Source: Fragilariopsis cylindrus CCMP1102 (lineage: Eukaryota; Bacillariophyta; Bacillariophyceae; Bacillariales; Bacillariaceae). Taken from it: a stretch of 64,000 bases of DNA. The stretch lies in the NCBI GenBank assembly GCA_900095095.1, contig FMBT01000064.1, positions 42,177-106,176 on the forward strand, written 5' to 3'. Every line of letters begins with the position of its first letter. Position 1 is the first letter of the stretch. Of this stretch, positions 1 through 64,000 are shown piece by piece. The notes beneath the pieces are model-generated. The model searched no databases. It was not told the DNA's origin and was given only the letters and a program-made list of their open reading frames with translations. Position numbers and translations under genes: made by a program.

Positions 1-1046
1 TCCGGTGTGAGGTTTTTGTGAACGCGTCATGTCACGAGTGACGCACTTCGCTTCCTCACATCAATAAAGAAAATGAATGAAGTTAAAAAATGAACTATAT
101 ATGTTATGATGAGATAGTAATGACCACACCCCTGCCAATCTCATCATGTACTCATTACTTTTATATAATCTATGTAATAAGGAAGTAATAAAATAATAGT
201 ACAACAAGTTAACTAAGTAAGGATACAAGTTATTATAAAATCTATGTAATAAGGAAGTAATAATAGTAATAGTAGGACCTACAACAAGTTAACTAAGTAT
301 ACAAGTGTATAGATATCATCTATACGATATATCTAGTCTCTTTAAGCATGCATAGTCATAGCAATCTTGACAGTGACCTCGAATAGCTTAAGTGTGACTA
401 TTGTATTTCAACAGTAGTGGTGACTATTTTGAATATCAGTCAAATATCTAACAAAAGGTCACAATTGTCGCAAATACATTGTATGTTTAAAAGTAGATGT
501 TCTTGTTTGTTTCTGTTATTGAGAAAACATTTAATATAATGCCGCCTGCTCCACGTTAAAAGACATAAAACAGTCGACGCTATTAATATAGTGATAGTTG
601 ATTAGAAGATATATTTTCTCTTAATTATTATGTAAGTATATTTAGTTTTGTTGTTAAAGAGAATTTGCAGTCTTCCTCATTTGTGTGTGATGGAATGAGA
701 GAACAACGCATTGACATGGCAGCTTTCTTTGTGGAGTAGTTAGCATCAGTCCCACAAAAGCAACAGGTACCATTTTTAGATTTGATCCATCTTTGGAGGG
801 CAGTGGTTGGGTCAGGTTGGACTTGTTACTACCGCAGCTCATAAAAAAAAACCACAGCTAAAGTGTGACAGTTTTCACCACATACGTGTATCATCAATTT
901 TATGAGACAATAATTCAAAAACTAGCCAAAAAATAATAGATTCTTTGTATATATAACTTGTTATTTAATAGCTGCAGCTTTGCTCCTTAAGGTCTTAGAA
1001 AGACAGAAAGTCAACAATCTACCCGCCAAATTTATTCTACATTTAT
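1..1046. other. Intergenic, no gene recognised
   Basis: AT-rich DNA with no convincing coding region on either strand. It contains one short imperfect tandem duplication (listed separately). The 3' end of the retrotransposon may extend somewhat into this stretch, because no poly-A tail or target duplication could be fixed. Confidence 0.5.
166..302. repeat. Imperfect tandem duplication, about 70 bp, two copies
   Basis: The segment around 168-233 recurs around 243-302. Both copies share the core words TCTATGTAATAAGGAAGTAA and ACAAGTTAACTAAGTA, and the second copy has small insertions. No function is apparent. Confidence 0.8.
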
Positions 1047-1049
1047 TTA

Positions 1050-4000
1050 TTACTTAGGTTCATCTCCAAATCTGTCATCAATGATCTGCTTTCCCACCTC
1101 CAATGCTGTTTGCTCTCTGCTAGTTGATCTCTTCTTTCCCAATTTGTTGTACAATGATGATATCAAATGATTAACCTTATGTTTGATTTTCTTTATTACT
1201 GGAAGTACTCTACTTGATGATCTCTTCTTCTTTAACCTGGTGTACACGTTCGTCAATGGGTTGTTAGAATATTTCTTTGGTTTCAATTGCTTCAATAGTT
1301 TCCGTGATACCTTGGTCTTTGCTGGTTTGTTTGCAGTGAAGTGTTGCCATATCGGTTTGCTGTTTTCTTGTGCTAATTCTTTCACTCTTTTCATGCTATG
1401 ATCTATTACTGGTCTCCATCTGTTGATCCACTTTTTCAATTGTTGGTTTGTGTCTGCTAGTTTTGATAGTAGTGTTTCATCATATATCTTAATTTCATCT
1501 TCTGGCAGTACCATTTCTCTCAGTGTATACAGGTGAGTTACGTTCTTGCATAGAGATTCATATTCTGCCACTATTCTGCCCCTAATACTGGTGTATTTCT
1601 GTCAATGCACCTATCTGTCCACATTTCTAATATTATTGGTACTATTGACTGAAAGAAACCGTGAAATTCTTCTGTTTTATTTTTGCTTTTGGTTGTTTTG
1701 TTGTTGTTGTTTGTTCATTTTGTTGCTCTTGTTTCTTTCTTCTTTCTTTTATCTTATCATACTTATTGGATCTACTAATCTTAGTCTTGTCTTATATGCT
1801 TTCTGTTGTATTCTCCATTCCTTTGAAATTTTCCTCTTAACAGATTGTCCCATCCTATTACTGTTGTTCATCTATTAAATTTTTGTACCTTCCCATGCCT
1901 TTCCTCCTCTTATTCTGAACATGGTGTTGGACATGCATTCCCTTTGAAGTAAGCCATTAATCCTTCTGTAGTATGTCACACAAGTTTTGTCACTGTTTTG
2001 CGCAGTACATTTATTTGATTGACAACCTTCTTTCTTACCTTCTTCTTTTAGAACATTGGATATGTGTCATCATCTTCATCATCCAAGCATGATGCGCATC
2101 TCTTGTCATGAAATGGTCTCTTTGATGACTCTTTCTCCTGTTGGAGTTTCTTTATGCAAAATTTGTGCATCCATGTATTCCTTTTGTGTAGATATTTCTT
2201 GTAGACTGGTCGAATATGTCCCAATCAATTAGATCGAATATATTGTCACTCCACTTGAATCGTTCACAGTAGAATTTTCGTAGTGGTTTCAGTTGTATTA
2301 TCTCTCTTACTGTGCTTTTGAAGTCTCTTGTTATCGTTCTCCCTTCTATGTGGAATTGGATGCTTGTGTTTGGATCCATCGGTACTATGGGCTTTTCTTG
2401 TAGTCTCTTCAGTCCTATGTTGCTAATTCATCTGCTTCTGAGTTGAGGTAGCATCCAATGGCATTTCTTCTATGTCATATACCTTATCATCCTGGTGGCT
2501 TTTACCCAATTAATTTTGGTTTGGTCCTGAAGCACTGCAATGCCTTGTGTAGCGCTGATAACACATCCCATTCTGAGTGTAGTACTGTTTTCAAGTGTGC
2601 TGTTGGATACTCGTCGTATGCTTTGAGTTTCTTTATCATGCTTAAACTGTCGTGTAGATCTGCGTTTTGCCTCTTGCTGGTTCATTGCATGACATGATTA
2701 TGTCATAGTAGTCTTTTATTAATGTCACTAGTCTTGCTGCAGCTAGTAGTGCACATATTTCTGATCTAAATGATAGTGGGTCATGCCTGCAGGTTGTCCG
2801 TAGCATGTTAAAGTATTGTTCCATCTTCATTCGCTACAACAAACCCAGTGATCCTTTGAGTGGTATTGCCCCTCCATCTGTTGCTATGTTATTTCTTGGT
2901 GATTGATTAATTCATAATTCGTATGGGTGTTAGGAATTTATTTCTGTAGTACTGTGACACGTGTTTTCTTGTGACGTAATATTGCATTATGTTTTGCTCT
3001 CCTTTCTTCTTCTCCTCTTTTTGTCTTACTTGGTGTGATTTGCTATTCTCCATCCTTCTTCTGTGTCCATTACATCTGCTGGTGTTGCATCATTCGGTAG
3101 TCTTTCCACATTGCCTTCTGGTACATAGTTGTATGTATCATTGTCTGCTATCATGTGGCAATCATAGTAGTATTCTCCATTGGTGTGCCATTCTTTTCTG
3201 TAACTCCTGTATAGTACGTCCGTTTCTTCTGAGTAATAGAATGGCCACAGCCGTTCTGAATCATTGGCTTGTACTAGCCAATCGCCTAGTGGCTTCATCA
3301 GTCTCATCCGTTGTCCTATCTCACCTGTCATTCTTCCTTCTTCTCTATACTTTTTCTCATATTTTACTACTTCTGTATGATTAAGTTCCTCTTCATCATC
3401 ATCTTCATAAAGTATTTTGTAGTATTTGCCTGTATTGTTGGTTACAATGCCTCTGTAGATACTCCAATCCAGTATTTGAGTATGAAAGTCCCGATGCTAA
3501 CTTTATCTATTGCTTCTTTTCGCTGTTGCAGTCCCTCATTTTCTATGAGGATATCCCTATTTCCAGTGAGGTTGCTTGGTTCTTGGTTCAGTGAATAGAT
3601 TAAGTCGTGAGCTGGAACCGGGTTCGGATCCTGGTTCAGTTGGTTGTGGGTCAATTCTTGGTTCAAATAGGCTAGTTTCAGTTGATTCCGGGTTTGAACC
3701 TTGGTTCAGATTGGATTTGCAAATTGTCTTCAGGAATTTTCTCCATACTGTCCACGATTGATCCCAGGTCTTTCTTGTGTTATTTCATTCATTTGGATGT
3801 ACATTGTCTTATGCTTCTTTCCCTTTTGCTTTGGTGGTATATAAAGCTCCATCAGCTGTGCATAAGTCGATATTCTTTTACTTGTAGATAACTTTGCAGT
3901 AGTAAATTTGGTTATTTCTGCGTCGTGTATGTTTCAGTTTTTCTATCCAATGTCTGCGCTGCTTCGGTGCACATACTACGTCCATTATGTATGTGTCTCC

Positions 4001-7000
4001 TATTCTTTCATCGATTGATTCTGGTATACATTCTATTTCTAGACTAGCTCTGTGCTTTGCCAGGAATTTCTTATGTGTACATAATAGTGTCCTTCAAGAT
4101 GAGGTGCTCTTATTCCTGGATACTGTAGCAGTGGTTTTGATAGTCCTGATGCATGTTGGAACGTCCTCAGGAAGATTGTGGCTAGTTGTTTTCCATACCT
4201 GGTGTTCTTAGTTGTCTATGAGATTTTGTACTGCATCTAATCCTTGTTCATTCTAGATCATTACATCCTATTCCTCCGTACGATCGTGGCCAAATACTAG
4301 TCATGTGCATGTGTCTGCTATTCCTATCTTGTATTATAGTGTGGTATGTATTTCTTCTGTAGGTCGTGAGTTGATGTTGGCTTAAGTGACACATGCTCAG
4401 TGGATATCCTACCTGCTTTGAAAACTGCTGAGTAGTGGACCCATGCACATCTTGGTGACATTGCTGAGCAAGCTAGTTTCCTTGTGGGTTCTGAGTCTTG
4501 TTAGTTTCCATGTTGTGTTTCTGGTTTTTGCTTGTTCCTTGTTCCGTGCCTAGGCTGCGATAGTTTGTATGGTGATATTGGTCTATATTACTTCTTTGTT
4601 GTTCAATCTGTCTTGTATTGTTATGTTATGGTTGGATCTGCGGTGCTATTACTGGTGCTCCATTCAGTCCAAATGGTAAGCTAGTATTTGGCAAAACATT
4701 TGTCTAGATTAATGCTCCCCCTGTTGCTCTAATAAATCATTCCATAGCTGTGCGTCGTGTTGGTTCTAATGATGATATCATTTACTGTTTCCCATTCCTC
4801 TCCATTGTTTGTGATGTTATTGTCATCCACAAATCCTAGCATTCCTATATGCACTATATAGTTTCCAAGGATCTCATATTTGCATCCATGCCAAACTTGT
4901 CATGAATATCAAATAGCAATGATACTAGTTTGTCCATCCTTGTGCTGATGCTGCGCTTCCTTGTCCTGATCCAAAGCTGGTGATTCATCTGAATGTTGGT
5001 ATGTCTCCTTGATATTCCTACTCCTGTTTTATTGCATATCTTGCCACTCTAGTAGTCTCCAATATTTTGTTAGCTTCTTTGGCATTCCATATGACAGTAG
5101 GCATAGACTTAGTAGATGTACTAGTATTCTATCAAAGCATGCTGTTGCGTCATTGTTGAATTTTACCAGTGTTTTCCGTGTACCATTGCCATTTCTGTTT
5201 GTGTTACATCGACGAATACTGGATCAATTGCTCTCCTATTGGGTCTGCTTCCATATACTCCTTTGTTTAGTAAGTTGTTGTCCTCGCAGTGTTGGTCTAA
5301 TTCTCTGAAATACATCGAGAATAATAGATTAAGGTCACATTCATAAAGGTGTATGACTCTCATTCTGTGTATGCGCGGTATGCCTGTGTCTTTCCCCAGC
5401 ATGCATGTCAAGATGTATTCCCATCTTTTGTATACGTGTTCATTGTCATAAGCTGTTTGTAACATGGTTGCATGTAATTCAATTATTTCGTCTCGTATGT
5501 TATCCAATTTCTCTCTTTCTTCGTCATCTTTTGCCTTTAGTGGGCGAAACAGCGCGTGGAAGTGTCCTAGATGTCTCCCTGATGGTGATGTGCTTGTACG
5601 TTCTTTCCATCTCATATATTTGTTCATCATCTTTTCTGAGGTTATTTCGATTTTTATTTCAGCAGAGTGTCGCTTCATTGATTTAAGTAGATATCTAGAC
5701 CATTCATCATCTGTTATTTCCTTCGGATCACCTGTTCCCTCTAATAGTTCGTTTGCTATATCTGTGTCTGCTCCAAATCCTATTTTCTTTATTATTTCTG
5801 GTGTTGCTAATGGTGTGGATTCTGCCTGTCTGAAGTGTCTTATATTCTTTTGTAGTATTACTCGTTCGATTGTTGGTCCGTCTGTTATTGCTAGGTACTC
5901 AATCTCGATCCCTTCCTTTGGTAGTGGTACCAGTATGGATGACATCTTTCCTGAGTTCTGTTTTGATGGTAGTTCAGACATCATTTGTTTAGTATCTTTT
6001 GCTCGTTGGAATATCTGCGCTGCTCTTTTTGCATCCATTTCAGGGTTCATTGCTACATATGCTGCCTCCTGTTCCTCTCCTATGCTAGTCGTCTTTGTTC
6101 TGTTATCTCTTATTAATTTTCTTCTTTTCTTCTGCGCTAAACTCAGTGCTTTGGAGGCTTCTGCAATGTCTTCTGGGAGTTGTATTTGGTTCTTCAACAA
6201 GAGCTGCTTTTGCTGTATTTGGTTGCTGCAATCGATATCGTTTTTCAGGCTTGACAAGTGGATTCTCAGTATATTTGCTGTTGTCATCACTTCATTCACT
6301 TCCTCCGACCATGGTTCTCTATGATGTATTCTGCACTGTTCTTCTGCTTCTAGCATCACTGCTGTTATTTCTCTGTCAAGTGCCTCCAATTTCTTCTTTT
6401 CGTACCAGTTCTTTTGTTGTTTTACTCTCCTGTATATGTCTCTCATCTTAAACACCTTATGTAAGTGTTCCACATATTTTGTAATATTCTTTGGGTGTGT
6501 TCCTCTGATTGCTCTTGATGATGCAGAAAAGATTGATGGTAACTGTCTATCAAGAAAGCCATCCAGTGCAAAATCAACGAAATAGCCTTTGTGATCTGAC
6601 GCTATTCTTTCATGGAAAGACTCATACCCACTCCGTAGAATATGGTCTACTAACCGTGGTGTTACAAATACATAGTCCAATCTTTTTGATCCTCTTGTGT
6701 AGGTTGTTATGTCTATTATTCCATGTTGGTGGCTGTGCACATCTGTGAGTCCTCCGGCTAATATTACTTTTGCCATGCCATTTGGATCATCTCCCACTAA
6801 TTCATTGAAATCACCTGTTAAAATAATGTCTTTGTCTTCACTCCTTGCTTTCTTCACTAATATTGTTAGATCTTCTATAAAAAGTTTCTTCGGATCTGGC
6901 TCTCTTATGTTCTTTAGCTTATACAGCGATATTTGTTGATTGAATAGAGTGTCTTCTCCTACTTTGGCATTTTTGTGTTGTGATACATTATATGCTGTTA

Positions 7001-8606
7001 GTACCATTATTTCTTTGTTATCTTTTCCTATTAGGGTGTATCCGCACCATCTTCCATATGGATCAGTTATTGTTTCCCGTACCCTTCCTACTAGTGATCC
7101 TGTTATTCCTACTAGATTTCCTCCTGGTTTTGTAAAGTTTAATACTGGTGCTGTGGATGATGAGTGTACTATTTTACAGTCTTCATTAGTATCTCTCCAC
7201 ATTCTTTGTTTTGACATTCTTGTAATGCTTCTTGCTAATGCATTTGATTCATCACCATGTGTTTCATTGAATGTAAATATATCAGCCCCTGCTTGCTTCA
7301 TTTCATTGAACGCCGAGTCTAGTCCTATGCCTTCTCTATCATATATTCCACATACATTTTGGCAGTATAGTCTTATATATGGTGTATCGTCCAGTGTTGT
7401 ATCTTCACATATATGTCCGAATGGCAGATTTTCTTTTGTTATCTTCATTTTATTCTTTGTTGTTGTTGTTGTTGTTGTTGTTGTTTCTGTCTCATTGTCG
7501 TTGTTATGATTATTATTATTCTGTACACTATCTTCTTCTTCGCTTTCATCTTCACTTGGCTCAAAGAATAGGTCTTCTTCACTGTTGTTTCCATTTCCAT
7601 AGTCGCCGTTATCTCCTATAGCTCTTGTTGTTGTTGTTTCCATTGATACAGTGGTTGCAACCTCATCGTTGATAGTACTGGATTTTTCAATTCGCGATAA
7701 TTTAGTCCTTAACTCACTATTTCGTACTGATTTAGTGTTTATTCCTTCACTATTTCGTTCCTTTCGCGATAATTTAGTCCTTATTTCCTCGTCATCCTCA
7801 CTATCACTGTCCTCTCTGTCTCTATCCTGTAGTCCTGGCATGGTGTTGTTATCATCTTCATCTTCATTATCACTCTCATTATCACTATCTTCTCTATTCC
7901 TTTCCTGCACTCCTGTCATTCTATTTCCTTTCTGTACGCTACTTATTCTTTCTATTGCTTCTTTTAGTTTCTTCGGTCTTGTGTCAATCGGTAGCTGCTC
8001 TCGTGGATTATCTTCTTCACTATCATCATCCGATGATTCAACAGCACCGTATCTACTAGTTAACTCTGGTATATTTGTTTCATTATTGTTGTGTTCTTTA
8101 AATTGTTTTCTTGATGCTATTATTTTCTTCTCCTCATTGTTCTCATTATCATTATCACCTCTATTCATTTGATGGATTCGTATCTGTCTTTGCAGATGTA
8201 TTTGTTGTTGTTGTTGGTTTGTTATTATTATTGAATTGACTGAAGTCTCCTGCTGCCAATGCTGTTTGTTTTGCTGCAGGTATTGGTCATTATCTTCCAT
8301 TGTTACATCGTTTGATTGTTCATTTGTAGTCGCTTCCATTTGTTCTTCTATCATGTCTTCTTGTTCTCCTTCTTCTTGCTCATCTGTTGTACCATTTTCT
8401 ACTGTTGATAATGCTGTTGTTTCATCATCATCTAATCCATGTTTTGGTCGTTTGTTGGAGCTTGTTGATTGTTCTTGCGATTGACTGTATTGGCTGTTAG
8501 TTAAAGTACTTGCTGGTGTAGATCCTTGTTGTAACTCTATTACTGGTTGTATTTCACTTATTGGTGATCCTTGTCTTCTTTCTTCATTCTTTGTCATTAG
8601 CATCAT
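1050..8606 (-). CDS. Retrotransposon ORF2: endonuclease, reverse transcriptase, RNase H (frameshifted)
   Basis: The first open stretch (8606-5163) codes for 1147 residues: an acidic low-complexity N-terminus, then an exonuclease-endonuclease-phosphatase domain (IRLYCQNVCGI, FNETHGD, LTGDFNE, RLDYVFV, ASDHKG), then the start of the RT (SPSGRHLGHF, GVYGSRPNRRAIDPV). After an apparent one-base loss at about 5166 the RT continues in the next frame with motif A (NNDATACFDRI), then the GSGQGS motif and the catalytic FVDDNN near 4817-4839. About 4248-4448 holds the RT-distal YGGIG segment. At about 2400-2880 an RNase H domain is visible (TDGGA, SFRSEICAL, KSHQDD, LNSEADELA). A C-x2-C knuckle lies near 2080, and the C-terminal segment is 1571-1050. 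Frame breaks separate these pieces. Confidence 0.9.
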
Positions 8607-8613
8607 AGATTGT

Positions 8614-10988
8614 TCATTGTTTTGTTTGATTGTTCATTGTTGTTGTTTGTTGTATCATCATTTGTTTGTTTGTTTCTGCTTGTTGTATCATCATTTGTTT
8701 AATTGTTTCATTTGTATTTGCTGTGCCTGTTGCTAATGAATTGACTACTGTGCTTAGCGATTCAACCATTTTTGACACATTTGTCATCATTGTTTTTGCT
8801 GAATCATCTGGTGATAAGTTGGACATAACTGTTCCTATTTCTGCTTGATTTGTTGTTGCTGCTTGTTGTACTGCTGGTGGTGAAGCCCATTGTTGTATTG
8901 GTAGTGCTGATTGATGTTATGCCTTCCGTTCTTAATGATACTCCTAGGTACTGATGGTGCTGCTTGGATGCGTTTGTTCTTCCATTGCAAAGCTTCCATG
9001 GTACGAGTACTGTGAACTCTGGTATTTCGATTGGTGTTTTGGGTTTTTTCTGTATCTTTCTCTAATCTTTTGGCTAAGTTTTCTGCATGTCCGCTATTGT
9101 TACAGTATCATTCACTAATGGGTAGTTGTTCATATGCTTTGATGCATTCCATTGCTGCTGGTCTGTCACTACTTTCTTGAAACTCCTGAAACATTTTCCC
9201 AATTGCTTTCTTGCTGAATCTACTTTATTTGCTGGTACAATTACTATATATTTCCTTTGTTGCAGTTTCATTTGTCTCTTCAATTGATATAGCTCCACAG
9301 TTTCCTAGTATAAATTGTTGTACTGTCACCTGTGTAGAATTTACTACCTTAACATTGCCATACATATCGTCGAATACGCTGGGTGCAGTTGAGTATAGTA
9401 ATGGTTAGATTGTTTTGAAGTTGCTGTATCAGCTACTATTTGTCCATATAATTCAAATCCAAGGTGTTGATTTAGCTTTTGGGATGACTGTAGTGCTCCC
9501 AGGAGTTTCTCGGTAGCATTGCCATAGTTCCATCACCATTTTGCCTGTGTTTTTGTTGTCTTTAGTACTATTCCTTCGCATACAGCTTGGTTGTTATATG
9601 CTCCTCCTCTTACTGTTCCTCTGTGGCATTCCACTCTAACATCGCTTGACAGGTTCTTTATTTGTGCTACTTGTTGGGGTGTTAGTTTATTTCCATTCAC
9701 AATGTCTTTAATTCCATTTTGTATTTTCTTTCCATTGCTGGCCTGAATACTAATCTGCTATGTCCTTTTTCAACAAATCCTACTTGTTCCAGTGTGTTGT
9801 CATTGATGAACGGACTGTTCATGTATAGTTGATTATGGTATAAATAGTTATGTATTTTGTTTTGTAGCTCTTTTTCATTGTGTGGCATTGATACTTTCAT
9901 GAATGTTTGTTGATTTGTATTGTCTCTGTTTCTATTTTGATCAAAGAAATCATCGTAGCTTGCTGGTGTCTTGGGAAAATCATTGTTTATATTGATTATG
10001 TCTCTTGGAACTGGTGATGTTGCTGAGTTTGTTGGGTGGAATATAATTGTTGGTTCTCTGTGCTGCATTTCTCTCATTACATTCTTAATAATAATTTTTC
10101 CATCTTTACCTGCTTTATGTTCTGGTCTCCATGCAATTGTAAAAGTATATGTTGCCATGTCTGTTGGTTCTACTATGGATACTTTTGCTGTACGTCCTCC
10201 TCTCTTTCTGTTATTGTTATTGCTGTTGTCTCCGTTGTCTGTGTTTCCATTCTTTCCATTATTTCCACTATTATCGCTTGCATTATTTTCTGTTTCTTCT
10301 CCTTCTTCTGCTTCCACTTGACTGTAGTCTGTTGCTAGTCTGTTGTTTTCTGTGTCTCCTGTTTCCTGACTTGCTGTAGCTACGTTGATTCGCTTGTTAT
10401 TGTTTCGCTTGTTTTCTTCTTTTTCTGTTGATTTGTTGCTTGTTCCGCTGCTTTTTTCATTCTTTTTGTTGTCTTTATTTCTGTTTTCTTCCATCAGTTC
10501 CTTCGCTTCTTCGTTTTCTTCTTCTTCTTCTTTCTCTTCTGTTTCTACTGGTGCCATTAATCTTTGTTCAACATATTCTTTAAGGGTGAATGATAATTCC
10601 TTGGTATGTGCTGGTGTGTCCGGTATGTTGCATCTGTTGCTGCGTATCGGCGATTCAATTTTTACTTCCATTGCTCCATTCTTCACCTTCTTAGTTTCAA
10701 TATTAATAGTTGTTATGATCGAATCAATAAATGGTTCTTCTTTGTTCTTTGTTTTGGGTTTTCTGCTTCCATTTGTCTTGATCTTTGTCCATCCTTGTTC
10801 CTCAGTCAGTTCATTGTCGCTAATGCCTATAATTCCATTTTGCTGTTTTCCTTCAATTTCATCGATTTTTGGTCCAATTTGTCCCCGCTTCTTGCTTCCT
10901 TGGTGGACTCTATTGATACATTGTCATACATGTCTTCTCCATTGGTGTGGCTCCATCCATGTTGGATTAATACTTGCTTTGTTATCAT
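8614..10988 (-). CDS. Retrotransposon ORF1 (gag-like, unknown fold), frameshifted
   Basis: This is the upstream ORF of the retroelement. The probable first ATG is at 10988. The longest open piece (9697-10686) is a 329-residue segment with an acidic run, a long Asn/Ser/Gly-rich low-complexity linker and then a more globular part. A second piece (9074-9298) and a C-terminal piece (8614-8826) continue it in other frames. The last piece is Gln/Asn/Met-rich, with the repeated word KQMMIQQ. I see no CCHC zinc knuckle or RRM that would identify it as a standard LINE ORF1. Its stop lies only 8 bp before the ORF2 start, so ORF2 could be reached by termination-reinitiation. Several frame breaks are present, at least one of them near the N-terminus. 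Confidence 0.6.
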
Positions 10989-11482
10989 TGTCAACAGACT
11001 CGTTTAGAGGTTTGGTTCAGAGATTCACGTAGGATCCTACGTAGTTTCAGTACTGAGTGTATTTAAGCGATACAACTTGAGGTGCGCGTTTTCAATTAAT
11101 AGATTCTTTGATGGCTCATGATACAGTTGTGAATAATATTGTTTTCATTAAATCTACACATAGATAGACAAAGTTATTGTTTGGATTGCTACCGAAGCTG
11201 AGGAATTTACATGATTCATCTAATAATATATAATACTATTATTGTTGTAAGTGATTATTATTAAATATAATTTTATGTGCAGGCAGGACTTATTGTTGCC
11301 CTGCTGAAACTACGGATGATTGTTAATTTATTCAGTAGCATAGCATGGATCCCACCAGAATTGGTCAGTACCACATACTTCATGTCCATCTTCTCCTCTC
11401 AAATTATTTTATGATATAGACTGTGTGATGATATTTAATTATTATTTCACCATAATAAACATCCACGATTGATTGATTGTTT

Positions 11483-11515
<33 letters not shown>

Positions 11516-12284
11516 TGGTTGTGGTTACTTCAGCTCGGCCAATGGAGTGTAGTGAGAGATTGAATGAGTGGTGAATGTAGTTGTTGATGTGTACTTGTAG
11601 TTAGATGTACTAGTAGCTACGGTATAACTACATACACTCAGACAACAACAACAACAACAGCATAATTATTTTGGGGGGAGAGGATTTTTTCGATTTTTGT
11701 TTTGTGCCACAACAAAAGTGACGTGTTGTGACTTTATTAGTAAGTCCTACAGTAAGACCTCTTATTGGCTGTTTTCTTGCTTGTTCAAGGTTTTGAAGTG
11801 AAATTCTAAAGTGAATGAATCTGAGAATCGAATCGTTGGAAAGGGATTCCATTTTTGTCCGTTTTGCGCGATAAACTACGAAGCACTCTTACTTCACAAG
11901 AATTTAACAATTGTTTGCTTGTTAGCTCGTCTGAGATGAGAGCTTTGATGCTATTAGCGTCTGTGTGACTGAAGACATCTTGTCAATACATAACACATAC
12001 GGCATTAACAAACACAAGATTGAAAGCAATGCTCTGACGAGTACTGTAATAACAACACTTTAACAACGAATACGAATGAATCTAGATACGTAGCGGCGTG
12101 GTGTCAACACATCTCGAACATTCCAAAAGTATTAGTGCCGACCAAGCTAAGAAGAGGAAGCAAAAACGCCAATTGATTCGCTATATTTGTTACCCCCCAA
12201 CATCCCCCAACACAATATTTATCTCATCACTTTTCTAACTACACTCAAAAACAAGTACCACGATATATTACACGTTTTGTAACT
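10989..12284. other. Intergenic, no gene recognised
   Basis: Lies between the retroelement and the Mpv17-like gene. It holds GTT and CAA microsatellites (near 11.49 and 11.64 kb) and no supported coding region. The last few hundred bases presumably carry the promoter of the downstream gene, but I see no diagnostic motif. Confidence 0.5.
11484..11513. repeat. (GTT)n microsatellite
   Basis: About ten uninterrupted GTT units in intergenic DNA. Confidence 0.9.
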
Positions 12285-13716
12285 ATGCTAAGCAGCAGAA
12301 TCTCATCACAAGGGCGACGATTACTGACAAGCAGCAGTTTCCATAGCAAACGATCATTATTTAACAAATATGATTGCCGCGATGTCATCCATCATACGAT
12401 GACGTCATCGGCAAGGGCAAGGACGACGGCATTGACAAGGAATACGGGACGAGCCCTCCGCCAAAAAAATATCTCTTCGGCTAGCAATCGAGGAGGAAGA
12501 CGTGCAGCTGATAATAATACCGTACTATCTACCATATTATCTCGACAACAACGACATCGACGGAATATTTCATCATCGTCGTTTGCCGAGGGAGGAGCAA
12601 CAAGAGCAAAAAGCGGAGGAGGAAGTCACAAGAACAACAGTAACAAAAGTGAAAAGTCATTCTTTACTACATTTTCATTTTCATATATATTTCAATGGTA
12701 TTCCAAACTGCTTGATACGAATCCAATTATAACAAAATGTTTATCTGCTGGTTTTATTTCATCAATTGGAAATGTATTAGCACAAGGAATCAATCATCGT
12801 CAACAGCAACAAAAGGAGGAAGAAAAAAAGCAAATAGAATACGAAAATAATTTTAGTGACGTTGACAATACAACGAAACAAAAACAACAACAGGAAGAAA
12901 ATCAGCAACAACAACCCGCGGCATTCCAGGTTGATATAGCACAGGTATCACGATTTGCATTATTGAATATTCTATTTGTTGCACCTATATTGCATCATTG
13001 GTATCAATTTATTAATAAAGCAGTACCAGGCCGAGCATTTTCAAAGGTATTGCAACGTACATTCTGGGATGAATTTATATTTACTCCTATGTACTTACCA
13101 GTATTCTTGGGTATGTTATGGAAATCAGAAGGTACAACTAATGATAATATAATTAAAATGATTATATCAGAACTTCCATCAATTATTACTGCTGAATGGG
13201 TAAGTTCAAATAAGTTGAAGTTGTTGTTTTTTCCGTTTGTGCGTGGGCTAATTCTTTAAGAACTTTAATCTGAAATTTGAACAACCGACTTTTTACTAAC
13301 AAAAAATCGATTTCAATTTATTCATATTATTTGTTCCTTCCTCTATTGTTGCCACGCTTTGCTACAAAATACTGTTATATCAGCTCGTTTGGGTTCCAAC
13401 TATGATTGTTACCTTTAGATATATACCTATGAAATTTCAAGTTCTAACTATAAATTTAATTGGTATTTTTTGGCAAACATTCCTTTCCTATGCTGCTAAT
13501 AATGCACACGATGAAACAAATAATGAGGATGTTGAAAAATTAGAAATTGGTAGTGATAATGGCAACAACAGCACCGGCGACAAATCTAACAATGACGATG
13601 ACATGGTCATGGCTAGTAGCAGTAGCAGTAGCAGCACCAGCATTATTGTAGAAGAACACGCACCATTGGTATTGAATACTACCATTCGACAAACACACCA
13701 AAACCGACGTAAATAA
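12285..13716 (+). CDS. Mpv17/PMP22-family inner-membrane protein
   Basis: There are two exons, 12285-13199 and 13384-13716, joined across a 184-bp phase-0 GT-AG intron to give about 415 residues. The conserved family region starts near residue 145 (NPIITKCLSAGFISSIGN). It continues through HHWYQFI and FWDEFIFTPMY and crosses the splice as EW|LVWVPTMIVTFRYIP to FWQTFLSYAAN, matching the W-x-VWP...NF-x-FVP...W-x-xFLSY signature. Family members are small four-helix proteins of mitochondrial, peroxisomal or plastid membranes, linked to mtDNA maintenance and metabolite leak. The N-terminal 100+ residues are Arg/Ser-rich with almost no acids early on, like a mitochondrial presequence. A Gln/Glu-rich insert and a Ser/Asn-rich C-terminal tail make it about twice the usual length. 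No frame break. Confidence 0.9.
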
Positions 13717-14017
13717 TAAATAAACAAATCGAATCCAACAGCTATAAAAGATCAGAAATAATAATACATAAATAATCAGCAGATAACAAGTCTAGATGGA
13801 TTGCTAAGCATAGTTCAGCTTTTATTTATCATGTTCTACTTTTGGACTTAGTAAATACTTTTAGAAAGCGATGAAGCATTAAACTTTTGTGTGGATTCAT
13901 TGCGTAGAATATTAATATAAATGATGTGTGTAACGTTATATAATGATGTATCACAATTTTTTGTATTGCGTGGTTGATTGTGCGGCGACGTTGCAAGAAC
14001 TATTTTATTTTATCAAC

Positions 14018-15449
<1,432 letters not shown>

Positions 15450-15892
15450 TATGATATATAGTATGTTTTAATATAATAATTTGAAGAATTATGTAAAGGT
15501 AGGAGTTGTACTAGTAGTGATTACAGGTTGTGAAACAAAGATAAGACTTGAGCAGAATTAAGTTAATTCTTCGACAGAATCCAGAATTTCTCTCCATGTG
15601 AATTTTTTGTGCGTTGATTTGTTGCAAATGTAACTTACTACTACTGTCGTACAATAATGTAATGTGATTGAGAATATCAAGGAAAGCTTTAAAAACAAAG
15701 CATCAAAGAAATCTTTTACATCCGGGAATGAAATCAATCACGCTCTTCATTCGATAGAACACTACGGAGACACGACGACTACATGCACAGTTGAGGGAGT
15801 GTATACGATACTGGGACACTTCTAGGAATGTATCATCAATCTAATCATAGGAATATATGTGCATATTCTTTTTCTATAGAAATACGCATTTT
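15450..15892. other. Intergenic between protease 5' end and myosin 3' end
   Basis: AT-rich with no coding signal. It must hold the upstream region of the protease and the 3' flank of the myosin. Confidence 0.5.
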
Positions 15893-18800
15893 TTAATTAA
15901 AGAAATAGCTCAGGAGACCACTGCGAGATTCATTGCCAGTCTCTTCATCAATATCATCATCAATATCATTAGGATGTACAGGAAGTTCATGGGAACCTGG
16001 AATGAAATCCATTTCAATTTGATCAGCGACAGTCAAGACGCGTTCAACTAATCTATGATCTCGACAATTCTCTTGAATAATGTCTGTAATTTCCTGAAGT
16101 GCTCTTTGATACTCGAGTCTGGACTGGACCTCTGCTATATATGTCGCCGACTTGAGTTTCAACTCTTCTTTCGATTCTACCTGTAAAATATTCAGCTTGT
16201 GAGCCTGGCCTTTGTAACTTTGGACATCGTTCACCAATTTCATATTCGTCTTACTCAATTGTTTCGCATGCTGATTCAATGCAGAAAAAGAAGCTCCCGC
16301 AGATGCATTGGCATCCATTAGGCGTTGATTGTTATCTTTCAGAAGATCAAAGTCAGTCTTTAGCTGCTGATTCTGGCCCCTGAGTCGAAATACTTCTTTG
16401 CGTAGGTGTTCAAGCATTTTACCACTCTCGTCCATCAGTTGCTGTTGTTCTTCAGTCAAATCTTGAGCGTGCTGTTCTTCTGCCGTTTTCATATCTTCGC
16501 CGTCTTTTCCTGGTTCATCCGATTTTGTGGACAAAGAAGCTGCAGCGGCAGCAGCCAAATCTTCTACTTCTTTAGCTTTTCTGGCCTCTTTTTCTTTATG
16601 TTCTTCCATTGCCGCCGTCAATCTTCCCTCTGCTTCCTTTTCTGCTTCGAGTCTTTTCGTTTCTGCCTCTTCCAACTTCTTTTGCAAAGATCTGAGTTGA
16701 TTTTCTAATTTAGCCTCTTCTTTCTTTTCTTTCAGAGCTTGTTTGTATTTTGGACGCTGCAAACAACCTCGAATCATTGCCTGGACGACAATAGTTGCTT
16801 CAATGCTTCTTCGCAGCTCCCGCTTATCGCAGTGCATTCTCCATTGGGTTTGAATCAACGTAGCCCTTACTGATCGTCTCAGGTGATATACCGCACGGGT
16901 AGCAAAGAGAATACGATACCAGCATTCGATTCGGGTAGCAGCTTCGCGCAATTTCAAGTAGGCTCGTCTTTGTATCATTCTGCGATAATCAGCTTGCAAC
17001 GTCATAACAACTTTTCGGTATCTTGTGTACCTTAATTTGAAAACAAACCGACGAACTTCTGTCTGTATGGTGACAGCATACGAACCCAAATATTTCATAC
17101 GTTCTGCTTCTAAGAATTCTAGCGCCCCAGCTCGAAAGTATGCCCGTGTCTTTCCCATTACAAATGCTCGAAATTTCGATCCATTCTTCTCAAATTCCAT
17201 TTCTCTCAATGCTAGAGTCAAAAGGATATCAGTCGCCTTTTTACACCTCGCGTCTACATCTAAAGTCTCATTTTGTAAGACAACAATGTGATCACCCTTC
17301 GGCCATAACGACTTGAATCGGTCCAAGACTGATATATGCTCCAATCGATTTGGGAAAGCTGATCGGGAAATCGTCACCGCCGCTACAACTCCGGCGCATC
17401 GTAATTGCTCCACCGTACTGATATGATTCATAAGTAGAGGTGCCTTAATACTATTTGGCTTGATGCAACGGATGTATCTTGTCTTGGTTTCATTTAGGGT
17501 TTCCATTAATCTTGATAGCTGGCTTTTGAATTTCGTCCATACGGTTTCAGATACGATATTAGATGTGCGCTTCTTTAATCGTTGACTAGTCGTATTATGG
17601 ACTGATTTTGGACGTTTTTTCTTTTTGGAACCAGTATTAGTAGACGAAGAACCAGAGTTGTTCAGTGGGTTCATCATGTCCTCGTTGGTCAACTCATTAG
17701 CAATGATAGCGTTACTCGATAACTTCGCGCAATCCAACAAGTCACTAGGCAAATTGTCTGTGTTCTTCACGACAAAGTTGGTTGCATCGTAGACGACCTT
17801 ACCAGCATAATGAAAATTCCAAACTCTGTATCTGCTGCATGCTTATCACGGAAGAAACACCGATTTTCTTTGTTCATGGCCTGTGCTTTGTAAACAAAAG
17901 TTTTGTCACTTCCTTTCGGACGGACACATTCCTCATTCAAAAAGGCAAGTAAGCCCATTCTTCCTTCGACCAAATCTAGTACGTCTGTGTTATCGTCATA
18001 GGTGATCTCTTCCAATTGAATGCCTTCGTTTTCGTATTCCACTTGAACACTACGAAAAATATCTTGGGTGAATTTTTGTTGTAGTTTCTCGTTGCAATAA
18101 TTAATGCAAAGTTGTTCAAATCGATTTACCTCAAATGTTTCGAATCCAAAAATATCTAAAAGTCCGATAACACCAAATTCGATCTTGATGACGCTATTTT
18201 GTTCTGAGAATCCACCCGACGGTATTCTTCTCGGAACTGGTAGCATCGTTGATGGTTCGAACCAACCACAAGAAAGCTTTTGCATAAATCTCCTTGGCAA
18301 ATGCATCGGTAGACTCCTTAGCTTTTACAGGTGTTAGGGGGACCGCAAATACTTCACCACGAGCTTCTATACTCCGAACTGTTAATGCTTTCCTCAGTGC
18401 GATAGAAATTTTGCTATCGTCATCGATGTCACTCATTCCCATCAATTCACTCAATTCCTCGAGTTCATCAATACTACTAATGTCACTAGCATCATGATTT
18501 TCACTGTCATCACCTTTTATTGCACGACCAGGTTGATGATGAATACCGAGTGCTAGCATTCCAGACGAAGATTCAAGTTGGGCTGGTACAAATTCAATAT
18601 TCCCTAACTGAAGGACGACACAAATAGCCCGCAACAGCATCTGTAGGATTTCTCCCCGTACACCAATTAACTCTAATGCTTGCAACGTAAGTTGGAAACG
18701 TTCAGAATCTGTCTTGCCTTCAATGACATTAATTTCAGTTGGACCAACATAACAAAAGGATTCAGTATCGGTATCTTCTAGACCGTCCCAAATTGCAATT

Positions 18801-20068
18801 TTCAATTCTTCAGGCGCGGCCAATAATTGATAGAAAATATGATACGTTCGTTCAGAATCGTGATGGTGTGTCACACGTGACTTTTCTAGTAGGTAAACTT
18901 CACATTTACTACCAGCCAAGATAGCAGGTGAGGATCCTCCAGTTGACGTTATGTCATATTGGAGTTGAAGATATTTACCAAACCGTGACGAGTTGTCGTT
19001 TCGTAATGTTGTTGCATTACCAAAAGCCTCTAAAAGTGGATTAGAGTCTAACACGCGCTGAACAATACTATATTCTTGTTTTCCTGCTTTGCTATTTTTT
19101 TTTGCGGCGTTGGTCTCTTCTTGAATACTCGCAAGATTGTGCATAAGAATTTTAACTGTTTCTGTTTTCCCTGCACCAGATTCTCCCGAAACAAGAATAG
19201 ACTGATCTGCTTGTTCCGTCAATAGACCCTTATAAGCCAAACAACTCGTTTCGTACACATGTGGTGGGAGTAACGTTCGGGGATCGCTATCTTTAGAGCG
19301 CTGACGTTGAGACATCTGTGAATCTTCTGAGGTTGTTGGATTTATTCCTGCGTTTTGATTATTATTATTATTATTATTATTATTCTCTGCAGTGAATTTA
19401 CTATTCCATACTAAGGCCTGTGAATATCGATTCCGTACTTCAATACTGTACAAATGATGAAACCATTGGTACGGATTACATGCTAAGATAATATCTCCAG
19501 TACGTGAATACGGTAAGGATTCTACATGCCGGGCCTTGATGTTGTATAGAATTGCAGCCTCATGTAAAAAGGGTAAATCGACCATATCGTCCACAACCTG
19601 TAATAGACCCTCATTATTGACATTTTGCAACGGTAAATACTGGTTCGGATATTTGATCCGATTCTGATCATCAGTTAAATCAATAGTTTCTGTTCGGAAT
19701 CCTTTTGATGCCGCCCTACCCCCATCGCATTGGATTGCCTGTTCATTTTTATATTGTGGTACGGAAAGATGAACAACATTAGATATTCTTTCCTTCACTA
19801 TAGCTGGAATCCAACTATGTTCTTTATCAAGTATATAAACATAATTGGAGTGTTGGTAAATATCACTATCGGTGTTATCAGTTTCATTTTCATGATTGTC
19901 GTTATCATCGTTGTCATCGGTGTCATTCGTATTATTTTGGGTGACGACGTCAACAAGTTCCACCTCCACCTCTTCCTTAGGTGGTTCTGTGACTTCTGCA
20001 TCGTCGGCGGCCCTCGGGGACCCTCGCTCCGGCGGTCGCTCTGGTGATGGTGATGCCTGTCGTGGCAT
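15893..20068 (-). CDS. Myosin heavy chain, motor + IQ + coiled coil, two frame breaks
   Basis: About 1,390 residues with no intron detected. After an acidic N-terminal extension comes the motor domain: P-loop GESGAGKTE (about residue 293), switch I NDNSSRFGK, switch II/relay LLDIFGFETFEVNRFEQ, and the actin-binding segment ending RYIRCIKPN. About five or six IQ-like repeats follow (for example ATLIQTQWRMHCDKRELRR), then a charged coiled coil (about 16540-16730) and a second helical region. A polyAsn run and an extra Ser/Asp-rich loop lie inside the motor. The frame breaks at about 18215, in the variable stretch before switch II (one surplus base or two missing). It breaks again at 17813-17816, where one more T would restore the HYAGKVVYDATNF motif. 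Likely an actin-based transport motor; class not assigned. Confidence 0.92.
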
Positions 20069-20530
20069 TTTTGTAACAAAGATCTACTTTTAACTTAGTC
20101 TATTCGTTTGGCGTTAGCGAGTTTGCTAAAGCACAATGTCAATGTGAATTAGGTGAGTAAAGGATAAATAAATAAATGCTGATGTTGATGTGTTGTAAAA
20201 AAACAGATTTTAATGACGCCAACCAACACGACAAATAAGTTTCAAAATTTTGAAAAATCGAGCACATAGAATTTTGAATACTGTACTGTGAGCGTGAAAA
20301 GTATACTAAAAGTATACCACCGCGCACAACAGTTGTATTCTTATACAGTGCAAAATACAGTGATAATATCAGACATGCACCAAGTGAAAAACCACTATAA
20401 AATAACTAAGAGAATTTAACAAGCAGAAACACTAGTAAAACAAATGTGAATCGAAATTAATTTTTACTAGTAATTACATAACAAAAAGGACTAAAAGGTA
20501 AAAGTTACTAGTAATTATTGACCTTATTTA

Positions 20531-20600
20531 AACAACCACAACCACAACCACAACCACAACCACATACAGTACACAACAACAACAACAACAACAACAACAA
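20531..20600. repeat. (CCACAA)n followed by (AAC)n
   Basis: About five CCACAA units (20531-20564), a short spacer, then about nine AAC units (20572-20600). Confidence 0.9.
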
Positions 20601-21125
20601 GTATGATAGATATCATATGTAACTGTGAGTACTACTTGTAGTAGTACCACACAGTACTGTAGTAACACATCTATCTATGCAGGGTATAGTAAGCTTGGTA
20701 CACCTTAGCAACCCTGCAACCACAAGTACAGTATCAAATGTAATTATGTGTACTAGTCCTAATACTGTACATTAATATACTGTAGGCAGTATGCTATACA
20801 CACCATAGTAACACCACATCTATTGAAACAACCCATCAACAACAGCAACCATACTGGCATGACCATCACATTGTCACCAAAGAATTACAGCAGAATAGAG
20901 AACCTTTTTCGAGCAGGACATATACACCAGCACTGTCAAATATCAAGTATTTTGCCTCCATATGTTTCTGAACCTAGGTCTACACAAAACACAGTAATAT
21001 TTATTTTGATAAATTTATATATTGTACATATCATTTGAGTGGTTCTTTTTTTTCCTTTGGTTAGAATGCATACACAAGCACTGTAAAATATCTAGGGTAT
21101 TCTCTCCGTATGTTTCCAAAGCTGA

Positions 21126-21360
21126 AGTGTAGCTAGTGCATTGTAGCTAGTGCATTGTAGCAAGTGAAGTGCAGCTAGTGAAGTGCAGCTAGTGAAGTGT
21201 AGCTAGTGAAGTGTAGTTACAGTACTTCAAAGTATAGGAGTTTAGCTTGTGTAGTTTAGCTAGTTGAGTGAGTGTAGCTACAGTAGCTACAGTAGCTACA
21301 GTACTTTGAAGTAGTGCAGTTTAGCTAGTAGTGTTAGCTACAGTAGCTACAGTAGCTGGT
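21126..21360. repeat. GTAGCTA / AGTGAAGTG minisatellite-like tract
   Basis: Built from short units such as GTAGCTAGTGAAGT and CAGTAGCTA repeated many times with variation. Low complexity, non-coding in all frames. Confidence 0.8.
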
Positions 21361-21535
21361 GTGCAAATCGCTGTGAAAATCTTGAATTTTCTGCAGTGAT
21401 TACACCACAGTAGCTAGTGTGCAAATCGCTGTGAAAATTTTGAATTTTGTGCACTGATTATACGGTAGCTGCAGTAGCTACAGTAGCCAGTGCAAATCGC
21501 TGCGAAAATCTTGAATTTTGTGCTATGATTGACAT
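21359..21535. repeat. Three copies of a 60-70-bp unit
   Basis: Units start near 21361, 21419 and 21490, each with the core GTGCAAATCGCTG(T/C)GAAAAT followed by TTGAATTTT and GTGATT/TGATT. They are separated by GTAGCTA words continuous with the preceding minisatellite. Confidence 0.85.
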
Positions 21536-22120
21536 TTTTTTCTATTTTTGCTGAGTAAAATAAAACTCCCCTTAAGTAATTAATATTGGTCCCTATAAGT
21601 AAATAATAGTACTGGAGATTAACCAGTATGTGTCTGAAAAGTATACAAGGGGCTGTTCAAATATGTATACTTTTCACTGATTACAACCCAGTACTAATAA
21701 ATTACAGTGCAATTAGTATGGGAAAGTACACACTGGTACTTTTGAAAAGTATTCGTATTTGGTATACTTTCTCCAAAAAACAAGCGAATCCCGTATACTT
21801 TTACGTAAGACTGTACTGTACTGTTTCATTGTATAATAATTAATAATATTATATATCTTGTGTCACGCGGGATCGTGGAAAAAATGTCAAACGTGGATAT
21901 CTGTCCCTCGTACGACCACGTGAAGAAACTTCATTACAGTACAATTATAAGACGACAGCCCAGCTTAGCAGTTGCAACAAGGTAAGCCATACCAACTCAC
22001 AACTCATCGCAATAGGAACAACAACAACCTAGTTGATTAGACTATTGAATAGATAGCTCATAATTACTTTAGAAATTAATTATAACACTAACTTTTGACT
22101 AACTACAACTAGCTTAACAG

Positions 22121-22180
22121 TCTAAGGTAATGTTGTCGGCAATGAACCAACAATTTGAAGACGCTAAACTACACAAACAA
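22121..22180 (+). other. Possible spliced exon of an unidentified transcript
   Basis: A candidate donor GTAAGC follows at 21982. A branch-like CTAAC and the acceptor CTTAACAG end at 22120. The putative exon has an ATG at 22130 that reads MLSAMNQQFEDAKLHKQ and ends at a strong donor, GTAAGTG, at 22181. No continuing exon could be identified. It could be a small protein or a non-coding RNA, or the splice-like signals could be chance. Confidence 0.25.
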
Positions 22181-23019
22181 GTAAGTGTAAGAACAAGAAA
22201 ACAACAACAGCATACTGTAAGTTCAAAACAGAACAAGAGAAAAAGAAAAACAAACAGTACCATGGCGTGGCACTACCAAGTATAGTAATGTGTATAGTCT
22301 GAGTTATAATTCTCCTGCTGCTGGGATTTCTTGTTAACTAACTAAAACAAAATAAGTACAGTGTATCAATTGAATGTCAGCATGTAAATAAATTGGTGCC
22401 GACCAACCTCCACAACTAAGAGATACAATAGTGGTAAAGTATCTAATAAACCGAAGACGGAAAACAAGCATGATGTAACAATAATTATATAACATACTAC
22501 TGTACAGCAGTAGTACTTCAAGCTGTATGAAAAACTATGAGAAGAATAAGATTGGAAAACTCGTCTATGTATATAGTAGATTCATTCATGTCAATCATCG
22601 CTCGAACCTCAAAAAATAATGATCTGTCGAAGCAAGCGAAGATTGACCCCATTTTGTCTTAGTGTACTAGTGGAAGTGCGATAAATAAAAAAACTCTTAA
22701 TTGGTCCGTGAACTAATCACTCTTCTCAACAAAAAACACTTACAGGTGAATCTTTGATGAACGTACATGTGCAATTCAAGTTACTTAGTGAAGGCATAAA
22801 GGCCGCCAAAAAAATCGTGTCGAGCACAGCTCGAACGATTGCGCGCGCCCACGTGGCCACACGCCATTCAATTTTCAAACACAACCATAAAAAATATATG
22901 TTCGTCGAATTCTTTTGCTGACACAAAGACAATTCTTTCATTGATTTTGGGAATGGTTTAGAAAAGGTCTACCGGTATCTATTCATAATACATCAAAGAA
23001 TTTAAAAGCACCAGGCAAC

Positions 23020-25131
23020 ATGATGATGAAGTTTTGTACTACCGTTTTAGTTCTTGCGCTTATTGCCACCGGCGATCTAGGCGTGTCGGCATCGTCGTCG
23101 CTTCGCTCGTTATCTACCGATCAACAACAACACGGCCGTCACCTTTCTTATGAGCTCATTGCATATTACGAACCGAAATCTCAAGTAACTGATCACGTAA
23201 GTGTAATATTTCCTATTCGTCCTTGTTATGCTCATGGTGTCAGTTAAACATCAATACATTCTATTCACTAACCATTAAAAATATAAAAAAATTACCTCTC
23301 CCTCTCCAATCTAACACATCAGAATGCTATCGATCTGGATCAAGAAGCTATGGAAAATAGTTATATAAAAATACTGATCAATCCTTCCAAATTGCTCGTG
23401 ACATCTACACAAATGGTGCACATTCGAAATCGGTTGCTGAGATCACACTCACAACACCTTTAACTAAAGCTATCAAAAAGGGAGCGTCCGTTACTGGAAA
23501 GAATTCTGATGGTGCATTAGTTGTTGGTAAGGTATATGATGATTATGCTACTGGTTCCAGTGCTATTGGTGTACAATACAAGGTTATTAATATCCAAAAA
23601 AATTATATGAATTGTCAGGTGGGTGGTCTTCAATCACCAAATTTACAAGGATGCTTAGCAGCAAGTGGTTTATTAAATGTTGATGGTATTGATGGTGACT
23701 TATCATATTCGTACGATCCAACAACTAAGAATGTTAATAAAAGAACAATTCAAGGTTTCAGTACAAGTGCAGAAGAAAAAATGTACCGATGTGAGAATTG
23801 TCCATATAATACTTATCGTAAATTTCGTGATATTACGGTTTCTTCGATTATGCTGATAAATGGATTAATGCTGCATTTGATGGTACATCAACTGCATTTA
23901 GTAACGGGAATGGTAATTTTGCATCATATGGATTTGCTGGTAGAACCGGTAAGTTTTACCAAAAAAAAAGTAACAAGAACAATAAATATCATACCACTTT
24001 GCACACACGCACGCGCCAAAAAAGAAATATTGCAACAGTATGCAGCGTTACAAATTCAAATTGCACAACCACTCATCTATTTTTTTGATTTGTCGTTTAT
24101 CGTTGTATCATTATTGTATATTTAATTTTTGAATTCTTCCTTACTCATACACTATCTTGATAATAATAATAGAGGCAATTAAAAAGGCCACTGCCTACAT
24201 GAGTATTTGGATGTATGTTATCCGTGAAATGGAGGATGCACTTGATGATTGTAATGAGGGATGTAAAGTTGAAGGTTGTAATGATGATCCTGTCCATGCT
24301 TGGGATGAAGCTGTTGCATTTTACACAGGTTCTCTTGAGGGTGGCGATGGGGCCGGTGATGGGAAACTCCTTTATGCACTTGCCGATAAAAGATGTAAAG
24401 ATTTTAGAACGTGTGGTGATATGGCTAAAGAATCAAAAGGAACAGCCCATACAAATGGAATTATTATGCAATCATTCAATATCGGTTCAAATTTATTAAT
24501 ACAAGGGAAGTGTGCGCAAGCTAAACCATACAAGGAAATAATTGAAAGAATGATGGTCGTACCATTAATTCAAGGTACACTCCGATACGCATACATACTC
24601 TGTGCGCAGCTCGGGAAAGCATTAACTGGTAAAGATCTTGAAAAAGCTGAGGCAGAAGGTGCAGTATTTGCTGCATCCGTCCTACCCCTCGTGCATGCAT
24701 GTGACGAAGATGCTGCAACAACAATTTATAATATGATGAGAACTGGACAATCCGGCCCCCATGACTATAGTGTAGTTAAATCTGCCTTTGAATCTGTATA
24801 CGAATGTATGGGTGTTCGTAATGCTGACGTTGGCGGACTTTGGAGCGATGAGACCGGTTCGTACCTCGCTGGTGCAGCACCACTTAAAGTTGCATCATCT
24901 TCTGGAGAACCTAATATTGGTTTGATCGTTGGATGTGTTGTGGCTGGAATTGTCGGCGGTATCATTCTTTACTTTATTGTATCCAAGTTATGTAAGTTAT
25001 GTTGCGGTAGTAGTAGTCCAAAAGAAGCTGCTTCTGCCGGTGATATATCTAAACCTGACAAAAACGAAGAAGGTGCACTACCTGCTGCAGAAATTACCAA
25101 CAGTGATGGAGAAGCCGTCCAAATTAGTTAA
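23020..25131 (+). CDS. Low iron-inducible periplasmic (FEA1-like) protein, membrane anchored, two frame breaks
   Basis: Exons 23020-23196, 23323-23948 and 24173-25131, with introns of 126 and 224 bp. 587 residues if two bases are restored. An N-terminal signal peptide (MMMKFCTTVLVLALIATG) leads into an extracellular region with the FEA1/H43-type blocks NCPYNTYRKFRD, HAWDEAVAFYTGSLEG and LLYALADKRCKDFRTC, several paired Cys, and a second related half (ALGKALTGKDLEKAEAEG onwards). A single transmembrane helix near the C-terminus (GLIVGCVVAGIVGGIILYFI) is followed by a short Lys/Glu tail. Homologues in green algae are induced by iron shortage or high CO2 and act at the cell surface; a role in iron uptake here is inference. 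The frame breaks at 23367-23371 (run of five A) and about 23830. The missing-base frames read on to YTNGAHSKSV and FDYADKWINAAF. Confidence 0.85.
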
Positions 25132-25806
25132 AAACCATACGAGAAAGAGCAGCTCTGATATTTAAACTACATAAAATATATATAACATTTTTTTGATGAC
25201 GGACGTACATGATACGATGCGTGTGTGATGATAGAGTATAAATTATGATATAATATGTAGATGAAAATGAAAACGATGATAAGTCACTATGAATGTTTCG
25301 GTTTTCCTTCATTCCCCTTTTCACTCATTATTTGTTAGAGCGTATTATGAATCCGATTGAGGGAAATTTTGTATCATAGAAGTAGCTATGATGATACTAC
25401 CAACTGCAGTTGGACATTTTAAATTTGCATAGATATGATTGTACTTATGGCTTCTACAATTGTCTGTCTGATACCAAGATTCTAAAAACAAATATATAGT
25501 CTTTTCTTTTTTACTCATTATTGCCTCTGCAATCTTCATGAGTACAGACAGATGATGACTCGTAACGGAAACTCAAAGACTGGCTTCAAAGTGTTCAGCA
25601 TTTTGTTCTCTGTATTCTGGGAACCGTATTTCCCCTGCAAAAAGTACTTCAAGTAATATTCCATATCCTACGTAACCCTTCGTTCACAAAAATCCAACAA
25701 ATCATACCGGTAACAGCAGCAGAGTTTATAACTTCGACGGAAAGTTGCTGTTCATTCGATCGAATAATAGCCTTGAAAATTGATCAATCAACAGTGATAA
25801 CATAAC
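25132..25806. other. Intergenic, no gene recognised
   Basis: 3' flank of the FEA1-like gene and 5' flank of the coiled-coil gene. No supported coding region or RNA gene. Confidence 0.5.
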
Positions 25807-27491
25807 ATGGAAGACTATTCGCAGTTACCGCCAGCCCTTCGTTGGGCTGCTATAAAGTCGGCAAAGAAAAAACCAGCCATCACTGACGCAAAGCGTATAT
25901 CATTGAAAGATGATTCGAAAGCAACGCGTTCCGTCGAAAATTCGAAGATAGTTGCAGCAGTGTAATGTCAACGCATACCGGTACTTCTACGACAGACGCA
26001 AGTAATAAATCAGCAAAACATTCTACTGAAATGCTGAAAAAGAAGTTGAAAAAGGTACAAAAAATGTTAGATAAAAGTACAGTCGGTACAAAGGAATACA
26101 AGAACTTGCAGAAAAAGCGGACAGATTACCAAAATCAAATTACACAACAGGAAGAGAAAGAGGAACGAGAATCTTGTGGTGTCGCTTCACATTCTTTGAG
26201 TACTAGTTTACATTCATCGAAGTCGAAATTCGAAGATAGTATCAGCAGCAGTGTAATGTCGACGCATACTTCTACAACAGACGCTAGTAATAAATCAGCA
26301 AAATATTCTACTGAAATGCTGAAAAAGAAGTTAAAAAAAGTAGAAAAGATGTTGGATAAAAGCACAGTCGGTACAAAGGAATACAAGAACTTACAGAAAA
26401 AGCGGACAGAATATCAATACCAAATTGGACAACAAGAAGAGGAACAAGAATTTGAAAAAGATATTAAAAGCACAGACAATACGAATATCAAATTGGATGC
26501 GAGGGAGGAAGCTAGACGATTGATGCAAGTCGCTCTAGAGAAGAAAAAAGCAAAGGCGAATGCTGGTCGTCCAAAGGCTAAACGTTCGAAGGAAGAAAAG
26601 GAAAAAGCACTGTTGGAAAAGAAACAAACTGAGAAAAGACTCGAAGAAGAACGTCAGCAGCAGCAGCAACTGGCTATGGAAAAGAAACGCAAAGAAGAAG
26701 AGAAGAAAATAATTGAAGATCAAGAAGAGGAAGAACGACAACGACAACATGCATACATCGACGCACAGGCCGATAGAAAGAAGAAGGAATCCTACCAGGA
26801 AGAGGCTCGAAGACTCAAAAAAGAGGTGATGGAAAAGAAACGAATTCAAGAGAGACAAGAAGGGGAAGAACGACATCGACAACGTCAAATTGATAATGAC
26901 GATAGAAAGAAACATGAAACTGACTTGGAAGAGTTTCAAAGACTCAAAAAAGAGGCGATGGAAAAGAAACGAATTCAAGTGAAACAAGAGGAGGAAAAAC
27001 GACAACGACAACGTCAAATTGACAATGACGATAGAAAGAAAAATGAAGCTGACTTGGAAGAGGCACGAAGACTCAATGAAGAGGTGATGGAAAAGAAACG
27101 TATTGAAGAGGAACAAGAAGAGGAAGAACGACAACGACAACGTCAAATTGACGAGGAAGATCGAAAGAAACATGAAGCTGACTTGGAAGAGTTTCGAAGA
27201 CAAAAAAAAGAGGAACTGGAGAAGAATTATATTCAGAATAAAATAAAAGGATTTGCCACCGCCGAAGAGGAAGAAATAACGTGGAAGCGAGCAGTTTTGG
27301 AAGAGGCCCGAAGTCTCAAGAAAGAGGCGATGGAAAAGAAACGTATCCAAGATAAAATAATGAAAAATGACGACAATAATAATGATAGTGATAGTGACAG
27401 TGATAATAGTGGCAGTGATAGTGGTAGCGACAGTGATGATGACAGTGATAGTGATAGTGATAGTAATAATGACAATGATAGTGATAAAGAG

Positions 27492-27523
<32 letters not shown>

Positions 27524-29782
27524 AAAACAACGGCAATATCAAGATGACGACGACGAAAAAAGGAAAGAAAAGAAGATAGAGTGCGAGGAACACAAGCAGA
27601 AAGCTAGAGAAGAAACGATGGCTGTTGATATTCACGACATAGAGCAAAACAACAGGGAGACGGACCAACAATCACAGCGACAAGAAAGGACTGAAAGTGA
27701 ATCAAAGGAAGAACAAGATACAACACAACCACAAGAAGCAACGAAAGGCTTTCTAGATCTTAAAACGCTAGCCGAGCCGTATTCCGATAACACTAAAAAG
27801 ATTCTTAGAGACCTCGAGAGCAACGAAATCAGACAAGATAAAATTGAAAGGATCTTGATGCAAAATGGTATTGCCATCACCGAATGTATCGCATACGAAG
27901 AAGCCAAAGACAAAATTGCCGAGATCACAGATTCGATGAAAGAGCTGATGGCAGCAGAAATGGATTCATACACAAAGGAGAAGAAATATTTTACCCTCGA
28001 GGAACAGCTAGCTAAGTATACAACAGCATTGATGCTTACTGATGAGTATGCCGAAGACCAGATACGTCTAGAACAGAATTGGGAGGATTCGATTGAGAAT
28101 GACAACATTGCTGCTATTCAAAAGCTTCGTTCCTATATGCCTGTTAAAATACGTCATATGACAGAAGATGAACTTGCTACTAATACAACTCCTAATGGAA
28201 AGACTCTACCTATAAAATTTGCAAGGAAGTTCAAAAGAACCAACGTCTTACAGCTCCTTAGGGTCGACCCTGATGATATTGAAAATATGCACCCATCCAC
28301 ACTTGAGAGTATGAGAACCACGGGTCTCACCTTGACAGAGCGCCGAGCTATCCATGAACACTTTAAAGGAATAGTCGACAGGTGGGCAGAAAAAAAATCC
28401 GACCCATCCATGGAGAAAAAATGGCAGTGGTACCAATCGCTGAAGAGAAAATTTAGAGAGATGTTGAATGCATATTCGAATTGCGTTGAGAAGTACGGTC
28501 CTCCTGGAAATCATCAATATGCTAAGCGGGATGACCCTGGAGGAGGCGGTTGTCCTTTATTAGGAAATCAGTGCCCGATCAAGGCAGATGCTACTATGGA
28601 TTATAGTGAAGATTATGGCTACACTAAGGAGGCAGAGTATGAAAACTCGGACGGTGATAGTGTACCAAGAAAGAAGTCCCCAAGAGGAAGCGTGTTTGCT
28701 TTTTTTCGGTCACAACAAAACACATCCGCCAAATCCAAGTCTTCCGAAGCTGAGATGATGGAAGAATTCCGTTGTCGTCTTCATCTGGATGCAAATGAGA
28801 CTGATGTAGACACGAAGCTACTTCGTGAATTGTCGCATTCTCATAAGCGTATCAAAACCTTGGAGAAGCAGCTTGCTTTTGCTGGCCTGAGCCTCCCCGA
28901 AGAAGATATTTCGTACAGTTTCGCAAAGGCTAGGGTGTGTGCATTAACAGTAGAATTGGAAAACATTGCTACAGCCATGGGGAACACAACTGACAAAAAG
29001 TGGCTGAGCAAGAGCGCGAGTTTGGGAGACTATCGCAAGAGCTGGATAAATATAACAATGCTTTGATGTTGACGAAGGAATGGGCTCAGGAGCAGAAAGA
29101 TAAAGAGCGTCAGTGGGAGATCAATGTGTCACAAGCGAACTATGTAGCTTTGCAAAAAATTCGACGTCATATGCCTGTGGATATTCGAAACATGAGTGAG
29201 ACTGCTTTATCTTCGTATTCTACGCCAAATGGCAAGGTTCTTCCCATGTCGATCGTTAAAAAGTTCAAGAGGACTAATATTTTGATGATATTGCGCACAG
29301 ATCCTGCTGATATTGAATTGATGCATCCATCTTCAATAGAGGCAATGAGGACAACCGGTCTCACTTTAACAGAACGCCGTGCATTGCACGAGCATTTGAA
29401 GGAAACGGCTCCCAAGTGGAAGGCAATGAAAAGCGACAAATCGTGTGAGCGAAAATGGATGTGGCATGCCTCTTTGCAGAGCAAATTGAAGGAGATGATA
29501 GAACATTACGATAAACACACAGAAACTTATGGGCCTCCTGAAAATCATCCATACAAGAAACGCAACGATCCTCCTGATGGTCCCGGATGTCCACTGCTTG
29601 GTAATCAATGTCCTGTCAAGGCAGATCTATCTATATATTATAATGATGATTATGGGTTTCCAGATCAAGCAGAATACGAGAAGCAATCAGTAGCAAAGTC
29701 GAATCTATTAACAATGGATGACATTGATAAGAGAAAACGAGAAGATGAGGCGTACTACAATGGTAGCAGTGATCATTCTTGA
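25807..29782 (+). CDS. Long coiled-coil protein with duplicated C-terminal domain, two frame breaks
   Basis: About 1,325 residues, apparently one exon. Start chosen at MEDYSQLPPALRW. Two near-identical copies of a 38-residue helical unit follow (LKKKLKKVQKMLDKSTVG and LKKKLKKVEKMLDKSTVG). Next are about six repeats of an Arg/Glu/Lys-rich 40-mer with EEARRLKKEVMEKKRI-type cores, an Asp/Ser tract and a Glu run. The C-terminal half carries two copies of a domain of about 190 residues. Each has KFKRTN, HPS-x-(L/I)-E-(S/A)-MRTTGLTLTERRA and a GCPLLGNQCP-(I/V)-KAD signature, so Cys are conserved. I recognise this domain only as a family of unknown function. Frame breaks at about 25935 and in a five-A run at 28995-28999; a missing base at each joins the frames. 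Likely cytoplasmic or cytoskeletal; this is inference. Confidence 0.8.
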
Positions 29783-30230
29783 ACAGAGTGTATTCACTAG
29801 CAATAGGGCCATCATCCGAGCCGAGTGAGTCAGGAAAGGACATAATACCAAAAGCAATACATATCATATGGTAATATTATATAGAATTGAATAACAAAAC
29901 AATAGCATCTTCATATCAAACATCAACTCAATGTCATCCTGTCATGTACTGTATGTCATCAGTCTCTGATTGCTGCCAAACATGTTTATGAACAAGAAGT
30001 GAATACCTAGCTAGATAGACTGTAACAACGACCTATACTAGATTCTCTGTTTACTTTACAAGTATACAATAGGATCAAATTTGAAGATTTATCTTATTAT
30101 ATAAAATTATTAATTAAGTATTGTTTGACAAGTTCCTTTTTTAGGAATGTCGATTTACAACAATATATGAACAATGAACAGTCAACTTTAATATTTATTT
30201 TAATTTATGCTTTTTCTGTACCAAGCTGCA
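29783..30230. other. Intergenic, convergent 3' ends
   Basis: Separates the 3' ends of two convergent genes. AT-rich, no coding signal. Confidence 0.5.
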
Positions 30231-31281
30231 TCAAAGAATCATCACTTGTTGGACAATTTCTGATGTACTGTACTCATTGGCTTCACCACCCTCCTTTTCG
30301 ATCTCACCCTTGATCCAGAAATAGGTCTTCTTAAGTCCATCACTGATCTTGATAGTAGGTTCCCAACCCAACTTTTCTAGAATCAACTTGCTGTTGGAGT
30401 TACGTCCTCGTACACCCATAGGTCCGTCAATGTGCTTAATTGGGATTTTCTTGTCTTCGAAGCTTAATGCGATTTAGCAAATTCAATCATATCAACCATC
30501 TCCGTTGAACCCATATTGATAGGAACAGCGCAGTCAGAAAACATTAACCGTAACACACCCTCACACAGTCATCGATGTAGGTGAAGGATCGGGTTTGTTT
30601 ACCATCACCCCACATTTCGAAGTGTTCTGTGGAGGTCAAGGCCTTACGGCAGAAGGCTGCTGGAGCCTTTTCACGGCCACCCTTCCAAGTTCCACATGGA
30701 CCATAAATGTTATGGAATCGTGCAAGACGGATGTTGATATCAAAGTCACGACCGTATGCTAATGCCATTTCTTCGGAGTATAACTTTTCAAGTCCGTACA
30801 TGTCTTGAGGACGGGCAGGCCATGCATCGGATTCAATAAGACCAGGATTGGCAGGATCTTCCTGCTTGGCCTCATTGTACACACATGCACTTGACGAGTA
30901 GAAGAAATCCTTAACGTTGTTACGACGAGCTGCCTCAAGCATATTCATACTAATAGCAGTGTTGTTAAATGACAAGACACTTTCATTCGATACGATGAAA
31001 CCCATACCACCCATATCTGCGGCAAGATTGTATACTTGAGAGCAATCCTTACAGGCATTACATGCAACCTCAAGTTTACGTAAATCACCCTCAATAAATT
31101 CATCACAAAATTCATCATTCTTCATAAATTCATTTGTTTTCCAATCGACACAAATTACGTACCAACCTGCCTCTTTAAGACGTTTAGCGATGTGACTGCC
31201 GATGAAACCAGCACCACCACCGACACATACTTTTTTACCTTCGCCCTTCGGCAATTCGAATGCTCTCATTTCAGTAGACAT
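30231..31281 (-). CDS. GME: GDP-mannose 3,5-epimerase, two frame breaks
   Basis: Extended short-chain dehydrogenase/epimerase; 350 residues if two bases are restored. Start at MSTEMRAFELP, because the upstream in-frame ATG adds only an unconserved stretch. It has the NAD-binding glycine motif GGAGFIGSH, the plant-like NLAADMGGMGFI block, the active-site SSSACVYNE (catalytic Cys) and the YGLEK Tyr/Lys pair. RFHNIYGP and TRSFTYIDDCV follow, and in shifted frames LMFSDCAVPINMGSTEMV and GPMGVRGRNSNSK. The enzyme converts GDP-D-mannose to GDP-L-galactose, the entry to L-ascorbate synthesis in plants and many algae, and a source of cell-wall sugar. Frame breaks at about 30562 and about 30471, both consistent with one missing base inside otherwise near-perfect family sequence. 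That makes pseudogenisation unlikely. Confidence 0.95.
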
Positions 31282-31786
31282 AGTTTGTATAGTATTTGTT
31301 TGTTTGATATATGTGCCTTGTAGTGTTTTATGAGATAACAAATCATGTACCGGTATATATATGACAAAAAAAGTGAAACTTTCTTCTCGTTCTGTTGGCG
31401 ATGTGACCGTTTGAAAATGACTTTCGATACGTTGTCTTAACGCGTGAAAACTTAATTATAGTATGTTTTCAAATTAGAAATTTTAATTGTACCGTGTCGA
31501 AATTATTGATGCCAGCTGCCAGCTCACCACAGAAAAGCTAAATAAATCGAGTCACGTTTCAATACTTAATTGAAATTGGAAATGGGGAGGGGGGCGCTTT
31601 GTATTCTGTCATGAAATGGGATTATAGACAGATTTATCACCCCTGTAATGAAGAGGCGTCTAGCCCTAGCTACAGTAGTAGGTTACTTACTTGTACGAAC
31701 TACAGCATATCATAACATCTATCTATGGTAAAAGGCAAGAGTTGGAATGAATCAATCAACTTATCAATTATCTTTATTTAACCTTG
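31282..31786. other. Intergenic, no gene recognised
   Basis: Upstream region of the epimerase and 3' flank of the next minus-strand gene. A G-rich run sits near 31.59 kb. No coding signal. Confidence 0.5.
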
Positions 31787-33479
31787 TCACCCCTTTTTTA
31801 TCAATAATAATACATCTAATTCACTTTGATATTCTTTTCTTTTCTTTTTCATCTTTTTTAATTTTTTAGGATCATCTTCCTTAGCAATAGATTTATCAGA
31901 CTTACGTAGTTTTTTCTTTAAAGCTGCAATGCGTTCTTCATTTTCTTCATTGTATAATGGTTCTGGTTCTGGTTCTTCTTCCTTTTCTTCATCTTGTTCG
32001 TCATTATGTCCATTCGATGCTTCATTATCATTGCCATTCTCCTCCTCATCCTCATCCTGTTGTTTCAGTATATCTAACATCGCTTTATATTCTTTTTTCT
32101 TTTGCTTTAGTGATTCAAGTTCGTTAGGATCATCAGTAGTCGATATTAGTTTTTTCACTTTCTTTAGTTTCTTTTTTAATTTTTTTCGATCGTGTGGTAC
32201 AATATATTGTTGATTTTTGTTACTCTTGCTAACGTCGCCCTCTTTTTCTTCATGTTCTTCCTCGACGAAATCTATACTATGATCACTTTCCTCGTCATCT
32301 TCAGTATTTAGGTTACCCAATAATGGTTTTGGGCTAACCAACATACCGTTACCGGACTTATTTAATAATGCCTTTGTGTATTGGTCGTGTTTCTTTTTTA
32401 GTTTTTTTACTTCAATGGGATTCAATTGGTATATTGCTTCATTACCTACTGCATGTGCTGTAAGCATCTTATTGACCTTCTTCAATTTTTTTCTTAGTGT
32501 TGACTCATCGTAATGATTAGCGTTACTGCTACCCGTAGAGATGGAAAAATACTGGCAGAACTGTTTTCGGACTTAAAACTATTATCAAGGTCTTCTGCTG
32601 GTCCTGCTGTATTTTCTCGACTATTACTATGATTCGACAAGCTTCCGTTACTGTTATTGTGATTATTAGTATTCTTATTTTGTAGTAAAGCTTGAGTATA
32701 CTGTTCTCGTTTCTTCATTAATTTTTTACTTGAACGGGAGACAACTGGTGTATTAATTCATTACTTACTGCGTGTGCTGTAAGTACCTTATTGACTTTCT
32801 CCAGTTTTTTTCTCAGAGTCATCTCATCGTAATTATTGGTATTACTATTGGCTGTGGAAATAGTGAAAAGACCAATACCGGCTGACAGCGAGCTCATACT
32901 ACTATTATTTGCATTTTTGCTGCTGGTATTAGGAGTCGATGTTCTTGATTCTGAATGAGAAGGAGACTCTGCGATGGGATGTAATAACGCATCATTGCTA
33001 AAACTGTTGCTGTTGTTGTTGTGATTATTGTTGCTTATATTGCGTTTTTTTACTACTTGTTTTGGCATAAAATCAGACATGGAAAAATTCAAACTTGCAC
33101 AGGAACCTTCCATACCCGGTTGTTCCATAAGTGTCTCTAATGGTTCCCCAAGTAATTCATTCGGTTCAATTTCAGCCGTTTCTTCAAATAAGTCATCCGT
33201 TTCAGCATAATTCATAATTTCTTCAATTTCATTCGAATATTGAAATTCTTTCTTTTGTAATTTTGCTATTATCTTCTTGTCTTTTTCCTTTGATATTAAT
33301 TTGGATGTTTTCCGTAATTTCTTCTGCAGGAGTATGATCTCATCTGTTAGACCCTGATACTCTTCCCGTTTCTCAATCAATTCTTTATTGTCGTCATCTT
33401 CGTCGTCTACCGCATTATCAAGCCACGTTTCTAATAGAGCTATTCTCTCTTCGAGAAATTCAACCTCTGTAGATTTCAT
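31787..33479 (-). CDS. Helical-repeat protein with five KKL-type hairpins, two frame breaks
   Basis: About 564 residues if two bases are restored, no intron seen. It contains five copies of a 35-45-residue charged helical unit of the form L-x-KKL-x-K-x-x-K-x-(I/L)...L-x-x-K-x-x-x-Y-x-x-x-L. Copies begin LQKKLRKTSKLIS, LRKKLEKVNKVLT, LRKKLKKVNKMLT, LKKKLKKVKKLIS and LKKKLRKSDKSIA. They are separated by Asn/Ser-rich and acidic linkers. The same unit occurs twice near the N-terminus of the gene at 25.8-29.8 kb. Function unknown; the repeats suggest a helical hairpin or coiled-coil scaffold. Frame breaks at a six-T run (32722-32727) and a five-A run (32545-32549), plus-strand letters. Adding one base to each run lets the repeats read through. 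Confidence 0.75.
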
Positions 33480-34241
33480 CGTTGTCGTTGGTTGAGTTGA
33501 TGAATTATTATAAGTGTTGCTCTTGCTATGGCATTAGAGTATCAAATATGATTCGGATAACTTGTCATGCTGCAATAGCGGTTATATAAGAGGTATGATA
33601 TTGTATGATGTTGTATGATGTCTATGATGTAATAATGAATGATGAGTTGCTGGTTGCTGTTTGCTGCAAGATGATGAGAGTACTGTTAGTCCGTTGCTGA
33701 GAAGAAAACTCTTGACCTAAAACTAACCAAAAATGTCTTCATTATTGTGCAATTGTGCCGGTAAATCGCCTTCAAGTATGATTAATAGGCTCCTTTGTTG
33801 AGGGCTTATGTATGTATAGTAGTAATAAAATATGACACAAGCTAAATCACCAAGTTGCATTCGCGATGTTTTTATGATAATGACTAGCCATATATAAAAG
33901 ACAATAGTTACGGTAACAATTAACTGTGTCAAATCGTAGAGTCGCGAAAAAGGAGCCGCGGAACGCTCATTTTTGTCGATTCATGCATTCTTGGCCAATT
34001 TTGCCGTGAAAAATACGATCAAAATTTTCATTTTGAATCGCACAACGCATGGAAAAAATGAAGGAAATCGAGTCTTGTGGACAAAAAAATTAGCTAATTA
34101 CCAACAAATTATTTTTAAAATACAGTACTACTACTTGAAGTACGCGCGTGGAAAACTGAGAATTCTCAGTTTACGCATTTTTACGTGCAATTACGCCATA
34201 AAATATGAATTTATGAGGAAAAGTACTACTGTATGGAGTGT
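33480..34241. other. Intergenic, no gene recognised
   Basis: 5' flank of the helical-repeat gene up to the target duplication of the hAT element. Nothing coding is supported. Confidence 0.5.
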
Positions 34242-34249
34242 CTAATAAA
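34242..34249. repeat. Left target-site duplication of hAT element
   Basis: The octamer CTAATAAA directly precedes the left terminal inverted repeat and recurs exactly after the right one. Confidence 0.92.
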
Positions 34250-35800
34250 TAGTGTTACGCAACGGCCGTTGATGGCAACGGCGTTGTAGCGTTGTCCCGT
34301 TGCGTTGATCAACGCAACGGTACCCCCCATCAACGCCGTTGCGTTGATAGCGTTGATTTACAAGACTGAGTTAGCTCCAAAAAAAAACTACCTAGTAATT
34401 ACTAGTGGTAGGAATAACTAACAAGTAACATACATTTAACAAATATTAGCTAATATACTAATATAACTTTAACACCTGCAACTATACCAAAATTATAGTA
34501 TATTTGCAGGTTAAAACATGTTTACCTTTTCACCTGAGGTAGCAATGATTGGCTCCCCAATAATTTGTGATAGTTCATGTATGAATGTGTACATTGTGGA
34601 TTGAAGAAGAAAGTCATCATTATATCCTTGATGGAATTTAGGAGATATACAATTATTGATGTGTACATACCGGTGTGGTACCTTATTACTATTCTTACTA
34701 CTATTATTCTTCATACACATACCGTTATCATGATACCATTACTATTATTATTGTATTATTATTATTATTATTATTGTACTTCTACAGGTATGTATCATTA
34801 TTGTTACTACTCAACCACCGGGTACGCCTGAAAGGCTCTGAACATACCATTGTCATCAATGTAACTGTTCAGAACTGTGCTCTAATTTGCTCTAAACTTA
34901 TCCCATATCTTACTGTTATTCCTTGTTGTTATTCTTGAATGGAATGGGAGTAAGTGATGGATCAAAGCTAACTCTGAATGATTATATTTTGGATTTGATG
35001 GTTGATGCTACTGTTGTAGGTAATGATGATAGTGACAGTGACAACAGCGACGACAACAGCAACAGCAACAACCAAGAAGCTTGTGTTGTGGGAGGTGAAG
35101 AAAATGCAATGACAAGAATCATTCAAGAGAATGTGTTATTAGGAGATGATTCTGACAGTGTTCTTTCTGCAACTGACATTAGACAGGGGTGTGAAGATGA
35201 GCTACTTAAGTATAAAAGATATGTTCCAAGAGTTCCAATTAGAAATCGTTTCCGTGATCCAATTGCCTGGTGGAAGAAGTATGATACACGTTTTCCACGT
35301 CTAGCTGCACTAGCTCACAAATATCTATCCATTCAAGCTACATCAGCACCCTCTGAGAGAATATTTAGTTTAGCTAGTCGAATAATTGAGGATCGCCGTA
35401 CAGGACTTGATCCGATCTTGGCAGGTCAACTATTATATGTAGGTTTTAATTATAACTGGTACATGGAGCAAATTGAAGAATAACTATTTAATAAATTATT
35501 GATATTATACGTCTTTTTTCTATATCCTATACATTTTACATTTATCAAGTACACCAACACTTATTTATAAACTCACTTGCAACAGATTATTACAAAATGG
35601 TACTGAAAAAGAGCATAGAACACAGGGTAATTCAAAAAAATCGCCTTGCGGCGAGCTATCCAACCCCCCTTTTATTCCCCCCATTCTTTGGGGGGGGTTG
35701 ACCGTTGGTCAACGGCCGTTGCAACGGCCCTCCAAAAGAGGGCCGTTGCAACGGTATTTTCATCAACGGCCCCCAAATGCCGTTGCATTGCGTAACACTA
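34250..35800 (+). mobile_element. hAT-family DNA transposon, internally reduced
   Basis: A 1,551-bp element bounded by inverted terminal repeats: TAGTGTTACGCAA at the left end and its complement TTGCGTAACACTA at the right end. It is flanked by a perfect 8-bp direct repeat, the hAT hallmark; the tip TAGTG fits the hAT YARNG consensus. Both subterminal regions are packed with AACGGCCGTTG/CAACGGC words in both orientations, which look like transposase-binding repeats. Only the C-terminal part of a transposase is present, so the copy is probably non-autonomous. Confidence 0.92.
34923..35483 (+). pseudogene. hAT transposase remnant, C-terminal dimerisation region
   Basis: Up to 186 residues remain open; the first ATG lies around 34944. 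An acidic Asp/Ser/Asn linker precedes PIAWWKKYDTRFPRLAALA and the highly conserved hAT C-terminal block SAPSERIFSLASRIIEDRR, then a short helix ending at the stop. This block mediates dimerisation in hAT transposases such as Ac and Hermes. The N-terminal BED zinc finger and most of the RNase-H-like catalytic core are absent; upstream sequence within the element gives no recognisable transposase. Confidence 0.85.
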
Positions 35801-35808
35801 CTAATAAA
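35801..35808. repeat. Right target-site duplication of hAT element
   Basis: CTAATAAA, an exact copy of the left octamer. Confidence 0.92.
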
Positions 35809-36080
35809 TCAAAGATAACATGCTCAAAAGTGTTAATAGTAGTCTAACAATCTATTCTATTACATATAAGGAAGAACATAATGTACTTCCTTTGACTTAT
35901 TTTTGCTTCAGGAGTGTACTGATATTGATTTAGTACAATCTGAATTAACCATGATTTAACTAGTAAAATACACAAATAATGAAATCATTGTAAAAAGTCT
36001 CAAATCTAGTTTTTATATGCTGATACACTTAGGCTATATGGTTTTTAAAACCGTTCTCAAGCTATACCACCGTTCTCAAG

Positions 36081-39000
36081 CTATACCAACTTTTCATCCT
36101 GCCAATGCCACGTCCTTGGTCTTGTTGCAATGTCCAAAAACATATCCTCCCATCCTTGTACACCTTCTTCTATTTGATACAACTTTTCATATGCGAGTTT
36201 AATTATACGCTCACGAGTTTCAGCCTTATAGGATGAACTTGAGGTTGCATGTTTTACAGCAATTTCAACGTATTCGTTGCTATCCTTAGCAATAAAGTCG
36301 TCGATGCCCATCATGCGATAATATGCCTGCGTCCAACGTTGACCAATGGTCTTATGCGGAAGAGTAATAACAGGTGAGCCCACTTCAAATGCTTCTCTTG
36401 ATGTCGTGTCGCCACCAAAATAGACAGAATCCATGACTACATCTGTAATTGAATACATTGCCATTAAATGATGATGTTTCATTCTAGGAACGAATACGAT
36501 TCGATCTAAATCAACACCCGAGGTGGAATCAAGTCGTTTTGAAATTCGTGTATGAAGATTGTCTAGCGTATCACTGCCCCGCATATCAACAAGAACAATC
36601 AAAGCCTTTTTATCATGTTCTTGTATTCCCGCAATGATACTATCGAACGTAAAATGAAATTTGAATGGTGCCTGAGCGCAGAAATAAATATTCGAGTTTG
36701 AATCTTTTATCTTGTTGGCAGCGATTTTGTCCTCTGGTAGTACTAGATCAGGAAGTGTGTCCCGTGTGAAATGGCTAAACTTCGCTCCATTATTAATCAC
36801 GGAATGTCCGTTTTGAGTTCGAGGCTCAAAGTATTCCCATGTAGGATGTTCTGGAAGGACAAGAAGTTCTTCAGTGTAGTAACTTTGGGCAACCTCACGG
36901 TCGGACTGTTCCGCTGCTCCCCATGAAATGAAGTAGTCCATAACGTCCTTGGGAATACCCGAAGTAATGGGATGACCATGCGTATACGCCTGAATTGGGG
37001 CAAGTTTTGCAACGGCTAACCTGTGCATATCATCACTCATCCACATGTCAAGATATACGAGCACATCATACTTTCGATTTACTATATCCGTACGTGCTTT
37101 GTGAAGACCCGGATCTTGAACCCCTGCTCCAAACTTTTGTAGGTATAGATTAGTGTGTGGCTTCATAGAAAGCCCCGCGCTTGTCTCTGTTAACGGCGTT
37201 CGAGGGTAGTAAATCATTTCTGCTTCGAATAACGGATTCTTCTGTAACATGTTAATTGTCTTTCCAAAGTTACCCCAAATACTCGACTCACGCGTAAAGA
37301 AAGTAGAAATAAATCCGATACGCATAGGTTTGTCTTCCGTAACCGGTTTACGTTGCTTCGGTATTCTGGCATTGCGTAAAGAAGGAGCTGTCAATGCGAG
37401 CGTCGAAGAAAACACTTTCATGTACAATTGAACCCACTTGCTCATCTCGTCGCGAAAATCCAAATCGTAATAGGCAAGTTCGAATGCCATGTGAAACACC
37501 ATAATACGTTCGCAAACTAATTCATCAACTCGAGGGATGAGTTCATCAATTTTCTTGTGAAAATTTGCAACGATGCCATTAGCTTCTTCAACATTCATCG
37601 GAATATGAGGAACATACGTCGCTCGTAATATTTCAGAAAAACAATCATCGTGTGGATAATTCGATGCGTGAACACTTTCCAAAGCACGGTTAGTTTCATC
37701 CGGATAGTATGCCTGTTTGTACCAAAATGCAGCACGCATATCGATACCATATTGAACGATTGAATCGGTTTTAACGACAGGTTCGAGTTCGGTATTAGAA
37801 ACTGTTGATATTAATCGTACAATGCCTTGCGTTGGTAGTGCTATTTTTTCGGGACCGACCCTCGTGTTAATGGGACTATTGACTTCTACCATTCCCAATG
37901 CTAATGTAATGAGCGAACTTTTGGGATTAAATGTGAGAGCATTTTCATAGATTTGACGGGCCCTGTCGGAATTTCCACGCAATTCCTGCCTTTTTCCAGA
38001 AACGAATAAGGCTTCAGCATATTGCTCGTCAGAATCATGTCTCGACCTATCAGGTGGAGTATCAAATTCGTTCATACGCATTGTCAGGATGGTAATCCAT
38101 TGCTCAATACGTCCCTCGGCCCAACCTGGGAAGCCCCAATCGTATCGATTAGCTGCCATCAACGCCATCTGTCGTCTTTTTTTGATACTTTCTGGTCTCC
38201 AATAATTTTCGATGGTAAAGGTAAGTGCCTGTGTAAACATAGTAGAGTGCTGTTTCATATCCTGATTCATCGGGTAGATGAAATCATTGGATCCAATCGT
38301 TTCTGGTAATGCACCACTTTGTGACGTAACGACGGTTACACCTGCACTCATAGCTTCAATGGCAGCAATACAACTTGTTTCTGGCCAAATACTTGGATAT
38401 GCAAATATATGCGACCGCTTCAATGCCTCGCGGACTTCACCGTTGGGCTTGTACCCGTGATATGTACACCCGGGATGGTTGCGGCAAACATCAAATAGTG
38501 GCTGGTACGGTTCATCTCTGTGTTCCCACCCGTACACTTCAAAGCTCGAATATACATCCAGATGAATTTTTTTCCCATACTTGTTGTTGTAAAGTTCTAC
38601 AAATACCGGAAGAAGAATTTGTAACCCTCTGTGGGGTGTCGTATGGTAAATCAAACGGATCGGACCATTGTCCTTATTGGTAGATTTGTTCATAATGACA
38701 TCATGGTCGAACGGGACGATTGCATTTGGTAGTACAACCGCTTGTTGGCCAAAATTGATGTTAAATTTTTCCTCGTATGCTTTCTTCTGCCATTCCGATA
38801 CAAAAACTATGGCAGCAAATTGATCCCGGGCAGCAATAGCTGCAATCGCTTCTGGATCACCTGGCAAATCATGAAGCCAGAGAATATTTTTCTTGTTGCT
38901 ACCAAGTTCGCGTACCCTTGATGCCGAGAACGAAAAATTATCCCGATAGATTTGAGGTAATCGTGATAGTAACCCATCATGCATCATTTCTGTTCCGCCC

Positions 39001-39154
39001 ATTGCATTTTTGATGATCCATCCTTTCCGATAGAACATTCACCATCGTGTTCGAAATGTTCACAAGTGTTATCAACAGCATCAATAATGGCAAAGAAGCC
39101 ACAGACAACCACGATGGTTACTACCAACAAGAAATGGCGACGTTCAAGCATCAT
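36081..39154 (-). CDS. Two-domain glycosyltransferase: GT4-like + GT41 (OGT/SPY)-like, type II membrane protein
   Basis: 1,024 residues if one base is restored near 39038. The start is placed at MMLERRHF because it supplies a signal anchor (HFLLVVTIVVVCGFFAII) typical of Golgi enzymes; without it the frame opens at 39038. Domain 1 (about residues 45-370) is a GT-B fold of GT4 type: glycine-rich NAMGGTEMM, VFVSEWQKKAY, and the donor-binding E-x7-E in PETSCIAAIEAMSAG. A linker with a TPR-like piece (RARQIYENALTFNPKS) follows. Domain 2 (about 610-1,024) resembles the catalytic region of GT41: MRIGFIS, VLVYLDMWM, IQAYTHGHP, YFGGDTTSREAFEVGSPVI. Both halves keep donor-site motifs, so both may be active. 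Substrate unknown; protein or glycan glycosylation in the secretory route is inference. Confidence 0.87.
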
Positions 39155-39788
39155 TTTCTTTCGCTTTCTCTGAACTTTTCTTATTGAATATATCTTTCAG
39201 AAGAGGAATACACAGAACCGAGCTCACACGATGATGCTTTACTGATATGGTATCGGTACGTACGATAACTGAAACGTTACTGTCTCGTTTCTCGTTGATA
39301 TCGATCAAAATATTATACAAAAGCTACTTCATCTCGAAACAATATATTGAATATCTAACTTCTATTATTATTTATTTGTACCATAAACATCGTCGAGGGC
39401 ACTACCAAGATACAAGGGGCCTATGTTATTTGGTCAAAAATTGGTTTCCGTATGTTCAATGTCGACGGGATTTGGACATAAAAATTAAACTCTAATTCAG
39501 TACGGAAGACGAAATGAGCTTTATTGTAGGCGCTATCGCCTGGAATTATTAGACAATAAAAGCGCGTTAAACCCTTGTTGTCGCTGTTGTTGTCCTTATC
39601 TAGTAGTAGAACTTTAATGGTATAAAAGGAGGATATAGCCTAGTAGCAAGAGAAACTTTGACAATTATTTCAAATTAAAATGATGGAGTATCATTTCGCA
39701 CCACTTATTGAGAAAGATCTTGAGTTAGCATTTAGCTAGCTAGCTAGTTTTACTCCACTGCAGTGTAGAATCGACTCTGAACACCGTA
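39155..39788. other. Intergenic, no gene recognised
   Basis: Upstream of the glycosyltransferase and downstream of the PPR gene. No coding signal is supported. Confidence 0.5.
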
Positions 39789-42201
39789 TCATCTTACATT
39801 TCGGCTCCATGACGGTGGGAAATCGTCCGACCTCATCATTTTATACGTTACTGGAGACGTACCCGATTTAATTTCCAATAGCGTTGATATGATTTCAGGC
39901 GGTGTTCCCGACAAAAGTCTATCGAGTACATTTTTGCTTAACATTCCATCTTTTTTGCACTGTTCGAATGAATATGAGATAGATTTCCTCTTCAATTCTC
40001 CATCAGGAAGTAGATTATTACATAGTTTGAACCAGAATGCATAGGTGAAGGAATCTGGAGAAATTTTAGAATTTCGAAGGTCGTTATATGTTTGAGCGGC
40101 TATTTGAAACGCCTTTAGTTTCTCTCCACTATCCCCAACGCAGTTTGCGGCAGAATTCAAAAGGTAGTTGTATGGATAAGCATTTGGACGTAGCTTTGGG
40201 TCCTTGTTTTTTTTGTATAAGCCGTTCAGCTGTTCGAGTAGATCCCTCGCTTTTATAATATTATCGAGAGTAGGATTTTTCGAGAGAGAAAGAATAACCA
40301 TTGTATAGGTTCGTAGATTAGGCATCATTGATGGATCTTCCTTCTCCTGATATATCCGCCACGCTTCGTAGAAAAGGTCAAGACTTTGTTCGGCGACCGC
40401 AGGATCATTTTTTGACTTGGAGAAGCACTCGATCACAGTCGTATAGCTGATAATATCGGGATTACAGTATTGGGATAGTTTGAGTAAATTAAGAATATCT
40501 AGTGCCTTTCGAGGGTTGACACTTCCTTTACTCTTGGCAATATTATTGATAGCCATATTGTAATAAGCACTTGCAGGATCCAGAGATTTATCACCCGATT
40601 CCCATAACGTATGCATTGTTTCTAATGCTTGCACTGCGTGCATTGGTGCATCATCATCTCTACTAGTAGCCCACGCTCTCAAAACGCAATGGTATGTAAA
40701 GCAGTCTGGATGTATTGCTGGTTGTTCTTCTTTGTTTTTGTCCATAAAATCAACTATCTTTAGTATTTTCTGCAGGCTACCGCTTCCGTCCTTGTCTGTG
40801 GTGTAAGCATGAAGAATAGAGTTATATGAGTAAACATCTGGGACAAATGTTTTACATTTCGTCCGTATCTCGTTTGCTTTCCACAACACCTCCTCTGCCT
40901 TATCTGTACGCCCAACTCGTGCCCAAGCAGATACCACACCGTCTATAATTTTAAACAAAGTTGTTAGTTGACGAAACGGAGAGGGAAAACAATAAAATTA
41001 GTTGAATTCAGTATTTCCCGTTTGTTTTGTCACACGACTTCAGGTGGATCAAATATTATATAAACTACTTACTGAAAGCGATTAGTTCGGGCTCCATATC
41101 GGCAGAAATATTGTCACCATCTTCGAGGTTCTTGACATATTTTTCAAAGTGATCTATGTATTCATAAAGTAGTTCATGAGCTTTTCCCGCTGAGTTTGAC
41201 TTTGTCCAAGCTAGTATTGCATTTGTGTAAGATTCACTATTTGGAAGATCCAAAGTCAACGTCTTATTATTTTTCCTGATCAACTTCATCTCATTAAGTA
41301 TACGATCTGCATGTCCAGGCGCATCTTTTTCGCGAACTTTCGACCATGCTTCAAGCACGAAGTGGTATGCCTGTAATAACGTTTCGTCGTCGTTTGGAGA
41401 AATTTCTAGTAGCCTTTTTAGATTATTTTCTGCCATTTCAACACACTCTCTATCTCCGCGATTGCCTTGCTGCCATGCCCAAGCGTTTACTACATGTTTG
41501 AAAGTTTCTATTGAAGGAGTGATACCCTCTTCTTCTATTTCATCGAGAAGAGCCTGTGCCTTTTGTGCATATTGACGGTTCCCTCTTGGAGTGGAACATG
41601 CGGCATATACTTGGAGGACAAGATTACATGTACGTATTGAGACCTTCTCGCTCAGATAATCCCATACCTCATCGTACAGATCCTCAACTATATCGGCAGC
41701 ACAAATTACTGTGGAATCTCCACCAACCCATCGCAACCGTCCACGTTTACATAGTGCCTCTAGTACAATTTGGTACGTCTCCTCATTGGCAACACCAATA
41801 CTTACCATATGTTGAAGCATAGAGGTTACTCGGTTTGCTCCATCTATGTCTGAATCCAATAGGGCTGGACGATTTCGTCTATCCATGTTTGAGGAGCTTG
41901 AAGACTCGTCAAACGTGTCTTTTCGAGATGCTAGAACTCGCCTCATATCTATATGAAAACGGTTAGTAGGGTCTATGTAGTTGTCATTATTTGTGTTATT
42001 GGTTATATCTCCGTCAAGAGATTCAATCCCACCGATGGCTGTAGTCGTCTGTAGGCTCTTAGATTTTGTGCTCGTACTTGTATCAATTTGAAAAGAACAT
42101 GAAGAAACCAACGAAGAAGGAGCAGTAGCGAATCCTTCTATTGATTCTAGGAAAAATGCCACATAAAGCATTATCGGGGTAAGGAATTCATACCTCGTCA
42201 T
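39789..42201 (-). CDS. Pentatricopeptide repeat (PPR) protein, probably organellar
   Basis: Two exons, 42201-41073 and 40942-39789, joined over a 130-bp intron (AF|NGVVSAWARVG), 760 residues, no frame break. Tandem helix pairs of 35 or so residues run through most of the protein, for example YNSILHAYTTDKDGSG, FTYHCVLRAWATSRDD, ISYTTVIECFSKSKN and YPYNYLLNSAAN. This is the spacing and Ala/Tyr/Asn pattern of PPR arrays. PPR proteins bind organellar RNA and affect its splicing, stability or translation. The N-terminus (MTRYEFLTPIMLYVAFFLES...GFATAP) looks like a signal peptide followed by an ASAFAP-like motif with Phe at the cleavage point, the diatom plastid import signal. Plastid targeting is therefore a reasonable inference. 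No SMR or DYW domain is seen. Confidence 0.85.
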
Positions 42202-42874
42202 CGTCGTGATTTTGAGTTTCTTTCTTTTTTCTTTGTAGAGGTATTTTTCTTCACAACGAGATGAAGTTTTGTAACGCCATGGTGGGTATCAAGTATTTAT
42301 GATTTATGATGTTATTTGTTAGTGATTGTTCATTGTAGTGATGGATTGTCAATTTTTTTGAATGGTGCATACGGTAAGTTACCGGTGCGGAATATGAACA
42401 GCTTTTAACGTAAGATGTTTCATTCCCTAATAACACGTGAATGGATAAATGTTCAAATGCTTGATAGAATTAGAAGTTAGGGTTAGTGTTAGTATTCGTG
42501 AAAAAATTATATCTAAAATTATTATGTAAAAAATGAGTACCGCTTTCCAATATGCCGACATGAATTGATTGATTCGGCTTCTAATTGTAGGTCGGAATCT
42601 TTGTTTTCAAGGATTATTACATTTAAACGAATTAGGACATGGTAGGAAGTGCGGGACGTGGAGGGGACGTGTCGGTCGCGTGGAATTCTTATTTTGTGGG
42701 TCTAACAAATACAGTAATAGCTAATAGCAGTTTCGAAGTTTTACTGCATCTCATTTACTGCATTTCTTTCAATTCTCTATTGGCACATTGATTTAACCTA
42801 AACCTCACATACTTTTCCCATCGACTTGATTTTTTACAAACGACAGTACGAAACTATACGAAGTTCAAACCACC
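42202..42874. other. Intergenic, divergent promoters
   Basis: Separates two divergently transcribed genes, so both promoters should lie here. I see no clear TATA box or other known element. Confidence 0.5.
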
Positions 42875-45577
42875 ATGAAGCTTTCGTCGGTTCTATTTCA
42901 ACTTTTTGTCGCCGACTTCCTCGTCGCGACGGGTGTTCGTTCGGATGAGATCCCCACCGGTACGTTCAAGGGATGCTCGACTCCATCCTTCGAATGGGTA
43001 ACCTACGACACTCGCGCCACTGCAAGCTTCAAGCCAAACGGGGAGCATACGCCAATGGGTATATCTTCGCTGCTGGAATGGTTAGATCCAACATTGATAC
43101 CGATGTGATGGAAGCCGATCCCGATGTCCTAGAATTGTCGCTCATCGGCCCCTTTACGGAATCCGACGGGACCGGAGCCAGCGCGACCGTGCGGAACGCC
43201 AAGCTCCAATCCTACTCGGCATCCATTGGAGCGCGGAAAATGCCGGGGGGTCGTGGCATCAGTACGATGTCGGCATTGCCAAAATTGACGCGAACACGGG
43301 CGAGCCAACGAACTTCTTTTCGTGGGGAGGTGATAGCTTGGAAGAGACTGCTGCTCTTGCCGCATCTGGAGACTCCATTGTCGTATCTGGTCATTTCACG
43401 GGACACTTGGCTGCTGAACTTGCGGATGGAACTACCAAGACTATTTGGAACTCCAACGTCGGCGAGGGAGGCATTGCACTCGATGAAGATCAGTTTCATC
43501 CTAATAATAAGAACAGCCATGCGGAAACAGGTAAGCAATATACAAAATACGAACGAATAGATGTTTGTTACGTTGAAATAAAGATCGCGATCCCCCCAAT
43601 GCTTTTGAAATAATCCTAACGCACTGTGACATTAATTTTGACAAACAGGTGTGGATGATGGCTTCATTATTAAGGCTAATGCGGACACAGGTGTTGCCGA
43701 CTGGATGGTCCATTATCCTCAATCAAGTGCGGATGCTGAAATCGTATCTGTCGACTTCGATACTTCCAATAATGTCTATGGGGCAGGTTATTCTTGCTCC
43801 AAAGGAATAGAGGACGAATTCAAGGTTTGTGACGGTGTTATCGCCATGTTTGCTTCAAGCGATGGCGAGCTCATGTGGGAGAAAGAATTTCCTGATATGG
43901 GTGCCTTTTTCGAAGTCAAGTATGATCTCGAACAAGGTGGTGCACTGTACGTGTCAGGAACGACAACCTATGGCGGATCTACAGCGGGAAATCCGAAGGA
44001 TCACCCATACTGTGACCACGATAGCTGCTCTGTCATCATGCGCCTATCGCCTACCGACGGTGAGGTACAATGGGTGCGTACTGTGAAGGGATCTCCGCGC
44101 TGGGGAATCTTTGATCAGAAAGGTGGTCTGGAACTTGCCGTAGAGGACCTAGACGGGCCATACATTTATGTGGCAATGGATGATACAGGCGAAGGCGAGG
44201 TCGAAGTGGCATCGCTCAATACAGGCACCCCATATGGCGGTTGCTTGTCAGCAGATGGTGTGTTCACACCCGAGTACCATGTATTTCTGAAGAAGGTAGT
44301 TTCTGGACCAAGTGATTGTCTCTTTTTCGATCCTTCTGGTAATTCTACTTTCATTAGCAGACAAGACCCAAGGGCATCTCCTGCGTCATCAGTACTCAAT
44401 GATGTCAGCTGTGGAAAACAAAGTGGGAAGGATGCATGTTTGATGAAGTTTCACAAGCATACTGGTCTACCAACATGGGCTGTAGATGTTCCTCCATTAT
44501 CTGGCATTGTACCAGCTCCCGATGGCGTATCTGTTTACATTTCTGGTTACTATTTTCCTGGTAGTACTCCTGTACTCTTTGACTCTGTCTCACTCCCAGG
44601 GTATCTTTTTGAAGGTGGAAAAGGATCCCAATCAGACGGTATCTTCAATGCCAAGATTTCTGCCACGGACGGAGCTGGCGAATACGTGATGCACTCTGGT
44701 GGAGGTTTCAACGATCGTGCGATGGACCTAGTGGGGGATGCTGAGGGTAATATTTATACTATTGGATACCAGAAGAACCTGGTTATGTATTGGGGACACA
44801 ATCTCAAGACGACCGTAGTGGAAACTGATGCAATAGACCCCACCAAGACCGTAGCTTCGAAAACGCATGCGCTTGTAGCAAAGATTTCGGCGTCCACCGA
44901 GTCCATCCCCACATGTTTGACGACGTGTTCTGGCAACACCGATGAGGCCGTCATTGAATCCAACTCTTGTTTCATTGATGGCAAGTGCTATTCTGCAGGT
45001 GTCACTGGAGATCAGTTTGGGTTGTCATGCTTTCAGTGTGATCCAACTCGGGACCAGAGAAACTGGGTGGAAGCACCTTCGCTAGGAGTGACGCAGTGTT
45101 TCATTGACAAGAGATGCTGGGAGATCGGAGAAGCCTTTTTTACCAGCGCCGAACGTGGTCTGCGAAGATTGATTCGACGTGCCAGATGTGTAGCCCGGCA
45201 GACAACGCCCTGGAATGGTCTGTGAAGGATGGATACGAAGTTGTTGATGACAGTATTCCCCCTAATGACTGCGCTGTACCTGCAGTTGAGACTGAAGCAC
45301 CTGTTCCAGCGCCTGTACCAGCACCAGTTCCTGCACCTGTGTCAGCACCATTTCAAGCGCCTGTACTAGCGCCTCCGGCTCGGATTCTGATACGTCCAAT
45401 TCTAGTAGCTCTGATGTCGATGGTAACAAACTCGGTGGTGGTGCTATAGCTGGTATTTCTGTGGCCTCTTTGGTAGTTGTAGGTCTTATTGCTTTCCTTG
45501 TTGCTAGAAAGTCAAGGTTTGCAGGTGAAAAATTTGAAGAAACCCCAGAATCCTTTGGTGGAGACGTTGTAGCATAA
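42875..45577 (+). CDS. Secreted/type I membrane protein with propeller-like and Cys-rich repeats, four frame breaks
   Basis: Exons 42875-43530 and 43649-45577 (118-bp intron); 862 residues if four bases are restored. A signal peptide (MKLSSVLFQLFVADFLVATG) precedes a long region of repeated beta units, such as DDGFIIKANADTGVADWM, CDGVIAMFASSDGELMWEK and DGIFNAKISATDG, resembling SBBP/beta-propeller repeats. Two Cys-rich modules follow (CFIDGKCYSAG, SCFQCDP, CFIDKRCWEIG, TCQMCSP). Next come a Pro/Ala/Val stalk (PVPAPVPAPVPAPV), a Ser/Asp linker, one transmembrane helix (AIAGISVASLVVVGLIAFLV) and a short tail. It looks like a cell-surface protein with an ectodomain on a stalk; ligand unknown. 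Breaks lie in a four-G run (43040-43043), near 43223, in a six-T run (45136-45141) and near 45372. Without them the protein would lose its anchor. Confidence 0.8.
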
Positions 45578-46380
45578 GAACGAATGGACAAATAATCTGG
45601 TTTGATATTTTAGTTTGAAATCACTTGTTGGCATGCAGCCAATGCATTGCCAAGTTCCTCCCGGAATACTACCGCATCTGCAAAGTTGAAATTTTGCACC
45701 TTCCTCGGAAAGTAGTGTCTGATTGATAGCTAATGTTTTCCGTTTGACGAGTCGATAGCTATTGTTTCTAATGCTGTTTCTACATAGTAACACTGGATGT
45801 CGATTCTCGTCTTCAAAGTCTGAATCCTAGTAGTCGAAAGGATGTGTGTTGATTATCCTTGTTGTGCTTCATCTGGATTCCTTCTGCGGTTGGGTATGGT
45901 GTTCCAGTCAGGTGTAGGTATGACAGGTAACATTTACTTTGTGCTTAGCACTTGTTGTTGTTGTAGTACCTTTAATCTCTAACTATTAGAATAAATACGA
46001 ATACATACAGTAGTTGTTAACGTTCTATTAGTTATTAGAGTTACAATGATGTTAGAGATTAAAGTGAGCACAGTATGTTGTTTACATCTTGCTCCTATTC
46101 TCTTGTGTGTTGTTGTTTCTTCTGTACAAAGCTATCTCCATCTATTCGGTAAAGAAGAAGGAGTCTAGTCACACGAGTCACTTACAAATAGTTCTTATAG
46201 ATACACACAGATAAAGAAAAGTCGGTAGATGAGCAAATACGCTATTGCAGTTTTTTCTTTCTTCTTTGAAATGGATCAAGCGTCTCACTATTGTAGGCAT
46301 AATTACTGTAGTTAATAGCGACACATTGTTTTAAAAGGGTAGTAAGACATGTAAAATTTCCAGTAGCGTATGAAAAATAT
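45578..46380. other. Intergenic, convergent 3' ends
   Basis: AT-rich DNA between two converging genes with no supported coding region or RNA. Confidence 0.5.
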
Positions 46381-49300
46381 TTATAGTACATAGCTGAGGC
46401 TCTTTTTGAGTTGGATTTCCTTCTCAGCCATCATTGATCTCGTATCGTCAAGGATTTCAACAGAGGAGGCACCAGATTCGTCACTATCCGAGTTTTCAGA
46501 GTCGGCAGGAACTGCTACCATATATGATGACCCAGTCGTCTTTCGTGTCACGACTGATTTTGTTCGCGTAGACCATTTTGCTGGGAAACTTGCAATCAAA
46601 AGTAGAAGGAGGTACAAGTGGACCATACCAAAGATGAGTTTTTGAGTAACATTCGATGCTGACATAGAACCCTCCTCAAGTCCAATAATGCGTGATATTA
46701 TTCGTGTGTACGTCGTTTCTCGTTCTGGTGTTGTGACAGAGCTTTGTTCGAACAAATTGGCAGATATCTCTTCCAGTTCACTATCGGTAATCCAACCTGG
46801 AAAAGGAACAGGAATCGATACCGATTTTTGATCAGAAGGATAAAATGATGATAACGCCTGGTTTGTAAAAGTCGACACATGCTTGCCGATAAGATCTGTC
46901 CGTCGTTCTACCTCCTCACCCATTTTTCGTGCTGTGGATCCAACAGAACGAGCTTTATCCATCGCACCACCAGCAATATCATGGGCTCCGCTTTGTACAA
47001 AATCAGCAAGTGTCGCTGCTTGAGACGAAATTGCGCCTCCGACACCTCCAATTAATCTAAAGACCGGTTTACCTGTAGGGGCGGCGTGAGTCGCTGTGTT
47101 TGTTTGGTGCGAGGAATACGGGGTAGCATAACCTTTCACTTGAGAAAGAGGCGCTAATAACATTGGAAACCCATCTACAACCCGATCTAAGAAGTCATAT
47201 GACATCGGATTATCCAAACGCAAGTACTCATAGAATATACCTTCGGCAATATCTGGTCTTTGAAAGGTATCCATAAAAACTCCATTCAGACGAACCTAAC
47301 AAAAAAATGGTGAGTAAATAAAATAATTTAAAAAAAAGTCTCTCACTTTTTTGGGTAGATTTCTTTTTCTTTTTCACGTACCTCCAAGTCTCCATTCTTT
47401 CTCCAAGTAAAAACAAGTTCAGTACCTCGTGCGCAGCAAGATGGATCTGCGTTGTATTCTGCGGGTGCAACTTGTGCACACGTACAACGATTAGGATTGT
47501 CAGGTGACATTGCAATGCCTAAGAATATTGGATCGGCAGGTCTTGGTCTCATACTAGACCCGATCAATAAATCTTTAGCTTCTTGTGTAAGCATTTTCCA
47601 ATCGGCATCGAGACTGGATCTCATGGTTTCGGTTGAAAGTTGCATGTTTATCTTCAAAAATATTGTTCTATCAAAACTACCCGCAGGACCGTTATTTGTA
47701 GTAAAACCTTTCATAGAACGAAGGATATCGAAAAATTCTGGTCTTTCTCTAAGACCTTCCGATGACAGACTAGCATACGGTTCGAAACTTGGATCAGCTA
47801 GAATATCACGTTTGGATGCATAATATCCAACACCGTAAACCTTTTGATTCAATTTATTCGATCGAAACGATCCAACATGGAGCAACAACAACAGACAGTA
47901 AGTTAGAAGAAGAACACGAAAGAAGCATACCAACAACTTGACTTTAACGAAAAGAGGAGGAGGAACGATTTGTTTTGTTTTGTGTGGGCTTACCTTAATT
48001 TTCAACATGGTCTTAGTATATTGACCGACACCTGTAAGAGTGTGCCGACCAGCATCTTTTCGTTCATGTCCAAGATATTGACATAGATCTGTATGATAGA
48101 TGAGACCATTTTGAGGATCCGTCCATCGTTCCTCATTAGAGGTTGCAACATATGGATTCATTTGAATTTTTCGTATAATCGGTTTTTCTGATAAAGAAGG
48201 AGAGGAAGAAGGACTATCATTAGTATGGAGTACTTTCGGTGGTTGTGTTAATAATGATGATCTCTTCTTCTTTTCTTCTCCTTTGAGTGATTTTTTGTTT
48301 TAGTTGTTGTGAGTTTCGTATGATGACCTGTTGCAATCAGTATAGGATTTGTATTTCCAAAAAAGCGAGGAATTGATTGCTTTGAAATAGCAGTTCCATC
48401 AGTTTGAGCAGTTTCCGATAATCTTCTATGTGGTAAGATGGATGTTACATGAAATGGTAACAAACGTAACTCTGGTGTACGATCTGTAAGAACTGATGCA
48501 TGACTGTGTGCAATGTCTACTCGTGATGGAGGAAGATTAATATTTTTAGTAATTTGTTGCTGTTGCTGTTGCTGTTGTGGTGGTTTTTTGATACTATTAT
48601 TATCTGACGATTTTTTAATTGTAGATGATGGTGGTCGTGGTCGTGAAGAAGGAGGATATTGATGCATATCTTCTTCTCCACGCTCCTGCTGTTGATAATT
48701 GTGACGAACAAACTGTATTTGAACTACTCTGTTATTGACACTTTTCTTCTTGTTATCATCTCCATCATTATGATCCAATAATAATGAGGAGGAGGATGAT
48801 GATGATGATGATGATGTTGAATTTTGATTACTATTATGATTCGTATTAGCGGGTTGATTACCATCACAAGAGCTGAGGAACGCTTCTGATGATGCATCAT
48901 CAGAATTCCTCCATACACATGAATCAAGATTTAGTCGTTGCTTGTTAAAGAGACCACTACGGTTTTTTGTCCCGGTTGCCGCTGCCCTTCGACTGCTACT
49001 ACTACTACGTGTACTACCAAAACCTACTCTTGTTGGTTTATCAAAGTGTAACGTCCCATATTCGTTTACTTTCCAATACCATGCACGATCTTGTGAACAG
49101 GATACAATAACAAGTTTATTATCCTTTCTTCGTCTTGTTAGACAATCCATATCAGTGAAATCTTCATTTTTGTTATTTCCATCCTTATTAGTGGATTGCT
49201 GCTGTTCCTTGGATGAGATTGTTTCTATCTTTTCTTCCTCGGATAATAATTTGTTGTTCCCCCCAATAATAAGCTGATGGTCCTGATCTGCATATACTTG

Positions 49301-49714
49301 TAGTGCATAATAACCTTGAATTAATGCTTCTTGTTGATTCTCATAATCAACATCTTCTGTGGCCCATCGGATCCATTGTCTTCGCCTCGCGTGACGTTTC
49401 GATTTTGGTATCACACGCCATAAATTTGAATCACCACATTCAGAAAATAAACCCATCGGACCAAAACATTTTGAATCATTTGCATCTTGTAACCAATATG
49501 GTTCTATTACAGGTAGTTTATTATTATTATTATTATTGTTATTATTATTGCTGATGTTGTTGTTGTTGTTGTTTGCATCCTCCTCTTGTTGTTGCTTTAT
49601 TGATGATGATGGATTCTTGATCTCGCCTGTAATGGATATCGTTGTTAGAACAGGACAAACAAGATGCAATACGACAAGGAAAAACCTTGATGAACGAGTT
49701 CTTGCAATTGTCAT
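46381..49714 (-). CDS. Chalcone-isomerase-like domain in a large secretory/membrane protein, one frame break
   Basis: Exons 49714-47994, 47840-47382 and 47295-46381 (introns 153 and 86 bp); 1,031 residues if one base is restored in the six-T run at 48291-48296. It has an N-terminal hydrophobic leader, an Asn-rich stretch, a Cys-containing module (SKCFGPMGLFSECGDSNLW) and long Ser/Asn/Gln low-complexity regions. The CHI-like domain follows: HTLTGVGQYTKTMLKIK|VYGVGYYAS, FDRTIFLKINMQLSTETM, TELVFTWRKNGDLE|VRLNG, ending near DIAEGIFYEYLRLD. The C-terminal part has a Lys/Arg-rich linker, one transmembrane helix (LIFGMVHLYLLLLLIASFPA) and an acidic tail. The chalcone isomerase fold also includes non-enzymatic fatty-acid-binding proteins. 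Since diatoms lack a known classical flavonoid pathway, lipid binding is a more likely role than chalcone cyclisation (inference). Confidence 0.75.
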
Positions 49715-50614
49715 GATGAATCAATCCTTTCTTCTTCTCCTTTTTCACGTTCCGTGCCCTACTATTTTCTTTACAGTGTTGTTGCTATGCTTTTTTTTGT
49801 TTTGTTCTGTTCAACTAATGTTGTATGTGATCCTCCCCTCTATCTATTATTGACATTGTCGATTAGTTTCCAAATTGTTGTTACTCAATTGATAATCTTG
49901 TCAAAAGAATAATTGCACTTCCCACGCTTTAAGTAGTACAGTAGTTTGGGTGCGTATTGATTCGAATGATTGATATCTATCTGCTCTGTTATTTTGTTTC
50001 TCACATTAACAACTTCGTTGATTGGCTTGATAGCTCTCTTTATTTTTTACTTTTGGTGTTGAAATACAATCATTGATTTGTTGCACATCATAATAAACTT
50101 CATAAATTAGTGCACTGCGGTGATTACTGTGATTACCGGTAGGTAACCAGGAAGTTGTCAACTGTAGTACGCTGGGCAACGTGGTTCACGTCAGGATTCA
50201 CGTCAACTAAGAAACTAACAAATCAAAGACAGGACATCCATCGACGTCATCTTTTTATTTTAATTCAATGCTTTCCACGTGGAATGTTGAAAATGTTGAC
50301 TTACTTATTTAGGTTTTAATAACTACCGTATTAGAACTTCTAGCTTACATACTTCCTCCGGGCAGCGCACATTGTCCACGGGGTAAGCATGATAATATTC
50401 TAACCTGCTAAAGCACACTATAATGAATTGTATTACGTACTAACGTTACTGTACTGTATGCAATTCAGGTAAAGAGTTTAATAAAGTGCATATAGACTGT
50501 GCCCAAAACTGCTTAGCTAGTTTAATTTTCTGTAGTAGTAGTTTTGAAAGAATGAATGAATGAATGATAGATTGATTGGTTGGTTGAAACAGGCAAGCAA
50601 GCCATGTTGTGAAC

Positions 50615-50646
<32 letters not shown>

Positions 50647-51157
50647 CAAGCAAGATGATGTGAAAGAGTGTGTACTATTTTTGCTGGATAAATATCATCC
50701 CTCCGACCCTTTTCTGTCAGGAAATGCAGTCCATGCAGGATCTTATCCGAAATTCAGAAAAAGAAACTTGGGCTTCAAGATTAATCAAGTTCTTACGATT
50801 TATTGATTATTGCACCGTACGTACTAGCTAGGAGTGTGTATTTTTCGTAGTACTGTTACTATACAAATATGATGTAAGACTAGAAAGAAAAAATGACAGA
50901 GCATGTGTCATGTCTGGCTGCAGAAGAATAAACAACTGATGAATTATTAGAAGCAATACTATTTATTGATTATTGTGATGGTTCTGCTACCTTCTTCTTC
51001 TTTTTCTTCCTTGTTTTAGTTCGTTGATTCCTACTTTTTAAGGAAAACTTCTGTCCTTAGGTATGTCTTCGTTACAATTAGCCCTCCATCATCATATGTT
51101 GCTAGCAATACCTCCAAGCGTACAGAATGAACGAGGTTCTTTGATATTGTATTTTCA
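49715..51157. other. Intergenic, no gene recognised
   Basis: About 1.4 kb with a (GA)n tract near 50.63 kb. Nothing coding on either strand can be supported. Confidence 0.5.
50618..50645. repeat. (GA)n microsatellite
   Basis: About 13 uninterrupted GA units in intergenic DNA. Confidence 0.9.
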
Positions 51158-51634
51158 TTAAAATACCGTTGTGTTCTTGACAACCTTGCCGTTGATTTTT
51201 CCATCCACTGGTACCATCATCTTTGCCACAGCTTCCTTGACGAGATCAGTGGCATCTGGTCCCAATTGGGCCCAGCTAAACCAACTGGTTTCTTCGTTGG
51301 CACTGAACAATTTTTCTGGATCGGGTCCGTTGAAAAACCACAGTCCTTCGATTTCCAAATTCTCCAACGTATGAACCACAGCAAAACACTCGTCCGTCAT
51401 CGAGGACATACCGCTTTGTGCCATAAGATTCGTAACAATTTCGACCGTATCGTTTAGATTTTCATTAGAGTCGGCTTCATCATACACCATTGTCCAGATT
51501 GATGTTGCTTCAGAGTCGTAGGTAGACCAGAATTTGGTCATCAAATCGTCATCCTTAGCAGCGAAAGTAGCCTTCCAAGCCTTCACTAACTCGGCCCCAT
51601 TGGCAGTGCTTGTTGTATCAGTCGTGTCCGCCAT
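51158..51634 (-). CDS. Free-standing EF1-gamma C-terminal-like domain protein
   Basis: 158 residues in a single exon, no frame break. The sequence follows the conserved C-terminal domain of elongation factor 1B gamma: FWSTYDSEATSIWTMVY (compare the family's FW...D..G.S.W...Y), a middle MTDECFAVVHTLE, then IEGLWFFNGPD, FSWAQLGPDATDLVKEAV and a C-terminal KINGKVVKNT. The glutathione-transferase-like N-terminal half and the Lys-rich linker of the usual 400-residue protein are absent. The short Thr-rich N-terminus looks complete, with a plausible ATG and no upstream open frame. It may be a divergent stand-alone relative rather than a working exchange-factor subunit. The similarity is recognised by eye and is moderate. 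Confidence 0.65.
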   Translation of the reverse strand: MADTTDTTSTANGAELVKAWKATFAAKDDDLMTKFWSTYDSEATSIWTMVYDEADSNENLNDTVEIVTNLMAQSGMSSMTDECFAVVHTLENLEIEGLWFFNGPDPEKLFSANEETSWFSWAQLGPDATDLVKEAVAKMMVPVDGKINGKVVKNTTVF

Positions 51635-52407
51635 TTTGAAATAGAAATTGAAATTGAATTTGAAGGTCGAATTGGAAGAATAATGATATCAAGGGTTGAC
51701 GAATGCTGATGACTATATATTTTCAATTTGGTTACACATTCCGCTATCTGATATCCAATGGTCAAAAAATGTTCATCAATCGTGGTCATTAATGCGGGGG
51801 GTGGGGGGTGCTGGAAAAAATCGCTCGATTTCAATTTTAATTAAAATCGAATCAATCAAATCATCAAAACACGCGCAACAAGAACAAGCAAGAACAAGAA
51901 ATCATCACAGCATCACAAGAAACAAGAACAAAGAAAACAACAACGGTCAATCTCGAACGGCACGTCGTCGTATCACGACAATATCATGATGCAATATGCA
52001 AAGAAAATCTCAACGCCTATTTAGTAGATCAGCTATTGTTAAAGTATTTAATACTGTTCACGCTACTAGTAATTAAATCGTTTTCGACTAATTGGCCCGA
52101 GCTGTTGTTGAATAACGACTAAATATTGTTTATTTTTTCGACAATTCTAATTCTATATATAGGAGTCGGATTTTAAGTCTATACAGTGTAATACTAAAAG
52201 GATTGATGACGGTGTGGAAACATAATATAGTACTCTAAGAGAATCTCTTTTATTTTTATCATCATCATCATCATCATTAAAAAGTTTACAATTATTTAAT
52301 TCAATTTCTCTCTCTCTCTACCAGCAACGTGTTCTGTTCGCATTTTATGTACGTAATGTTTATAATTATTATTATCATCATGATCAATTGTTGTAATTAG
52401 TTATTAG
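51635..52407. other. Intergenic, no gene recognised
   Basis: Upstream of the EF1-gamma-like gene and downstream of the PP2A subunit gene. It includes short ATC and CT repeats. No coding signal. Confidence 0.5.
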
Positions 52408-54576
52408 TTATTTCTTTGGAATAGCAGCCAAGGCCTCAGAACAAGCCTGACGACAGTCAACATCTTCTTCTTCCGCCATGCGACTTTCTAATGCTGGTAA
52501 AATCTGAGCCTGGACGACCGCAACCTGTGCAGGATCTTCTGCGGTAACAATCTTTGTTATACCCTGAGCGGCGACCATGCGTACATTCGCTACCCGATCG
52601 ACTAATCCACGTAACATTTGTAATACGGTATCATTCCATAATGTACCACCTGCTCCGGAACTATTCTCACCGCCATCCTCCCCACAGGCAAAGGCTGTTG
52701 CCGCATGTGCTTGAAGGATAGTTATCCGGATCAAGTAACTACCGGATGCTGCATGATTATAAATCCGTACATGTTGTGGTAGGATGTGTTGGACCATCCA
52801 ATCCTGTCCCGCAGCGTTGACTAATACCGGCATACCTGCAACACATGCCGTTCGGACACATGCAACTGGATCTAATAGCAAAACTAACCATGCCGGTTCA
52901 AGTAGTACATTGGCAAAGAAATCCAATCCACGTGCTTCCGCTAAGTGTGGTAATAACTTCGCAACACCCTCTCTAACTCTCCAATTGGTCGCCTTGGACA
53001 TATTCAAAATACTACTAACAACTCCATTCATACCATTCAATAGATGAGATAATTTATGTAGATTCCCTAATACCTGAAGTTGTACCTCTTGGAATTCATC
53101 TTGCAAAAAACCTTCCAATAGTGGACCGAATGTTTGAACGATTAAGGAATCATCCAATGTACCACCCTCAGAACTATCCATAATAGCAAGCGCGGTCTTA
53201 CTGCGGACCTCCATGACAACATCATCCGCCAGGCTAGGTAGTAATGGCATTAAGTAATTTGAAAATAATGCACTGCCACCCCAATGGACCATCCGTGCAA
53301 AGTGTCCAACAGCAGCAGCACGTACTTCAGCTTCTGCATCCGAAAGTAAAGAAACAAAGCATGCAACTACCAATGCTTGATCATTTGCATATTTTGAATT
53401 TCCCTGAAATCCAAGATTGATAGCAACATCACTAAACTTTTTAGCTAAATTGTGACGAACACGCCTGTATTATATTCAATCAATGATATTAATATTAATC
53501 GGGTCATCAATGATAATAATAATGGTATGATAATAATATGATAATGATAGGAAAAAGAAGAGGAAAGAAACAGAAAAAGAAACGAAAAAATGCATGAGAA
53601 GAAACTCGCTTCATCAAGAACCACCACCACCAACAACAACAACAAAATGATATATGTAGTATAATATGTAGAATAAGACAAGAACTTACCAACTTGTATC
53701 GGTACTACCTTCCTTTAATAGTGGTAGGAAATATTCTTTTGTCCAGTCTGGTGTTTTTCCAAAGGATGGACCAACATCAGCCATAGATGCAACAGCTAAC
53801 ATCCGTACACTATCTTGGTCGTCTTTACATAATTGTTGTAATACAGGAATTAAATCATTGGCTGCCTTATCTTTCGAACCACCTTGCAATGTGGAAATGA
53901 AGGATCCTAAATGTTGTGACGCTGCCCGTCGGACCATCGGTGTTTCATCTAAACACAATTCTTTAAATAGATACGATAATTCTGAATATTTTGTTAACGT
54001 GTGTAATGCTGGTAACATCCCAGCAGCGGATACCTTAGCGGTAAACCAATCCGCACCGACTAAACGTTTTGCCATGCTCACTAATGTTGTGACAACCGAG
54101 GCATCTAATGGTGTACTTGAATTTGCTGTTTGATTACCCATATTTGTACATAAATGATTCATGAGTACAACAGCCTCGTCACGTACCACAGTTTCTTCCA
54201 CAGCAGCAAGTCGTTCCACAATTGGTAATAATTCCATAACCTCGGATGGTTTTGTTAATAACGCAGGAACAAATGTTTGTATTTGTTTTGCCATAAGTAG
54301 TAATAGTTCATCATCCATTGGTGGTTGCGATAGTGCGACCTGTTGCAGGTATGGTAATAAATCAGATTGCACTGTTGTTGTTCCCATAGCATATGCAACA
54401 ACTGGTAAACGTTTCATTGCATCAATTTTTGCTTCACTATTACCAGTTTCCATTTGTGTTTGAAATAAATCAAATGGACCCATATTATTTAATTCGTCAA
54501 CACCCTGTGGAATACTCCTTGCCAATGTTAAGGATGTTGCTGGTGAAATCCCAGCGGGAGATAATGAAAGAGACAT
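52408..54576 (-). CDS. Protein phosphatase 2A scaffold (A) subunit
   Basis: Exons 54576-53690 and 53464-52408 around a 225-bp intron that splits a Trp codon (TDTSW|RVRHNLAKKF). 647 residues, no frame break. The whole protein is an array of about 15 HEAT repeats with the family's characteristic intra-repeat words: LPYLQQVAL, TVVRDEAVVLMN, TAKVSAAGMLPALH, TPMVRRAASQHLGSF, DQDSVRMLAVASM, WRVREGVAKLLPHLAEARG, DPVACVRTACVAGMPVLV. The A subunit is the horseshoe scaffold that holds the catalytic C subunit and a variable B subunit. This one is about 55 residues longer than the usual 589, mainly from an N-terminal extension and short inserts. Function in cell cycle and signalling is known from the family. 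Confidence 0.93.
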
Positions 54577-55396
54577 GATTTATTATTATTATTATTTATT
54601 TTTGTTATCTTTTATGCCTTATTTTGACGACACGCACAGGGGGGGGCGATATGAAAAAATGAAGTAAGGTGTGTCGTCCCAAAATGTAGAGACGATACTT
54701 TTGGATTCGATTCGACTGAATGAGTAGTCTGGTTACTACTGAGTGGGCTGGTAGATACAAGTACTTTGTACAAGTACAGCAAAAATGCAATGATTGGGAT
54801 CTGATCGACGATGGTGTCTATTGTAAAAAGATAGAGACGTTATTGCCGTAGGGTGTCTTAGCTAAGCATTGTCACCAGTCTTTGTCGTGGGGCATCGTGC
54901 AATTCGGTATGCTTCCAGTACCACAATCGCTACATAGTACTGTGCACACATACCTAGTACTAGTACTAGTACGCACAACGAACAAAGTACTGTACGCGCT
55001 AATTGCTAATAACGTTACAGGCAGTTTACATAGTACTGTAGTGCAGTAACTACTGTGTATGCGCAAATGGAGAACACCCACGCACAACGAGGGGCGATTT
55101 TTCAATTTGGGGGAGATGATGGTAATTTGTAATTTACATTGTTACTTACATCGTCTTGTGCTCCTGTACTAGAGTACTGTCCTACTGTACTATAGTAGTA
55201 ACAAGTGATACACAGTTGTAATTGTTTTGCTTACTAATGATATCAGTGAGTATTAAAATTGTATAGGGATTTCTGTTATATCTCCTTCCCTACACACACA
55301 CACACACTACTAGCTACTCAATCACACATTTTGATCATTGTAGTATAGTAATAATAGATAGTAGTTTTATAATATATCTGAAATTACAAAATAGAT
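54577..55396. other. Intergenic, no gene recognised
   Basis: Contains many TAGTACT/AGTACTG words and a short CA repeat near 55.29 kb. No coding region is supported. Confidence 0.5.
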
Positions 55397-55789
55397 CTAT
55401 TTTTGTTTGTCCCTTTCGCAGAATACATTAATCCATGCAACTTTTATTGTGTGTTGGACTTCACCTTGTAGATACTTGTACGTACCATAAAATATTGATG
55501 CCCAAATGGTACATCTTTCCAACAACTGTAACCCATGGCATGCCATGGCGATGGACGCGTATAGACAGGTTTCTCCCAGAATATTAAGTAGATCTTCTTC
55601 TGGAGGCTTCATTTGATAATACAATGATGTGTGCTTGTGCTTGTGCTTAGATTTGGATTTAGATCTAGATTTAGATTTAGATTTGGATTTGGATTTGGAT
55701 TTGGATTTGGATTTGAATTTGGATTTGAATTTGGATTTAAGGTCGGTTGAGTTGAGTTGATTTTGCCTCCTTTGCATAGCATGAGGCAA
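55397..55789 (-). CDS. Hypothetical small protein with Lys-Ser dipeptide repeats
   Basis: 130 residues: a short N-terminus, then about 17 Lys-Ser/Lys-Phe dipeptides made by a hexanucleotide repeat, a His-Lys stretch, and a non-repetitive C-terminal half (PPEEDLLNILGETCLYASIA...) with a hydrophobic helix. I do not recognise it. The repeat may simply keep a frame open by chance, but the C-terminal 70 residues are compositionally protein-like. It could also be an exon of a longer gene. Confidence 0.35.
   Translation of the reverse strand: MPHAMQRRQNQLNSTDLKSKFKSKFKSKSKSKSKSKSKSKSRSKSKSKHKHKHTSLYYQMKPPEEDLLNILGETCLYASIAMACHGLQLLERCTIWASIFYGTYKYLQGEVQHTIKVAWINVFCERDKQK
55649..55740. repeat. Hexanucleotide tandem repeat (GATTTG/GATTTA)n
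   Basis: About 15 hexamers, mostly GATTTG or GATTTA, in the plus-strand sense, coding Lys-Ser on the minus strand. Confidence 0.9.
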
Positions 55790-56913
55790 TGTGTTCAGTC
55801 AGAACTTACACATACTGTGTACCACTTGTACTCTACCTGCACTACCATCTGTTCAATCCATTGGCAATTAATCCGTCACAGAGTTTCAATTCCACCTCTG
55901 ACTTTTGAGCATTTAACATAGACACAACATACAGTACAAACATCCTGACAACATCTCAATCATGTGAGTAAAATGATTTTTCTTTATTTCTTGTGTCCAA
56001 TTTTTGGCGAGCTGCCTCTGCGCGCCAAACTCGTGCGTGCTAAAACACCACGATCGCAAATGATACCAAAAAAATTAATAATTGCCGAGAATTATAGCTT
56101 AGCTTCGCTACATTCTTGATTTGTGAAATAATAAAGATTCGAATCAATCGTTGCATCATTCTTTTCCTTATTTTATTCTTGTTACTTTACGTAGCGAAAT
56201 AGATCGAGTTTGTTTTGTTACCAACCAAGCTTCGATAGTGTCATATACAACAAGGTATGTATACAAGATTAATGTGTAGCTTTATCCGATTTTCGTTGGA
56301 TTTGATTTGATTTTTTCTTTGCAAGAATCATCATGATGTAATGTATGCGTTGACGCCCTTATTTGATGCTACGTAGATTTCTACGTTAAGATACTACCAG
56401 AGCAAAAGTAGGATCGAGACACGATAATTTTTGAACTTTGCTTTGGTGCAATCGAGATTGTTTGGTTAAAGCCAGATAATGTTATAATGTAGTGTACCTC
56501 CTATACACTCCGAAAGATGATCACGTCATTTTCGTTTTCATTTTTAAAACCTGATACACATTTATTATCTATCGGAAGCAAATAATGATCTCTACAATTG
56601 TTTTTAATTTGCATAATTTTCTCAATAGTGACACGTATTTCTCATTTCAATCAATCTCCTTTTCTTCTTCTTCTTTTTCACGGAATTTCTCTTTCGACTC
56701 TCATCATACTCAGATCTCATACTAGATCACTACGAACACAGATAACTATATTGTACTCGTTGCCGTGTCAAAAATAACAGGTGGATTGGCTGAGTCGTAG
56801 AAATCCATTTAATTTAATTCAATTCAATTAATTTGTATATAAACAATACATCCGCAACGCACAGATATAAATACAAACAAACAATCAATATAAATACAAA
56901 CATACAATCAACA
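55790..56913. other. Intergenic, promoter region of the Myb-HDAC gene
   Basis: About 1.1 kb of AT-rich DNA with no supported gene. A TATA-like word (GTATATAAAC, about 56834-56843) lies some 75 bp before the Myb-HDAC ATG; this is weak evidence for a promoter. Confidence 0.45.
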
Positions 56914-59900
56914 ATGGGTGAGCCAGATAGTTACTTTGATTACGATCCGGACAATCATAATGATAATAATATCAATGCATCCTCAGAAGAAACAACTAAA
57001 CAACATACGCAGTTTTTAGATTTGACGAATGGTACAGGTGGTGTCGGGGAGAGCATAGGATTGTCGATGGCATATAACGATGACGATAATTACGGAATAT
57101 CCAATGATGATGATAATAACGATACTATGATTGGTGGTGATAGTACCAGTTTAAATAGTATTTCTGCACCGCCCGACTTATTTTCATCGATGAACAACAC
57201 ATCAACGATTCAACATTCATCGATTACTCTTCCTAGTATTGGCGGTATCAGTAGTGCCGTTGGGGGTGGGGGTGAAATTATGATGATTATATTGATGCTG
57301 CAATTACTGGTGGAGGTGAAGGATTATTAAAACTTGATCCTAGTCCATTAGGAAGAGTTGTAGAAACAGGTCACGAACATACCGGCCGGTGGACGAAGGA
57401 GGAACATGATGCCTTCCTTAGTGGACTTAAGATGTATGGGAAGGAATGGAAAAAGGTTGCAGCTAAGGTTAAAACAAGGACAGTCGTTCAGACTCGTACC
57501 CATGCACAGAAATATTTTCAAAAATTATCCAAGGCAACGGAAGGAAAAGAAGGTGCAACAAGGTTCAAATGGGAACAGCATCCGATTCTAAGAAAGGTGG
57601 CAATAGTAGTAGTGGTGGTTCTGCCTCGAAGAAAAAACATCGGATAGTGACGACGGCGGCAATGACACCATCTTTGTCAATTACGACTCCTTGTCGATAA
57701 CAACGACGATACCATCTATATTAGATAAGATTTCGAGGACAACTAGTGTCGCATCTGCCGCTCAAGTTATATCGACATTGTCAGGACAGAGACATCTAAA
57801 TAATAATATTACCGGTACACTTCCATCATTGTCTTTCGGTCGACCATTAGAAGCATCCCCACCGTCTCCATCTAGAAGTCATGGTTTTCATCAGACATCG
57901 GATGCAGTTGGTATTGGTACAATGAATAATAATTTATCGCACCAAGCAGCAGATCGGGGTGGTATGTTTCAACCGACCCATGGATTTTCAAGCTCCTTTG
58001 CTACAACAACTAGTGCATTCAATAATAATGAATCATCAAATCCAACAGCATCTTCAGTGAAATCATCTTCTATTATTGGTACCAAGGCATTCCCTAGTAG
58101 CATGAAGATTATCGCACCAGATCATGATTCGGCAATAAAACGAGGCAAGTTCCCAGAACCATCACCTGCCGCCTGTGGAAAACGAAAGTTAGCAGAAATT
58201 GCTGCAGCTCGTATGTTGGCAGGTGTACTAGCGTCGGAACCATTACTACCACCACAGTCGTCGTCGTCGCAATCCTTTTCCGATGATAGGAATATTACTA
58301 TGCAGCAGCAGCAATCATCTATGTTGAATCCTTTCAGTAGTAGTAGAGATACATTGACTGCTGCTGTTGCTAATCATATGGATCACCGTGATCGTAATAA
58401 TCCATTTGGTAACATCGATGATATCGATGATGGGATGGCAACACCACCTCCAGAAGAAGTAGAAGGAAACAATAATATTGGAGCTGCTCAATCAACCAGT
58501 GCTACTGCTAGTTTCGAAATGTCAAAGATACCTAAGCAACAGGGCGTCGTCGGAGGAACTAGCACCAACATCAACAACACCACTACTCCAAGAAAGCCAA
58601 TGGGACTATCATTACAAATTGTTAATCCAGAATCACTAGGAATTTCTCATGAAGAAATAGCAAAACGAAAAAAGGATGGGAATTTGTCTCCCCAAACTCC
58701 GTGGGAAGGTCAACTTCAAGCTTTAGTAAGGTAAGATATTCTCTAACTTCGACGGGAATGTAAAATTTTGACTTGCTTGTTACCATCCAATGTATAAGAA
58801 CATCTGATATGATATGCATATGAACTAACTCACACGCAAACAACAACTGCTGCTGCCTTAATCGTGATGGATGAACCAATCGATTCCCAATCAGCGAGGA
58901 GGAGAAGCGTAAAGGACCAACGCAAGAGACGACCACTGTAGGCCTACCGAATGCACCAGGAATGGGGGTACTTGATATGCCTGTAGTAAACTCTTCCGTA
59001 CATCCTATTTGCGGTCCTGGTTCAGGATTTGGACGGAGTATCCTTCACAAAGCTGTATGTGATATTGATATTTTTACGCTTCAAAGTCAACTCTCATCAC
59101 GGCCTGACAATTTTGATCGTCGAGATGAAAAGGGATATTGTCCAATTCATTCAGCTTGTGCGTTATGCATGAAAGATCCAATGAATTCTATCCGGACGAC
59201 TGAAATTGTGCGAATGCTAATCGCTGCTGGTACCGATGCATCTATTCGTGATCTAGAAGGGAACACACCTCTTCATTGGGCAGCTCGAGCTGGAGATAAA
59301 GCAACAGTAGAACTGCTGCTTGTTAAAAACAACCCAAAAGGTAAGATTAAATTTATGATAATGACACGTAAAGAGATATGCAAAGTAAACGTGTAGAAAG
59401 CATATGCACAAAATGGATCTCATTTTCAATATCATTCTTTCCGCTCCTTTTTCTTTTTTGCATTCTTCAAATCATATATTTAACATAATTTGTTCAGATG
59501 CAAAGAATGAACGCGGAGAAACACCATTGCATTGGGCCATGCGTTCTGGACGACTAGGAATCCCAGTTGCATCCATCTTACTAGAAAATGGTGCTCGGCC
59601 ATCTGTTTGGAATACTAGCTTCAAACGACCGATAGATGTTGCTGCTGATGGGTTTTTCGATGAGTCCGATCCGGTGATGGAACTTAGATCCCTAGACGAG
59701 AAAAAGAAGAAACTGAAGAAAGAGCAGAAACAGAGACTACGCGAAGCTACCGTGGAGACGAAAGAGGCACGTGCAAATCTATTTGACTGTTCTCCCCAAT
59801 CAAGAACTCTTCTCTTGTACCATCCTGAATGCCTAGAGCATATTCCAAAAGCAGAAGGTGACTGGGAAAATCCGAATCGTATAATCAGTATAATGGAACG

Positions 59901-61471
59901 AATTCAAGGGAATCATGAAAATTCTGGTGCTCCGTCAATATACCCTCGTGAGATACAAATTTCACAAGAATTTGAACGTGCAAAACTTGATCTATTGAGT
60001 CGGGTTCACAGCACCGAATATCTCAATTTCGTTAACGAATTAAGCAAAGATCTAGAGCGACAGCACAAAGCTCAAAATGGCAGTGACGATTCTGATGATA
60101 ATTGTGGAACCCCTCCTGTTGTCCCGTTCACCCCAATGGTAAGATCTTATTCTTTTTGTCATAATGTATTCCGAGGTTTTGTTCCTATTTATTATAGTAT
60201 AATCTTACCATAGCTCTTCTCTATTCTTTGACTTGTTCAGGTACAAAGGTCTATGATAAAAGAAATCCAAGAATCACATGTAAAAATTGGTGAACATTCC
60301 GACACTTCTTTCAGTGCAGGCTCGTTACGAGCAGCTCGTAGGGCTGCCGGAGCAGTACAGCACGCCGTTGACTGGTAAGGTTTTGTTTGCATTTATTTCT
60401 GAGATGATTTGATCCATTTGTTACTTTTATCTGGTTTCATCTCACTCCTTTTTCATATATATCAAATATTTTAGCGTTCTTGTCGGAAGACACCGAAATG
60501 CATTTTGTATTGTTCGACCACCGGGTCATCATGCTGGTATTAATGGTTTATTGGACGGCGGAGAATCTTGCGGTTTTTGTATATTCAACAGTGTCGCTGC
60601 TGGTGCCATGCATGCCATTTCTAACGAGCGATTGATGTGTGAACGCTGTGCCATCGTCGATTTTGATGCTCACCACGGGAATGGTACTGAAGAAATCGTT
60701 CGGAAATGCCATGACCCGGGAAAATTATTCTTCTTTTCTATTCATGTTTACGATAATGATAAAAAAGGAAAGCGTGAATCGAAATCTTTTCAATATAAGT
60801 TTTATCCTGGAACTGGAGATGAGGATGATCTCCCTCTAAATATTATCAATGTTCCGATCACTCCACTATGGAAGGAAGGAAACCAAACTCCCGTTCAAAG
60901 GGAACACAACACTCGTCATCGAACTCGGAATCGAGGAAGTCAAAGTGACGACGGAAGCTCATCAGAAACTGGAACTCCAAGAGTTAGCGATGCTGAAGTT
61001 GAATCAAGGATAAGGTCGAGGGCGTCCTCTCCCGTCCCGTTCAATGCAAACGCACCGGGGGGACGCATTGCATATAGAAATTCAATTCAGAATAGATTAC
61101 TGCCTGCTCTAAGAGCTTTTAATCCTGATCTGATCCTGATAAGTGCAGGGTTTGACGCTTGTAAGGGTGATGTGGGGAATGCTAAACATGAGATGGGTGG
61201 AAAAGAGAAAATGGGTATTGATCTTGAGCCGGAGGATTATGCATGGACGACCCGCAAAATTCTTGAGATTGCTGATATATGTTGCCAAGGCCGCGTTGTG
61301 TCCGTCCTGGAGGGTGGATACGGTAGACATAGCACCTCAGGGGTTCATGATCCCACAGAACCACTCGATAAATCTATTTTCAGTGAATGTGCGATACGAC
61401 ATGCTCATGCCATGATCGATCCGTACGATGCCGAAGGAAGGTTTGGATCTTCTTCACAAAAGAGCAAGTAA
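56914..61471 (+). CDS. Myb (SHAQKYF) + ankyrin + histone deacetylase fusion protein, three frame breaks
   Basis: Exons 56914-58730, 58895-59340, 59498-60138, 60241-60374 and 60475-61471. Every junction is GT-AG and keeps frame; 1,345 residues if three bases are restored (57275-57277, about 57582, 57691). The acidic Asn/Asp-rich N-terminus leads to a single Myb/SANT repeat of the SHAQKYF class (GRWTKEEHDAFLSGLKMYG to TRTHAQKYFQKL). A long Ser/Asn/Pro-rich linker follows, then ankyrin repeats (GYCPIHSACALC, GNTPLHWAARAGD, GETPLHWAMRSG). The C-terminal deacetylase domain has RPPGHHAG, the zinc-site DFDAHHGNGT, SAGFDA and the LEGGYG loop. A DNA-binding domain joined to a deacetylase suggests a self-targeting transcriptional repressor in the nucleus (inference). 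If intron 1 is not spliced, a stop follows at once and the two halves would be separate genes, the second starting near 58962. Confidence 0.85.
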
Positions 61472-62243
61472 CGTTACAAACTGTAGTAGGAATATAATAT
61501 GATTTTTAATTTTGGTTATCTCGCATCAGAATAAATTTGTTATAAGATAAGTGCAGTAGTTTTAAAGCTTTATGCTAGTTGTTCGCGGTGTATTCAATTT
61601 ATTTCTATTTTACTTTCATACCAAACACCGAAAAACTGATCATCTCAGTCTTCTCAATAAAGTACCAACCTGCTTGCTGATATATAAAACATTGCAGTGG
61701 CACCAGATTAGAATAGTATGAACTCCATTAAAAGAATCGCAAAGTGGAAGGTAAAAAGTAAACATTTAACGGGTTGTTATGCGGACTAATTTTCACGTAC
61801 TAGCTAGTACAACCTTCAACCTACAGTAATTTAAATTTCGTTCAAAAGCTGAGATATTACCGTATGATCTCATCGTCGAATGAATCGTGGCTACAGTACT
61901 TAGCATTGTTGTCCCTTTTTATTAGCAAGCACCCCTCCTCACCTGAAAGTGCCGGTGGTTTCGATTTGCTAAAATCATTGTAATGATTTCAAGGCAAGGG
62001 ATTACTGTACAAGTATACTACCCATGGTTTTCTGGCCCATTTGTACCCTTTTACACTGGACTTTACAGGGCTTCGCTTTACTATCATGTACCGACATAGA
62101 AAAGGGAAGTAAAGAGAGTAGAGTAGAGAGATAAAGGTTACAGTTACAGCTTTTGAAAAACAACAACAGAGGAATCGCAATCCAGCTGCATGTTTAGTAT
62201 TATCATAATACTAATATAGTTGGCGTACAAGTATAATATCAGC
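61472..62243. other. Intergenic, no gene recognised
   Basis: 3' flank of the Myb-HDAC gene and upstream region of the membrane-protein gene. No coding signal. Confidence 0.5.
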
Positions 62244-64000
62244 ATGTGGGGATGGTGGCAAGAAGTAGAAGAAGATGGATACGACAACGACAACTCAAAT
62301 TCGTATTCGTTTGCCATTCTAGATCGAATTTTAGCCGCCGGCGGGGAAGGTGATGACGGTGGAGTAGGGGGTCGTAACAGTACCAACGACGATCCGTATG
62401 CAGAACAAGATCCTTATGCAGTGTTACCCCTGGATTACACAATATTATCCTACGGAATAGCCACATTGTACTTGATTCTAATCGTAGAATCGATACGTCA
62501 TTATATCGACCATGCGGCACACGGACGACCCTTCTTTAAGGCCGTCCTACTGACGGCTTATAGCGAATGTAAGTATGCATGGCACAGCACCTATGTTATG
62601 TTCTTGGGATAATGCATGTATTTCTTCTTTCTTTGTTTTTAATTTACACACACACTGACACTGACACTGACACTGACACTGTTCAAATATATTATGCCAC
62701 CCTCGTATCGTTCACTTTTTTTTCTCCTCTGTCCTCTTTCTGATGTATATTTTGGAAAACGATCACGTTTATAGTGGCAACTCTTGGAATTGTCGAGTTT
62801 GGTTTATTTTTGTGGGGAAAGTATGGTACCATTGACAAGGTGGTGAAAACAAAATTCGCCGACGTTCATTTTGCCCTCTTTTTCACGGCACTGTTCAACG
62901 CTTTTCAATACAGTATAACATCGATCGCATCAACTCGCTTCTCTAATAGTCAGTGGGTACAAACGGAACAATTAGAACTAGATCACTACGTTGAAATTCG
63001 AGAAGAATACGACAGGGTTGATAGGATGATGGGACACCAATCTACTAGAATCGGCAACAAATGGATCCAAAATTGCATCCTCTCTCTTACACAACCTGGT
63101 TTGCGACGGCGGCACAAATCATTACGAGTGCAAATTCGATTTCATGAACTTCGTCTGTATTTATTAGAATCCCAAAACCTACCCCTGACCATAAAAGTTA
63201 GTGACTACTTGAAACGATCCGAACTTTCTATCTTAATTGGTCTCGTTCATGTCTCTGCCACCGCATGGGTCCTCCTTATCGGGAGTATGAACATTCTCTA
63301 TTTTACTATAGGGATGGTTGGGTACACTAATAATCAACTTGACATTATGTCAACTATAATTGCCGTGATCTTCTTTTCAATGGACTTTTTATTCATAGTT
63401 ATATCTTGGGCGCTTCGATGGAAGGTAAGGTTATATTTCGTAGCTCTACACTTCTAATTGATTCCTGAGTGCGACAGCTCACTTTGTATAACACGGACAT
63501 TTCTAAATTTCTACCTTTACTATTTTGATTGAAACAAACAAACAAACCAACAAACAAACAGATGCACCGTATCTTTCAAACTATCATGTAAGATCTTATT
63601 TCGTAGCTCTACACTTTTTATTGATTCTTGAGTGTGACAGCTTATTTTGCACAATAATTCTCATTGAATCAACACGGACATTTTTTCTTGTACTATTTTA
63701 ATTGAAACAAACAAACAAACTACAGCAAAATGAAAATACTTAACACATCGGATTGGAAGGAGGGCATTGGTAGGCAACGACGGCTGTTCTGGTTTGGATC
63801 ACCTACTCTCGTGATTTCTATGATCCAATTGATGAATTTTGGATACGCCATCTCGTTTTCCATCATTATTATCTACTGGAAATATATTATTAACTATGAT
63901 CTGATAAACCTGGGTATTATCTTATGTTTTCTATTGGATGTTATTTTATCTTCCTTTACAATCTTTCATGTTTGCTACCAGAATATACTTTATGTACATC
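62244..64000 (+). CDS. Multi-pass membrane protein, 3' end beyond window
   Basis: Exons 62244-62568, 62775-63424, 63562-63587 (26 nt) and 63726 to the window edge. Introns are 206, 137 and 138 bp; all junctions are GT-AG and keep frame (for example SE|LATLGIVEFGLFLWG, and K|MHRIFQTI|IKMKIL). No frame break. At least six hydrophobic helices are visible: YTILSYGIATLYLILIVES, LATLGIVEFGLFLWG, FALFFTALFNAFQY, LIGLVHVSATAWVLLIG, IIAVIFFSMDFLFIVIS, and more near the edge. A cytosolic-looking loop carries WVQTEQLELDHYVEIREEYD. The E-L-x-x-LG start and VHFALF segment are faintly like MLO proteins, but I would not assign it. The first intron carries a CACTGA repeat. The window ends inside a helix-rich exon. 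Confidence 0.75.
63425..63725 (+). repeat. Duplicated intron pair around a 26-nt micro-exon
   Basis: Introns 63425-63561 and 63588-63725 are copies of each other. They share ATTTCGTAGCTCTACACTT, TTGATTC(C/T)TGAGTG(C/T)GACAGCT, ACACGGACATTT and GATTGAAACAAACAAACAAAC in the same order, and both donor and acceptor sites are preserved. The 26 bases between them form an in-frame micro-exon. Confidence 0.9.

Follow-up and report, generated by a model that had tools for sequence, protein, structure and literature searches.

Profile searches located a Myb domain, ankyrin repeats and a histone deacetylase domain (Hist_deacetyl), in this order along the plus strand, between positions 56914 and 61471 of the window, the whole 64-kb stretch of DNA that was analysed. 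The window lies on contig C54, and the genome searched comprised 67.9 Mb in 818 contigs. Its 27 matches to the silicon-transporter family, a family typical of diatoms, reach up to 757 bits and make a diatom the probable source. All three matches were above the curated cut-offs of their profiles. A putative start codon opens an acidic, Asn-rich N-terminus (56914–57290, frame 1, within an open reading frame at 56818–57330), which is followed by the Myb domain of the SHAQKYF class (57384–57527, frame 0) and by a low-complexity linker (57628–58730, frame 1, within an open reading frame at 57613–58734) that extends up to the donor of intron 1 (58731–58894, GTAAGA...CAG). Downstream of this intron, exon 2 (58895–59340) carries ankyrin repeats, exon 3 (59498–60138) carries the end of the repeats and the start of the histone deacetylase (HDAC) domain, exon 4 (60241–60374) continues this domain, and exon 5 (60475–61471) holds the HDAC core and the stop codon. 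All of these features lie on the plus strand. On the minus strand, at 55397–55798, a 133-amino-acid open frame contains a Lys-Ser repeat, which may be a mere simple repeat.

Introns and conserved domains

Each of the four introns (58731–58894, 59341–59497, 60139–60240 and 60375–60474) has a GTAAG donor and ends in AG, and the exons that they separate form one frame to the stop codon at 61469–61471. Two GTAAG donors (58726 and 58731) and three YAG sites are present near intron 1; among the six pairings, that of 58731 with the first YAG is the only one that connects linker and ankyrin repeats in frame, and the acceptor of intron 1 is the first YAG after 58740. Within intron 1 itself, all three frames scored no better than typical non-coding sequence. 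Intron 1 is convincing, and the gene model downstream of it is good. A preliminary description of this DNA had stated that intron 1 joins the two halves in frame and that three further introns keep the frame to the HDAC stop, and the four introns proved sound, intron 1 lying exactly where it had been placed.

On the spliced exons, the ankyrin repeats matched Ank_2 with 63.1 bits (cut-off 27.3), and PF00850 scored 199.9 bits over profile positions 3–287 of 298, which represents a complete HDAC domain; the open frame at 60413–61468, which contains exon 5, scored 155.9 bits on its own. The motifs RPPGHH (60515–60532), DFDAHH (60659–60676), SAGFDA (61142–61159) and LEGGYG (61307–61324) are all present in exon 5 and align with HDAC6, in agreement with the earlier statement that the zinc-site residues (D, H, D) are in place. 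We take these motifs to provide the His pair, the zinc ligands and, in LEGGYG, the catalytic Tyr. Vertebrate class IIa enzymes are without this Tyr, whereas the HDAC of the window has it. Among the best 60 of 69 PDB matches, HDAC6 chains came first, followed by 5ji5 (BuphA, presumably of Burkholderia), further HDAC6 chains, HDAC15 and HDAC4. The best explanation of the locus includes a class II-type HDAC that is predicted to be catalytically competent.

The Myb domain scored 49 bits with PF00249 (cut-off 24.4) and 41.7 bits with TIGR01557 (myb_SHAQKYF; cut-off 29.3), and it belongs to the SHAQKYF class as defined by the latter profile and not by the literal motif, which is absent; the sequence at 57498–57518 is THAQKYF. 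The same variant occurs in a Myb paralogue of this genome (L013). PDB 6nvz matched the domain with an E value of 3.7e-13, and the domain sequence with its HAQKYF helix is that of the SHAQKYF single-repeat Myb factors represented by 6nvz and TIGR01557. The protein predicted here differs from these factors in the T as first letter of the motif and in the ankyrin repeats and HDAC that follow the Myb domain. SHAQKYF single-repeat Myb factors are usually without an enzyme domain.

Reading frames around the Myb domain

As assembled, the frame that begins with the ATG at 56914 runs into a stop codon at 57328–57330, before the Myb domain. The preliminary description had taken the Myb half as one frame, which proved incorrect: coding runs through frames 1, 0, 2 and 1 in succession. 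The codon scores place the changes from frame 1 to 0 at 57274–57294, from 0 to 2 at 57555–57584 and from 2 to 1 at 57623–57643, that is, within about 370 bases, and a short Ser/Gly/Lys-rich stretch in frame 2 (approximately 57560–57625) lies between the second and third changes. Each step amounts to a deficit of one base (or a surplus of two), and with the third the initial frame is regained. The Myb frame is open from 57276 to 57647, with no stop in the domain and no ATG ahead of it. The linker, open from 57613 and back in the first frame, is the only part of the Myb half whose frame continues across intron 1. No continuous frame from Myb to HDAC was present in C54 or in C384, a near-identical second contig.

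All three breaks are identical in C384. The comparison of the two contigs thus lends no support to omitted bases at these sites and does not discriminate between such omissions and real changes. Over window positions 53559–63467, the alignment of C54 with C384 shows a single substitution and six indels; all six fall at 54764–55243, and the only difference within the gene is C/T at 58037. Elsewhere in the window, frame-shifting indels are common: 9 of the 17 open reading frames of at least 300 amino acids that are covered by the C54/C384 alignment (19 such frames in all) contain at least one indel not divisible by three, some of them near the ends of the frames and several offsetting one another in some frames, while both open reading frames of the Myb-ankyrin-HDAC gene contain none. 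The window frame at 18197–20083 is open for 629 codons, and C384 is without single bases at five places within it; conversely, a 942-codon frame of C384 spans three sites (17815, 18184 and 18224) where the window misses a base. Cases in which one contig keeps open a frame that the other interrupts suggest that bases were omitted from the assembly, with true haplotype differences as the alternative. We consider missing bases the most likely cause of all three breaks near the Myb domain.

Beyond this locus, the alignment of window positions 11261–64000 with C384 gives the two contigs the appearance of haplotypes. Many stretches up to approximately 46 kb differ densely, and few differences occur beyond that point as far as the contig end. 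At 15896–20083, single-base differences break long open reading frames in either contig, and the gene models of this assembly need care.

Coding character and alternative readings

The training set of the codon-score model comprised 12755 codons, drawn from 21 long open reading frames that were unverified; ten of these came from the window before 56900, and two in L019 form an overlapping antisense pair. Since this model also served to define the non-coding pool, its scores are comparative and not independent probabilities. On these scores, the N-terminal stretch 56914–57273 reached 34.1 over 120 codons (equalled by 0 of 1945 non-coding stretches), and the linker from 57922 to 58729 reached 70.7 (0 of 1031). 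The final 29 codons before the donor of intron 1 scored only 7.4, a value reached by 5 of 2608 non-coding stretches, and the end of the linker had no match elsewhere in the genome. The linker has coding character.

The Myb domain and the ankyrin-HDAC part might be two head-to-tail neighbours, a SHAQKYF Myb factor and an ankyrin-HDAC enzyme, that were read as one, and the relatives of the two halves are in keeping with this. The nearest HDAC paralogue, on the minus strand of contig C91 (L046, 2090–5370), has its ankyrin repeats in an open frame that immediately precedes the HDAC frame, which is the order of the window gene, and an acidic N-terminus; no Myb match was found on its contig. Its HDAC is 34% identical to that of the window over 378 positions, and the similarity of the ankyrin parts is weak. 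The nearest Myb paralogues (L013 and L014, with approximately 3.2 kb covered at each) showed no second domain in the frames scanned, and HDA2, in the available part of a published stramenopile ortholog set (PMC4030286), combines ankyrin and HDAC without Myb. An in-frame Met is also present early in exon 2, at 58962, where an ankyrin-HDAC protein could start.

Against two genes, a break after the Myb domain would leave 57628–57921 (up to the first in-frame Met of the linker) untranslated, yet this stretch scored 20.5, which none of 2106 non-coding stretches reached. A break at intron 1 would likewise leave 58896–58961 untranslated, yet its score of 10.3 was reached by none of 2659. Moreover, the linker frame ends within a GTAAG donor that joins it in frame to the ankyrin exon, and there is no ATG before the domain in the Myb frame and none before 57922 in the linker frame.

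The frame-2 stretch between the Myb domain and the linker is the weak point of reading the locus as one gene. It scored 9.3 over 57560–57625, and 1 of 2659 non-coding stretches scored as high. A home-made frame decoder, the outcome of which depends on its switch penalty, placed frame jumps within one strand at 14 sites of the window and at 13 sites in 70 kb of C384 when the penalty was 12, with all three breaks in both contigs. At a penalty of 16, it placed nine jumps in each contig and kept only the first of the three breaks, and at 20 it placed none in either. With the penalty at 16, it marked 57559–57627 as non-coding, which would fit two genes; at this setting, it also missed the short exon 4.

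Since the linker and the joints mostly score as coding and frame-shifting indels are common elsewhere, one gene is likelier than two, and we consider the two-gene explanation unlikely. With the intervening linker and the flanks of intron 1 scoring as coding and intron 1 itself convincing, a single gene is the best reading. The single Myb-ankyrin-HDAC protein proposed earlier retains its domains, their order, the coding linker and intron 1, while the three breaks and the absence of a continuous frame count against it as it was first drawn.

A possible cause of the breaks, to which we give rather little weight, is that small introns with atypical donors account for the frame changes, the assembly being right and the protein intact; this overlaps with the reading as one gene and differs from it in what causes the breaks. 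The ranges that were searched contain 12 GT-AG pairs (44–86 bases) able to bridge the first change and two further pairs (79 and 85 bases), either of which could serve as one intron downstream of the Myb domain. However, none of these 14 pairs has the GTAAG donor that all four firm introns share, and their removal would cost coding-like sequence (57276–57314, scoring 6.0 in frame 0, and the frame-2 stretch 57560–57625 with its 9.3). Less likely, and in our judgement quite improbable, is a decaying Myb half in this strain, in which real frameshifts would have split a former Myb-ankyrin-HDAC gene and the ankyrin-HDAC part alone would be made from a downstream start: the three frame changes cluster at the Myb domain and are identical in two contigs, but the domain is free of stops and above its profile cut-offs, codon bias is kept in the N-terminus and the linker, and other open reading frames also have frame-shifting indels between the contigs.

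We favour, with fair though incomplete confidence, a single gene at 56914–61471 that would encode an acidic, Asn-rich N-terminus, a SHAQKYF Myb domain, a linker, ankyrin repeats and a predicted competent HDAC, whose frame breaks most likely reflect bases that the assembly omits, and which would act by Myb-tethered repression.

Relatives and proposed function

Genome profile searches gave at least 16 matches to Hist_deacetyl on ten contigs and at least ten to the SHAQKYF Myb profile on ten contigs; these counts are lower bounds, and upstream parts could be missing on some of the HDAC contigs, which are short (C10, 10.9 kb; C503, 21.4 kb; C301, 27.1 kb). Among the matches listed, only C54 and C384 carried both domains, and these are two copies of one locus. 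The Myb domain is the unusual part of the architecture.

The preliminary description knew of no characterisation of this exact architecture. This holds for the triple combination: no description of Myb, ankyrin and HDAC in one protein was found in the accessible parts of the open-licence full-text literature, and the available text of PMC7339932, PMC8638923 and PMC8854648 contains nothing on such a fusion. It does not hold for the pieces. Stramenopile ankyrin-HDACs are represented by HDA2 of Phytophthora infestans (PITG_08237; PMC4030286) and by oomycete class II HDACs with three to four ANK domains (PMC5112689), which, like the window gene, combine ankyrin and Hist_deacetyl in one protein; in the window gene, the repeats lie N-terminal to the HDAC in one spliced frame, an HDA2-like arrangement. 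The likeness is one of domain make-up, and the available portions of these sources list no Myb domain and bracket the ankyrin repeats as missing or non-significant in some species. An oomycete class II HDAC with an N-terminal PHD and two AP2 domains and a C-terminal Med27 domain (PMC5112689) also unites a DNA-binding-related domain with HDAC in one stramenopile protein. It has AP2 and PHD where the window gene has Myb, and ankyrin is unmentioned for that combination in the text available. PMC3145265 lists class II HDACs of marine stramenopiles, Phaeodactylum among them, and in P. tricornutum one half of the MYB-related factors belong to the SHAQKYF type (PMC4827209); the accessible parts of both papers make no mention of a SHAQKYF Myb-HDAC fusion. 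Hist_deacetyl was found to be selective in its domain partners in four of five model organisms surveyed, according to the available part of PMC2993927. The combination is thus new as far as the literature search went, while its pieces have published precedents.

If the gene is joined as we propose, its product is probably a DNA-directed deacetylase. Zinc-dependent histone deacetylases mostly depend on separate DNA-binding recruiters. Here, the Myb domain would bring the protein to short motifs in the DNA, a partner may bind to the ankyrin repeats, and the tethered deacetylase would strip acetyl groups off nearby histones, so that genes would be repressed without a separate recruiter. It seems to us an evenly balanced proposition that this is a zinc-dependent HDAC with its own SHAQKYF Myb domain, in which one polypeptide would read a DNA motif and deacetylate there, and that it arose by addition of Myb to a stramenopile ankyrin-HDAC of which a Myb-less sister copy persists in the genome. 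If so, the Myb domain could carry the deacetylase straight to chosen genes, the natural fusion would offer a ready test of whether a motif-tethered deacetylase suffices to silence diatom genes, and the Myb-less paralogue would serve as its natural control.

The Myb domain could instead serve as a histone-binding, SANT-like module, a role compatible with its resemblance to the repeat of MYSM1/KIAA1915 (PDB 2cu7), a similar Myb/SANT repeat within a histone-modifying-enzyme protein; the enzyme would then be chromatin-directed and not sequence-directed. We take MYSM1 to combine Myb/SANT with an H2A deubiquitinase and not with a deacetylase. The net charge of the window domain is +8 over 48 residues, compared with +8 for the MYSM1 repeat and +3 for 6nvz, and charge does not discriminate for DNA binding.

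Two further collections, viral_contigs and genome_contigs, were searched with the two halves as queries; their contents are viral or prokaryotic, and absence there is uninformative for other diatoms. With the ankyrin-HDAC query, 24 pattern stretches in viral_contigs and 73 in genome_contigs yielded no confirmed match, and the Myb query likewise gave 11 stretches and none confirmed in viral_contigs. Of its 83 stretches in genome_contigs, one was confirmed, over query residues 25–57, on the MAG contig L048. This short SHAQKYF-like Myb match was discarded as uninformative since the neighbouring frames look eukaryotic; the contig, a GTDB metagenome contig labelled Verrucomicrobiaceae, is possibly eukaryotic contamination.
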